NCBI RefSeq assembly: GCF_041146795.1
Contig: NC_135187.1
Span: forward strand, 20,678,556 to 20,742,555
Direction of reading: 5' to 3'
DNA length: 64,000 bases
DNA from: Maylandia zebra
Lineage: Eukaryota; Chordata; Actinopteri; Cichliformes; Cichlidae
In this document: in pieces, positions 1 to 64,000 of the stretch
How positions within the stretch are numbered: position 1 is the stretch's first letter
How the letters are laid out: every line of letters starts with the position of its first letter
The notes under the pieces: model-generated
What the model was told of the DNA's origin: nothing
The model's database searches: none
Seen by the model: only the letters and a program-made list of their open reading frames with translations
Program-made: the position numbers and the translations under genes

Positions 1-648
1 GTTATTGTTCTACCTCTGACCTGTAAGTGTGATTAATCATTATGCTGATAATGCCTTTTATAATACAACAGATGTCCAACTATGGCCTTTTCAAGGTTAT
101 GTTAAATATTCCCAGTGACTTTCTCTCATTTAACTAATTAACTTCTGTAGTTATAATTATTATTATTTTATATACGTGCATCTATGGATTCTTTCTTATC
201 TTTTCTTTTTTTTTTCTTAAGAGCATTAGAGCAATAGATTTACACCCAATATCGGAGACTCTGGAGGTGGAAAGAGAGTCTTTAACCATAACCAGGAGTT
301 AAAGTGGGCTGGAAGGATCCTGAACTGTATTCTGGTTCCTTCGATTAATGAGCAGTTAAATCTGATAGGCAGATGAATGTGTGTTACTGGGAATCAGTTA
401 AATTATCATGTACTGCAGTCTGGTGTTGAGTTCACTAATAGAGCAACAAGAAAATAAAGACATCTGACGGCTCGCTTATCTGTGCTGCTGAACTATGTTC
501 TTCTGAAATGCCTTGAAAAACAAACTGAAGAAACAAATGAAATTTTCTGTTATTCAGAGGTTGCATGAAAATACTACAACAGGCAGTTTTGTTCAGGCTA
601 AACTAGTTTATACTAATGAACTGTGCTGGGCTGACCTGTCCTGTTTGA
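1..648. other. Intergenic array module, no gene seen
   Basis: No coding exon is visible. Positions about 355-640 match the sequence that follows other lectin copies (17825-18120 and 20130-20400), so this is probably the 3' flank of a lectin unit lying upstream of the window. The match is by eye. Confidence 0.5.
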
Positions 649-1107
649 TCAACCCGTTCTCACTCCCAAAGCGTAACATTTTACACTAGGCAACAAATCG
701 TCACCATATTACGTTTTCGCCTACCCACCACGTTCCTAAATGACGACCTCGGAAAAAACAGGAAATATGAGAACCGTCTGGACTGAATCTACACATGTTC
801 GCTCTTTTTCTTCAAATCGCTTAGAAACACGCTATTTAACATCATTAAAGTCCTGGTTAAGGTCAGGAATAAGGTTATGGTCAGGGCTAGGGATAAGGTT
901 AGGTTTAGGGCTGGAATACAGGGCTGGAACGTCTACTACCGCGGGAGCGTCATTGCACTGGATTCCAGCCATAACCCGCCGTGTACCATAAGAACGCCGA
1001 AGGTCTCCTTTCGCGTTCCTCAGGACGCGAAAGGAGATGTGACAAAACGCGGGACGTGACAAAACGTCGACATGTTACGCCTCGGGAGTGAGAACGCTCT
1101 GGTTTGA
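649..1107. mobile_element. MITE-like element with inverted ends and telomere-like core
   Basis: The ends are inverted copies: GCGTTCTCACTCCC-type sequence near 653-670 and its complement near 1084-1099. The flanks TTTGATCA and TTTGATTA look like an 8-bp target duplication, since other array units carry one uninterrupted TTTGATTAG here (for example 15246). An 8-bp duplication suggests hAT ancestry. The core at 850-925 has degenerate GGTTAGGG-like repeats. No transposase is seen. Confidence 0.6.
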
Positions 1108-1261
1108 TTAGTCATTGTGCTGATAACACCTTTATGGTACAATAAATATAAATTATACATCAAAAAACAAACAATATTTCTTCATGTCTTTGGAATTTGA
1201 TTTTTTTTCTGGCTTATGTTTAGTTTTGTGTACAGTTGAGCGTTTTGGTCAATCTGGCCAG

Positions 1262-1307
1262 TGATGTCACACCAGCAGTGAAAACACCCTCTCAGGCAGC
1301 TATAAAA
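1262..1307 (+). promoter_or_regulatory. Lectin-type core promoter, upstream member of a pair
   Basis: TGATGTCA at 1262 lies 39 bp before TATAAAA at 1301, with the conserved CTCTCAGGCAGC run between them. The same arrangement precedes the intact lectin genes. The leader ORF it serves (ATG 1400) stops after nine codons. A second promoter follows about 445 bp downstream. Confidence 0.7.
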
Positions 1308-1399
1308 GAAAGCAGCTCCAACTCTCTGCAGGAATCTGAACATCCTGTAGGAAGAAGCTTCAGCAGCTCCTCATCATCTTTGAGACTTAAAGCTCCAAC

Positions 1400-1429
1400 A
1401 TGATCTTGCTCCTCTTCTTCTTTGGGTGA
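1400..1429 (+). other. Decoy lectin leader ORF (9 codons)
   Basis: The sequence matches the lectin leader exon start (MILLLF...), but the frame meets TGA at codon 10 and no splice donor follows. It could be a dead leader exon or a short upstream ORF on a longer L1 transcript. Equivalent decoys lie at 15542 and 34173. Confidence 0.55.
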
Positions 1430-1701
1430 CTCTGGGTGCTGAGTCCTCTTTAATGTTGAGAATTTGTTCTGTCTTTGTTTATTATCATTCTGTTACTACA
1501 AGCTTTCCTGTTTGTTTAATCATTATGCTGAAAAGGCCTTTGATCACATCATAAATGCAGAATTACAGCAAAAACAGTCACATTCCTCTGAGTCTGCCAG
1601 GAGGACGTGGCTGTTTAGCAATTATTAATTTTCTTAGAATCTGATGGTCTTTACTGCCCGGTGTTAGTGATGTTTACAGTGGAAAGTTTTGTTCCATTTG
1701 G

Positions 1702-1752
1702 CCAATGATATCACATTGATCAGTGAAAACACCCTCTCAGGCAGCTATAAAA
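1702..1752 (+). promoter_or_regulatory. L1 core promoter
   Basis: A CCAAT box at 1702-1706 overlaps TGATATCA (1706-1713), and TATAAAA starts at 1746, 92 bp before the L1 start codon. Spacing and sequence match the other lectin promoters. Confidence 0.75.
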
Positions 1753-1837
1753 GAAAGCAGCTTTAACTCTCTGCAGGAATCCTGTACAAAGAAGCTTCAG
1801 CAGCTCCTCATCACACTTTGAGACTTAAAGCTCCAAC

Positions 1838-3245
1838 ATGATCTTGCTCCTCTTCTTGTTCAGTCTGGCTCTGGGTGCTCCTTCTGAGTCTCCTTCTGAT
1901 GGCAATGAAGTGACGCTACAATGTGGTAACTGTCCTGTAGTTTGGCTAATCTTTTCTTTATTTACTTTGACCTTTATTTATGTTTTTTTTGTAATTTTAG
2001 CACCTTTTAGTTAAACACTCCAAGAATATGTTTTTTTATGTTTCTGATGTTTTTTGTTTCAGCAGATACTGTGATACAAAAATGATTATTGCAGGATTAT
2101 AATATGTTTTTTTTTCTTCCCATACCAGATGGTTTCTCCTAAATCATAGAGTTATGATAAAGACCTGCTAATAAACACAAGAGCCACTTTGCTCTCTGTG
2201 TATTTCAACTTTCATCTTTGACTTTGTCACTATAAATAATCTCCATCTGTCAACACTTCAGGTTAAGTGGATGGAAATCATATTTTCCTTTTGATGCTTA
2301 ACTGTGTTAGCTTCTACCTTTCAGGAGTTCAGGAGTTTTTACCTGTTAGAGCTCTGACCTGTCCTGTTTGATTAGTCATTGTGCTGACGACGCCTTTATG
2401 ATACAATAAATATAAATTATACATCAAAAAACAAACAACATTTCTTCAAGTGTTTGGAATTTGATTTTTTATTTCTGGCTTTAGTTTGATTTTAGTCAAA
2501 CACTAAAATTTTCATCTGTGTCTGTTTCAGCAGTCAGCGATTCAAAATTCTTGGTGTTTCATTGTAACATATATTTTTTTCTCCATGTCAGATGGGTCCT
2601 ACTATACTGTAGAGTTATGATAAAGACCTGCTTGTAAACATAAAAAAGCAACTTACTTATCTCCACGTTTTAACTTTCACTGTCAACTATGCAGATGTGC
2701 TTTTCTCATATTCTTTAGTGGGTACATCAAAAAAAAAAATTCAGCTATACTGACAAAAACAGTTATTGTTTGTTTTTCATTAAGTTCTGACAGCTGTGTC
2801 TTCTTCAGATGACCACAGAGTTAAACTACTGCGTGGAAGCTGTCCCCCGTTCTGGTACAGTTTCAATGGCCGCTGCTACAAATATGTGGCCACACACATG
2901 AGCTGGGCTGATGCAGAGCTCTACTGTGTGTCACAGCGAGCCAACCTGGTGTCTATCTACAGCCAGGAGGAAGAAGAGTTTGTTAAATCATTAATTAAGA
3001 ACTTTGACCATGCTCAGCGATACACCTGGATTGGACTGAGTGACCTCCATAAAGAAGGCAGATGGATGTGGTCTGATGGTTGTGCAGTGAGTTTCACCCA
3101 CTGGAATGCTGGTGAGCCAAACAACGGACTTGGAGGAAAAACTGAACACTGTGTTCACAGTATCGGTGACTTAAATAAGTGGAATGATCACCAGTGTTCT
3201 CTCAATTTACCTTCTGTTTGTGCAACACGGATAAACTGCCCTTAG
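1838..3245 (+). CDS. L1: secreted C-type lectin, EPN type
   Basis: Two exons, 1838-1925 and 2809-3245, join in phase 1 to give 174 residues. Residues 1-13 are a hydrophobic leader (MILLLFLFSLALG), probably cleaved before APSE, so the product should be secreted. The lectin domain spans about 41-174: WIGL at 103-106, EPN at 132-134 (mannose-type calcium/sugar site) and WND at 154-156. Family knowledge pairs Cys41-52, Cys69-167 and Cys144-159; Cys121 and Cys173 are extra and may pair. Exon edges rest on G|GTAACT at 1926 and TTCTTCAG|AT at 2808. The whole domain sits in one exon, unusual for this fold. It resembles fish ladderlectin or nattectin-like proteins, which bind microbial sugars in mucus and plasma; that role is inferred. 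A possible ATTAAA poly(A) signal lies near 3434. Confidence 0.9.
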
Positions 3246-3548
3246 AAACTGAACTGTACATGTAAACCTTCACTGTTTATGCTATCTGTCTTTATGCGTT
3301 TTTGCAAAAGTCACAAAATTTCTAGAAACTTGATTTTCATGAATCTGGAATCAACAATTGGCATCTGGCAAGGGGATATTTACTCATCGCAAAGACTTTT
3401 GTTGGTACATAAGTTATTAACACTGCTCTAAATTAAAAGGAATGAAAAGTTATAATGAAAATTCATAATCAGTAAATCCACTGTGTGTCTCTGGGGTTGC
3501 GAGGCATGTGACAAAACATGTAAGCACATGCCCTGCGACAGCAGTTAC

Positions 3549-6253
3549 CAGGGCTGGACTGCACAAAAAATCGGCCCAGGCATTTTGACTAGAGACCGGC
3601 CCACCAGGTATTATAGGAAAAACCATAAATCCTTTGAATGAAAACAAACGCTGTTGTCACAGTGATGTACACTGTCTTGTTGATATATATGTATCTTAAA
3701 CTTAAACCTACACCATCCTCCTATTGTGGTATTCTAAACAGTACCCGAAAGTAGACTGCTTGGTCGAGTTAACCTCCTGAACTATCTACACATGGTGAAA
3801 ACCTGAAATTAAGACAGAGAAGACTAGAGGTGAGACATGATCATTACTGATTACTGATGACAGATTTAGATATATTTTCATAAACCATTCATTTGCCACA
3901 TCAATAAACAGCATGGCAGGGCAAAATATTTTTTCTAACATGGCAACCTTTAAAAAGTGAAAGGAGATAGAAAGACAGGTGAGAAAGAATAAAACTAATT
4001 GACTTTTTGATGGCATTTTACACCCAGTACTGGTACAGTATCTAGAAAATGTGGGAAAATACTGGCATCATATACAGTACTTAGCTACTTCTGAAGAAAT
4101 TATGATGGGACCCTAAAAAAAATTACTATGTACAATAATGGATTTCTATACATTTTACATCAGATGAAAACGTTTGTTGTAAGATTCAGATAATTATTTG
4201 TTAAAAGCGAGACATTTTAAATGAGAATAAGAAAGAAAAGTATTTCCTTGTGCCCCCCTCTCCCTGTTAATGCCCTACCTGGCCCCCTTGGCAAAACTTT
4301 GCTAGACCCGCCCCTGCACAGTTACCAGCTGTCAGCTACATAAAAAAAGGATCCTGGTGTTATTTGTGTCTCAGAAACAGTTCCTAACTTCCCTTCAACT
4401 CAATCATGTCACCTAAAAGGTAAACCTGTTTCTCCATCACCTGTTCAGCTCTGATGATCCAGTAAGGACATCTCCTGGTTTCATCTTCATGTTTCCCTCT
4501 CACCAGATATCCAGACATCATGACCAGCAGCTTTTACAGCTGTGGCTCCAGCAAACATCAGCTGATACTAGGAATTAATATTAAATAAATTCTAACAACA
4601 GCTGATCAAGCTTAAACGTGCTGCTGTTGTTTAGCGCGACATCCGCCGGTTTCCCCGTTCTGGCGCAAAGTGGGCGATAAACAAACAAGAGAGAAAAGCC
4701 GATCAGCTGATCATTGATCAGTTTCATGATTGAAGCAGAAACAGGAGAGGGAGGGGGGAGAATGAATGAAGAAGAGGCAGCTGTGCAGCAAAGACACAGA
4801 ATAACTCCAGCTTTGTGTCTTTTTCATTGTAGCTGAAGTACAGGACAAACTGGGTTCCTTTTCACCTCAATACGAAACCCGTAATATTTTCTCTGAATAC
4901 GAGACGATTCCGTTTTTTACGGGATGGTTGGCAACTCTACTAACTAACCTTATGAACAAAATAAGATAAAACAAGTTCAACATCAGTAACATCAAAGCAC
5001 CCGCCCAGCTGTATAGAAACTCTGTCATGCTAGCTAGTACGCAGTGCGAGTTATTGTAACTGACTGTAAAAGGTCAGCATAACGAAAATAAACTCCACCC
5101 TCATCTGGGACTCTCCTCAGCTCTTTCCGGGACAGTGGCGCAGCTGCCCCTCTGTTGGTCTTCCTTGGTCTCTTGTGTTCTGGGGGCCTCTGGATGTCTG
5201 GAGTTTTGATCTCCTCCACACCTGCTTCACGCCCTGGAGGACGGGGCTGTGGCCCCCCCACACCCTCTAGCAGATTATTACATGAAGGAACCTTTTAAAA
5301 AAACAAAAAACAAGCGCGTCCATGCTCACAGGTGTACACACGGGTGATCACACCCACAAACTACACCCTTTTTGGCTCCTACCTCAAAGCACACTGTGTT
5401 CTGTTGATCTTATGTGCTGCACAATAATGTTTAACATTTAGTATTTACTGTCATATTCCCATATATCATTGTGATGTTGTTTATTCTATTACTCTTGTTC
5501 TCTTCTGCTTGCTTTCTTTTTTCTTTCTCAGCAGGTGATCCAGGTGATTGATATATGCATTTTTTTTTTCTCTGCCCGTTCTGTTGGTTTATGTTTTTTG
5601 CCCTTCTCCCCCGTCCCTCTTCTCAGCTGTTTCTCTTTCCCTCTTTCTTTCTCCCCTTCTTTCCCCCAGTCAAGTCTGTCCCGTATTCAGTAAGTGAAAA
5701 TAAAATAAACAATAAAAGGTGAATCAAATGGACCATTACGGCAAGGCTGGGATGGTCAGTTTGGTAAAGTAAATCCGTTGGGCATCTTTCTTTGCCTTTA
5801 GACAACAATTCTGATGGCAAAAGAGCCAAACGGGACAGGCCAAAAAAAAAAGAAAAAAAAGAAAATAAACTCCACCTAAACTTGGTTTATATCTGACCCA
5901 GATAGACTGCAGGTCATAACTTCTTACCTGAAGTTCAGTTCACCGTCTCAGGTCTCTGCTCCTTCTGCCTTTCCATCATCCACCTGCCAGCGTGTTGCAT
6001 CTGCTGGCCTCCACCACTTGCTAATGTTACTGAATCTGTGGAAGCTCCACAATAGCCACCACCAAACAATTGAGTTATTTTTACACATCTCCCAGCATCT
6101 GGCCAATCCACCACCTTTCAGTGTTTATACCGTTACGGGAAAAAAAACAAAAACCCCCCAAAAAAAACAAAACCCATCAGCCCATAAAAACGAAAAATCA
6201 CCATCGGCCCACGGGGCAAATGCCCGGTATGCCCGATGGCCAGTCCAGCTATG
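3549..6253. mobile_element. hAT-type DNA transposon, non-autonomous
   Basis: An identical 8-bp target duplication GCAGTTAC flanks the element (3541-3548 and 6254-6261), diagnostic of hAT insertion. The termini are inverted: CAGGGCTGGACTG on the left against CATAGCTGGACTGG read from the right. The 2.7 kb interior shows no recognisable transposase. Parts of it (about 4780-5110 and 5870-6060) recur in reverse orientation around 54990-55161 and 56718-57070, so the family is repeated in the window. Confidence 0.8.
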
Positions 6254-6261
6254 GCAGTTAC

Positions 6262-6910
6262 CCCAGTTTTGTCAGAATCCTGGGTCTCTCGACCCAGCAT
6301 TTTGAGTTCCTTGTGTCTTTTGTATTATGTTTGATGTTTAAGGTTCTCTTTGTATCTTAGTTTATTCCATAGTGTCCAGTGTTCTTAGGTTTCCTGTTTT
6401 CTCTGTTTAGTTTCCTGTGTATTTAATAGGTTTCCCTCTGCGTAGATGACCTCCCCGTCTCCCTCTGTGTGTCTAAGTGGATATAGTGATGTGAGTATTG
6501 TGCTTTGTTCCCACTCCATGAGTTCTGTGTTTCCTCATCCCGTCATGTGCTCCCCCATGTTCTCTTTCTCCCTCCAGGCTGTCTCTGTGTACTTCCTGTT
6601 TTACTTTGAAGGTTTGTGTCTCATGTAAGTGTATTCTGCTTTGCTTCCTTGTCTCGTCATGTCTGATTTGTCTCAGCTGTGCTCTCCTCCCGTGTCTCAT
6701 TCCCCTCGTTATTCCCCAGTGTATTTAAGCCCTGTGTTTCTCTGTGTCAGTGTTGCATCCTCCTTCATGCTGTGTCTTCCCTTGTGTCCCTCTCTGTGTT
6801 TAGGTTTGTATCTTTTCCTTGAGTCACCAAATAAAGCTGTATTTCCCATGTGTTGTGTGTCTTCCATTTTGGGTCCAATCTCCTGCCTGCCCCACAGCGA
6901 TCCTTTACAA
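6262..6910 (+). repeat. Dispersed repeat, possibly LTR-derived fossil
   Basis: This stretch is related by eye to 22287-22863: it opens with a GGGTCTCTCGACCCAGCATTTTG-like segment, has TATTTAAG near 6722 and AATAAA near 6830, and closes with CTGCCTGCCC. That layout resembles a solo LTR with promoter and poly(A) signal. Clean ends and target duplication were not found here. No reading frame looks real. Confidence 0.4.
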
Positions 6911-6917
6911 GTTTAAA

Positions 6918-7262
6918 TGGTAAATGGTAAATGGCCTGCATTTGTATAGCGCTTTTCTAGTCCATAGGACCCCAAAGCGCTTTACACTACATTCAGTCAT
7001 TCACCCATTCACACACACATTCACACACTGGCGATAGCAAGCTACATTGTAGCCACAGCTGCCCTGGGGCGCACTGACAGAGGCGAGGCTGCCGGACACA
7101 GGCGCCACCGGGCCCTCTGACCACCACCAGTAGGCAAACACGGGGTTAGTATCTTGCCCAAGGACATTTGGCATGCAGCCAGGATGCAGCCTGGGATCAA
7201 ACCACCGACCTTCTGATTAGTGGCTGACCTGCTCTGCCACCTGAGCTACAGCCACCCCACAG
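6918..7262 (-). repeat. tRNA-like dispersed repeat (SINE-like)
   Basis: The 5' side carries the TATAGCGCTTT motif common in fish dispersed repeats. The 3' side, read on the minus strand, has GGCTGTAGCTCAGGTGG (box A-like) and GGTTTGATCCC (box B-like). Related tRNA-like ends occur at 18411 and 35928, and the core recurs inside the Harbinger copies at 56 and 58 kb. It does not fold as a functional tRNA, so it is called a repeat. Confidence 0.55.
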
Positions 7263-9600
7263 TTTAATCAGTATGCAAATGGGTAAAATCCACTTGTATC
7301 TTTGTCATTACCAGAAATAACTCAATCTTATCAAGATTTATTGTTTGGCTTCATTCTAAAAAGAAAACAACACAGAAGCATATCACTGAAGAGGCCAAGA
7401 GAGAGGTGCAACAATGAGTGTCTACAGCCATCTGTAAAGTTAACACCTAAAAAAATTAGCTTTGAATGTTCTTTAGGAAATCTGGAGAACCTTTCCAGAA
7501 GACTGAAGTCATACCAAACATTGACTTTAAATCTTCCCTCCCTTCTGCTTTAACAGCAGCAGATTAAATGTGCACATCTAACCTTACTGCACAAGGAGAT
7601 TAGTTCTTTTTATTTTTATTTTATTGTTTATTAAAGTGTCAGTACATTTCATCATAGATTTGTTCCTCGTGCATTAGGTTTTATTTAAGTTATCATCTTG
7701 TTTTCATCAGGAAAATAAAGGTTGTTGATGGTGTGTTGATGCTCTTCTCAGGTAACAGCCTTTCTCCTGGTATCTTCTACACACTCTTGAGACTGTGCCT
7801 GGGACTCACAGCAGACCTTCTTGCAACAGCATGTTTGGGTGTGCAAACACTGACTTTCTGGCTGTAAATCAGTGTCCCTATTATTTCCCAGAGAATTCAC
7901 ACACACTGTTGTACCTCTCTCTTGGCTTCCTCAGTGACATAAAGTGCCCTGAGGTGACTGTGGCTGTGATTTGGCACTATACAAGTAAAATTGAATTGAA
8001 ATTGAATTGAATATTGTTGTAATTGTTTACATTCCTCCAATCTGACTCAGAGACTGTGAGTAATGTCATCCACTCCACTGTTGCAGAATCCCGAGGTGCT
8101 TGTGTTAATCTCTGGGAACTTTAATCAGTTAACTATGGATAAAACACCACCTGCTTTCCTCCCAGTATGTTGACTATAACACCAGTTGAAACAGGACCAC
8201 TCACCTACTGTATGGAAACAAAGAGAATGTACACAAACTGGTGTGCCTTTTGCAACATGAATGTGCTTGTAGCATTTGTTTATGCTACCAGTAGTGATAA
8301 GGACACTAAAAAAAAGCAAAACTAGAGAAAATCCGTGAGAAGGGACAAGGAGAGAGCAACAGTTTGTAAAATCACTCCCTTTTTGATAATCTTTTGCCAG
8401 TTGTCAGTGTCATTTGCACCAAAGCATGTGAAATGGACTCACAATATTTATGCTTCCTAAATGGAAAGATTAGCAGGTAAACTTCAGAAAATGATGTTCA
8501 TGACATTGAAATTACTTACACTGTGATTCTTCGGTGCTACCATAATTTTTAGTTTATTTGATTTATGTATTTTTTTTAATTTAATGAGCTCCCAAAACTT
8601 AATTTTATACATGTTTATTTTTTACAATTTATGTCCAAAGAGTTGTGCTAACAGGGTTCTTTCTTTGTCACAGCAGCCTTTTCTTTTCATGTAGAAAAAC
8701 AGTAAAAAAAAAAAAAAAAAAAGTAACTTCTTTACAGTGACAGAAAGGGGAGTTTCACTGGTCTGGCCCACTTAAGATCAAAGTGGGCTGTATGTGGCCC
8801 ATGATGTAAAATTTGTTTGGGGCTGGCTATAAATTGGAACCCATCAAGACCAGCATGGCCCCTCCAACTTCCAGCTTCCAACCAGGCAGAGTGTTTGGCT
8901 GTGTAATGTGTGATAAAGTTTGTTTATCTATAAGGTCTAGAATAGTTGTTTTTGTATACACTGTACATATTACTTATTGCAAAATGAAGTTTTCTGAAGC
9001 ACCCCAAAACCTGTCACTGTAGGTTTGGGGGTGAAAAATTTGTTAGATTTATCCCTTCAGCTGCAGCCTTGGTGGTTTTTAATGGGCTCAGAACAAGTGA
9101 ATAAAAACACTTCAGCTTATAGGCTCTTCCAAATTTGGTACAAGGTCAGACAGTAGCAATATGTGTCCTGTCAGGATCAGATATTAATAAATTACAAAAA
9201 AGTAAAATAGCTGTTTGCATCCAATAGGATAAAAATCAAGTAAATAAGCTGTATGTGTATTTCTATAGAATTTACATTTCTTACTGATTCTTAGGGAAAA
9301 ATAAAGACTTCAGATGCCTTTGAAATCTCAGACCCCCCTGCTGTCAGAGTTATCTTCCAAGCATCGACGCAAAAAAGAAAGAAATCCTCTTGCATGGAGA
9401 GAGTTTGTTGTCTCTCTGTTTACTAAAGCAGCTCGGGAGTCTCTTCTTTTCTCTTCCTGTAAAAGCTCTGACCTGTCTGTTTACTTAATCAATGCATTTT
9501 ATGACACAATAGAATATAATTGGACAGTAAAAACAGTCACAGTCACGTGTCGGTATTCGTTGGAATTCAATGGTCTTTTCTGGCTTGTGTTTAATGTTGT
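7263..9600. other. Intergenic, no gene seen
   Basis: Positions 7305-7460 match 36825-36975, a shared array module. Apart from the LINE tail at 7899-8010 and a poly-A run near 8705, nothing recognisable is visible. The open frames are short and lack domains. Confidence 0.5.
7899..8010 (+). mobile_element. L2-type LINE 3' tail fragment
   Basis: The run TGATTTGGCACTATACAAG followed by repeated AATTGAATTGA units is typical of the 3' end of fish L2 elements. Only the tail is left; no reverse transcriptase sequence precedes it. Confidence 0.55.
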
Positions 9601-9632
9601 TTACAGTGGAGAGTTCTGGTCAGTTTGGCCAT

Positions 9633-9678
9633 TGATGTCACACCAGCAGTAAAAGAACCCTCTCAGGCAGCTATAAAA
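9633..9678 (+). promoter_or_regulatory. Lectin-type promoter of an orphan leader exon
   Basis: TGATGTCA at 9633 is 39 bp before TATAAAA at 9672, and the ATG follows 92 bp after TATA. The promoter looks complete although the gene behind it is broken. Confidence 0.7.
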
Positions 9679-9763
9679 GAAAGCAGCATGAACTCTCTGC
9701 AGGAATCCTGTACAAAGAAGCTTGAGCAGCTCCTTATAACACTTTGAGACTTAAAGCTCCAAC

Positions 9764-9851
9764 ATGATCTTGCTCCTCTTCTTGTTCAGTCTGGCTCTGG
9801 GTGCTCCTTCTTAGTCTCCTTCTGATGGCAGTGAAGTGACGCTACAACTTG
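9764..9851 (+). pseudogene. Orphan lectin leader exon
   Basis: This is an 88-nt copy of the lectin leader exon with its donor site (G|GTAACTG), but codon 17 is TAG (9812-9814). About 400 bp of recognisable lectin intron follow, then unrelated sequence and a large hAT insertion. No lectin-domain exon lies before the next leader exons at 15.5-16 kb. It is probably the front of a unit whose domain exon was lost. Confidence 0.75.
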
Positions 9852-11033
9852 GTAACTGTCCTGTAGTTTGGCTAATCTTTTCTTTATTTACTTTGGGCTT
9901 TATTTGTGTTTTTTGTCATTTTAGCACCTTTTAGTTAAACACTCCAAGAATATGTTTTTTTATGTTTCTGATGTTTTTTGTTTCATCAGATACTGTGATA
10001 CAAAAACAATTATTGTAGGATTATAATATGGATTTTTTTCTTCCCATACTAGATGGTTTCTCCTAAATCATAGAGTTATGATAAAGACCTGCTAATAAAC
10101 ATCATAAGAGCCACTTTGTTCTCTGTGTATTTCAACTTTTGCCTTGATGGACAAAATTTCATATTTGACTTTGGCACAATAAATAATCTCCAGAAGGGGA
10201 TCTGTTAACACTTCAGATTAAGTAGATGATCATATTTTCCTTTTGATGCTTAACTGTGTCGGCTTCTACCCTTTGCTAACTATGGCCCAGTTTACTTTTA
10301 AAATATAGCGTTAAAAAGCAATTCTCTGTTAAGTTTTATGTCATTTAAAAAAGAAACATGCATGTTTGTTTGTTTTTTAAATCTCAAAACGTCATGAACT
10401 CGTTAATGTGGAATTAAAAGATCCTTTAACACTTGAAGCTACTGAAGGTCATGCTCTCCTTCTGCACTCCCGAGCTGACAGCCTCTCTCACCTTTTCTCT
10501 TTGTGCATGTTTGATTGGAGGAATGGAGTCCGCTGTGCAGGTCACCAAATACTACTGACACAAGTGGCGGAGCGGGGGGGTGGCTTACTGGGCTTAAGCC
10601 CGGGTTGTTTTTTCAGAAGCCCGGGGTCTTTTGGAGTGTAATCTTTTCATAGTTAGATGCCTGGCTGACAACTGTATAAAGCAAAAAAACTACACACAAT
10701 ATTCGAAGCACATAGTGCACACTGTGGGAATTTACGACTGTGCGTAAATCCCCCCTAATATTGGTATGATCCGAGCTCAGACACTAAGCGGGGCGGGGCA
10801 GCTCCTGCTACTAGTGAGCTGTTGGAGAAACGGAGCTAGGCAAGGAGAACTGAAGTTTGACCAGGTACCAAAACAAATCATTCCTACTGTACAAATAATG
10901 TAAATATGACGGTGTATCACGAAAGATTGATATCAAACTGATCACTTGACCCATATTACGTTACTTGTTCTTCAAGTGAATCAACAAATGGCGAAATGAA
11001 AAGCCGAACAACAACAATGCTGTTTCTTTAGAG

Positions 11034-11341
11034 CATAGGTGTCAAACTCTAGCCCGCGGGCCAAATTTGGCCCGCAGCCTAATTACATTTGGCCCGCGAA
11101 GCCATACCAAATTACTATTAGAGCTGGCCTACTGGTATTATACAGCTAATATATACATTGTTTAGTATTAAGCTTTGCTTGTTCCACATTCAGTTTTTCA
11201 GCAAAACTTGTTTGAGTCCATAAGAAGAGATTCATTCTTAAATCTGGAGGAAGATATTTTTCAATAAATATTAATTTTAGCCTGCGACCTTGTTCTAGTT
11301 TTGAATTTTGGCCCACTGTGTATTTGAGTTTGACACCCCTG
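11034..11341. mobile_element. hAT MITE nested in a hAT element
   Basis: An exact CTTTAGAG duplication flanks it (11026-11033 and 11342-11349). Inverted termini are CATAGGTGTCAAACTC on the left and GAGTTTGACACCCCTG on the right. It is 308 bp, contains GGCCCGC-rich repeats and does not code. Confidence 0.85.
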
Positions 11342-11563
11342 CTTTAGAGAGTCTTAGCTTACATGTGTGTTTATTTCATATTTTCAGTTGTTTCCCTCCA
11401 CGGCTAAATAAACCGGTTTCAGTAATGCACTGATATACAAGAATGGACATAAGGGGCTTCTTTCAAAGAAAAAAACTCTGGTAGTATTTTATATATTATG
11501 CTTTGTATGTTATTCAGTATTTTTCTATGCAAAACAAGAGGAACTTCAATACACAGCAGTATA

Positions 11564-12173
11564 TTCACAGTTTAAACCAGATATTTACATACACTTTATG
11601 GAAAACACAAAAACATTTTTTTACTGTGCAACATCAATTTAGAGTAAACTTGTTTTGGATAAATAAATTTGAAATATCTTTTGAATTAGTTAAATGTCAG
11701 AATAAAGAGAGACAGAGCTGTCTATTTTTTATCACTTTCATCAAATTTAGGAGTACATGTACACTAAGTTTATTGTTAATTAATAAGAAAACTCCAGACG
11801 ATTCCATTCTGACCTGAAGAAGCTTGTGATAGGTCAGTAGAGTCCATGTGAGTAAATTGGTGGCACAGCTGTGGATGCATATAAGGCAAAATACAGAGCC
11901 TGTTTCTTTGAAATGGGAAAATCAAGAGATGTCAACCAAAACACCAGGAAAAGAACTGTGGAGCTCCATAAGTGTGGCTCAATTTTGAATACAATTTGGT
12001 GCCATTTACAATTAAGAAATACAGATAGTTTCTCTCTTTACTCTTAAAGTTAACAAATATGTTTTTTATATTTATCAATCTAAAAAAATAAACATTTAGT
12101 CTGATTTGATGTTACAATTAAAAAAGTGTTTGTGTTTTGATCTGAAGAGTGTGTAATTATCTGGTTTCAACTG
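11564..12173 (+). mobile_element. Tc1/mariner relic
   Basis: Inverted ends (CAGTTTAAACCAGAT near 11568 and ATCTGGTTTCAACTG ending 12173) are flanked by TA. Bases 11920-11975 resemble the start of a fish Tc1 transposase (AAATCAAGAGATGTCAACC-like), but the frame is short and broken. Length is about 610 bp, against about 1.6 kb for full elements, so it is a deleted copy. Confidence 0.7.
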
Positions 12174-12479
12174 TATATTTGATGATTGTCAGCACAAAGA
12201 GGGAGAGAGAGGAGCAGAGAGGGAGAGAGAGGAGAATGAGGACAGAACAGAGATGAACAAGAGCAGGGCCCTATTTCAGGAAGCCGGTTTAGAAAACTCA
12301 GAATGAAAAACGATACTCAGGGTTGAGTAACCCCGAACTGTCCAACTCGGAATATTCGGTTTCAGAAAGGCTGATAACAAGTAGTTCAGTCAACGCGGAG
12401 TTGCTTTAACCCCAAATTAAGCGCGCGCACGAGGATACATAAAGCCCTGATTAGTGGAGCACAGATTAAGCGAGTCACC

Positions 12480-13078
12480 ATGGAGACGGAGGGAAAGAAG
12501 GCGCGGTCAATGTATTTTACAGCGCTTGAGGCCGAAATTCTGATGGCAGTATATGCCGATAACATGCAAATTTTGCAGAAAAAAAGTAACACAGCCTCAG
12601 CTGCAAAAGAAAGGGAGCATGCATGGCAAAACATAGCCGACAGAGTCAATGCGTGAGTGTTAATTTAAACATTGATCGAGGGATTTCCACCCATTTAACA
12701 CGTTATTTTATCATATGTTATTTTATTTGTTATTTTATACATTTTATTTTGTGATGTGATGTGAGCGCAGGTGCAACCCAACAAGCCCCAAACGTCCCTG
12801 GCAGCAAGTAAAAATGAAGTATAAAAACATAGTCCAAACAGGTAAGGTGTAATTGTATTATGAGCCATAGTGCTTGGTCTGTTTGTCCGATGTAAATCAA
12901 TTGCAGTTAGAGGCTACATTAATTTTCTTTCTGTAAGCACTTATTGAAATTATCTGAGCACATAACAAGTACATATTTGCTTACTCTGTATGCTCAAATG
13001 TGACCCGTTATGGCCACTAGAAAAAAAGCGGAGGCCCGAAAAACAGGTGGGGGTCCTCCACCACCACCACTCACAGAG
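12480..13078 (+). pseudogene. Harbinger Myb-like protein, 3'-truncated
   Basis: Exon 1 starts at ATG 12480 and ends at a GTGAGT donor after 12652. Exon 2 is 12771-12841, after a GCGCAG acceptor; exon 3 starts near 13020 (KKAEARKTGGG). Motifs ARSMYFTALEAEIL and KRPWQQVKMKYKN match the trihelical Myb/SANT-like domain of Harbinger second proteins, which bind DNA and help carry the transposase into the nucleus (family knowledge). The reading stops being recognisable where it meets the transposase fragment, so the C-terminus is missing. Confidence 0.7.
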
Positions 13079-13842
13079 CCTGGCCACTTGGCTTCCACAT
13101 TTGTGATAATGTTGGCAGCATCATATATGATCTTCACAGTGCAGAGAACGCAAATTAGCATCCATTACTATGATGAAATAATTTGTTAGTTTGAAATGCT
13201 ACAGGGAACTATGTACCTGTACATTAATGCTGTGGACGGACTTCCTGTTCACATAGTCTCCTTCATTTACTGAAGGAGCAATGATTGGAATGTGAGTGCC
13301 ATCTATACAGCCAATCACGCCTGGGAACCGTGAGAATAAATGTAAAATTTAAGTAGTAGTTCAGGTATCACCACATCATGAATTAAGTTTTGTTCATCCT
13401 GCTACCTGCAATTTTGTGGAATCCCTCTTTGATGAATCTTGTGGGTCTATGACCGGGGAACACCACAGACGAGTGCAGGAGACGTTTCAGTGCAACTGTA
13501 ACATTCCTGACTGCCCGACAGACGGTAGCCTTGGAAACGTGCTCAGCGTCACCGATATTATACAGAAAGCTCCCGTTTGCAAAAAAACCGAAGTGCGATA
13601 CAAATAATATGTACAGAACTGAGAGGATGTCCGCGATGTGTCACATGAGCAATATTAGGCCTGAGGATGTTATCCAAATAACTTATAGATTGTGCTGAAA
13701 AACGGTAACGTTCACACAGGAAATCATCAGGAAATGATAAAATGTCCAAACGCGCTCTAATCACTCTCCGGAGAGCTCTGCGGAGAATTTGGGCTTCAAC
13801 ATCTACTGGCTCTTCAAGGAAGGGACACGCCATGTCTGACAC
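13079..13842 (-). pseudogene. HARBI1-like transposase, broken and 3'-truncated
   Basis: Read on minus, ATG 13842 opens MSDMACPFLEEP, followed by the Harbinger signature CERYRFSAQSISYL. A frame break in a T-run near 13580 separates ALRFF from ANGSFLYNIGD. Further on, about 13325-13215, are the catalytic-region motif [10 protein letters not shown] and [10 protein letters not shown], a donor-like GTACAT, then EAKWPGS near 13085. The second and third catalytic residues are absent, so it cannot be active. Confidence 0.75.
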
Positions 13843-15403
13843 TTCCTACTGTCAGGTTTCCGACAAAGAGGCGGAGAACGTCAGGGTTAGTTGAAGTAAA
13901 CCTGCTAGGGGGCAGGTTAGCTTCACGGAGTGTGTCGTCATAGTAACTCACTCAGAATTAATCTAAACTCGCTTTGTGAATCCGAAAACCCAGAGTTTTC
14001 GTTAACTCAGGGTATACTTACTCAGAGTTTGCACTAAACCGGCTTTCTGAAACAGGGCCCAGGTGAGACACACATGTTAGTCAAATGGTTGTTTACCAAA
14101 AGTATCACCGTATCATAGGTCCTCATGTATCTCGTACCTAGTGTTTCTTTTTAGGCTTGCTATTTTTCAAATTCTATATTTATTAAGTTATGCAGGCTTG
14201 TTTGCACAACAAGGCTAAATAATTATATAAACTTTTCTCAATCTAAATAGTGGACTTTGGTAGAATTAAAAAAAATAAGTGTAGTGCAGGTCTATGATGA
14301 TTTTTAGTGCTACTATCATCTAGTTCTGATTCTGGTTCTGTCTTGGTTAAATCCTCAGTAGTCCTGATTTTGAACTGTCACACTGTCACATATGCAGGTG
14401 TCCTGCATATGTGATATATATTTTTTCTTTTTTGAACAAAACTCAAAACAGTGCCTATTAATCTTTCAGTCATTTCTAAACACCCCCCCCCCCCCAAAAA
14501 AAGGGCTAAGCCCCGGGTGTTTCAAATGTCTGGCTCCGCCTCTGCTGACACAAGTACTTTGCTGTACTGTAATTCATATCATAAAAGTCCTTCTTGGCAA
14601 AATGAAACATTTAGATTAGATGTTAAAACATGAGCTCTCCACTCCCTTTTTTCACAACAGGAAACCTGCATAAAAATGGATCAATTGTAGAAATCCTACT
14701 TACAGTAACTAAATAACTCTCTTAAGTGGTTTCTATATACAAACTGCTGGAGGGCTATAAAAAGATAGAGGTTCACTTCCAAATGTCAGTTTCCACTGTT
14801 AGAAATGTTATCAGGAAACTTCAGTAAAGAGATATGGTGGAAGCTCAGATGAACAAAGCTTTAAGAACGTCACACAAACCTCTCACGAGTGCCAAATATC
14901 TGCAGGACAGTGTAGCTGACACAGCAGTGGTAATGATCTGCTTTTAGATTAGTCTGGTTACTGCAGGGGTTTTATTATGGATGCCTTAAAATTGTAACAG
15001 ACACAAGGGTGCTTAGACATTTGTATACACTGTAAATATCTCAAAGTGGAAAAGTAAAAAAAAAAAAAAAGTTGTTAATAGTTCGTCTATTTTGTCATTT
15101 ACTCCCATCAGACCTGCCACAGCAGTCACATATCTCTGGGTCCAGTACTAAGAGAGGATCCTCTTGATTGTGTGGAGTTCATTCTGTCTTTGTGTAATGG
15201 AGCAACTCAGGAGTTTTTACCTGTTAGAGCTCTGACCTGTCCTGTTTGATTAGTCATTGTGCTGATAACACCTTTATGGTGCAATACATACAAATTATAC
15301 ATCAAAAAACAAACATTTCTTCATGTCTTTGGAATTTAATGTTTTTTTTTCTGGATTATGTTTAGTGTTGTGTACAGTTGAGAGTTTTGGGCCATTTGGC
15401 CAG

Positions 15404-15449
15404 TGATGTCACACCAGCAATGAAAACACCCTCTCAGGCAGCTATAAAA
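15404..15449 (+). promoter_or_regulatory. Lectin-type promoter, upstream member of a pair
   Basis: TGATGTCA at 15404 and TATAAAA at 15443 are 39 bp apart. It drives the decoy leader at 15542. The second promoter of the pair has its TATA at 15924. Confidence 0.7.
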
Positions 15450-15541
15450 GAAAGCAGCTCCAACTCTCTGCAGGAATCTGAACATCCTGTAGGAAGAAGC
15501 TTCAGCAGCTCCTCATCATCTTTGAGACTTAAAGCTCCAAC

Positions 15542-15595
15542 ATGATCTTGCTCCTCTTCTTGTTTGGGTTGCTCTGGGTGCTGAGTCCTCTTTAA
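15542..15595 (+). other. Decoy lectin leader ORF (17 codons)
   Basis: It reads MILLLFLFGLLWVLSPL then TAA at 15593, with no donor site at the end. Leader homology is clear up to FG; after that a one-base shift relative to the true leader changes the frame. It matches the decoys at 1400 and 34173. Confidence 0.6.
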
Positions 15596-15923
15596 TGTTG
15601 AGAATTTGTTCTGTCTTTGTTTATTAGAACAGGCCATAGCTAAAGCTTGTGAGCTGCTTTCTTCCTGTTACAACAACTTTTCCTGTTTGTTTAATCATTA
15701 TGCTGAAAAGGACTTTGATCATATCATAAATGCAGAATTACAGCAAAAACAGTCACATTCTTCTGAGTCTGCCAGGAGGACGTGGCTCTTCAGCAATTAT
15801 TAATTTCTTTAGAATCTGATGGTCTTTACTGCCCGGTGTTACTGATGTTTACAGTGGAGAGTTTTGGTCAGTCATTTTGCCAATGAAATCAAGGTGATCA
15901 GGGAAAACACCCTCTCAGGCAGC

Positions 15924-15930
15924 TATAAAA
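15924..15930 (+). promoter_or_regulatory. TATA box of an orphan lectin exon
   Basis: TATAAAA lies 100 bp before ATG 16024. The upstream box is altered (CCAATGAAATCA instead of CCAATGATATCA near 15880), so the CRE-like element may be weakened here. Confidence 0.6.
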
Positions 15931-16023
15931 GAAAGCAGGACCAACTCTCTGCAGAAATCTGAACATCCTGTACAAAGAAGCTTCAGCAGCTCCTCATCAC
16001 ACTTTTAGACTTAAAGCTCCAAC

Positions 16024-16111
16024 ATGATCTTGCTCCTCTTCCTGCTCGGTCTTGCTCTGGGTGCTCCTTCTGAGACTCATTCTGATGGAAGTGAAGTGAA
16101 GCTACAACATG
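16024..16111 (+). pseudogene. Orphan lectin leader exon with open frame
   Basis: A complete 88-nt leader exon reads MILLLFLLGLALGAPSETHS... and ends G|GTAACC. The expected intron follows, is interrupted by an LTR (16419-16832), resumes, and breaks off at GACTGCTGTGTC near 16921, exactly where the lectin exon should begin. The domain exon is missing. It could splice only to L2's exon at 19653, which would need a transcript of about 4 kb. Confidence 0.7.
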
Positions 16112-16418
16112 GTAACCGTCCCACATTCTGACTCTTCCCTCCTTTCTTGTATTTTAACTTTATGTGTGTGTGTGTGTGTTTAATTATTTTAATCAAACAC
16201 TCCAAGATTTTCTGCTTGTTGTGTTTCAGCAGTCAGTGATACGAAATTCTTGGTGTTGGGTTGTAACATAGATTTTTTCCCCATGTCAGATGGGTTCTAC
16301 TGTACTGTAGAGTTATGATAAAGACTGCTTATAAACACAATAAGAGCAGCTTACTTCTCTGCATGTTTTAACTTTCACAGTGTCAACTGTGCAGACATGC
16401 TTATCTGATATTCTTCAG

Positions 16419-16832
16419 TGTCACGGTTCACTGAGAACTTTCACGCAGGACCCTTCAACTTGAGATAAACACAGTGGTATTTATTACACATTTCACCAGG
16501 TGTGTGTACAGACAGGCAGGGAATAGTGCTATATACAAAGGTGACAGGAGTATGGGCTCCAGGGATCCAAGGTCAGGAGGAAAGGGGGAAAACACTCGCT
16601 CCTCTTCGGTCACTCACTGTTTGCTGCCAGCCACTCTCCAATCACTCATGACAAGGAATCCTCTCAGGGTAAACAGGGACGGATCCAGGCTATCCGAGCC
16701 ACACAACGGGTGCGTGGGCTGAGGGTGTGAATCCACAGTGAGTTCCGCACCAGCAAGAGAGAGAGAGATAAAGAAGAACTAGAGACAATAATGCTACTGA
16801 TCAGCTACCTGCTGATCCACCAGGCCGTGACA
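16419..16832. mobile_element. Solo LTR fossil
   Basis: The 414-bp unit begins TGTCACGG and ends CCGTGACA, with an exact TTCAG duplication on both sides (16414-16418 and 16833-16837). The uninterrupted paralogous site is at 34945-34949. TG...CA ends with a 5-bp duplication are typical of an LTR retroelement reduced to one LTR. It carries no gene. Confidence 0.75.
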
Positions 16833-16837
16833 TTCAG

Positions 16838-18410
16838 AGGGTACATCAAAGAAAGAATGTCAGTCACACAGTCAGTCAAACAGTTATTATTTGTATTTCA
16901 TCAAGTTTTGACTGCTGTGTCTGAGTGTCGTTGCTGTACTAGTGAAGTTGCAGGTCTTTGACTCCAGGCAGGTGCATTTCTCAGTGAGTGAGGCAGGAAC
17001 TTCAGGTGGGTAATTAGTAAGCAGACAAGACACAAAGGCGACAGAACAGAATTTACAAAAGTCATCATCAAACAAGTTTAGCCAATTTGCCACCATAGTG
17101 AAGTCACGTTCTCACAGCTAGTCCTTAAATACACAGTACAGATAAAAGCAATGAGTTGCAGGTGTGTGAGCAAGCCTGGGAAAAGGCGCAGGTTATCTGT
17201 TCACCTCTTCATCACCTAAGATGCACGGACATCAACAGTAGCTGTTCAGTGGACATCAAAAACGTTACAAAACGACTCCTTCAGTGGACCAAAATTGGAC
17301 AGCCAAAAATGACGATATCTGTTTACACAGTAGGAAAGGTCGTCCAATTAATTAGGCTGCTTTTGAAAGTTTGCAAATGAGAAAAGGGGTGATGACAAGC
17401 AGCATATTCCATTAACATTAATTATTTAGCACTGTATGCATGAGATTATCATTTGGGGCTGACCCCCCTAAAAGTTTGAACCTAAAATCACCTCCGAAGG
17501 AAAGAACAAAGCTCTTCCTTATTAAATTTTATAGAAAAACTTAAAGAGAATGAGAGCTAATGCTTGTTAATGTAGGGAATTAGCTCGCTCTGTGTTTACT
17601 AGAGCAGATCTATTTGTCTCTTTCTGTTACTGTGAGCTTTCCTGTTTGTTTAATCATTATGCTGTAAAGGCCTTTGATCATACCATAAATATACAATTAC
17701 AGCAAAAACAGCCACGTTCTCCTGGAAGTCCAAAGAAAATGTTACTGCTTAAAAACTATTAAGTTCTTTGGCATCTCATGATTTTCTTTGTCTTCTGTTT
17801 TGATTTATTGTGTCCAACGGAAAGCTTTGTGTATTACTAGGAATTAGTTAATTTATTGTGTACTGCAGCCTGGTGTTGAGTCCACTGACAGAGACACAGC
17901 TTGGTAAGAAGAAAATAAGACATCTGACGGCTCGCTTATCTGTACATGATGTGCTGCAGAACTATGTTCTTCTGAAGTGGCTTGAAAAACAAACTGAAGA
18001 AACATATCTTTTTTTTAATATCTTTTTTTTTTTTTTTGTTATTCAGAGGTTGCATGAAAATACTATAACAGGCAGTTTTATTCAAGCTAAGCTAGTTTAT
18101 AGTGATGAACTGTGCTGGGCTGCTCCACTGCAGGCTGTGGTGTTCATGGTCAATGTTAGGATATACATCAAGGGTAAAAGATATGAATTTATATTTAAAG
18201 TGATGATACTGATTAGTTCAACTCACCAAATTACCTTTTATACCAGCTTTATGGTCTCAAGGAAATTAGTTTGAGAAATATCTGTTTATATCTTGTTGAA
18301 TTCAGTTGGCTAAATTCACAAAGAGCCGTGAACATTAGAAAAGTGCAGGTCAGCAGATAACAGTCGAACATAACAGGGGCAAGTGGGAATTTTATATACA
18401 TATAGCCACT
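16838..18410. other. Lectin intron remnant and spacer, no gene seen
   Basis: Positions 16838-16921 are lectin intron. From 16922 to about 17420 the sequence is not recognised. Positions 17460-17700 match a spacer also seen at 43690-43860, and 17825-18270 match the post-lectin module at 20130-20560. The 138-codon frame at 17858-18274 is not supported because it has homopolymer-rich codons and is not kept in the paralog. Confidence 0.5.
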
Positions 18411-18500
18411 TTGGGTGGCTGTAGCTCAGGTGGTGGAGCAGGTGTTGATTTACTAATTGGAAGGGTCTAGTTTGATCCCTGGTTGCTCCAGTCCACGTGC
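18411..18500 (+). repeat. tRNA-like SINE fragment
   Basis: GGTGGCTGTAGCTCAGGTGG and TAGTTTGATCCC sit about 45 bp apart, like degenerate box A and box B promoters. The same segment occurs at 35930 and, reversed, at 7210. No cloverleaf is evident. Confidence 0.5.
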
Positions 18501-18819
18501 TAAATATCCGTGGCCAACATAATAAGTTGCTGCCTTATGCATCAACTGAAGTATGAGCGTGTGTAAATGTTCTGTCTTCATTTATGAGAGCAGCTCTGCT
18601 TGCCCCTTCCTGTTACAACTGTCCTCTTTCTTTAATCATTATGCTGAAAAGGCCTTTGAACAAACCATAAATATAGAATTACAGCAAAAACAGCCACGTT
18701 CTCCTGGAAGTACCAAGAAAACGTGACTGTTCAACAACTATTAACTTTTTGGCATGTGATGTTTTTTCTGGCTTATGTTTATTGTTATTGTGTACAGTGG
18801 AAAGCTTTGGTCCATGTGG

Positions 18820-18868
18820 CCAATGATGTCACACCAGCAGTGAAATCTCGCTCTGCTCAGCTATAAAA
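18820..18868 (+). promoter_or_regulatory. L2 core promoter
   Basis: CCAAT (18820-18824) overlaps TGATGTCA at 18824, and TATAAAA starts at 18862, 98 bp before ATG. The CTCTCAGGCAGC run is altered to CTCTGCTCAGC in this copy. Confidence 0.75.
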
Positions 18869-18959
18869 GAAAGCAGCTTCAACTCTGCAGAAATCTGAAC
18901 ATCCTGTACAAAGAAGCGTCAGCAGCTCCTCATCACACTTTGAGACTTAAAGCTCCAAC

Positions 18960-20086
18960 ATGATCTTGCTCCTCTTCCTGTTCAGTCTGGCTCTGGGTGC
19001 TCCTTCTGAGGCTCCGTCTGATGAAAATGAAGTGAAGCTCCAACTTGGTAACTGTCTCATATTCTGACTGCTCTTTTCTCTACTTTTCCCTTTATTTATG
19101 TCTTTTTTATTTCACTTCGAGAACATGTTGTGCATATTTCTGATGTCTCTATTTAAGCAGAGTCAATGATACAAAATTCTACAAAATTCCCAACATCAGA
19201 TGGGTTCTACTCTTGTTAATCTCGTTAAAGTGACATTAAAGCCATAACCGCTTTAACGCGGCTAATCTCCGTTAGCAAGTTATCACGGATCGCCCCATCT
19301 GTGGGGCTGGACGACACTAATGCATTAACGAGCTAACTGTGCTGAGGCTTTGACACCTTGCACCTTCCCGCGTTGATGCGGCTATGGCGTTAAAGTCATT
19401 TTAATGAGATTAACGCTGACAGCACTAGTTTTACTATAACACAGAGTTATGATAAATACTTGCTGGTAAACACAATAAGAGCAGCTTACTTCTCTGCATG
19501 CTTTAACTTTCACAGTGTCAACTGTGCAGACATGCTTGTCTGATGTGCCGTCTCTGAAGAATCCCAAAGAAAAAAGTCTGTCACACTGACAAAAACCTGA
19601 TCCCTTTCATTCCTGCTTTTTCATCAAGTTCTGACTGCTGTGTCTTCTTCAGATGACCACAGAGTTCAACTACTGCAAGAAAGCTGTCCCATGTTCTGGT
19701 ACAGCTTCAATGGCCGCTGCTACAAATATGTGGCCACACACATGAGCTGGGCTGATGCAGAGCTCTACTGTGAGTCACAGCGAGCCAACCTGGTGTCTAT
19801 CCACAGCCAGGAGGAAGAGGAGTTTGTTAAATCATTAATTAAGAACTTTGACCATGCTGAGGGACGCACCTGGATTGGACTGAGTGACCTCCATAAAGAA
19901 AGCAGATGGATGTGGTCTGATGGTTGTGCAGTGAGTTTCGTCTACTGGCATGCAGAACAACCAGACAACGCAGGAACAAATGAACACTGTGGTCACACTA
20001 ACTATTCAAACTTAAAGAAGTGGAATGATTACCAGTGTTCTCTCAATTTAGCTTCTGTTTGTGCAACACGGATAAACTGCCCTTAG
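18960..20086 (+). CDS. L2: secreted C-type lectin, QPD type
   Basis: Exons 18960-19047 and 19653-20086 join in phase 1 to give 173 residues. The leader MILLLFLFSLALG is followed by APSEAPSDENEV. The lectin domain holds WIGL, then EQPDN in the sugar site, then WND, so the motif is QPD, associated in the family with galactose-type ligands. The eight cysteines match L1, including the extra SDGC and terminal INCP pair. Donor G|GTAACT and acceptor TTCTTCAG|AT are as in L1. A 214-bp MITE sits in the intron (19211-19424). Specificity is inferred from the motif only. Confidence 0.9.
19211..19424. mobile_element. MITE in the L2 intron
   Basis: Inverted termini GTTAATCTCGTTAAA on the left and TTTAATGAGATTAAC on the right enclose a GC-richer core of GCGTTAAAG-like repeats. 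Paralogous lectin introns (L1, L4) lack it, so it inserted after the duplications. Exact ends are uncertain by a few bases. Confidence 0.7.
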
Positions 20087-20606
20087 AAACTGAAAAATAC
20101 TTTTAATCTGCACTATTTGGGTTGGAACGATGCAGAACTGTGTTCTGGTTCCTTCAGTTAATGAGCAACTCAGTCTGATAGACAGATGAACGTGTATTAC
20201 TGGGAATGAGTTAATTTGTTGTGTACTGCAGCCTGGTGTTGAGTCCACTGACAGAGACACTTTATAAGTAACAAGAAAATAAGACATCTGACGGCTCGCT
20301 TATCTGAACATGATATGCTGCTGAACTATGTTCTTCTGAAGTGTCTTGAAAAACAAACTGTAGAAACGTGTTATTTTTAGTGATGAACTGTGCTGGGCTG
20401 CTCCACTGCAGGCTGTGGTGTTCATGGTCAATGTTAGGATATACATCAAGGATAAGAGACATGAATTTATATTTAGAGTGATGAAACTGATTAGTTCAAC
20501 TCACCAATTTACTTTTTATACCAGCTTTAGGCTCTCAAGGAAATTAGTTTGTAAAGCATCTGCTCATATCTTGTTGAATTCAGACCTTCTCTGCAGGTCA
20601 CCAAAT
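20087..20606. other. Post-lectin module, no gene seen
   Basis: This is the 3' flank of L2, matching about 355-640 and 17825-18270. The frames that extend into it are not conserved between the copies. Confidence 0.5.
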
Positions 20607-20835
20607 TATCAAATCAAATCAAATCACTTTTATTGTCACATCACATGTGCAGGTACATTGGTACAGCACATGTGAGTGAAATTCTTGTGTGCGAGCTTCA
20701 CAAGCAACAGAGTTGTGCAAAATACAATAATGTAAACAAGCAAAATACAAGAATGGCTACATCTGAAACTAATAAATATATGTACAATATATAATAGTAT
20801 ATGCATTTCTGGATGTGTATACTAAATATTTTTCT
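20607..20835 (-). mobile_element. LINE 3' end fragment
   Basis: Read on minus it ends AATAAAAGTGATTTGATTTG with repeated GATTT units, a typical non-LTR tail after an untranslated region. No reverse transcriptase sequence is attached, so it is strongly 5' truncated. The clade is not certain. Confidence 0.5.
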
Positions 20836-20836
20836 A

Positions 20837-20838
<2 letters not shown>

Positions 20839-20883
<45 letters not shown>
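20839..20883. repeat. (TG)n microsatellite
   Basis: About 22 uninterrupted TG units. The frames across it in both directions are artefacts. Confidence 0.95.
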
Positions 20884-20885
<2 letters not shown>

Positions 20886-21049
20886 ACATATTTTACAAAT
20901 TAAATAGAGTACCCTTATACTACCCTAAGTATCTGGACTTTGCTGTAGTTTTATTGTATCATAAAGGTCCTTCATTGGCAAAGTGGAACATTTAGATCAG
21001 ATCTTAAAACGTGAGCTCTTCACTCCTTTTTTGTTACAGAAGGCCAACG

Positions 21050-21960
21050 TAGAGTCACTAGAAAAACATAGTCATGCGCTTTCAACTATCAGCTTTCATT
21101 GTCAGAAATGTCATTTTAAAAATCTTAAGTAAACTTTTATGGTGGGAGTTAAGATGAGAGCTGTAGAAAGCTGATGAAGCTGATGAAGAAAGCTTTAAGG
21201 CTGGACTTCACATTTTAGGATAGAAAGCGACAAACTCCCAACATGAGTGTCGGATATCTGCAGGACAGCCTAGCTGGCACAGCAGTGGTAATGATCTGCT
21301 TTAGTTTAAAAGTCTATGGTTTTGTTTAGTTTGGCTTATTTAAAAAATGTAATAGACACAAGAGCATTTAAACATTTGTACACACTGCAAATAAAGTGGC
21401 AAAGTACAAGCAAAAATTAAAGATTAAGTGTATAACTCTTACAGTTACATAGACAGTCTTTCTTTTTATTGACTCTGAACAGGCCGGCCACAATCACTTC
21501 ATTTATATGTGTTCACTGCAATAAAAAGTGTGCACAGGGTTTGTTTTGGATTTGTTTACTGAGAATGATCGCACACTTCTATTTCCTCTTCCTGGTATAG
21601 TAACCTATTCTGTTTAGCATTTTGCTGATGATGTGATTTTATAATATAATAAATCAATAAATACTCAGTCAAACAAACAGTGAAGTTCTCTGGAAAAGGC
21701 CAGAGCTCAACACGTGTCAATAAGTAGTTAAGTGATGTCTTTGAGTTGTGGATAATTTTACCAAAACACACTTAAATCAGTTTTGCAAAAAAAGACTAAA
21801 AGTTCAACGATGATCTCATAAATAAATAATATGTCTGTCCTGAGGCTTTTGTTAGAAATGAAGTAAGCTAACAAACACTAGGAAAGACAAGCAGTTTCAT
21901 TCATATGGACTTCACTATGAGTTTAATTTCCAGCTGTTTTGCTTTTCTTTTTTGAAAAGC
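21050..21960. repeat. Duplicated array block D, copy 1
   Basis: It matches 37310-38468 in the same orientation. From about 21425 to 21945 the copies are almost identical (a handful of differences seen); the preceding 360 bp are visibly more diverged. No gene is seen. Confidence 0.75.
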
Positions 21961-22164
21961 AGAGCTTACTTATACCGGACCCATCCTACTGTCTCTTTCT
22001 CCTGCTGAGGTCCAGTTCTAGGCTCAGCATCAGCTGGGAGCACGTGCACCTGGACCAAACCAAAACATGAAATAAGGAGGGGGGAGGCTGACTGGATATT
22101 ATTGTTGTTGCCAAAAACAAAGCTACATTAATCATCCTCTCTGTTGTAGCTCAGGTCTGTTTTT

Positions 22165-22992
22165 TGATACTGCAATTATTCAGATTAATATTAATAAGAT
22201 GTGACCAAAAATACTTTTATAAACTGCTCAATGTCATGATGCCAGAGTTTTCTAATGACATGTAGCTTTTGTGACAAGGATTTAACTGTCACGGTTCTGG
22301 GTCCGTTGGACCCAGTATTTTGAGTTTATTATGTTTTGGTTTATTTTTGCATTATGGATTGTTTTCTGATGTTCTGGTGCTTTGTTTATTATTATCATTA
22401 TAGATCTGTTTCTGTTATTCTTGGTGAGGGATCAGTTCTTAGGTTTTGGGTTCTCATGTGTGTTGCAGTTTCTGTTCAGTGTCTAGTCTGTCTCTCAGTG
22501 TCATGTCTGCATCTGGTTTAGTAATTCTTGTTTCCTGTCTTATTGTGAAAGTCTTTGTCTTATGTTAGTGTGTGCAGCTTAGCTCCCCCGTCTCGTTAGC
22601 CCTGATCTCCCCCAGCTGTGTCTCCCTTCTGTTGCCCATTCCCTCATTACTACCCTGTGTATTTAAGCCCTGTGTTTTCCCATGCTTGGTGTCGTGTCGT
22701 ACCATCAGATTATGCCTGTGTGTTTCTGTTCTCCATATTCCATGTTCACTTCATGTTTTGCTTTCGTACCAGCAATAAAGCTGAGGTCTTTGAGTTTCAA
22801 GTTAGTGTCTGAGTCCTGCGTTTGGATCCTCCTCTCCGCCTGCCCGCACACAGAGCCCTGACATACTGCATGATACTGCAATTATTTGGATTAATATTAA
22901 TAAGATGTGACCAAAAATACTTTTATAAACTGCTCAATGTCATGATGCCAGAGTTTTCTAATGACATGTAGCTTTTGTGACAAGGATTTAAC
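22165..22992. repeat. 122-bp direct repeats around an LTR-like unit
   Basis: Positions 22165-22286 recur at 22871-22992 with about two differences. The LTR-like unit and seven further bases lie between them. A target duplication of this length would be exceptional, so a local tandem duplication with the LTR near its junction is more likely. Confidence 0.8.
22287..22863 (+). mobile_element. LTR-like fossil, probably a solo LTR
   Basis: The 577-bp unit starts TGTCACGGTTC and ends GAGCCCTGACA, has TATTTAAG near 22661 and AATAAA near 22775, and does not code. A related, more degraded copy is at 6262-6910. No short target duplication was found. Confidence 0.5.
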
Positions 22993-23784
22993 AGCTGGTT
23001 TGATATCATGATAAATATCACACATATCCAACAGGTGTGTATCAATCTGAATGCATGAAAACATTATTAGTGTACTTACTACTATTACTATAATTACTGC
23101 GTAGAGTAAAAAGTAAGTATTTCTGTCTCTCTCCTTTTGCATACTTGCACAGAGGCAGTCAGGCGATATTCAATATGCAATCAAATAATAAATGAGTTTA
23201 TTGATATCCATTGATGTCTATATAAAGCATTGTGAGATCACAAAAAGCTTAATAAAGACTAAATGTATTCAAAAATCATGCAGTTTGTGGGGATAGGTTA
23301 AGTGACTAATCTAAATTGCCCATAAGTGTGAATGCAGGAGGGAAAGTAGTTGTCTCTCTCTCTGTGTGTTAGCCCTGTGACAGACTGGCGACCTGTCCAG
23401 GGTGTACCCCGCCTCTCGCCGTATGACAGCTGGGATAGGTTCCAGCCCCCCCCCCCCCCCCCCCCCCCCCAAACCCTGAAAAGAATAAGCAGAAGCGAAT
23501 GGATGGATGGATGGTATTCAAAAATCCATCTATAAACCAAAGGTCCGCATTATGTTATTTAATTCATTTTAAAATTTGTATTTACTTCAACTTTACTGGC
23601 TGCCATAGCAGAGTCACATATCTCTGTCTGGGCTGAGAGGATCCTTCTGAGAGGGGAGAGTTCAATCTGTCTTTGTTTACTGGAGCAGCTCAGGAGTTTC
23701 TATTTGGTCCTTCCTGTTAGAGATCTGATTCACCCTGTTTGATTAATCATTATGCTGATATAGCTTTGTGGTACCATAAACATA
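22993..23784. other. Spacer with dispersed repeat, then L3 upstream region
   Basis: Positions 23340-23515 are a common fish repeat (GACTGGCGACCTGTCCAGG-like start, a 25-base C run at 23446-23470, an ATGG-repeat tail), possibly an RTE-type LINE end. From about 23640 the sequence matches the distal promoter of other lectin units and is the original upstream region of L3. No gene is seen. Confidence 0.55.
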
Positions 23785-24358
23785 CAGTGGGGCAAAAAAG
23801 TATTTAGTCAGCCACCGATTGTCCAAGTTCCCCCACTTAAAATGATGACAGAGGTCAGTAATTTGCACCAGAGGTACACTTCAACTGTGAGAGACAGAAT
23901 GTGAAAAAAAAATCCATGAATCCACATGGTAGGATTTGTAAAGAATTTATTCGTAAATCAGGGTGGAAAATAAGCAAATTACTGACCTCGGCGACAGCCC
24001 CAAAACATCACTGCTCTCGAGAAGATCTGCATGGAGGAATGGGCCAAAATACCAGCTACTGTGTGTGCAAACCTGGTAAAGACCTATAGTAAACGTTTGA
24101 CCTCTGTTATTGCCAACAAAGGTTATGTTACAAAGTATTGAGTTGTATTTTTGTTATTGACTAAATACTTATTTTCCACCCTGATTTACTAATAAATTCT
24201 TTACAAATCCTACCATGGGAATTCATGGATTTTTTTTTTCACATTCTGTCTCTCACAGTTGAAGTGTACCTCTGGTGCAAATTACTGACCTCTGTCATCA
24301 TTTTAAGTGGGGGAACTTGCACAATCGGTGGCTGACTAAATACTTTTTTGCCCCACTG
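23785..24358 (+). mobile_element. Tc1/mariner element, internally deleted
   Basis: Perfectly inverted CAGTGGGGCAAAAAAGTATT ends are flanked by TA (23783-23784 and 24359-24360). The interior keeps the last part of a Tc1 transposase around 24020-24140, reading [15 protein letters not shown] and ending NKGYVTKY-stop. The catalytic region is gone, so it is non-autonomous. It sits in the L3 upstream region. Confidence 0.85.
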
Positions 24359-24685
24359 TAAATTACACATCAGCTCAGTTCATTGGACTGCTACAGAGAG
24401 GCCAAGTACAGGTTCACTAAAGAAGTGGACATTGCTAAACATCAGCACTCTGAGAAGATGCAGCAGCAGATCTCAGAGAATGACTCGGCCTCTGTGTGGA
24501 AAGGTTTTAGGAATATCACCAACTACAAGCCTAAAACCCCCCACTCCACTGATGACTTGCTCTTGGCCAACACCCTCAACGACTTTTACTGCCGTTTTGA
24601 CGAGCCATCAGGCAGCCTTCACACCTCCAACGGCCCCAACAAAAGAGACACTTTGGACACTCATTCCCCCACCTCTCCCCCCTCC

Positions 24686-25781
24686 AGGGCTTTGGAGTTG
24701 ACGTCACGCCGCAATGCATTGTGGGAGCGCAGCTCCATTTTCGGGGTCTACGAATCAAAACAAACACACTGTGTTGGAACGACGACGACAAGAAACACGC
24801 TTAAAAACAGCTAAAAAAGAAAACGGACGGTATAGAGACCGATTGCGTCCAGAGGTGAAGCAGCGGTACTTGAAAAAAATAGAGTGCATCGCAAATCTGG
24901 ACCCATATGAAATACGGCAGTGGAGTAAAGACCCAGACGACTTACCGCCACTGTCCTACCCCGATATCTTCACGTATCTTGTTTGTGGAGTAAGCGCTTA
25001 CACAGCGAACCAGTTTCATAATTACAAGTCACTGGAGGCGCACATCCAATTTACAAATGGCTGGGCGCAAGATTTGGCTATTTTCAAGCCGCCAAACTCT
25101 GAGTACGTCGTCATTCATACCAAAGTAAGTCAGCTGGAGTGCATCGAGTGAAATAGCCATTTTCCACCCCCCACCATAATTAATGTTATACATTTATCAT
25201 TGAACTGCTAAAATATCGTTATCATATTATATGCCCGTAATTGTAAAGTACATGCAAATTAACACATTGATAATCGGGCAAATTATTAACGCCAATTTGT
25301 GTCCTTCCTGTCTCATTTCATTTATTATCTTTACATCAACCAATCAAGTCACTCCATTCGATGTTTGATCGCAATTTCTATACCTTCCGAGACCACCAAC
25401 GATGATATTATTCAGCTATAAAGTGTGATGTGAACATATTTAGAACTTACCGGAATGAAAATGTCTTGAGCACACCAGCTGATATCTGGAGACGGAACAG
25501 AACTTGATATCAGCTCGTCTCACGGCTGCTATCCAGGCTAGACGCCTTCGTTTGGTAATATCCGATACATGAGCTCCTTCATGTTGCTTCCAGGTTGGGA
25601 AAGCATAAAAAGACAATCCAAACTTATTCCCGTGCCGGTCGTAAGATCGAACATTGCAGCCGACCGCACAGCAAGTACGAACCATGGCTATGCTTTCGCT
25701 CCTTACTTAGACCCCCAAAATGGCGGATCGGGCCAAAATCCTTTCCACGCCCACCCCCGTGACATCACGCTCCAAAGCCCT
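24686..25781. mobile_element. THAP/SWIM (ISL2EU-like) transposon, deletion derivative
   Basis: The ends AGGGCTTTGGAG and CTCCAAAGCCCT are inverted. The sequence equals the left 650 bp and right 440 bp of the neighbour at 25784-29423, with about 2.55 kb missing between (equivalent to about 26440-28987). It keeps exon 1 of the SWIM protein (plus) and the THAP exon (minus), but no transposase core. Its right end is two bases (AT) from the next element. Confidence 0.85.
25448..25685 (-). pseudogene. Isolated THAP exon in the deleted element
   Basis: It reads MVRTCCAVGCNVRSYDR... with FPTW, RRRLAWIAAVRR and CSRHFHSG, the C2CH zinc-finger layout of a THAP DNA-binding domain that would recognise transposon ends. 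A GTAAGT donor follows on minus, but the transposase exon it should join is deleted. By itself it could at most yield a short THAP peptide. Confidence 0.7.
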
Positions 25782-25896
25782 ATAGGGCTTCGGAGTTGAC
25801 GTCACGCTGCAATGCATTGTGGGAGCGCAGCTCCATTTTCGGGGTCTACGATCCAAACAAATACACTGTATTGGAACGGCGACTACGACAAGAAAC

Positions 25897-27121
25897 ATGC
25901 TTAAAAGCAGCTCGAAAGAAAACGGACGGTATAGAGATCGATTGCGTCCAGAGGCGAAGCAGCGGTATTTGAAAAAAATAGAGTGCATCGCAAATCTGGA
26001 CCCATACGACATACGGCAGTGGAGTAAAGACCCAGACGACTTACCGCCACTGTCCTACCCCGATATCTTCACCTATCTTGTTTGTGGAGTAAGTGCTTAC
26101 ACTGCGAACCAGTTTCGTAATTACAAGTCACTGGAGGCGCATATCCAATTTACAAATGGTGGGTGCAAGATTTGGCTATTTTCAAGCCGCCAAAATCTGA
26201 GTACGTCGTCATTCATACCAAGGTAAGTCAGCTGGAGTGCATCGAGTGACATAGCCATTTTCCACCCCCCACCATAATTAATGTTAAATCTTTATCATTG
26301 AACTGTTAAAATATCGTTATCATATTATATGCCCATAATTGTATAGTAGATGCAAATTAACACATTGATAATCGGGCAAATTATTAACGCCAATCAGTGT
26401 CCTCCCTGTCTCATTTCATTTATTGTCTTTACATCAACCTTGTCCTTGCATGTTACAGGTACTGCACTCCCAAAGATTGAATGAACCTGCATTACGACCA
26501 TGGGTAATTGTAAGCACCACAGGGAAGGTCGAAACTGCACACTGCACCTGTATGGCCGGAGTTGCTGAGACCTGCACCCATGTCGCTGCACTTCTGTTTA
26601 AAGTGGAGGCAACAGTGAGGATACGTGGCACAAAGACAGTCACAGATGAACCAGCCTACTGGGTTTTGCCGGGGAACACAACCAAGATACAGCCAGAGGT
26701 TGGCCATAACATTGACTTTACATCTTCAGCAGCACAAAAAAAGACTCTTGATGAAAATATAAACGGACCGTCTGTGGTGAAAGGCAGAAGAAGCCGTCCT
26801 TCAAAAAGAAAGATTCCCTCTGCTACGTTTGAGGAGTTGTCACCAGTGTTAGACACACTTCAAAAACACAATAAAGCAGTGTGTTTGTCTGGATTGGAGA
26901 AATACTACACATCACACACTGTACAGTCATCCACATTACCACTGTCTCTGGCGTGTTTGCACAGCACAGGTGCACAGTCCCTTGGCCTTACCGAGCTACA
27001 ACTGCACTGCGTAAAGTACATAAACACAGCTAAAGTAACTGAAGAACAGGCAGAAGCTATTGAGGAACGCACAAGACTGCAACACAAGAGCCCAGAATGT
27101 TTTTTGTCAGAAGTGCATTGA
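25897..27121 (+). pseudogene. SWIM zinc-finger protein of the transposon, frameshifted
   Basis: Exon 1 begins at ATG 25897 (MLKSSSKENGRYRDRLRPEA) and runs to a donor in ACCAAG|GTAAGT near 26222. Exon 2 begins after TGTTACAG at 26458 (VLHSQRLNEPALRP) and stops at 27119-27121. The SWIM motif HCTCMAGVAETCTHVAALLF (CxC...CxH) is near 26540-26600. Compared with the neighbouring deleted copy, exon 1 lacks one base in the Asn-Gly-Trp segment near 26159, which breaks the frame. The YqaJ nuclease domain expected after this part in relatives is absent. Function in transposition is inferred from the family. Confidence 0.7.
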
Positions 27122-27382
27122 AATATGTATAACTTGATTTCAAACGTGCAGCACTTACCATGTACCAATTGTCAAAGTGTGAAATAAAGAGTGCAAAGCA
27201 GTTATTTGTTATCTTGCTTTTATTATAACGTAATTTTAGTGAAACAAAGAGTCCAAAGTGATGATAAACTTTCGCTTATAGTATACAGGTACAGAAATGG
27301 TTACATAACGCAATGTCAATGTGTTCATACAGTCACACATACAAAAAACTAAAAAGGTTTTCCTTTTTTAAACAATTATTAA

Positions 27383-29327
27383 TTAACAAGTACAAGTCTC
27401 ATGTGTGCCTGGTTCCACTACCACACTGGGGCACATGTTAACCAAAACACAACACACCCTCACAATTTTATCAAGGAAGGTAACGTCTTCACCCTCACAT
27501 GGAAGAAGAGAACGGATTGGCATGGTAGTATGTAGCATTTTGAATTTGTTGCGCAAACTGCCAATTACTCGTTCAACATGGATTCTTAGGTGTGCAATGG
27601 CTCGTGTATTTTCTATGTCCTTGGCATCTAGTTGACAGAAGCCCCTTGTAAATGCTGGGATCTTTACCTCCGCACACATCATTCCCACCGCATCTCTGAT
27701 GTCAAAGCCTCTGTCAGCCAAAACTACATCCCCTGGTAACAGCTTGTTAAGTATGCCACATTGCTCTGTGATGTGTTTATCTGATGCACGGCCCCCCCAC
27801 CCCTTAGAAATGAATGAAATTGCACCTTGTGGAGTAATCCCGATCAGATATTTCATGGTGTGTGTACCCTTGTAGTGTGAGTACGTTTGAGCACGAGCCT
27901 TTAAATTAGATGGTCGTTCTGTACGAATTTCAAAACAGTCTACAATGATGGCTACACGATTTCCAAAAGTGTCCGTAAATTGTGGTGGCATTGTTGCTTG
28001 CAAACAGTGCCTCTCTGGCCAGTGTACAAGTATTCCAAAGCGAGCATGCAACACGTCAATTGTATCAGAAAAGACAGAAGAAAGAGTTTTGTAGGAGACA
28101 TTGAATAGATAACTAAGATGCTGGACAGGAAGATCAAGTCTAAGTCGCATAAGTGTGAGTAAAAGCATTTGGAAATGCGACAGTTTCTTTGATGCTGGTA
28201 GGAAAGCTTTTACATTCTCGAGCACGGACATAAAAATAGCAAAACAAGTAAAACCGGTGTAATATTTCACTTTTTCCGTGTCACCCTTTAAAAAGTTTTC
28301 ATTCAGCTCTGTCTTGTCCAACTTTGATTTAAGCTTTCTGTTCTCCTCCAGCAGCCGGTTTATTTCTGCTCTGCTCTGTACACAGTGCACACAATCATTT
28401 GTCAGTTGTTGATCTTCTGTCTGTTTCTCTCTGATATCAATGTTTTCTGCATCAGCACCCGTTACCTCTGCTTCTACTTGTCCAGCACAAATTTGTCCCT
28501 CAGCCAAAATAACAAGGTTGTTATGGTGTTGCTCTTCGGTGGTGTCCATCTCTGGCTGCTCTTCTGTGGTAACTTGTGCTGAGGCTTCACCTTGACATTC
28601 TGCTGAGGCTTCACCTTCACACTCTGCTGCTCCATTGTCAAAGCCTGTCCAATAAAAAGAGTGCAAATACACAAGGGAACTTTTAAATGGTTTATACATT
28701 AAGGCCGTATGAATACTCAAAAATGTTTGTGTTAATTGACTAAGATCAACTTTTAAAATAAGAGACTGTGGCTGGGGGTGCGGTTGTCGTTTACCTCCAA
28801 ATAGTACATTATTTTGTTGACGTTGTGTTCGCCTCCTGTGACGGTCTGAATGTGATGTTCGGATTTCGGAGTGCCCCATGTGTAGCGTTGGTACCCAGTC
28901 TGGATTTGTTTGATCCATTTCATAGGCAGGCTTCCCTACAGTTGTGCGAAACAATTAGCGAATCGTTACATAGCACATATGTCTGCAAAGTCACTCCATT
29001 CGATGTTTGATCGCAATTTCTATAACTTCCGAGACCATCAACGGTAATATTATTCAGCTATAAAGTGTGATAAGAACATATTTAGAACTTACCGGAATGA
29101 AAATGTCGTGAGCACACCAGCTGATATCTGGAGACGGAACAGAACTTGATATCAGCTCGTCTCACGGCTGCTATCCAGGCTAGACGCCTTCGTTTGGTAA
29201 CATCCGATACATGAGCTCCTTCACGTTGCTTCCAGGTTGGGAAAGCATAAAAAGACAATCCAACCTTATTCCCGTGCCGGTCGTAAGATCGAACATTGCA
29301 GCCGAGCACACAGCAAGTACGAACCAT
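27383..29327 (-). CDS. THAP-DDE transposase, apparently intact
   Basis: The THAP exon runs 29327 to about 29094 (MVRTCCVLGCN... CSRHFHSG) and ends at G|GTAAGT on minus. Exon 2 starts near 28943 (after CTGTAG) with GKPAYEMDQTNPDWVP, completing the THAP domain, and continues to the stop at 27383. An optional in-frame intron lies at about 28794-28649. Downstream are a coiled coil (EINRLLEENRKLKSKLDK), a helix-turn-helix (FNVSYKTLSSVF) and a DDE_Tnp_4 core with IIVDCFEIR, VLADRGFD and HVERVIGSLRNKF carrying the three acidic residues. No stop or frameshift is seen. The enzyme would cut and paste the element in the nucleus. The exact superfamily name is less certain than the fold. Confidence 0.8.
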
Positions 29328-29599
29328 GGCTATGCTATCGCTCCTAGCTTAGACCCCCAAAATGGTGAATCGGGCCAAAATCCTTTCCACGCCCACCCCC
29401 GTGACATCACGCTCCGAAGCCCTATAGCCATCACCACCATCAAACACTTCACCTACAACACCCCCCTCCTCACCCCACACAAAGGAGGATTTCACGCCAC
29501 CTCCTCCCACCACAACTCTTCATATTCATGAAGCAGGTGTGAGGAAGCATGTCATGTGCCTGCCTGCTTCAAGTCCGCTACCATAATCCCTGTCCCCAA

Positions 29600-30806
29600 G
29601 AAACCTAGGATCACTGGACTAAATGACTAAAGACCTGTGGCTCCGACATCTGTGGTCATGAAGTCATTTGAGCGCCTGGTTCTCTCCTACCTCAAGACCC
29701 TCACGGCCCCCCTCCTGGACCCCCTGCAGTTTGCATACAGAGCCAACAGGTCTGTAGACGACGCCATCAACATGGCTCTACACTTCATCCTGCAGCATCT
29801 GGACTCCCCAGGAACCTACGCCAGGATCCTGTTTGTGGACTTCAGCTCTGCCTTCAACACCATCCTTCCAGACCATCTCCGAGGCAAGCTTTCCCAGATG
29901 AATGTGCCTGATCCCATCTGCCGGTGGATCACTGACTTCCTGACGGACAGGAAGCAGCATGTGAGGCTGGGAAAGAATGTCTCGGACTCTCGGACCATCA
30001 GCACCGGCTCCCCTCAGGGCTGTGTTCTTTCTCCTCTGCTCTTCTCTCTGTACACCAACTGCTGCACCTCCACCCACCAGTCTGTCAAGCTAATCAAGTT
30101 TGCAGATGACACCACCGTTATTGGGCTCATCTCGGACGGGGATGAGTCTGCCTACAGGTGGGAGGTTGAACGTCTGGTGTCCTGGTGCAGCCACAACAAC
30201 CTGGTGCTGAATGCCCAGAAGACAGTGGAGATTATTGTGGACTTCAGGAAGCACACAGCCCCACTCCCCCCCATCATCCTGACTGACACCCTCATCACCT
30301 CTGTGGACTCATTCCGCTTCCTGGGTACCACCATCACCCAGGACCTGAAGTGGGAGCCCACCATCACCTCCGTCATTAAGAAAGCCCAGCAGAGGATGTA
30401 CTTCCTGAGGCAGCTGAAGAAATTCAACCTGCCAACACGGACGATGATGCAATTCTACACCGCAATCATCGAGTCCATCCTCACCTCCTTCATCACCGTG
30501 TGGTACGCTGGAGCCACTATCAGGGACAAACAGAGACTGCAGCGTGTTGTGCGCTCTGCTGAGAAGGTGATTGGCTGCAGACTCCCATCTCTGCAGGACC
30601 TGTACACCTCCAGGACACTGAGGCGTGCAGCTCAGATCTCAGCTGACCCTTCTCACCCCGGACACAGTCTGTTTGACCTGCTCCCCTCAGGCAGGAGGCT
30701 CCGGTCCATTCGCACCAGGACCTCTCGCCATAAGAACAGTTTCTTCCCCTCTGCTGTTGGACACATGAACAATAACCGTATGACTGTTCCCACCACTAAC
30801 ACATGA
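29600..30806 (+). pseudogene. Rex1 reverse transcriptase, 5' incomplete
   Basis: Reverse transcriptase motifs run in order: FERLVLSYLK, DPLQFAYRANRSVDDA, FVDFSSAFNTI, GSPQGCVLSPLLFSLYTN, the catalytic FADDTTVIGL and FRFLGTTI, then the C-terminal SLQDLYTSRTLRRAAQI. A stop codon interrupts the N-D-Y-R-P-V motif near 29627, and the upstream part is deleted or displaced by the transposons. The downstream frame is open to 30806. No endonuclease domain is present, so it cannot move by itself. Confidence 0.85.
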
Positions 30807-31109
30807 CCCTACGCTGTGTTCACTGCATCATTCCATGTTTGGCACTGATCACCACCTGCACTCATGTATATATCATGTATATATCTATCTACTTAGCACT
30901 TTTAATTCTTATTCTTATTTTTATTTTCATGTCTATTTAAGCGTTATATGACAGTATGTTTGCACTAAGCACCGCAGCAATTTCCTAATGTTGTAAACCT
31001 GCTCAACATTTGGCAATAAAACCCTTTCTGATTCTAATTCTGATGTATTTTTCTGGCTCATTTTTAGTGTTATTGTTTAGAGTGGGGTGAAAACACCCTC
31101 TCAGGCAGC

Positions 31110-31116
31110 TATAAAA
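31110..31116 (+). promoter_or_regulatory. L3 TATA box, promoter shortened
   Basis: TATAAAA is preceded by AAAACACCCTCTCAGGCAGC, but the CCAAT and TGATGTCA boxes found 39 bp upstream in every other copy are missing. Rex1 sequence ends at about 31043. The TATA-to-ATG distance (100 bp) is normal. Confidence 0.7.
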
Positions 31117-31209
31117 GAAAGCAGCTCCACCTCTCTGCAGAAATCTGAACATCCTGTACAAAGAAGCTTCAGCAGCTCCTCATCACACTTTGAGACTTAA
31201 AGCTCCAAC

Positions 31210-32393
31210 ATGATCTTGCTCCTCTTCCTGCTCGGTCTGGCTCTGGGTGCTCCTTCTGAGTCTCCTTCTGATGAAAATGAAGTAAAGCTCCAACTTGGTA
31301 ACTTTTTTTGTGCATTTTTTTTTTGTCTTTTTAATATTATTTAGCAAATAATAGATTTTAAATGCACCTTTATCATGTTTCTTGTTTTGTTTTGCTCAGG
31401 ATAAATATGTGTTAGTGTAATTGGGGATACATGCATTAATTTGGTTCCACGTTTCAAACCTCCAGCAGAACCAGGCTCAGACAGGAGCAGCCATTTGCTG
31501 TGACTGGTGGAACTTTAGGCCTCATCAAAAAGAAAAGCTTAATATTAAAAGTAGATTATTGATTATCTGTGTCCTTAATCCAAACTGGCTGATTACACAT
31601 TAGAGGAGGCTTAAAGCGGAAGGCTCTGCCTCCCATTCTACTTTTAATTAACCTCAAAACCACAAGTAAACCAGCAGTCTGAGAGCAAAGTACTCCATTG
31701 CTCTTAAAATAAGATGTAGCCTGAGTATTTAATACCTTGTATGTGAGGAGAAGGATTTTAAATTTTAATCTGGATTTAGCAGGGAGCTGATGCAGAGAAG
31801 CTAATATGTAATGTTTCTTTCTATTCCCTGAAGTACATACAGAAAAGCAGCCTGACACCAGGTCTCACCTTTAGGATATTAGCAGTACAGATCAGGTTTC
31901 TTCTGTTACTAAAAAACAAATCATGATCTTTTTCCTCTTCTTGTTTCTGTCTTTTTCAGATGACCGAGCAGTGCAGCTGCAGCATGGAAACTGTCCCCCG
32001 TTCTGGTGGAGCTTCAACGGCCGCTGCTATACGTATGTAGCTACACCGATGAGCTGGTCTGATGCAGAGTTCCACTGTTTGTCACAGGGAGCCAACCTGG
32101 TGTCCATCCACAACATGGAGGAAGAGAACTTTGTCAGATCCTTGATCAGGAACTTCGATCGTGCTCAGAGAGACACCTGGATTGGACTCAGTGATGTTCA
32201 CAGAGAGGGCAGATGGATGTGGTCTGATGGCTCTGTGGTACGCTTTTTTAACTGGCTTGCAGGCGAGCCAAACAACCTGGAAAAAAACGAACACTGTGTG
32301 CAAAACAACTTTGGTCCTGTTAAGAAGTGGAATGACGAACCATGCTCTCGTGGTTATCCCTCTGTTTGTGTAAAACGCAATGCTTGTGCTTAG
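31210..32393 (+). CDS. L3: divergent C-type lectin, EPN type
   Basis: Exons 31210-31297 and 31960-32393 give 173 residues in phase 1. The leader is MILLLFLLGLALG. The domain has WIGL, GEPNN and WND, so a mannose-type site. L3 is the most diverged intact copy: SDGC is SDGS, while the terminal cysteine (RNACA) remains, leaving it without its usual partner. The exon is also open upstream to an ATG at 31924 reading MIFFLFLFLSFS directly into DDRAVQ, a second possible leader that needs no splicing. Its intron carries another dispersed repeat. Clustered AATAAA-like sites near 32585 may end the mRNA. Confidence 0.88.
31440..31860. repeat. Dispersed repeat in the L3 intron
   Basis: This fish repeat contains TGTATGTGAGGAGAAGG and CTGCCTCCCATTCTAC-type segments. 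A related fragment is at 51740-51950. Other lectin introns lack it. The family is not identified, and it ends about 60 bp before the alternative ATG of L3. Confidence 0.55.
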
Positions 32394-32949
32394 AAACTAA
32401 GACACTAATTCAACATTAGACAGTTAACCTGATGTTATGTTGGCATGTACACTTCTAGTTTAACATTTGAGAACAGCAGCGGAGCACTGACCTGTTCTTC
32501 TGCTGACTGTGTCAATATGGCTCGTAAACTGAGACAAATTATCTCCAGGAACAGCTGTTCAATAGAAGACAACAATAGAAGACAATAAATAATCACTACA
32601 AGCACATCTGTTCAGCTGTTTGCAGACACTAGAGAGTGACTTGTATTAACATGTGTACATCATGAAATCTGTTGCTTTAGTATTTATGGTTGGCCAACCG
32701 GTTAATGCTAGGTAGCTATATCTGATTTTATGATTCACACACAGCTTAATGACAAAAAGGGCCTTCCCTCTACTGCCATCTCTACCTGTCTGTGAAACTT
32801 TCTCAGTAAATGGCATTGGTGTGTTTTGTCCTTTAATAAAATTAATAATAGAAGATTCATTTCTGATGCAATCCAGAGTATATTAATGAAACTGGTCTTA
32901 AATTATATGCAAAGTTTGTGACATCATGTTGAATTTATAAACGTGTACC
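32394..32949. other. L3 3' flank, no gene seen
   Basis: It contains a short local duplication (ATAGAAGACAA twice near 32561-32584). It does not resemble the 3' flanks of the other lectins. No further feature is seen. Confidence 0.5.
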
Positions 32950-33182
32950 TTTAAAATAAGTGTTAGGGTTAGGGTTAACCCCCACACACCCCACTTTTCA
33001 GTTATTTATTTGTAAAAAATATTTGGAATCATGTATGATTTTTGTTCCACTTCTCACGTGTACACCACTTTGTGTTGGTCTTTCACGTGGAATTCCAATA
33101 AAATTGATTCATGTTTGTGGCTGTAATGTGACAAAATGTGGAAAAGTTCAAGGGGGCCGAATACTTTTACAAGCCACTGTAC
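32950..33182 (+). mobile_element. Tc1/mariner 3' fragment with telomere-like start
   Basis: The end GAATACTTTTACAAGCCACTGTA and the segment CACGTGGAATTCCAATAAA are typical of Tc1-like 3' regions in fish. The left side holds GTTAGGGTTAGGGTTAAC. No transposase remains. It abuts duplicated block A at 33183. Confidence 0.6.
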
Positions 33183-34036
33183 AAACCACTTGAAGGCTAT
33201 AAAAAGATAGAGGTTCACTTCCAAATGTCAGTTTCCACTGTTAGAAATGTTATCAGGAAACTTCAGTAAAGAGATATGGTGGAAGCTCAGATGAACAAAG
33301 CTTTAAGACGATCACACAAACCTCTCACATGAGTGCCAAATATCTGCAGGACAGTGTAGCTGACACAGCAGTGGTAATGATCTGCTTTTAGATTAGTCTG
33401 GTTACTGCAGGGGTTTTATTTTGGATGCTTTACAATTGTAATAGACACAAGAGTGCTTAGACATTTTTATACAAGGTAAATATCTCAAAGTGGAAAAGTA
33501 AAAAAAGAATTAACACACAGTCTTTTTTAAATGAAAAAAAAACTAAACAGGGTTTGTTTTGTATTTTTAACTGGAAAGATCACAATCTTCTGTTTCCTCT
33601 TCCTGGTACAGTCATTTATCTGTTTTCTTTTTGCTGATAATGTGATTTTATAATATAGTAAAACCATAATTATTCAGACAAACAAACAGTGAAGTAATTC
33701 TACTAAACCAAAGGTGCTAATAGTTGATCTATTTTGTCATTTACTGCCATAGGAGAGTCACATATCTCTGGGTCCAGTACTAAGAGAGGATCCTCTTGAT
33801 TGTGTGGAGTTCATTCTGTCTTTGTTTAATGGAGCAACTCAGGAGTTTTTACCTGTTAGAGCTCTGAACTGTCCTGTTTGATTAGTCATTGTGCTGATAA
33901 CGCCTTTATGACACAATAAATATAAATAACACATCAAAAAACAAACAACATTTCTTCATGTGTTGGAAATTTGATGTTTTTTTCTGGCTTATGTTAAATA
34001 TTGTGTATAGTTTAGAGTTTTGAGCCATTTGCCCAG

Positions 34037-34082
34037 TGATGTCACACCAGCAGTGAAAACACCCTCTCACTCAGCTATAAAA
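34037..34082 (+). promoter_or_regulatory. Lectin-type promoter, upstream member of a pair
   Basis: TGATGTCA at 34037 and TATAAAA at 34076, 39 bp apart. It serves the decoy leader at 34173. Confidence 0.7.
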
Positions 34083-34172
34083 GAAAGCAGCTCCAACTCT
34101 GCAGGAATCTGAACATCCTGTACAAAGAAGCTTCAGCAGCTCCTCATCATCTTTGAGACTTAAAGCTCCAAC

Positions 34173-34226
34173 ATGATCTTGCTCCTCTTCTTGTTTGGGT
34201 GGCTCTGGATGCTCAGTCCTCTTTAA
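34173..34226 (+). other. Decoy lectin leader ORF (17 codons)
   Basis: It reads MILLLFLFGWLWMLSPL then TAA at 34224. It is paralogous to 15542 with no donor site. If transcription runs on into L4, this would be a signal-peptide-like upstream ORF. Confidence 0.6.
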
Positions 34227-34408
34227 TGTTGAGAATTTGTTCTGCCTTTGTATATTATTATCCTATTACTACAAAAACAGTCACGTTCTTCTGAGTCTGC
34301 CAGGAGGACGTGGCTGTTCAGCAATTATTAATTTCTTTAGAATCTGATGGTGTTTACTGGCCGGTGTTAGTGATGTTTACAGTTGAGAGTTTTGTTCCAT
34401 TTGGTCAA

Positions 34409-34455
34409 TGATATCACAGTGATCAGTGAAAACACCCTCTCAGGCAGCTATAAAA
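34409..34455 (+). promoter_or_regulatory. L4 core promoter
   Basis: TGATATCA at 34409 is 40 bp before TATAAAA at 34449; the ATG is 92 bp after TATA. It resembles the L1 promoter more than the upstream member of its own pair, so the pair predates the duplication. Confidence 0.75.
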
Positions 34456-34540
34456 GAAAGCAGCTCCACCTCTCTGCAGAAATCCTGTACAAAGAAGCGT
34501 CAGCAGCTCCTCATCAAAGGTTGAGACTTAAAGCTTCAAC

Positions 34541-35470
34541 ATGATCTTGCTCCTCTTCTTGTTCAGTCTGGCTCTGGGTGCTCCTTCTGAGTCTCCTTCT
34601 GATGGCAGTGAAGTGAAGCTACAACATGGTAACCATCCTATATTCTGACTCTTCTTTCCCCTCCTTTATTTAACTTTATGTTTGTGGGGGGGGGTTTATT
34701 ATCTTAATCACAATTTAGTCAAATACTCCAAGATTTTCTGTTGTCTGTTTCAGCAGTCAGTGATACAAAATTCTTGGTGTTTCATTGTAACATAGATTTT
34801 TTTTTCCCCCCGTGTCAGATAAGTTCTACTATTCTGTAGAGTTATGATAAAGACCTGCTAATAAACATAATAAGAGCAGCTTATTTCTCTGCATTTTTTT
34901 AACTTTCACCATGTCAGCTGTGCAGACGTGCTTTTCTGATGTTCTTCAGAGGTTACATCAAAGAAAAAATGTCAGTCACACTGACAAAAACAGTTATTTG
35001 TTTTTCATCGAGTTCTGACTGCTGTGTCTTCTTCAGATGACCACAGAGTTCAACTACTGCATGGAAACTGTCCCCCGTTCTGGTACAGCTTCAATGGCCG
35101 CTGCTACAAATATGTGGCCACACACATGAGCTGGGCTGATGCAGAGCTCTACTGTGTGTCACAGCGAGCCAACCTGGTGTCTATCTACAGCAGGGAGGAA
35201 GAAGAGTTTGTTAAATCATTAATTAAGAACTTTGACCATGCTGAGCGATGGACCTGGATTGGACTGAGTGACATCCATAAAGAAGGCAGATGGATGTGGT
35301 CTGATGGTTGTGCAGTGAGTTTTGTCTACTGGGATACTAGCGAGCCAAACAACAGTGGAACAAAAGAGCACTGTGTTCACACTAACGTGCGTGAAGTAAA
35401 GAAATGGAATGATCACCAGTGTTCTCTCAATTTAGCTTCTGTTTGTGCAACACAAATAACCTGCCCTTAG
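34541..35470 (+). CDS. L4: secreted C-type lectin, EPN type
   Basis: Exons 34541-34628 and 35037-35470 join in phase 1 to give 173 residues. Leader MILLLFLFSLALG, then APSESPSDGSEV. WIGL, SEPNN and WND are present; the eight cysteines match L1, with the terminus ITCP. The first two thirds of the domain are almost identical to L1, while the sugar-binding loop differs (VYWDTSEPNN against THWNAGEPNN). A poly(A) signal AATAAA is at 35551. The upstream paired promoter is described separately. Confidence 0.9.
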
Positions 35471-35927
35471 AAATTGAAATGTATCTTTTCGCTGCATTGT
35501 ACAGAAGCAAATCGTTTTTGGCCCATTAATAGATGTTTAAAACTGCTCCAAATAAAAAGGAAAAAACAATTAAACATGAAAATTCATCATCAGTGCCACC
35601 ACTGTTTAACTCTGGGGTTACAGGTCCTATGAGAAAACATGCAAGCGTGTAACTGGTGTCACAGACATGCGCTTGCATGTTTCATTAGCACGCAGTTAGT
35701 ATTTCAAATAAGGATGAATGTAGAAAATGCACCTCCTCATTGATCTTCCCAGAATAACTTCAAGTATAATTACAGTTTTTATCAATCGATTTGGCTCAAT
35801 TATCACAGGAGAAAAGTTTTCATGCAGTTCTCAAACAGTGAGGGCATTTTTTAATCACACAGGCTCAACTGCACAAAACACATTGATTTTAACAATCATG
35901 TTTCCACATTTGGCAGCGTTTTGGTGG

Positions 35928-36175
35928 CTGTAGCTCAGGTGGGAGAGCAGGCCATCTACTAACCAGAATGTTAGTTGATTGATCCCACTCTGCTCCAGTC
36001 TGCATACCAAATATTCTTGGGCAAATTACTAACCCATGTTGCTCTCTGATGCATCCATCAGACTGTGAATGCTGTGTTAATGTCTGTTAGGGAGCGCTTA
36101 GGAAAAAGTGCTTGTGTGATTGGGTGAATAAACAAGTTGTGTAAAGCACTCTGTAAGAACCAGTCCATTTACATG
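35928..36175 (+). repeat. tRNA-like dispersed repeat
   Basis: It starts GGTGGCTGTAGCTCAGGTGG with a degenerate box B (TTGATTGATCCC) and ends near TAAAGCACTCTGTAAGAACC. It belongs to the same family as 6918-7262 (reverse) and 18411-18500. Confidence 0.55.
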
Positions 36176-36257
36176 AACAGTCAATCACTTCAACTCTGAG
36201 ATGAAGAAATAAAATCCTTTAAAGACTGTGCTATAAAAATGTTTATTTTTTTCCTCA

Positions 36258-36433
36258 AAACCTTACTGACCTCCATAAAGAAGGCAGCTGGATGTGGTCT
36301 GATGGTTGTGCAGTAGATTTTGTCTACTGGGATGCAGGACAACCACACAACTGACACAAAGAAGTGGAATGACTGCCCATGTTCTGTCATTTTACCTTCT
36401 GTTTGTGCAGTATGGATAAACTGCACTCAGAAA
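36258..36433 (+). pseudogene. Lectin-domain fragment (C-terminal half)
   Basis: It begins at LTDLHKEGSWMWSDGCAV and continues through YWDAGQPHN, then breaks with a stop; the final CAVWINCTQ part is still recognisable by homology. No leader, first half of the domain or promoter is near. It is probably left from a deleted unit between L4 and block D. Confidence 0.85.
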
Positions 36434-37309
36434 CTAAAATTTACATTTTCCCTGCACTGTTGATGCTGTCTGTCTTTAGTGTGTTTGTGCAAAAGTCACA
36501 AAATTCCACGAACCTTGATTTTCATAAATGTGGAAACAACCACTGGCAGCTGCACTCAAAGGGAATATTTACTCATCGTTTCAATGTCAAAATTATGAAA
36601 GCAAAGACTGTTTTAGGTGAACAAATAAATGGTTAAAACTGCTCTAAAGTAAAAGAACTGAAAAGCTATAAATAAAAACTCATGATCAGTGCCTCCATTG
36701 TGTATCTCTGGGGTTACGAGACACATGTCTGCAACATCAGTAATCACATTTCATGAGTAGTATTTAATAAACACTAAGTATTACAAAAGGAGACAAATGG
36801 AGATTATTCACATCTACCTTTATCGTTACCAGAAAAAACTCTAATGTAGTTAAGATCTATAGTTTGGCTTCATCCTAAAAAACACACACAGAATAATATC
36901 ACTGAGGAGGTGAGGAGAGAGGTACAGCAGTGAGTGTCTACAGCCACAGCCTGTAAAGGTAACATCCAAAGAAGAAGTTTGACTGTTTTTCAAGCTTATG
37001 TTAAATATGACCAGCGGTTAAAGTGGGCTGGAAGGATCCTGAACTGTATTCTGGTTCCCTCGGTTAATGAGCAGTTAAATCTTATAGGCAGATGAATGTG
37101 TGTTACTACAATCTAAAATTTGATTGTAGGAATGTTTTCAGGTAACTAAATACTACTGCCCTAGTACCTGCACTTTGTTGTAGTTTTATTGTATCATAAA
37201 GGTCCTTCTTGGCAAAGTGGAACCTTTAGATCAGATCTTAAAATGTGAGCTCTCCACTCTCCTTTTTTTATAACAGTAAAGCCTCATCAAAATGAGTAGG
37301 AGGCCAACA
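36434..37309. other. Post-lectin spacer, no gene seen
   Basis: Positions 36440-36740 match the 3' flank of L1 and L4. Positions 36825-36975 match 7305-7460, and 37020-37100 match about 305-385. The stretch is mosaic array material. Confidence 0.5.
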
Positions 37310-38468
37310 TAGAGTCACTAAAGACCTCTGTCTATACAAACCACGGTCAGACATGTCATTTTAAAAATAATTTAAATAAAACCACTGAAAGGCTATAAAA
37401 AGATAGAAATGCACCTCCAACTGTCAATTTTCATTGTGAGAAATGTTATTTAAAAAAACTTAAACCAATAAGGTGGGAGTTAAGATGAAAGCTGGAAGAT
37501 GAAGAAAGTTTTAAGGCTGAACTTCACAATTTAGGGTAGAAAGCGACACAAACCCCCCACATGAGTGTCAAATATCTGCAGGACAGCCTAGCTGGCACAG
37601 CAGTGGTTATGATCTGCTTTAGTTTAAAAGTCTATTTACTGCAATCTTTTTGTTTTGTTTGGTTTATTTAAAAATTGTAACAGACACAAGGGCATTTAAA
37701 CATTTGTACAAGCTGTAAATAAAGTGGCAAAGTAAAAACAAAAATTAAAGATTAATTGTACTTTTTTTTCTCCTCTATTTTTAAAATGTGCTTCTTTTAC
37801 TTTATTTTTATGTAAAAAGGGGGGCCTTTGCTTTTTCTTTTTTTGTCTGTGCATCACATTTTCTTTTTTGTAGTTGCTCGTGCCTTGCATGCCTTAGTTG
37901 CAGTGTTTCTTCTTCATTGTTCACTTGTTTATTTAGACATGTATAGAGTGATTAAGTGTATAACTCTTACAGTTACATAGACGGTCTTTCTTTTTTATTG
38001 ACTCTGAACAGGCCGGCCACAATCACTTCATTTATATGTGTTCACTGCAATAAAAAGTGTGCACAAGGTTTGTTTTGGATTTGTTTACTGAGAATGATCG
38101 CACACTTCTATTTCCTCTTCCTGGTATAGTAACCTATTCTGTTAAGCATTTTGCTGATGATGTGATTTTATAATATAATAAATCAATAAATACTCAGTCA
38201 AACAAACAGTGAAGTTCTCTGGAAAAGGCCAGAGCTCAACGCGTGTCAATAAGTAGTTAAGTGATGTCTTTGAGTTGTGGATAATTTTACCAAAACACAC
38301 TTAAATCAGTTTTGCAAAAAAAGACTAAAAGTTCAACGATGATCTCATAAATAAATAATATGTCTGTCCTGAGGCTTTTGTTAGAAATGAAGTAAGCTAA
38401 CAAACACTAGGAAAGACAAGCAGTTTCATTCATATGGACTTCACTATGAGTTTAATTTCCCCCTGTTT
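37310..38468. repeat. Duplicated array block D, copy 2
   Basis: It matches 21050-21960. An extra segment of about 195 bp (37756-37950), T-rich and unlike the surroundings, interrupts it, with GATTAA on both sides. The last 520 bp are almost identical to copy 1. At 38470 it switches to lectin intron sequence. Confidence 0.75.
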
Positions 38469-38684
38469 TGCTTTTCTCCAGGATTTTCTGCTTGTTATGT
38501 TTCAGCAGTCAGTGATACAAAATTCTTGGTGCTGGATTGTAACACAAATGTTTTCCCCATGTCAGATGGGTTCTACTGTACCGTAGAGTTATTATAAAGA
38601 CTGCTTATAAACACAATAAGAGCAGCTTACTTCTCTGCATGTTTCACAGTGTCAACTGTGCAGACATGCTTATCTGATATTCAG

Positions 38685-40010
38685 TGTCACGGTTCACTGA
38701 GGACTCACACGCAGGACTCTTGAACTTGAGAAGATCACAGTGGCATTTACTACACTTTTCACCAGGTGTGTGTACAGACAGTTCGGGGAATAGTGCTATA
38801 TACAAAGGTGACAGGAGTATGGGCTCCAGGGGATCCAAGGTGGGGAGGACAGGGGGAAAACACTCCTTCCTCTTCGGTCACTCACTGCTTGCTGCCAGCC
38901 ACTCACCAATCACTCACGACCAGTGTTGGTCAAGTTACTTGAAAAAAGTAATCAGTAACTAATTAATGATTACTTCCCCAAAAAAGTAATCCTGTTACTT
39001 TACTGATTACTTATTTTCAAAAGTAATTAATTACTTAGTTACTTTTTAAAAACACAATTTACAACCTGAAGAGGTGATAAAGCGATAGATCTTTCATCCC
39101 AATTCTACTTTTTCTGCATAATCCATCATACAAAATGTAATCAAATGGAAAAGTCTTTTTTTTTTTTTACTTTTTTTATTAGTTTTAATCTTTTGACTTT
39201 ATCCATCAAGCAAAATTTAAATTATATGCACCATTCTCTGACTTGAAGAAATTAGTTGAATATTTAAACCTATTTTCTGCACATTCCAGCACATAAAATA
39301 TTTTTTTGTGTGTGTTTACACTCAGTCTTTCAAATAGATGCAAGTAAAACACAGCAGAAAATAAATAAAGTCAAAGACTCAGCGGTCCTTTTGCTCTATT
39401 TTCACCTGTAAAGCAGGAGTGGGGTAGGCGGAGGTTTACCCTGGTGCAGGTGTGCTGCAGCGGTCAGTGGAAGAATCCGCGAGTTTCTCTGTGAGTTTCT
39501 CATTACGTCGTAGCTGCTTACTTGGAAGTTTAGGGGTTTTTTTTCGCTCTAAAAAGAAGTTTTCTTCCCACGCACGATGGACACTAATGTTTTTGTCACT
39601 TTTTATGGAATCAAACTTAAAGTAAGGTCAGTACTTCCGCGCTTTAAACGCTGCACGCTCATACTCTCTCCCGTACTCGATATATGATCCATTGTTGATC
39701 TGCACACAGCTGTTGTCACAAACGTCGCACTTGCTTGCATCACTGTCATGAGACATTCTCGCAAAAAAATCACGGTTTTAGTAACGCAGTAACGCAGCGT
39801 TCCTATGGGAAAGTAACGGTAATCTAATTACCGTTTTTGCAATAGTAATCCCTTACTTTACTTGTTACTTGAAAAAAGTAATCGGATTACAGTAACGCGT
39901 AACGCGTTACTGTTACTGAGTTACTGAGATGAGCAGCGTTACTGCCCATCTCTGCTCATGACAAGGAATCCTCTCAGGGTAAACAGGGATGGATCCAGGC
40001 AATCCGAGTC
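38685..40010. mobile_element. LTR fossil copy interrupted by a hAT element
   Basis: It starts TGTCACGGTTCACTGAG after ATTCAG, as at 16419, and follows the same LTR in two parts (38685-38912 and 39963-40010). It is cut short at its right side, where lectin spacer joins. The hAT insertion is described separately. Confidence 0.7.
38921..39954. mobile_element. hAT element with BED-finger remnant
   Basis: The flanks CTCACGAC and CTCATGAC form an 8-bp duplication with one change; the paralogous LTR has a single CTCATGAC at 16645-16652. Ends are CAGTGTTGGTCAAG on the left and CAGAGATGGGCAG read from the right. Inside are many GTAAC/GTTAC repeats, and on minus near 39480-39600 a remnant similar to the BED zinc finger at 43274-43480. 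No transposase core is seen. Confidence 0.8.
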
Positions 40011-40040
40011 ACACAACAATCCAGCAATGAAAGCTAATAT

Positions 40041-40195
40041 CCCTTTGACCATGCTGAGCGATACAACTGGATTGGACTGAGTGACCTCCATAAAGAAGGC
40101 AGATGGATGTTGTCTAATGGGTGTGCAGTGAGTTTTGTCTACTGGCATGCAGGACAACCAGACAACGATGGAACAAATGAACACTGTGATACCTA
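40041..40195 (+). pseudogene. Lectin-domain fragment (middle part)
   Basis: It runs from FDHAERYNWIGLSD through HKEGRWMLSNGCAV and YWHAGQPDNDGTNEHC, then ends in Asp-Thr-stop. A QPD motif is kept, but the WND part is lost. The following 3'-flank sequence matches other units. It follows directly after the truncated LTR copy, so a deletion joined the two. Confidence 0.85.
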
Positions 40196-40795
40196 ATTGT
40201 ACATTAAACCTGCACTGTTTATGCTATCTGTCTTTTGTGTGTTTGTGTGACAGTCTCAAAATTCCACTAATCTTGATTTTCATATTAACCACTGGCAGCT
40301 GCACTCGAAGGAAATATTTACTCATCATTTTCATCTCAAAATTTATGGAAGGGAAGACTGGAGTTTCATCAGTTTCTTCTTTGCTGTTTCACAAATCATA
40401 TCTTTACCTTTTCCATTTCCTTTCTGCCCACTGCACTATTTCCTTAAAAACTCCCTACCTCCACAGTTATGTCATCTGGACCAGCTGCCTTTCCACTACA
40501 CTGATACAAAAAACATCTTTAAAAAAGGTAATATTCCAGCAGCTGGGGCACCAAAATACGACCATAAAATAACAGAAAATAACTGTCCCATAAAAATACA
40601 GTTTGTTGCGCTAATTTGACATGGGATTCTGCCTTTTCCAAGTGCTTTTAGACATTAAATTAGGAACATTTTTGCGCGATCAAACAATGAAATTACCTAT
40701 AAACAAGGTCAATGAATGTGGAAATATGAATCATAATACGTAAATGTACAGAAATATACAGTTAACAGTTGGTTTGAATAATAATTGACTGCATG

Positions 40796-41000
40796 CCCTG
40801 GGATAGACTGACAGAGGCGAGGCTGCCATATCGCACCATCGGCCCCTTTGGCCATCACTAGTAGGCGGTAGGTGAAGAGTCCTGACCACGGATACAACAA
40901 CGGAGAGTGTCCGAGCCAGGGCTCGAACCGGCAATGTTCTGATCACAAGGCGAACTGCCAACTCTTGAGCCACGAACGGCCTAACTAGCAACAATAATAA
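40796..41000 (-). repeat. tRNA-like dispersed repeat
   Basis: On plus it reads GACTGACAGAGGCGAGGCTG and then GCTCGAACCGGCAA; on minus it resembles a tRNA-derived head with a GGTTCGAGCC box B. It shares its core with 6918-7262 and the Harbinger insertions. Stretch 40196-40795 before it shows nothing beyond lectin 3' flank. Confidence 0.5.
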
Positions 41001-41210
41001 TACTAATGTGATGTAACACAAGCTTATAGGGATCATGTTATATACTTTTCCATAGCATTACATTTGAATTCAACAGTTCAATCTTTCAAATAATGGACAG
41101 ATATTTGTGGGATCATGATACATTTGTGAATATATTTTAATCTAAATATGCATATGTACAGACAGATACATTTAATAATCATGACAATTATGTTGTATTA
41201 CATTACAGTG

Positions 41211-42066
41211 GTCAAAGAAGCTTGCAAAGACAAGCGTCTGGACTTCTTTAAGTTGCTTGAAGACGTTTCACCTCTCATCCGAGAAGCTTCTTCAGTTCTA
41301 AGGTCAAATGGTGGAGAGTCCCAGATATAAACCTAGTGGGAGTAACCCCCCACAGAGGGACAAAAGGACCCCTGATGATCCTCTAGTCGCCTGAGCCAAG
41401 GTGTGAAACTGGGCGTGGGTCCAAATCAGCCAGAGTTTCGGGTGTGTTCATTGTGAACACAAGCGCATGGCACAACACAGAAGAGCCACCTCCACAGGAC
41501 AAGACTCAGCAGTCCATCTGCATCTTAAGGATAAAGGACACTCTTTTGAGGATGCCAATGTTCACATTTTGGACAGAGAGGACAGATGGTTTGAAAGAGG
41601 AGTGAAAGAAGCCATCTATGTCCACTGTGAGCGACCATCTTTGAACAGAGGCGGGGGTTTACGACACCAACTCTCTGCCATCTATAATCCAGTTTTGAGA
41701 TCCCTTCCCAGACGCCTTAACGCCCACTCACATCCTGGGCCATCTGACCTCAGGAATTCGCATGATAAGGTGGGGCCAGGTTTCACAATGAACTCACCCG
41801 AAACTCTGGCTGATTGGGTCCCACGCCCAGTTTCACACCTTGGCTCAGGCGACTAGAGGATCATCAGGGGGTCCTTTTGTCCCTCTGTGGGGGGTCACTC
41901 CCACTAGGTTTATATCTGGGACTCTCCACCATTTGACCTTAGAACTGAAGAAGCTTCTCGGATGAGAGGTGAAACGTCTTCAAGCAACTTAAAGAAGTCC
42001 AGACGCTTTTCTTTGCAAGCTCCTTTGACTACGATGACCTGGATGACTGAGAACCTTCACAGACTT
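41211..42066 (+). mobile_element. Penelope-like (Neptune-type) fragment with inverted repeats
   Basis: About 250 bp at 41211-41460 recurs inverted at 41778-42029, with matching ACGTTTCACCTCTCATCCGA segments. Between them is a frame reading MAQHRRATSTGQDSAVHLHL and DREDRWFERGVKEAIYV, the C-terminal half of the GIY-YIG endonuclease of Penelope-like elements. The reverse transcriptase is absent. Inverted terminal structures are known in this family. Confidence 0.75.
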
Positions 42067-43014
42067 ACATTACAGTGATTTAACGTTAATTTACATTCAA
42101 AATGTGAAGTCAAAGTCTATTTACGTAACTTTAATGATATTCTACAAGAACAGAACATTACTGTAAAATGCACAGTAAAATACCTTCATATTAGGGTTTT
42201 TTTCCTACGGTCGCAGCGTTACCCGCGACCTTGTTGTTAGTTCACATTCATTGGCCGATGCTTAGCGTCATGTTATTTATATTAATTGCAATTCCTACCT
42301 CTACATTTCTTTTTCAAAATATATAATTAGCACAGCGTGTCCATGCAATGTTTTACATTGTGGCATGCAGAGAAATCTAAACAAAGAAGCTCACAGAGAG
42401 AGATTGAGCTTGTTATTTAACCCCAAGCTGGTAGGGGGAGCTCCTTAATAAAACACTTGCAGTGCTACAGTATGCCTCAAGGTTCAACAACAGCACAACA
42501 GAAGTCACTCATGGTACAGCACGCTCTCTACAAAACAACAACTGTCAGTGACGCTGCACCACGGCGTAAACACAACATTCAAGATAACAGTTTAAAGTAA
42601 CGTAACCATAAACAATAAAACAAGAACATCTAAACAGCAGCACATGTCCCAAGGCATGATGGGAGACATTCCTGGATGTATTTTTACTATCTAAATATGC
42701 ATATGTACAACAAAATATATTTAACAAACAAGTAAATTGTGTTTTATTACATTTACAGTGATGTTATGTTGTTTTACATTTGACGTGTCAGATCACAGTC
42801 TACTTATGTAAATGTAATGATATTCTAGAAAAACAGTACACAACTGTAAACTACACAGTAAAATACTTTGGCATTACTATTTTTTGGAACAGTGTAGCTG
42901 CCCTCACTCCCTCCTTACTAATCCTCTGCATTTCCTGATGTCCTCATGTCTCTCTCATTTTCTTCATTCCATCACTCTCTTAACTTGTTGGTATATTTCT
43001 GTTTCTATCGTTAT
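42067..43014. other. AT-rich spacer, no gene seen
   Basis: No domain or repeat was recognised with confidence. Short segments near 42165-42190 and 42845-42870 resemble each other (ACTGTAAAATGCACAGTAAAAT-like), as do sequences at 41140 and 42690 (AAATATGCATATGTACA), suggesting an unidentified local repeat. Confidence 0.4.
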
Positions 43015-43480
43015 CAGTGTTGGTCAAGTTACTTAAAAATAGTTATTAGTAATTAGTAGTAATTAGTAATTAGTTACTAATTACTGATTAAAATTAAATT
43101 ATATGCAACAGTCTTTAACTCGAAGAAATTTGTTTAACATTTAAACCTATTTTCTGCTTATTCCAGCATATAAAATGAAATCATTTTTGTGTTTACACTC
43201 ACTTTTCAAATAGATGTAAGTAAAACAAAGCAAAAAAATAGATAAAATAAAGATTCAAGTCTTAAATCAGTTTTCACATGTTTACCTGGAGCGGGGCCAT
43301 TGGAGGATTGCCCGGTGCCCCAGCGTTCATGTCAGTGGGGGGATCCGGGGGTTTCTCTGTTAATTTCACATTCCTGTGGTGGCGTGCTATGTGCTTGCTC
43401 ACATTTGAAGTTGAATTTTTCGCTGTAGAAAGAAGTTTTCTTCCCACACAGTGTACAGCGGACGCTGGAAAATAACTCAA
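43015..43480 (-). mobile_element. hAT fragment with BED zinc finger
   Basis: It starts CAGTGTTGGTCAAGTTACTT, the same end as 38921. On minus, 43480-43274 reads STAKNSTSNVSKHIARHHR, with Cys-x-x-x-Arg upstream: a degraded BED-type finger common at the N-terminus of hAT transposases. The right end is missing, so the element is truncated. Confidence 0.65.
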
Positions 43481-43489
43481 AATGTTAGA

Positions 43490-43690
43490 AATATTCCAGT
43501 GTTAGAAAATCAGCACTGCTCAGTGTTAGCCATTGTTAATCTTCAAAACTGACTAGGTTACTTCTAAACATATAACACTGTCAAAAGTGTTAATTTAACA
43601 CTCAACAGTGTTGTATTTAACACTCAGAGGTGTGGACCCATATAGACACTCTCTAGTGTTAATTTGACACTGGAGATTTTGCTGTGTAGA
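43490..43690. repeat. MITE-like repeat with AGTGTTAA palindromes
   Basis: Many AGTGTTA and TAACACT units in both orientations make a self-complementary region, ending TTGACACTGGAGATTTTGCT. It is a common fish repeat type. Exact ends are not clear. Confidence 0.5.
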
Positions 43691-43891
43691 ATCGCATTTA
43701 TAAATGCAAGCAGAGGAAAGAACAAAACTCTCACTTATTACATTTGATAGAAAAACCTATTTTAAAAAGAGAGCTAATGCTCTTTAATGTAGGGAAGTAT
43801 ATACCATACCATAAATATACAATTACAGCAAAAACAGTCACGTTCTCCTGGAAGTCCCAAGAAAATGTTACTGCTATGTCCATGTGGCAAA

Positions 43892-44612
43892 TGATGTCAC
43901 ACCAGCAGTAAAAACACCCTCTCAGGGAGCTACATAAGACAGCAGCTTCAACTTTGAATTCAGAAATATGAACATCCTGTACAGTGAAGCCTAAGCAGCA
44001 CCAGTAGTACCATTTAGTGAAGCTTAAACTTGGTAACTGTCCCATATATTGGTAAGCCCTCTTTTCTCTACTTTTTCCTTTATTTGTGTCTTTTGTTTTT
44101 TCACTCAAAGAACATATTGTTCATGCTTCTATATCTTTTGTTTCAGCAGTCAATGATACAAAATTCTTGATGTTGGATTGAAGCATACATTTCTTTTACC
44201 AATGTCAGATGGATTCTACTATACTGTAGTGTTATGATTATGACTTGCTGGTAAACATAATAAGATACAGCTTACTTCTCTGCATGTTTTAACTTCCACA
44301 GTGTCAACTGTGCTGAAGTGCTTGTCTGATGCACCATCTCTGAAGAATATCAAAGAAAAAAGTCTGTCACACTAACAAAAACATGATCTCTTTCATTCTT
44401 ACTTTTTCATCAAGTTCTGACTGCTGTGTCTTCTTCAGATGACCACAGAGTTAAACTACTGCAAGGAAGCTGTCCCCTGTTCTGATACAGCTTCAATCGG
44501 CGCTGCTACAAATATGTGGCCACACACATGAGCTGGGCTGATGCAGAGCTCTACTGTGAGTCACAGCGAGCCAACCTGGTGTCTATCCACAGTGAGGAGG
44601 AAGAGGAGTTGG
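43892..44612 (+). pseudogene. Lectin pseudogene
   Basis: The promoter keeps TGATGTCA (43892), but TATA is now CTACATAAGA. The leader ATG and hydrophobic part are deleted; only the last bases of exon 1 (AAACTTG|GTAACTG) remain near 44027. The lectin exon starts after TTCTTCAG at 44439, has Trp changed to stop in the CPLFW motif, and ends abruptly after HSEEEEEL at 44612. The remaining two thirds are missing. Confidence 0.85.
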
Positions 44613-45640
44613 CCAGAATCCAAACACACGTTTGTCTGCACAGTCAGCCTAACATGTTAGATACTCTGTTCTAGTTTTATATCCGTGTTAAGTTACACAT
44701 TATCTTGGTATTATTCATATGCTGAAAATGAAAAAACAAACAAAAAAATCATCTAAGTTTACATTTTACATTACAGGTTTTAAGTGTTACTCCCAAGTTA
44801 TTGGAGGCTCTTGTGTTCATCTTCAGTGCCAAAGGTTCAGGCTTAGGATCTCAATCCCACCTGAGCAGTGCACATCAGTTCTGTCAGTGTGACAGAAACC
44901 ATCATCTTGTTTGTTCTACTTATGTCTACTTAGGCCACACATCAGTAGTGATGTGATTTAATGTACCCTAGTGGAGGGTTTTACAGTGTAATTGTTTCAT
45001 TGTTTCCTGAACCCACAGTGAGTGGATCTCTGCAGCCAGACGTGTACAGCTGTTTCACAGGCAGCAACATAAGCACATGTCATATTTTTATGTAAGTTTA
45101 CAAATTAAGTTTACTCAACTGACTAAAGAACTATTTACATTTTTCTTAGGAATGATGCATGCTTCTCATTATGAACAGAAATTATTTTTTCAGATTATTT
45201 TTTGCTGTGTGCTTGTTATGACATAAATATAATTCCATAGTCATACAGCACTGTCTGTGAAGATCTCAGATGGCTGGCAGTTCACACTGTATTTACTTCT
45301 CTTTCTAAGAAAGAAAAAGAAAGAAAGAAATCGGGCTGCATCGGGGGAGTTTGTTCTCTCTCTGTTTACTAGAGGAGCTGAGGAGTTTTTTTCTTTTCTC
45401 TTCCTGTAGATGCTCTGGTCTGATCTGTTTTAGTAACCGATTCCTTTTATGACACAATAGAATATAATTGCACAGTAAAAACAGGCACGTGTGAAATTTT
45501 ACCTTTTTACTGGCTTGTGTTTAGTCAGTTAGGTTTGATTAGTCATCATGCATATAACACCTTTATTGTACAATAAATATACGCTACACAACAAAAAACA
45601 AACAACCTTTGTTAATCTCTTTGGAATTTGTTTTTTTTTT
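44613..45640. other. Spacer, no gene seen
   Basis: Positions 44613-45290 are not recognised. From about 45300, AAGAAAG-rich sequence and the following 250 bp match 9350-9500 and the distal promoter of other units. Confidence 0.5.
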
Positions 45641-45693
45641 CTGGCTTATGTTTAGTGTTGTTTACAGTGTATAATTTTGGTCCAGCTGGCCAG

Positions 45694-45739
45694 TGATGTC
45701 ACACCAGCAGTGAAAACACCCTCTCTGGCAGCTATAAAA
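45694..45739 (+). promoter_or_regulatory. L5 core promoter
   Basis: TGATGTCA at 45694 and TATAAAA at 45733 are 39 bp apart. TATA to ATG is 80 bp, shorter than usual because about 20 bp of the 5' leader (AACTCTGCAGGAATC-type) are missing. Confidence 0.75.
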
Positions 45740-45812
45740 GAAAGCAGCCTCGAATCCTGTACAAAGAAGCTTCAGCAGCTCCTCATCACACTTTGAGACT
45801 TAAAGCTCCAAC

Positions 45813-46923
45813 ATGATCTTGCTCCTCTTCTTGTTTGGTCCGGCTCTGGGTGCTCCTTCTGAGTCTCCGTCTGATGGCAATAAAATGAAGCTCCAACTTG
45901 GTAACCATTCTATGTTTTACTTCGTAACCATTCTATGTTTTCCTTATGTTTCTGATGTTTTTTGTTTCAGCAGGTAGTGTTATCCAAAAAGTATTAGTGT
46001 AGGATTATAATATGGATTTCTTTTCTTCCCATACCAGATGGTTTCTGCTAAATCATAGAGTTATGATAAAGACCTGCTAATAACCATAATAAGCCCCACT
46101 TTCTTCTCTGTGTATTTTAACTTTCACATTGATGGGCAGACTTTCATCTTTCATTTTGGCACCATAAATAAGTAAGATTAAAGTTAGATAATAGACTTCT
46201 TACAAAGTGAAGCCATGTACAGTAACAGTCATTTCAACTTTCACTGTGGCAGTTATTTGTAGCATTGATCTGTAAATGACAGACATGTAACCAATCTTCT
46301 CTGAATAGTTCAGGGGTTTAACAATGAAGATGTGAAGGCTTGAAAACTAGACCAAAGAAAACAGTCTGTCACCAGGTGTCACCCTTGAAATACCAGAGCT
46401 GACCAGCTTTATTTCTGCAAAAACACGATCTCTTTAACTCGTACTTTTTCACTTGATCCTAACTGTGTCTGTGTCTTCTTCAGATGACCACAGAGTTCAA
46501 CTACTGCATGGAAACTGCCCCATGTTCTGGTACAACTTCAATGGCCGCTGCTACAAATATGTCGCCGCACATATGAGCTGGGCTGATGCAGAGCTCTACT
46601 GTGTGTCACAGGGAGCCAACCTGGTTTCTATCCACAGCCAGGAGGAAGAGAACTTTGTCAGAACCTTAATTAAGAACTTTGACCACACTGAGGGAATCAC
46701 ATGGATTGGTCTGAGTGACCTTCATAAAGAAGGCAGATGGATGTGGTCTGATGGTTGTGCAGTTCGGTTTGTCCACTGGTATCCACAACAGCCAGACAAC
46801 TGGAAGGGAATTGAACACTGTGGTCACATGAACTATTCAAATGTAAAGAAGTGGAATGACTTCCCATGTTCTGTAATTTCTCCTTCTGTTTGTGCAACAC
46901 GAATAACCTGTCCTAAAACATAA
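45813..46923 (+). CDS. L5: secreted C-type lectin, QPD type
   Basis: Exons 45813-45900 and 46484-46923 join in phase 1 to give 175 residues. The leader is MILLLFLFGPALG; the proline may weaken it slightly. The domain has WIGL, QQPDN and WND, so a galactose-type site; the end is ITCPKT, two residues longer than the others because the usual stop is lost. Eight cysteines match L1. The intron contains a short ACCATTCTATGTTTT duplication near 45905-45940. An older intronless lectin lies only about 110 bp downstream. Confidence 0.9.
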
Positions 46924-47035
46924 AACAAAACAAAAATATACATTTAACCTTCAATGTTTCTGTTATATGTCTTTTATATGTTTGTGTGACACTGACAAAA
47001 TTCCATTGTTTTTAAAACCTTACTATGCAGCATTA

Positions 47036-49399
47036 ATGACTAACCTTGTATTGTGGATGGATTATGGTAACGGTAAAGACAGTTATTGATGGTATCGTAA
47101 AACCATTAAAATATATATTCAACTTGTCGTTTCAAAAAGGAGTTTTTCCACAAAAAATGAAAGTTGCTAAAGTTATTCCCATTTACAAAACCGGTGAAAG
47201 ACATCATTTTACAAACTATAGACCAGTGTCAATACTCTCCCAGTTCTCTAAGATACTGGAAAAACTCTTCATAAAAAGATTTGACAGTTTTGTGGAAAAA
47301 TATGAATTAATGACAGATAGTCAGTATGGGTTCAGAAACAACAGATCAACAGCTTTGGCACTGATAGATTTAATGGAAAAGATAACGGAATGTATGGATA
47401 ATAAGAGGTATGCGCTCTGAGTTTTCTTAGATCTAAAGAAGGCGTTTGATACTGTTAATCATGAAATTCTATTAAAAAAACTGGAAAAGTACGGGTTTAG
47501 GGGAGTGGTTTTGGAATGGTTAAAAAGCTATGTAGGGAATAGGCAACAATATGTACAAATAAATGAATATAAATCTAATTTGATGGATATAGCTTGTGGA
47601 GTACCTCAAGGTTCAGTACTGGGTCCAAAAATGTTTATTATGTACTTAAATGATATCTGCAGAGTATCGGAGATTTTAAAGTTTGTAATATTTGCAGATG
47701 ACACAAATATACTGTGTGCAGGTGGGGAATTGCCACAGGTTTTGGAAATGATCACACAGGAATTAACGATATTAAAGAAGTGGTTTGATATAAATAAATT
47801 ATCATTGAATCTCGATAAAACCAAATTTATGTTGTTTGGAAACCAAAAGAAAAACATCGAAGTAGAAATATGTGTTGACAATGTATATTTAGAAAGAGTA
47901 AATGAAATAAAATTTCTTGGGGTGATCATTGACCACAAGCTCTGTTGGAAGCCACACATTACTTATGTTCGGGGGAAATTGGCACGGGGCATTGCCGTCC
48001 TGGGAAAAGCAAAGCATATGTTGGATCAGAAAGCACTGCACATTTTATACTGTGCTTTACTACTGCCATATATGAGCTACTGTGTAGAGGTCTGGGGAAA
48101 CACATACAAAAGTAACACACAAACAATAACTATAATACAGAAAAGGGCCATTAGATTAATAAATAATGTAGGGTACAGGGACCATACAAATGCACTCTTT
48201 GTCAAAATGCAAGCTATTAAATTCCAAGACTTGGTGAAGCTTAAAACAGCGCAAATAATGTATAAAGTCAGAAATAAATCGCTTCCCAAAGAAATCTGTA
48301 AATTGTTCATAGAAAGAGAAGGTGGGTATAACTTAAGAGGGAAATGGAATTTAAAAATACAAAGTGCTAGAACAACTTTAAGAACTATGTCAATCTCAAT
48401 TGCAGGAGTTAAATTATGGAACAGTCTAACAGAAGAAATAAAAGACAGTCAAAACATAAAACAGTTTAAAGTAAAATATAAAAACCTAATTTTAAATAAG
48501 TATAAGAATGAAGAAAACGGGGTTAACCCAGGATGGTAATGTTGCTGGTAATGGTGTTGCGGTTCTTTTTTGGTTGTTTTTTTGTTTTTTTGTTTTGTTT
48601 TGGTTTGTTGTTTTTCCATAACTTGTGTATCTGCAAATATACACATTCTGTATTTTTCATATGAAAGAAACTATACTGTGGTGGGGCTTGCTAATTTCTT
48701 GTTTTTGATTTATGTATGTTATGTTTTGTTTTACTTCATATGTTTATATGTTTCATATGTTGTTTGTTTAATTTAAGACAAAAAAAAATTAAATGAATGA
48801 GAGGTAAAACTTGAGGGGGTAGGGACAAATAAGTAAATACTTCAGCCTACTCTTTTTCAAACAAATAATGGAATGATATTTTGTAATGATTGTGAAGGCA
48901 CATGTTTGAAATGTTTGAAATAAAAATGAACTGAACTGAACTGAACTGAACCTTGTCTTCTTGCTGGTTCTGGGTGCTCTATCGACTTCAGATGAACAAG
49001 AAGTACATTTATTGTGTGGTAACTGTCCCCAACCCCTGGTACAGCTACAGCTGCTACATGCACAATGCTGTAACTATGACCTGGGCTGATGCAGAGCTGC
49101 ACTGTGTGTCAGAGGGAACCAACCTTGTGTCCATCCAGTCTGAAGGAACATAATTTTATCCAAACCTTGTGTAAGACCTTAAGTGGTGAAAATGTCTTCA
49201 CTTGGATCGGACTTGGTGACATTCACAAAGAAGGCAGATGGATGTGGTCTGATGGATCTCAAGTCAGCTTTGAATTATGGGGTCAAGGAAAGGAGACCTG
49301 TGCACACATAAACTTTGGCCCAGATGTTATATGGAATGACCTTGAGTGTCCAAAAAACCCCTTTCTTTTGTATGTGCAACTCGCACTACTGGTCGTTAG
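47036..49399 (+). pseudogene. L7: intronless lectin pseudogene split by a LINE
   Basis: The pre-insertion gene started ATG ACT AAC CTT GT (47036-47049) and resumes CTTCTTGCTGGTTCTGG after 48956, reading a leader (MTNLVFLLVLGA) straight into STSDEQEVHLLCGNCP with no intron. The domain keeps TMTWADAELHC, FTWIGLGDIHKEGRWMWSDG and a WND-like VIWNDLEC, but has about three frame breaks (near 49037, 49149 and 49355) and no EPN or QPD motif. SDGS rather than SDGC suggests an older branch like L3. No separate promoter is seen. Confidence 0.8.
47050..48948 (+). mobile_element. CR1/L2-group LINE, 5' truncated, one stop
   Basis: AACCTTGT flanks it (47042-47049 and 48949-48956). Reverse transcriptase motifs occur in order: NYRPVSILSQFSKILEKL, DSQYGFRNNRSTALAL, FLDLKKAFDTVNHEIL, CGVPQGSVLGPKMFIMYLND, catalytic FADDTNIL, FLGVIIDHKLCWKPHI. 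A single TGA (47418-47420) breaks an otherwise open frame ending at 48537-48539. The 3' end has TGAAC repeats. The clade within the group is unsure. It lacks an endonuclease and is fairly young. Confidence 0.85.
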
Positions 49400-51149
49400 G
49401 AATTTAAAAGAAAAGACATGTCTGATACAACTTACTAATTATGACTGTATAAACTGGTTAAAACACTTTAAGACTGCACAGTAAAGATTCATGTTGTTAT
49501 GATGTCATGATCAGATGTTTACTTTTGTTTATTTTTGTTTACACGTGTGGCTCCTTCCATTAGATCATGTGCAGGTGTGTGCAGCTCTCCTCTCTGCTCC
49601 AGCTGAAAGCCACCTCGGCCCACTCGCTGCCTCCTCTCACTGTTCTTATTGTTAGGAATAAATATCAGATGCACAATTTGCATTACATTTATTTACATTT
49701 ATATTGTGATTTACATTGCATGTTAAATATTGTTCAATATTGTGAGTCCTCCTGAACCCATTAAGACATTTCATATTAAACATCCTGACATTCTGATGTT
49801 ATCTAACTCCTGGGCTTATGTTTTGTTGATTTTATATCCTTGTGATTTGTATCTTGAAAGACAACATAAATTTACTTTACTTGCATATTTGCTTAACATT
49901 GCTGTGCTGAGGAGAGACTGAGAACGGTGCCTTCATGGTGAAATGCTGTCTGCTATTTCCACAACTTAAAGCAGCATAGTTTAGTCTTTGATTCCAAGCC
50001 TCCCCGCCCCCATCAAATGGTTTTGTTTTTGTCTCTGCTTTGAAACACCAACAGCCCCCAGAATGGAGCACAAGTTATGCAGAACCTCTGTGGATTAAGT
50101 GAATGCAAACTCTAAAAGCAAGATGTCTGACGTTCAACAGACAGTACTGCTGTAGTATTTCCAAAGATGTTGTGTATTTTTCTATCCAGGTATGTATTTT
50201 ACTATATTAGCAGTAGGAATGTTTCTGGCGATTAATTTCTTAGGGTGTTTTCACACCTGTTTACTCTGGTCTCAATTGGTTGATGAATTTGTAAACTTGT
50301 ACTTCCCCCTGGTTAGGTTTGTTTTCAGATACAGAACAATCCAGGTCAACTCCAAGTTGATTTGGGAGGAGTTTTTTGAGGCCATGGAAGAAGACTTTCG
50401 GACTGCCTTGAAGCGATTCTGGCAAACAGTCAGGCGACCCAGGAGAGGGTAAGCAGCAACCACAGTGAATAGTACAGCTGTCATGCCATGGCAGTTATCC
50501 CCGACAGAATTTGTGTCCCTGCGTTTAGGCTGAATCTGCCACAATTTGTTCCCCAGTGTTCAAATCATGGAAAAACGTGGTTTGAGAACGTGGTATACTG
50601 AGTTTAAATGAATCGAGTTTACACAGACGTGATTATTCTGTTATCAGGCAACAACACTTATCTTGGTTGGAATGGAGGCGGAGTCAACTGGATCCCCTCT
50701 CCTTGTCCAGCAACAAGTAGCGAGCTCCAGACACAGGGGAAACAGATACCTTTGCACGCCGCCTGCCTGAGTCCTGTGTTTTTGTCCTGCTCCAGACGTG
50801 AATATGCAATCATAGAATGATGCACAAGACCAGACACCAGACAGACAAAATTATTAGCCTTAATATTACACCTTTCTTCAAAACAAGAGTCAAGTTGTTA
50901 CCTTTTATAACTATACTACTTAAAACTACTAAAATACTTAAAGTTTTGTTAAAGTTCCTTAATGTGGCATTTACATCCTGTGCTTTCACTTTCCGGATGT
51001 TTGATTATATAAGCGGGGTCACTTGCAGGTCACCAAATACTGTTCATTATCTGCTGTAAATATCTGGACTCTGTTGTTAGTTCAGGATAGAATAGTTTTA
51101 TTGTAAAAGTCATTCTTGGCAAAATGATATAAAAGTAAACACACATGTA
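49400..51149. other. Spacer, no gene seen
   Basis: Nothing with a recognisable domain is seen. Positions 51020-51125 match a spacer near 14555 and 37160. A frame at 50192-50452 is open but has no recognised domain and no paralog here. Confidence 0.45.
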
Positions 51150-51470
51150 CTGTATTGTCACAAGCATTTACTCACCCATCCAAATCATTGAATTCAGGTG
51201 TTCCAATCACTTCCATGGCCACAGGTGTATAAAATCAAGCACCTCGGCATGCAGACTGCTTCTACAAACATTTGTGGAAAAAAATATCTCACTCTCAGAA
51301 GCTCAGTGAATTCCAGTGTGATACCGTAACAGGATGCAACCCGTGCAACAAGTCCAGTCATCAAGTTATCTTGCTGCCAAATGTTCCACAGTCAGCTATT
51401 AGTGATTATAAAAAAGTGGACGTGATTGGGAATGACAGCAACTCAGCCACAAAGTGGTAACAGTCCCGGT
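51150..51470 (+). mobile_element. Tc1-like transposase N-terminal fragment
   Basis: The region reads KLSEFQCDTVTGC, CNKSSHQVI and NDSNSATKW, a decayed version of the Tc1 N-terminal helix-turn-helix part (LSEFQRGTVIGC-like). It is preceded by GGCATGCAGACTGCTTCTAC, usual for these fish elements. The catalytic part is absent. Confidence 0.65.
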
Positions 51471-51739
51471 CTCCCTTCAGGGTTTCCACAGATTCCAAAT
51501 AATTACCAAACGTTCATGTGAAATAAAGGCTGCTCACCACTCCATATCCACAGGTCCTCCAAGCAAAACCTGAGCACAGGGAGAAGCAGGTTAGACAATG
51601 GATTATGGCGCGAAACAAAAACTGCAAATCTCATAATTCAAAAGAGGACATATTGAAGGATTTGTAATGATGTAGTATTATTGATGCCTATACTGTCAGC
51701 AGCCAAGATCTATTGCAAACTATCAAAAGATGGATTCAG

Positions 51740-51950
51740 GGTTACCTGATCCAGCGCTAACTATAAACTTTATCAAAAATGAAAATTTAAGCCTAATTTT
51801 AAAAGTAGAGTGGGTGTCTGTCTCCCAAATCCAAACCGGAAGCTGGTTTCACAGAAGAGGGGCCTGCCTCCCTTTCTATTTTATACATCCTAGAAACCAC
51901 AAGTAAACCAGCAGCCTGACTGCAACATGCTCTCTTGGGGTGATACTACA
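51740..51950 (+). repeat. Dispersed repeat fragment
   Basis: TTAAAAGTAGAGTGGGTGTC and AGAAACCACAAGTAAACC tie it to the same family as the repeat in the L3 intron (31440-31860). The family is not identified. Confidence 0.5.
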
Positions 51951-52238
51951 GTACTATGGTAATAAGCATACAACAATAAAAATGTAAAAAAAAAAAAAAA
52001 ACTTCACAGTTCAATTTGCTGTGAACTTAATGAGTTTAAAAAAATAAACTGTGGCATGTGTGAAAGCTTGTGCAAATGTTTAGATAAAATCTCAGAATTC
52101 TGTAAGTTCCTTAATGTGGTATTTGACAACTATTTAAGACTTGTAGCTAATAAATCTCATGGCTTTTGCCAGCTAGAATGACATCTTTTGCTTTTGCTTT
52201 CTGTGGAGTTATGTGTGCAGGTCCAAATACTATTCATC

Positions 52239-52274
52239 CTTATCTGATGAAATAAGATAATTTCATCAGATAAG
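52239..52274. other. Perfect 15-bp inverted repeat
   Basis: CTTATCTGATGAAAT at 52239-52253 and ATTTCATCAGATAAG at 52260-52274 surround a 6-base AAGATA loop. The paralogous spacer near 51040 has a single TTATCTG-like segment and no hairpin. Confidence 0.85.
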
Positions 52275-52447
52275 TCGAGGTGGTTATCTGTAAATACCAG
52301 GACTTTGTTCTTAGTCTATTTTTATGTTTTGTTTTTTAGTTTATGATAGAATGCTTTTATTGTATCATGAAAGTTCTAGTAACTTTAGCATGTATTTTTG
52401 ATGGTCAGTGTGAGCAGCTAGGGAAATGTCCTGACTGAGATATGAAA

Positions 52448-52449
<2 letters not shown>

Positions 52450-52508
<59 letters not shown>
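52450..52508. repeat. (TG)n microsatellite
   Basis: About 29 uninterrupted TG units; the frame over it on minus is an artefact. Confidence 0.95.
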
Positions 52509-52511
<3 letters not shown>

Positions 52512-52977
52512 TGCCCTCACCGTTGTCAGTGTCTGCATTTGGGTCCTCATGTTGTAATTCTTCATAGAAACTAAAAAGCATAATGACATAATAGTGCTGA
52601 CATTTAAACCAAAGTGAGAAAACAGCACATTTATTAATAAGTATGTCTTAATAGTTTGTTATTTTCTTATTTACTTTAAATTGTCCTGCCAAAATGAAAG
52701 CGATGATCCTTCTGTGTGGAAGGACTTTGTTCTCTTTATGTTAGATTAACTCGTCTGTTTTACTTTTCCTTTCGTAGCTCTGACCTGTCCTGTTTAATTG
52801 TTCATGGCCTTGATAAGGCTTTTTACCATGCAATAAATATATAACTACATAAAATAAAGAGTCACGTTCTCCTGAATGTGCCAAGAGGAAACTGTTCAAC
52901 AGTTAAACAATTATGAATTTCTTTTCGGGCTTATAATTAATATTATTGTTTATGGTGGAGAGTTTTGGTCTATCTGA

Positions 52978-53027
52978 CCAATGATATCACACCAGCAGTA
53001 AAAACACCCACTCAGGCAGCTATAAAA
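52978..53027 (+). promoter_or_regulatory. L6 core promoter
   Basis: CCAAT (52978-52982) overlaps TGATATCA (52982-52989), and TATAAAA starts at 53021, 39 bp downstream. TATA to ATG is only 72 bp because part of the 5' leader is missing. Confidence 0.75.
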
Positions 53028-53092
53028 GAAACCATCCTACATAAGGAAGCTTCAGCAGCTCCTCATCATACTGTGAGACTTAAAGCTTCAAC

Positions 53093-53951
53093 ATGATCTT
53101 GCTCCTCTTCTTGTTTGGTCTGGCTCTGGGTGCTCCTTCTGAGTCTCCTTCTGATGACAATGAAGTGAAGCAACAACCTGGTAACCGTCACATTTTCTAG
53201 CTCTTATTTTCCCTTATTTACTTTTACCTTTATTTGTGGTTATTATGTTAGCAAAAGATCATTTTATGTGGATATTTGTTACCTTATGCTCCTCTTCTTT
53301 GTAACTGTGAATGAGGGAAAAGCTTTTGCTGAATGCATTTGACCAGTGGCATTATTTCAACTGTGCAGCCATGATTCTCTGCAGCGCTTAAATTAAAGCA
53401 GTTACTTGTTTCAATACCAGCAGAGCATTTTCACCTCTGTTTCTGTGACTCTGAGAAAAAAAATCTCTTCAACATCTTAACAGTTTCATCCAGCCCTGAA
53501 TTCTGTTTTCCTTTCAGGTGAACGGAAATTTAAACTGCAACGTGGAGCCTGTCCCATGTTCTGGTGGAGCTTCAATGACCGCTGCTACAAATATGTCGCC
53601 ACCCGCATGACCTGGGCTGATGCAGAGCTCTACTGTTTGTCACAGGGAGCCAACCTGGTGTCCATCCGCAATACAGAGGAACAGAGTTTTGTGAAAAACC
53701 TGATCCAGAACTTTGACCACGCAGAGGGACTCACCTGGATTGGACTCAGTGACAAGCATAAAGAAGGCACCTGGATGTGGTCCGATGGTTGTCCACTGCG
53801 TTTTGTCTACTGGAGTCGAACACAACCAGATAATGAGAGAGGAAATGAACACTGTGTTCACACCAATGTAGTATCAGATAAGAAATGGAATGACTACACG
53901 TGTGCTAACAATTTACCTTATATTTGTGCAACACGCATTACCTGTCCTTAG
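53093..53951 (+). CDS. L6: secreted C-type lectin, QPD type
   Basis: Exons 53093-53180 and 53518-53951 join in phase 1 to give 173 residues. The leader MILLLFLFGLALG is followed by APSESPSDDNEVKQQPG. The acceptor is CTTTCAG|GT and the second exon starts ERKFKLQRGACP, unlike DDHRV in the others, so this region diverged or was exchanged. The domain has WIGL, TQPDN and WND (galactose type) and all eight cysteines. The intron is short (337 bp) and mostly unlike the others. AATAAA at 53990 is a likely poly(A) signal. Confidence 0.9.
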
Positions 53952-54147
53952 AAGCACTGAACCTTCTGTTCCTGCTAGTACAATGCTACAATAAAGATGT
54001 GAATGCACACTGTAACCTGTCTTTTGTGTGTCTGTGCAAAAGTCATTAAATTTCACTCACCTTGATTTTCATGAATACAGAATCATCCACTGGTAGCTCT
54101 GATGGTGGATCACAGGGAATATTTACTCATTGTTTTAATCTCACAGC

Positions 54148-54851
54148 CAGTGTTGGGGACTAACGGAATACATGTACCGCCGTTACACATTTAAAATACA
54201 AAATATGAGTAACTGTATTCCGCTACAGTTACCGTTTATATGGGTTGGTACTTTACTTTGTTGAAATAAATGGATTACATAGCGGTATTTTCCTGTTTCA
54301 TATGTTAGGCTATGCCCTCTCTATTTTTGGTAATTCCACGCTGGTGTAAAACCAGACAAAACACACATTAAGAGGCAGTAATACCTGTATCTCAATCTAA
54401 CGGTCCACCACCCCTATTTGCAGCCCATATAATGACGTGAATAAAAAATTATTCAAAAAATTATTTAATAAGAAGGCAACAGGCAGAGTGTTACAGGCAT
54501 AGCCCTAAAGGATGTAGCCTCATGGGCAGTGTAGTTCGTGCTGCAGGGAGAATGGACTGCCATACCTGTTATGTGTCTGTGAGCGCCAGGAGGGAGAAAA
54601 AGGAGAGTTGAAAAGTATGAGTTGTCACCGACCAGAAACGGGAGCTAGAAGCATGTAAATATAATAATAACCACTGCAGCCAAAAACAGTGCCTGATGAG
54701 CCCAGTTGTAAGTAAGCTATTAAGACTGTACACTGTGTTCGTGTTTTTCTCCCAAACAATAAGTTCTGTTGGAGCAGCCTTTCAACGCCTCTCTCTGTCT
54801 CTCGCTAGAAAAGTTGACCCAGACAACAAAGTAAAGCTAGTGTTCAGCTAC
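54148..54851. mobile_element. hAT-like element
   Basis: It starts CAGTGTTGGGGACTAACGG and has GTAACTGTATTCCG-type repeats, like other hAT non-autonomous elements. The right end was not located before the next CAGTGTTGGGAC at 54852. No coding part is seen. Confidence 0.5.
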
Positions 54852-55161
54852 CAGTGTTGGGACTAATGCGTTATTAAGTAACACGTTACAGTAACTACGT
54901 TATTATTGTGGTAACGAGCACGGTAACTAGTTATTATGCCAAAACCAGGAACGCGTTACTCGTTACTGGGATTTAGATAGGCTCGTTATTCGTTACTTCG
55001 TGTGGTGGCTATCGCGGAGCTTCCACAGATTCAATAACATTAGCAAGTGGTGGAAGCCAGCAGGTGGATCAAGGAAAAGGGATGCAAGAGGAGAGACCCA
55101 AAGCAGCCGCTGGTCCGAGAGTGTCAGGTGAACTGGACTTCAGGTAAGAAGTTATGACCTG

Positions 55162-56717
55162 GGGCCCGTTCTTCGTACCTCGCTAAGTAGGTTAGCTGGA
55201 TTAGATTGTTGACGATTTCGCGTGATCCTGGATCGTTCGGTTCCCCGAAGCTCATCCGGGACTTGCTGCCATAGCAACAGAGCCATAAGCGTAAACCTGC
55301 TCGGGAGCAGGTTTACTTTGTGTAAACAGGATTAGATCGCGGCCACGCAGGTATGTCCGCTTCATTTATACGAAAGCAACAGCGATATTCCATCACTGTT
55401 TCACCATAAATAAATAACATCAATGTAACTAAAGATAATGCAGCACCTGATCCATTTATTGATTTCACACAGATACATACAGGTCATTTCCTAAAAAAGG
55501 GAAATGTACTATTAACATTCTATTACATGTATGTGATTATTACAGATGTAATTCATATTTCACAGTAGTAATTGCAAATTACTTTGTGTAATCAAGATGA
55601 GAGACCACGGCTATAAAAGCGAAGGTGGATTTGGGAAGCCTGTCGCAGTCATGTCCTGTCCGTATACGCGAGCCACCCATTGCGGAAGGTGCAAGATTGA
55701 TAAGGAGAGTCCTCAGAATTCAGCGTATATTGCGGGACAGACAGGATCCTTTAGCTCAGCGCGACAGTGTGCTCATTGAGAGATATCGATTTTCCCGTGA
55801 GGGTATTATTCACCTAACCAACTTGTTGACGAGGGGGTGCAGGACCACCACCTGTCTTTTTTTTGCTCTGCCCTTTTCTTGGTTGCTGTTATAAACAAAC
55901 AGATTATTTCAGGGTCTCTTTCCAAGAGACGAAAAGCAATATAAGTGATAAATATTACCATTCTGTAGAATATTCTTATATTTCACTTTTACTTGTTCCC
56001 ATGTTCTAGTGGGTCCTGTTGTGGCTCTGATGTGAAAGGGGATATGATATAACATAATATAATATAATGTAATATAATATTGGATAATATAGTGTAATAT
56101 AATAAATCTACCCTACCGCCTACTGGTGTTGGCCAGAGGGACCGATGGCGCGATATGGCAGCCTGGCTTCTGTCAGTCTGCCCCAGGGCAGCTGTGGCTA
56201 CAACCGTAGCTGCTTCCACCAGTGTGTGAATGTGAGAGTGACTGAATAGTGGCATTGTAAAGCGCTTTGGGTGCCTTGAAAAGCGCTATATCAATCCACT
56301 CCATTATTATTGTTATTATTAAATTACTTACGAGTTTAATTTGTCAGCAACTTCCTGCCAGCCCTCTCTCCTTGCTTTTGCAGCCTTTGCAGTGTTCCCT
56401 TGCGTTCTGATTAAACTCTGAAACTCCTGAAATCCCTCACTCAAGGGTTCTTGCTCTGCTGCCGAAAAATACCGAGCGCTCTCCTTCGACATTTTCGCCG
56501 ACCAATCAGAGGGTTGCCGATCAATGTTTCTACTATCGATGCGTAGCCCCTTTTACGGCACCCAGTGATCGCACATTACTTCATCCAGCTGTACTAATCG
56601 TCAACAGCAGGTGTGTTCGGGGAACCGGATTAGCGAGCTCACGGTTAGCGCGATGGTTTGGTCTTGGATGTGTCATTTGATCTTGGATGTAGTAAGCGAC
56701 GTACGAAGAACGGGCCC
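55162..56717. mobile_element. PIF/Harbinger element, internally deleted, copy 1
   Basis: TIRs GGGCCCGTTCTTCGTAC are inverted at both ends, with CTG on each side (55159-55161 and 56718-56720). The uninterrupted paralogous site is near 5905-5915 on the other strand. On plus, 55625-55850 encodes the start of a HARBI1-like transposase (IERYRFSREGIIHL), which joins abruptly to the third exon of the Myb-like protein read backwards. The Myb-like exons (minus) lie at about 56490-56335 and 56040-55975. A tRNA-like repeat is inserted in the Myb gene intron. Confidence 0.85.
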
Positions 56718-57080
56718 CTGCAGTGTATCTGAGTCACATATAAACCAAGTTTAGGTGGAGTTTATTTTCGTTATGCTGACTTTTTCGTACTGGGTACTAG
56801 CTAGCATGACGGGGTTTCTATACAGCTGGGTCGGTGCTATGTTACTGATGTTGAACTTTATATTGTTCATAGGTTAATTATTAGAGTGGCCAACCGTCCC
56901 GTAAAAAACAGAATCGTCTCGTATTCAGAGAAAATATTACGGGTTTCATATTGAGGTGAAAAGGAACATTTTGTCCCGGACTTCAGCTACAATGAAAAAG
57001 ACACAAAGCTGGAGTTATTCTGTGTTTACGCTGCACAGCTGCTTCTTCTTCTCTCATCCTCTCACCCTCCCTCTATGGAA

Positions 57081-57337
57081 CGCCAGGACTGCCATAATGA
57101 ATTAATTAAATACACCATTAAATAATTAATTAAATGTGTCAATAATTAATTAAATGTGGAATTAATTAATTAAATAAATAGTTATGACACATGTAATTAA
57201 TTAATTATTGACACATTTAATTAATTATTTATGTATTTCACATTTTAATTAATTATTGACACATTTAATTAATTATTGACACATTTAATTAATTATTTAA
57301 TGATATATTTATTTATTTCATTTTGGCAGTCCTGGCG
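57081..57337. mobile_element. AT-rich palindromic MITE with TAATTAATT repeats
   Basis: Perfect 14-bp inverted ends CGCCAGGACTGCCA and TGGCAGTCCTGGCG enclose about 230 bp made almost wholly of TTAATTAATTATTGACACA-like units in both orientations. It does not code. Confidence 0.8.
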
Positions 57338-57490
57338 CCTGGCTCTCATCATGAAATAATTTTATCTGTCAGCCTCACCCATCAAACTCAGGGGGCGGGG
57401 TTAACGCTGATCGAGTCAAAACCATTGCTTTGGCCTGGTGGCCATTGTTTCTAGCACACAACAACCGGCAAGTGGAAGCTAACAGAACTG

Positions 57491-59050
57491 GGGCCCGTTC
57501 TTCGTACGTCGCTTACTACATCCAAGATCAAATGACACATCCAAGACCAAACCATCGCGCTAACCGTGAGCTCGCTAATCCGGTTCTCCGAACACACCTG
57601 CTGTTGACGATTAGTACAGCTGGATGAAGTAATGTGAGATCACTGGGTGTCGTAAAAGGGGCTACGCATCGATAGTAGAAACATTGATCGGCAACCCTCT
57701 GATTGGTCGGCGAAAATGTCGAAGGAGCGCGCTCGGTATTTTTCGGCAGCAGAGCAAGAACTCTTGAGTGAGGGATTTCAGGAGTTTCAGAGTTTAATCA
57801 GAACGCAAAGGAACACTGTAAAGGCTGCAAAAGCAAGGAGAGAGGGCTGGCAGAAAGTTGCTGACAAATTAAACTCGTAAGTAATTTAATAATAACAATA
57901 ATAATGGAGTGGATTTATATAGCGCTTTCCAAGGCACCCAAAGCGCTTTACAATAGCACTATTCAGTCACTCTCACATTCACACACTGGTGGAGGCAGCT
58001 ACAGGTGTAGCCACAGCTGCCCTGGGGCAGACTGACAGAAGCCAGGCTGCCATATCGCGCCATCGGCCCCTCTGGCCAACACCAGCAGGCGGTAGGGTAG
58101 ATTTATTATATTACACTATATTATCCAATATTATATTACATTATATTATATTATGTTATATTATATCCCCTTTCACATCAGAGCCACAACAGGACCCACT
58201 AGAACATGGGAACAAGTAAAAGTGAAATATAAGAATATTCTACAGAATGGTAATATTTATCACTTATATTGCTTTTCGTCTCTTGGAAAGAGACCCTGGA
58301 ATAATCTGTTTGTTTGTTCATAACAGCAACCAAGAAAAGGGCAGAGCACAAAAAGACAGGTGGTGGTCCTGCACCCCCTCGTCAACAAGTTGGTTAAGTG
58401 AATAATACCCTCACGGGAATATCGATATCTCTCTATGAGCACACTGTCGCGCTGAGCTAAAGGATCCTGTCTATCCCGCAATATACGCTGAATTCTGAGG
58501 ACTCTCCTTATCAATCTTGCACCTTCCGCAATGGGTGGCTCGCGTATACGGACAGGACATGACTGCGACAGGCTTCCCAAATCCACCTTCGCTTTTATAG
58601 CCGTGGTCTCTCATCTTGATTACACGAAGTAATTTGCAATTGCTACTCTGAAATATGAATTACATCTGTAATAATCACATACATGTAATAGAATGATTAA
58701 TAGTACATTTCCCTTTTTTAGGAAATGACCTGTATGTATCTGTGTGAAATCAATAACAGGATCAAGTGCTGTATTATCTTTAGTTACATTGATGTTTTTT
58801 ATTTATGGTGAAACAGTGGTGGAATATCGCTGTTGCTTTCGTATAAATGAAGCGGACATACCTGCGTGGCCGCGATCTAATCCTGTTTACACAAAGTAAA
58901 CCTGCTCCCGAGCAGGTTTACGCTTACGGCTCTGTTGCTATGACAGCAAGTCCCGGATGAGCTTCGGGGAACCGAACGATCCAAGATCACGCGAAATCGT
59001 CAACAATCTAATCCAGCTAACTTACTTAGCGAGGTACGAAGAACGGGCCC
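57491..59050. mobile_element. PIF/Harbinger element, internally deleted, copy 2 (inverted)
   Basis: It has the same TIRs and length (1560 bp) as 55162-56717 but the opposite orientation, flanked by CTG (57488-57490 and 59051-59053). On plus, the Myb-like protein starts at ATG 57716 (MSKERARYFSAAEQEL), has a donor at about 57879 and a second exon near 58182-58250 (GPTRTWEQVKVKYKNIL). The transposase start is on minus (58586-58390, IERYRYSREGIIHL). The same tRNA-like repeat sits in the intron, so that insertion predates the split of the copies. Confidence 0.85.
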
Positions 59051-60840
59051 CTGAACTTTGAAAAACCCTGTTTTTAGCCGAGAATGTAGTGGTTTAATCT
59101 TCATGTGTCTGGTCGGTTTGTCAAGATACAGCCTCTTTGCAAAAGTGCTTCGATGATTTCGGAGATGTCTCCCCAGTCTCACGGCAAAGCGTGGGATAGA
59201 CCCACCGACAAAGCGCAGGCCCCGGCACACAGCTGTAATAACCCCCGCTGACTTCTTTTACTGAGGTTATATTTATCGGTGTTTTATTTCCTGATGTTCT
59301 TATGTGTCCTACGTGTTTCAGTCGCCAATTCTGAATTATAACTAACATTAAAAAAATGTTTAAGGAGGAGAGAGAGCAAATAAATCTGTTTAACATCTGA
59401 TCTTTGGGTTTTTGTTCAGTAATCAGCGTGACCTGTGTATAACCGCATAAAAGAGATAACGTTGGTGTTTCCGTCATGTAGTAACTGCTGGCTTTAACTG
59501 TACAAAGGTTGTTCGACACTATGAAACACATACAGACTTCATGATGTTCGGCTAATATTTTTATTGTGAATATTAATCATGAGGGTAAACGGCCCTGTAC
59601 ACCACGGAGCGAGGTCAGCATATCCACGATATCCTCAGCTCCATGAGTTAACACAAAGTTTCCCAGCTGACTATCTAACTGCCAACTATTCCAGAGACGT
59701 GAAAATATACAGCATAAAGAAAAGTGTAAGAGACTCAGCAGCAGATTAGAATAACAGTTATAGATTTAATAAATCACCAAATGAATCCAAGAAACGAGCA
59801 AACCTGTTCCGACAATTTGAGTTTGTATTCCCTCAGCTGCAGACTCGCTGCTGTTTAAATGTTTGAAAAGGAAGATTAGATATAAACAAACGTCAAACAT
59901 AGACTCAGTCTGCCTTCACATTTGATATGAGGCCAGCACGTATAGTGGCTGTGTCCTGTTTTAAGATCATACATGTAAAATTGTTGTCTGACCTCCGTCG
60001 ATCCAGCCGCTCAGAGTCCGTGATTACCATGGTTACTGCATAAGCAGCTATAATGTTAACAGCTGGCACTGAGAAAACCTACCGGCAGCATGGGTGTTTA
60101 TGTTTTTCATTGCAAAAGAACTGTCTGAATGGTTAACTGAAGTTAACTTGGATAAATTATAATTAAGGAGTATCACAGATAACGCCTACGTGAGCTGTGA
60201 GACTGTTCACTACACTGAAATCAGCAGGCTATTACTGAAATACACGTGCTATATCATAAACTATGATATAAATAGGGAGGTCCTATTAACATGTTTAGTT
60301 TTAAAGGACACCTTCCTGCCTTTAGTCTCCTTCATGAGCAGTATTAGTTTTCTTCCAACATCCAGAAGTCTGCACGATGTGTTTCATAGTTTGTAACAAG
60401 CCTTTGACAGGTAAACATAACATGACCGAAAAAGCCAAAAAAAAAAAAAAAAAAAAAGAGAGAGAGAGAGAGTGTTGACATAAGAAGAGAAAATGCTCTC
60501 AATTATGGAGACAGACAAATGGTTCATTTATGGTTGATGTGTGTTTATTCCTCCCTAAATATCGTCGGTGAAGTTCGCCATGCATGTCAGATTTTCCTGC
60601 GCATTTTTATACCTCTGCCAACAGAGAGAGAAAAAAAATCACATTCTAACAGACAGCTGGTGCTTAGAATACAGTTGAATAACTATTAAAAAACAGATGA
60701 TATTTAGATGATAGTTCAGTCTAATACATGTGCCAGTGAACCATTAAACGTCTGTGAAACTATGCAGTTATGAAATGTTGCACACTTGGATTAAAATGAA
60801 TTGAAACCAGTGTGGCTTTGTGAGTTCGCCTTTACTGCAT
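59051..60840. other. No gene recognised
   Basis: Moderately GC-mixed sequence with short frames. The minus frame at 59531-59121 (136 codons) has no recognised domain or paralog here. A poly-A plus (GA)n run lies near 60437-60472. The far end may include the outer edge of the Gypsy LTR. Confidence 0.4.
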
Positions 60841-61581
60841 CTGCAAATATATACATGGACATAGCACAACGTTACACACTTTTGCAGTCTCACACAACTC
60901 TTATAGGCGCACTGCCTTATGGGTAGTCTTTAAACTCAAATCACTAATATTTCTTACAGTGTAACAATGAAATAAACATAAACAAAAGATAGTGTGATCC
61001 ACCAGTCTATATCTGCTGTGATTACAGCCCGGTACAGGTATAAATCCACAAAAGTGCCACGAGGTTTCCGCACAAACTAATGAATTAGATCTAGCTGCTA
61101 ATCGTTAGCATCACGGCTAATTCACATCGCTACCAATAACTTATACACTAATGACACATAGTGGAGATTAACGGCCAACTTTCCCACATTCTCTGCAACC
61201 CCGTGGACTCATCTGTAGATACATTTTAAGTTATTTACCATCTTGTATCTGCTTACCTGCAAATATATACATACATATACATATACACACTTTTGCAGTC
61301 TCACACAACTCTTATAGGCGCACTGCCTTATGGGTAGTGGCTGGCTTATTTACTCCCGCTAGAGCTGCTCATTTTAGGGGATACTCCCTCTTGTGGTGTA
61401 ATGGAGGAATAACTACGCTTCCTGCACTATGTCATTTTTGGAGACTGGGGCACACATTATTTTACCACAATCAAAGAAAATACAGATTTGAACAATCAGA
61501 CCATTTAACTAACTATAATATTGTCACTAAAGATTATGGGGGGTGTCTTGTTTTGTCCACAATGTCTTTCTTGTCCTTACA
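60841..61581 (-). mobile_element. Ty3/Gypsy 3' LTR (fossil), outer edge uncertain
   Basis: On minus, a purine tract (GAGGGGAGAG) is followed at 61581 by TG, the usual start of a 3' LTR. The outer end is not resolved; about 60840 is a guess. Two direct copies of an 80-bp segment with CCTATAAGAGTTG (61258-61338 and 60842-60925) lie inside. The matching 5' LTR is beyond the window, so age cannot be judged from LTR divergence. Confidence 0.5.
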
Positions 61582-62030
61582 CTCTCCCCTCAAAAAGTTA
61601 ATGGCGTCCCGACATTCTACCAATATCAGTCCTTATGTGGCAACTATACATTGCTTGTAGGAGGCTACATCCCTTTAGGAGTCAGAGTTCAGCATCACTG
61701 CTAGCCACAGTGAAACACATGACATGTATCTCCCCTTCATGTCATATGCCGCAGCAGGTGTTATTGTGCACGATAACAGTCCACTGCTTTTCCATCCATA
61801 TCACGGGTATCTGCATCTTTACTGAGTAAGGTGCTCTCACCTGGACATAACCTCGCTACATAACATAGGGTGCCATTCTCATAACAGGTCATTACACTAA
61901 CTCTTCTTTATGGCTAACAAAACAGAATTAACATTTCTATTCTTCTAATAAAGCATTAATAAAAACCTGAAAATGTAACTGTTATAACTGCTTTACTGCA
62001 ATATGTAATGTATGACTGTGTCTGAGGTAC

Positions 62031-64000
62031 TTATTCAAGTGCTAATGTTGGCTGTCCTAACTTGTGGTAAGTAAACATTAGCTTTTGTTTTCTCATTCTG
62101 AAAGGATACTTTTTCACACTGACAGGTGACTGGTCAGTGTCCTCTTGGTCACTGCACTCCATCTCAAGCTGGTGCGTCTGCTCTGTGTCTTTATTGTTCT
62201 CTTGTGCCTCTGTATCCTTGTCATGCTGGTCGCGTTGGTGTTCTATATCGTTCACACCCAGATTCTCTTCTTCGCAATCCTCCTGGTGTTCCATGTCATT
62301 GTCATCACAGAGATCCTCCCTACTGCCTGCTCCACTTTCTGCATTGAACTCTGGTGCTTCTGTCCACCAGGACTGTCTACCACGTTCCCCTTGTTCCGTT
62401 GACAGTCCTCTGATTGCTCTCCATTCATCTTCATCCTCTGAACTGTCCTCTTGCTCATGCCGCTCATGTCTGTCCTTGTTGTTTTTCTGTTTTTGCTTTC
62501 CCAGTTCTGCATGTGAGTTGACTTTTTCGACTGGCAAGAAGTCACACGGCAGCAGGAGGTTCCTGTGGACGACTCTGACACGTCCCTTGCCATTTTCTGG
62601 CTTAATTTCATATACTGGGCTCTCCTTATGTTTCCTTTGTGTCACCTGAAACACCTGGTCCTCCCAGAGGGATCTCAGTTTCCCTGGTCCTCCCTTCTCA
62701 CCAAAATTCCGGACCAGTACTCTGCACCCTGGGTACAGCTCTGCGCCATGTGTTTTTCTGTCATAGAGCACTTTCCCCCGTCGACTCTCCTTACAGGCTG
62801 TCGCTGAGGCCAGTTTGTAAGCGTCCTGCATGCGAATCTTCCACTTCTCAGCATAGTCTTGATGAGAAGGGCTTTGGTCATTAGCTGTGAGACCAAAAAT
62901 CATATCAATGGGGAGTCTGGGGTTTCTCCCAAACAAGAGGAAATAAGGTGCATATCCAGTAGCCTCGCTGCGCGTACAGTTGTACGCATGGACCACCTTT
63001 GTCAGGGATGCCTTCCAGTCTGCTTTTGCTCCCTCTGGAAGGTTCCGAAGCATGGCCAGCAGTGTCCTATTGAACCTTTCTACCTGACCATTTCCCTGGG
63101 GGTGGTATGGTGTGGTTCTGGATCCCTTGACTCCACTGTATCCCTCCAGCTTGGCAAAGAGTTTGTTTTCGAACTCTCTTCCCTGGTCATGATGGAGCCA
63201 TGTGGGAAAACCAAACTTCAACACGAAGTCTCCAAATATTTTTTCTGCCGCTGTTTTGGCACTTTTATCTCTGCAGGGATAAGCCTGAGCAAATCATGTA
63301 AAGTGGTCCATGGCCACGAGGATATACTCATACCCTCCCTTACATTTCTCCAAATGTAGAAAATCAATGGAGACCAGCTCAAACGGGTACGTTGTAGTGA
63401 TATTGATCAGTGGGGCTCTGGTGGGCTTGTGGGGACGCTTGTTTTTTAGACAGCTACACACCTGTGTTATGTAGTGCTCCACGTCCTTCTGCATGTGAGG
63501 CCAGTAAAAGCGATCCCGAATGAGGGCCAAAACTCTCTCCACCCCCAAGTGACCCATGTCTTCATGTAGTTCTTTATAAATGAGCGAATGGAACTTCTTA
63601 GGCAGGAGTAGCTGTGTTCGGCTCAGTGTTTTCCTGTACAGTAAACCATCCTTATCAAGGTGCAGTTTCTGTTTTTCCCTTGCCAGGGCAGCGATCTCCT
63701 TGTTGCATGCCTGTTTTCTGCCTTTTGGCCACCGATTAGAGATGACATACTTCAGGACTTCCCCGATCACAGGATCCTCTTTTTGTGCATCTCTTAAGTT
63801 TGCCTTAGGGATTTCCAGACCTGACATCCCTACCTCCTCACTTTGCTCTGCTACCACAGTTGAGATGTTTAACGGGCAGAGCCAGGGTTCACTTCCCTGC
63901 AGCTGAACAGCCAGAGCCTGAGTCACGCTGTTTAGGACCTCAGGTGTCACTGCTTCTGTACACGTTTGTATGTAGTGTTCCATATCCAAGGGCATTCGTG
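62031..64000 (-). mobile_element. Ty3/Gypsy pol, integrase end (fossil, runs off window)
   Basis: Read on minus, the sequence carries the end of a Ty3/Gypsy polyprotein: the zinc-binding HHCC region (GHLGVERVLALIRDRFYWP), the integrase core with FELVSIDFLHLE, HDQGREFEN and TPYHPQGNGQVERFNRTL, and a C-terminal part ending in a charged tail. Reverse transcriptase, gag and the 5' LTR lie outside. The visible part is largely preserved with about one break, suggesting a fairly recent insertion. Family assignment rests on integrase motifs. Confidence 0.85.

Follow-up and report, generated by a model that had tools for sequence, protein, structure and literature searches.

In a tandem array of C-type lectin genes of Maylandia zebra, the intron between the leader and the lectin domain was found to have both of its splice sites inside two copies of one coding segment, and an imprecise intron gain through duplication of the 5′ end of the gene is the best explanation we have for it, and a probable one. 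The case is a new and unusually legible form of a known route to introns: one can read where both splice sites, and probably the polypyrimidine tract too, came from, and apparent before, between and after states stand in a single genome. Intron insertions in vertebrates are described as very rare and obscure in mechanism (PMC3151243), and a limited literature search, by title and abstract start, gave no earlier report of this case among the matches listed. The first-pass annotation of this DNA had proposed a tandem duplication in which existing codons supplied both splice sites, which is supported here by a duplicated 54-nt core and by a promoter-bearing, uninterrupted locus (L026). It had taken the duplication to be internal to an exon, and in this respect the proposal is revised, since the copied piece is the 5′ end of the gene with its leader. 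We add that the 3′ end of the intron is an ex-leader, that the copies share one event, and that each surplus splice site has disappeared.

The lectin array and its two-exon genes

The window is the whole 64,000-nt stretch under analysis, positions 20678556-20742555 of C21 (a chromosome-scale contig in a 962-Mb assembly); 170 kb were fetched around it, and 234 kb were analysed in total. The array consists of C-type lectin genes with a hydrophobic leader as exon 1 and the whole lectin domain as exon 2. A genome search with one domain gave at least 45 matches at E <= 1e-10 among the best 150 candidates scored, at least 28 of which lie at ~20.62-20.82 Mb of C21. The domain of the first gene matches Lectin_C with 83.4 bits against a curated cut-off of 22.6 (Pfam PF00059, E 2.3e-23); the leader is predicted from its hydrophobic reading, and secretion is putative. 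The boundaries that the first-pass annotation had drawn for the gene at 1.8 kb are those of the first three lines below and hold, with a spliced ORF of 174 aa.

1838..1925, + strand: exon 1 of the lectin gene at 1.8 kb, with the leader and the first copy of the 27-nt segment (ORF, 88-nt ATG-to-donor length)
1926..2808, + strand: intron of 883 nt, GT..AG, opening as the lectin-domain codons Gly-Asn-Cys-Pro
2809..3245, + strand: exon 2, the entire C-type lectin domain (Pfam PF00059 E 2.3e-23, ORF)
9764..9851, + strand: exon 1 of a pseudogene, with an in-frame TAG; donor 9852
16024..16111, + strand: exon 1 copy, donor 16112; adjoining exon 2 not found
18960..19047, + strand: exon 1, donor 19048; exon 2 at 19653-20086
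31210..31297, + strand: exon 1, donor 31298; exon 2 at 31960-32393
34541..34628, + strand: exon 1, donor 34629; exon 2 at 35037-35470
45813..45900, + strand: exon 1, donor 45901; exon 2 at 46484-46923
53093..53180, + strand: exon 1, donor 53181; exon 2 at 53518-53951
44033..44438, + strand: intron of a decayed copy, with ACATGATCTC of the ex-leader kept at its 3′ end; an exon 2 fragment follows from 44439

From the ATG to G/GTAAC (the slash marks the junction) the length is exactly 88 nt in all eight full-length exon-1 copies of the window, one of which has an in-frame stop, and in all eight the donor GT lies inside GGT AAC codons, as had been proposed. Across the array, 16 of the 19 exon-1 units are followed by an exon 2, and the spliced ORF is full-length (171-175 aa) in 14 of these 16 pairs and truncated in the other two. 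The counts exclude a decayed copy (array 62.5 kb) and a minus-strand copy (array 42.5-42.9 kb); those of spliced ORFs and of second leaders additionally exclude two exon-2 fragments.

The part of the window at ~34-47 kb recurs ~70-74 kb further along the chromosome with its lectin units in identical order, an identical 143-aa lectin domain included, and is apparently a recent segmental duplication. Three of the 17 matches on other chromosomes (L028-L030) were examined and are not of the leader-plus-one-domain type. Among relatives outside the genome, 46 and 39 pattern matches in viral_contigs and genome_contigs were obtained, none of them confirmed.

The duplicated core and the reach of the two copies

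The sequence around the donor and that around the acceptor are two copies of one 54-nt core, located in the first gene as follows.

1893..1946, + strand: first (donor-side) copy of the 54-nt core (gapless alignment, window scan)
2803..2856, + strand: second (acceptor-side) copy of the 54-nt core (gapless alignment, window scan)

In this gapless register, 54 nt spanning the donor (33 of exon 1, then 21 of the intron) pair with 54 nt spanning the acceptor (6 of the intron, then 48 of exon 2). The two sides share 36/54 positions between the window consensuses and 39/54 between the array consensuses, so that intron starts do align to the lectin exon as had been expected; the exact 18-mer quoted as a consensus in the first-pass annotation has no match in the genome. 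When the window was scanned on both strands with the exon-1 consensus, places of at least 33/54 were the eight exon-1 copies, seven acceptors, an eroded exon 1 at 44000 and nothing else. In the 234 kb (both strands), the 21 anchored forward acceptors score 35-41/54 against the exon-1 consensus, and all places above 29 among 467,854 other positions are recognisable by location: two eroded exon-1 copies (37), minus-strand lectin units at ~38.99 and 42.92 kb of the array (37 and 35), L7 and L026 (33), a decayed exon 1 at 168675 (30), and stretches at 170957 (32) and 225496 (30), which are also weak matches of the leader profile. The remaining positions reach at most 29/54, and two of the three scoring 29 fall within lectin introns. 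The similarity of the two sides is thus far beyond chance. Its weakest partner is the exon 1 at 31.3 kb (25-29/54 against the acceptors); the opening of the intron as a lectin domain, which had been claimed for every copy, holds generally, but this copy has only GGTAACT before a T run.

Both splice sites lie within the duplicated codons, with 27 nt (nine codons) between the AG and GT positions, and the predicted mature protein has a nine-residue repeat, e.g. DGNEVTLQC / DDHRVKLLR. The doubling of a segment in the mature protein, as had been suggested, stands for these nine residues but not for the whole Ser-Asp motif, as the Ser before the acceptor is intronic. The acceptor AG, which had been placed in TCA GAT, reads TCAG/AT in six of the seven window copies and TCAG/GT in the 53.5-kb copy. 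The surplus acceptor is absent from all 19 exon-1 units, which read TCTG and once TCTA, and the surplus donor is absent from all seven exon-2 regions of the window and from all 17 distinct array rows; GTAACTGTCC is still present in the exon-2 region of the decayed copy at array 62.5 kb, which these counts exclude.

Upstream of the core, a profile of the acceptor region matches all eight exon-1 copies of the window (E 6.1e-8 to 9.4e-5), in four alignments beginning at ATG-3 and four extending into the 5′UTR with large gaps. These matches, whose score is partly contributed by the 54-nt core, indicate that the intron ends in ~60 nt that are the counterpart of the leader. In the first gene this is the following piece.

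2743..2808, + strand: counterpart of the leader, eroded, with the polypyrimidine tract, a CTGAC branch-point-like site and the acceptor (profile matches, splice-signal table)

In a leader-only test, with pairwise alignment to three leaders and 500 dinucleotide shuffles per leader, significance was obtained for the 31.9-kb intron (0 of 500 with every leader), for the 44.4-kb intron (0, 0 and 2 of 500) and for L7 (0, 4 and 7 of 500). The 19.6-kb intron was borderline (15, 11 and 60 of 500), and four of the seven window introns, including that of the 1.8-kb gene, were not significant, so that two of the seven (31.9 kb and 44.4 kb) are clearly leader-like on this test. Beyond the window the leader stands out more plainly: six lectin-domain starts besides the 31.9-kb copy of the window match the exon-1 profile (E 1e-7 to 2e-4), four further ones are weakly matched (0.02-0.09) and some are unmatched; in one gene, 5′UTR-like sequence seems present too at the intron end, an observation made with no control. 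At the other end, a 440-position exon-2 profile aligns to the exon-1/intron-start sequence up to position 55 and not beyond, so the 3′ end of the duplication is sharp: homology ends after the Phe-Trp codons that open the lectin domain, and no lectin relics were found in the intron past the Trp codon.

A promoter profile run over the introns gave nothing convincing (best in-intron E 1.9). Against the promoter of the 19-kb gene, the best score of the 53-kb intron was reached by 1 of 250 real segments and its mean by 5 of 250, and 8 of 11 promoters align to this intron at one place, where the implied ATG (53479-53487) is ~20 nt off the expected relic. In the 31-kb intron too the best score exceeds the null (0 of 250 segments reached it, and 28 of 250 the mean), at a place inconsistent with its ATG; the other six introns show no excess, between 13 and 175 of 250 segments reaching their best score. 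In a comparison with the promoter consensus, the intron-body consensus was equalled by 430 of 1000 shuffles and the 53-kb intron by 134 of 1000, neither being significant. A promoter relic within the introns was dropped for want of proof.

Three extra promoter-plus-leader cassettes (1256-1440, 15398-15582 and 34033-34214), in which the leader is broken after ~42 nt, precede the exon-1 copies at 1838, 16024 and 34541 by ~370-480 nt, which indicates that 5′-end duplication occurred again in the array. The intron at 1926-2808 is itself a mosaic, with the common intron body present twice and interrupted at ~2330-2493 by a stretch of up to 96% identity to sequence upstream of other genes' promoters. 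Exon 1 also has a repeat of its own at the leader end, CTCCTTCTGA, a 10-nt unit present twice at 1878-1899, 2 nt apart; this pair is missing from L026 and from the intron-end leaders.

A tree of the duplicated units placed exon-1 units and acceptor-side units in separate groups (support 96 and 95 in the window, 99 in the array), which means a single duplication older than the array expansion. A separate duplication in each gene is rejected, as trees constrained to pair the two exons of every gene gave p-AU values of 0.002 and 0.0004 (IQ-TREE, with a warning that 5,000 replicates were few).

The acceptor tract holds 14-18 pyrimidines in 20 nt in the seven window introns, and its coding counterpart in exon 1 holds 14-17 in the eight full-length window copies and 8 in the eroded one. 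CTGAC stands 18-19 nt before the junction in four of the seven window introns and CTAAC at ~21 nt in one; the sixth shows only TTCAT, further up, and the seventh no such motif. At the place matching CTGAC, exon 1 and L7 read CTGGGT. As the branch-point consensus is YTNAY, CTGAC and CTAAC are candidate branch points, and use of the GGTAAC donor and TCAG acceptor in splicing is likewise a prediction from the sequence.

Uninterrupted relatives and a probable origin of the intron

Two relatives in the array, L7 and its sister L026, have the leader and the lectin domain in one piece.

48949..49398, + strand: L7 pseudogene, an unbroken run of leader end, TCAGAT and GGTAAC motifs and lectin domain, truncated at the 5′ end by a LINE-like element

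In L7 the leader end runs through TCAGAT and GGTAACTGTCCC into the lectin domain without a break. Its reading in the first-pass annotation, as an intronless copy holding both motifs once and contiguously, is right about the motifs, but L7 alone does not serve as an intronless gene, because its 5′ end is cut by the LINE-like element and every exon-2 region has both motifs once. The uninterrupted gene state is shown by L026 instead, outside the window at C21:20618701-20621955, where a TATA-like promoter, 5′UTR, leader, TCAGAT, GGTAACTGTCC and the lectin domain stand in one piece with no intron; it matches the exon-1 profile over positions 127-419 (60.3 bits, E 4e-18). The nine-codon repeat is absent from both loci, in which the segment is single-copy, and both are frameshifted pseudogenes.

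The LINE-like element that abuts L7 (~47058-48950) has, by eye, a reverse-transcriptase-like frame and a (TGAAC)n tail, and we read it as a 5′-truncated LINE from this reverse-transcriptase-like text. An empty site for it was considered, since joining the flanks at a shared 8-mer gives an open leader, but L026 differs upstream there and the fit is taken as coincidence.

In the origin that we propose, the ancestor would have been uninterrupted, with promoter, leader and lectin domain in one exon, like L026. One duplication of the 5′ end, which took in at least the stretch between a point shortly upstream of the ATG and the first Phe-Trp codons, and possibly the 5′UTR as well, would have produced two leader-plus-lectin-start units in tandem, and transcripts from the upstream unit would have been spliced from the Gly-Asn codons of unit 1 (G/GT AAC) to the Ser-Asp codons of unit 2 (TCA G/AT). 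Since the AG-to-GT distance is nine codons, the frame would be kept and the nine-residue repeat gained. The Leu/Phe/Ser codons of the second leader would have supplied the polypyrimidine tract, and the Leu-Gly stretch (CTGGGT) would have turned into the branch-point-like CTGAC in four of the seven window copies. The surplus sites would then have been lost, by TCAG to TCTG at the acceptor of unit 1 and GGT to GGA at the donor of unit 2. Among later fates, the second leader would have been lost in most genes, both leaders kept in one subfamily and exon 1 lost in one gene. A gain rather than a loss is suggested by the paralogues, the structure and the mixed ancestral-looking states, the unit tree being unrooted.

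The strongest competitor, which we consider improbable, is that the common ancestor of all copies had the intron and that L026 and L7 are revertants, in which recombination between the units deleted what lay between. A deletion of this kind could readily use the repeats that flank the intron, and the tree is compatible with L026 among the acceptor-side units: placement with the acceptor-side subfamilies gave p-AU values of 0.73, 0.34 (core subfamily) and 0.09, placement between the two unit groups 0.51 (array tree), and placement inside the exon-1 units a borderline 0.05. However, a single crossover predicts exon-1-like followed by exon-2-like sequence, whereas both loci have the exon-2-like TTCAGATGA upstream of the exon-1-like GGTAACTGTCC, and the 6 extra nt found in the exon-1 leader are missing from L026. 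Even if the two loci were revertants, the duplication would remain the source of the intron.

Still less credence is given to an older intron before the lectin exon, in which case the duplicated piece spanned the intron/exon boundary and brought along a ready-made acceptor, tract and branch point, and the exon-1 leader was built from the 3′ end of the intron. This has a published precedent in potato RdRp (PMC4974935), and a pyrimidine-rich intron end may well read as a hydrophobic peptide. The contiguity of promoter, 5′UTR, leader and lectin domain in L026 speaks against it, as do the in-frame ATG leaders at the intron end in two groups of copies; moreover, L7 and L026 keep CTGGGTGCT as in the exon-1 leaders, with 13 pyrimidines in 20 nt and no CTGAC. 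It is very improbable that L7 and L026, though intronless pseudogenes, are processed copies of spliced mRNA and hence uninformative on the ancestor, as had been raised for L7: L026 has its TATA-like promoter upstream of the presumed transcript start, and the nine-codon repeat expected from spliced mRNA is missing in both. That the similarity reflects a donor consensus and common amino-acid composition instead of descent is next to impossible, because short motifs by themselves are weak but a gapless 54 nt in a single register across the copies, with an upstream leader match, is not so explained.

The 5′-end duplication resembles known duplication-made introns in that one coding segment, present in two copies, provides both splice sites, and the nine added codons fit the form called 'imprecise', which adds nucleotides to the coding sequence, in a review that also cites a vertebrate case tested in vivo (PMC3443670). 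In the classic form described there, one AGGT serves, whereas in the lectin source 27 nt separate AG from GT; and, unlike the classic form, the copied piece in the lectin array is the 5′ end of the gene with its leader, so the lectin intron may have begun as an alternative first exon. The ATP2A intron of jawed vertebrates, dated to nearly 500 million years ago (Hellsten et al. 2011, via PMC3443670 and PMC4974935), is likewise a vertebrate intron from a duplicated coding segment, but there the segment contains AGGT and the case was experimentally tested, while the lectin case is known from sequence and has intermediate-looking states in one array. Intron 2 of potato RdRp shares the tandem duplication, the donor from coding sequence and the added exonic sequence, but its 3′ signals came from a parental intron, and those of the lectin array apparently from leader codons (PMC4974935). 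The soluble antifreeze-like C-type lectins of fish also have one C-type lectin domain, but are described with two or three introns in the domain-coding region (PMC514892), unlike the single-exon domain here; among the single-domain chains of a PDB list, a type II antifreeze protein ranks first, below multi-domain receptors.

Second leaders and states within the array

A leader with an in-frame ATG, 36 nt ahead of the junction codon, was found in 6 of the 19 exon-2 copies checked, and one further copy has an unrelated upstream ATG. The example in the window is this.

31923..31959, + strand: intact second leader at the 3′ end of the intron, open into the lectin domain (MIFFLFLFLSFSDDRAV...)

Five of the six are near-identical in the leader, one of them with a truncated lectin domain, and the sixth is the gene at C21:20.768 Mb, whose exon 1 has, by eye, a stop and a changed donor. 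The states in the array look like alternative outcomes after a two-leader stage.

We put forward tentatively, and with less than even confidence, that the array preserves the stages of an intron's birth together: the uninterrupted L026, two usable leaders in the MIFFLFLFLSF subfamily, a decayed second leader in most copies, and a reversal at C21:20.768 Mb, where exon 1 is lost and the second leader kept. The intron would have begun as a choice between two promoters or leaders, and C/T-rich signal-peptide codons would have supplied its tract. If this is so, the route may be general, because a duplicated signal-peptide exon brings a pyrimidine tract with it; if confirmed, 5′-end duplication would be an easy way to make introns, the leader codons being already pyrimidine-rich.

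Among 16 distinct exon-1 sequences, codon positions 1-3 have 11, 10 and 6 variable sites, with no concentration at the third position, and these counts thus do not support selection on the leader in exon 1. The gene at C21:20.645 Mb (L035) has the shortest intron among the 16 pairs, 134 nt, with the duplicated units almost back to back; this state probably arose by later deletion, because a close relative has a 342-nt intron.
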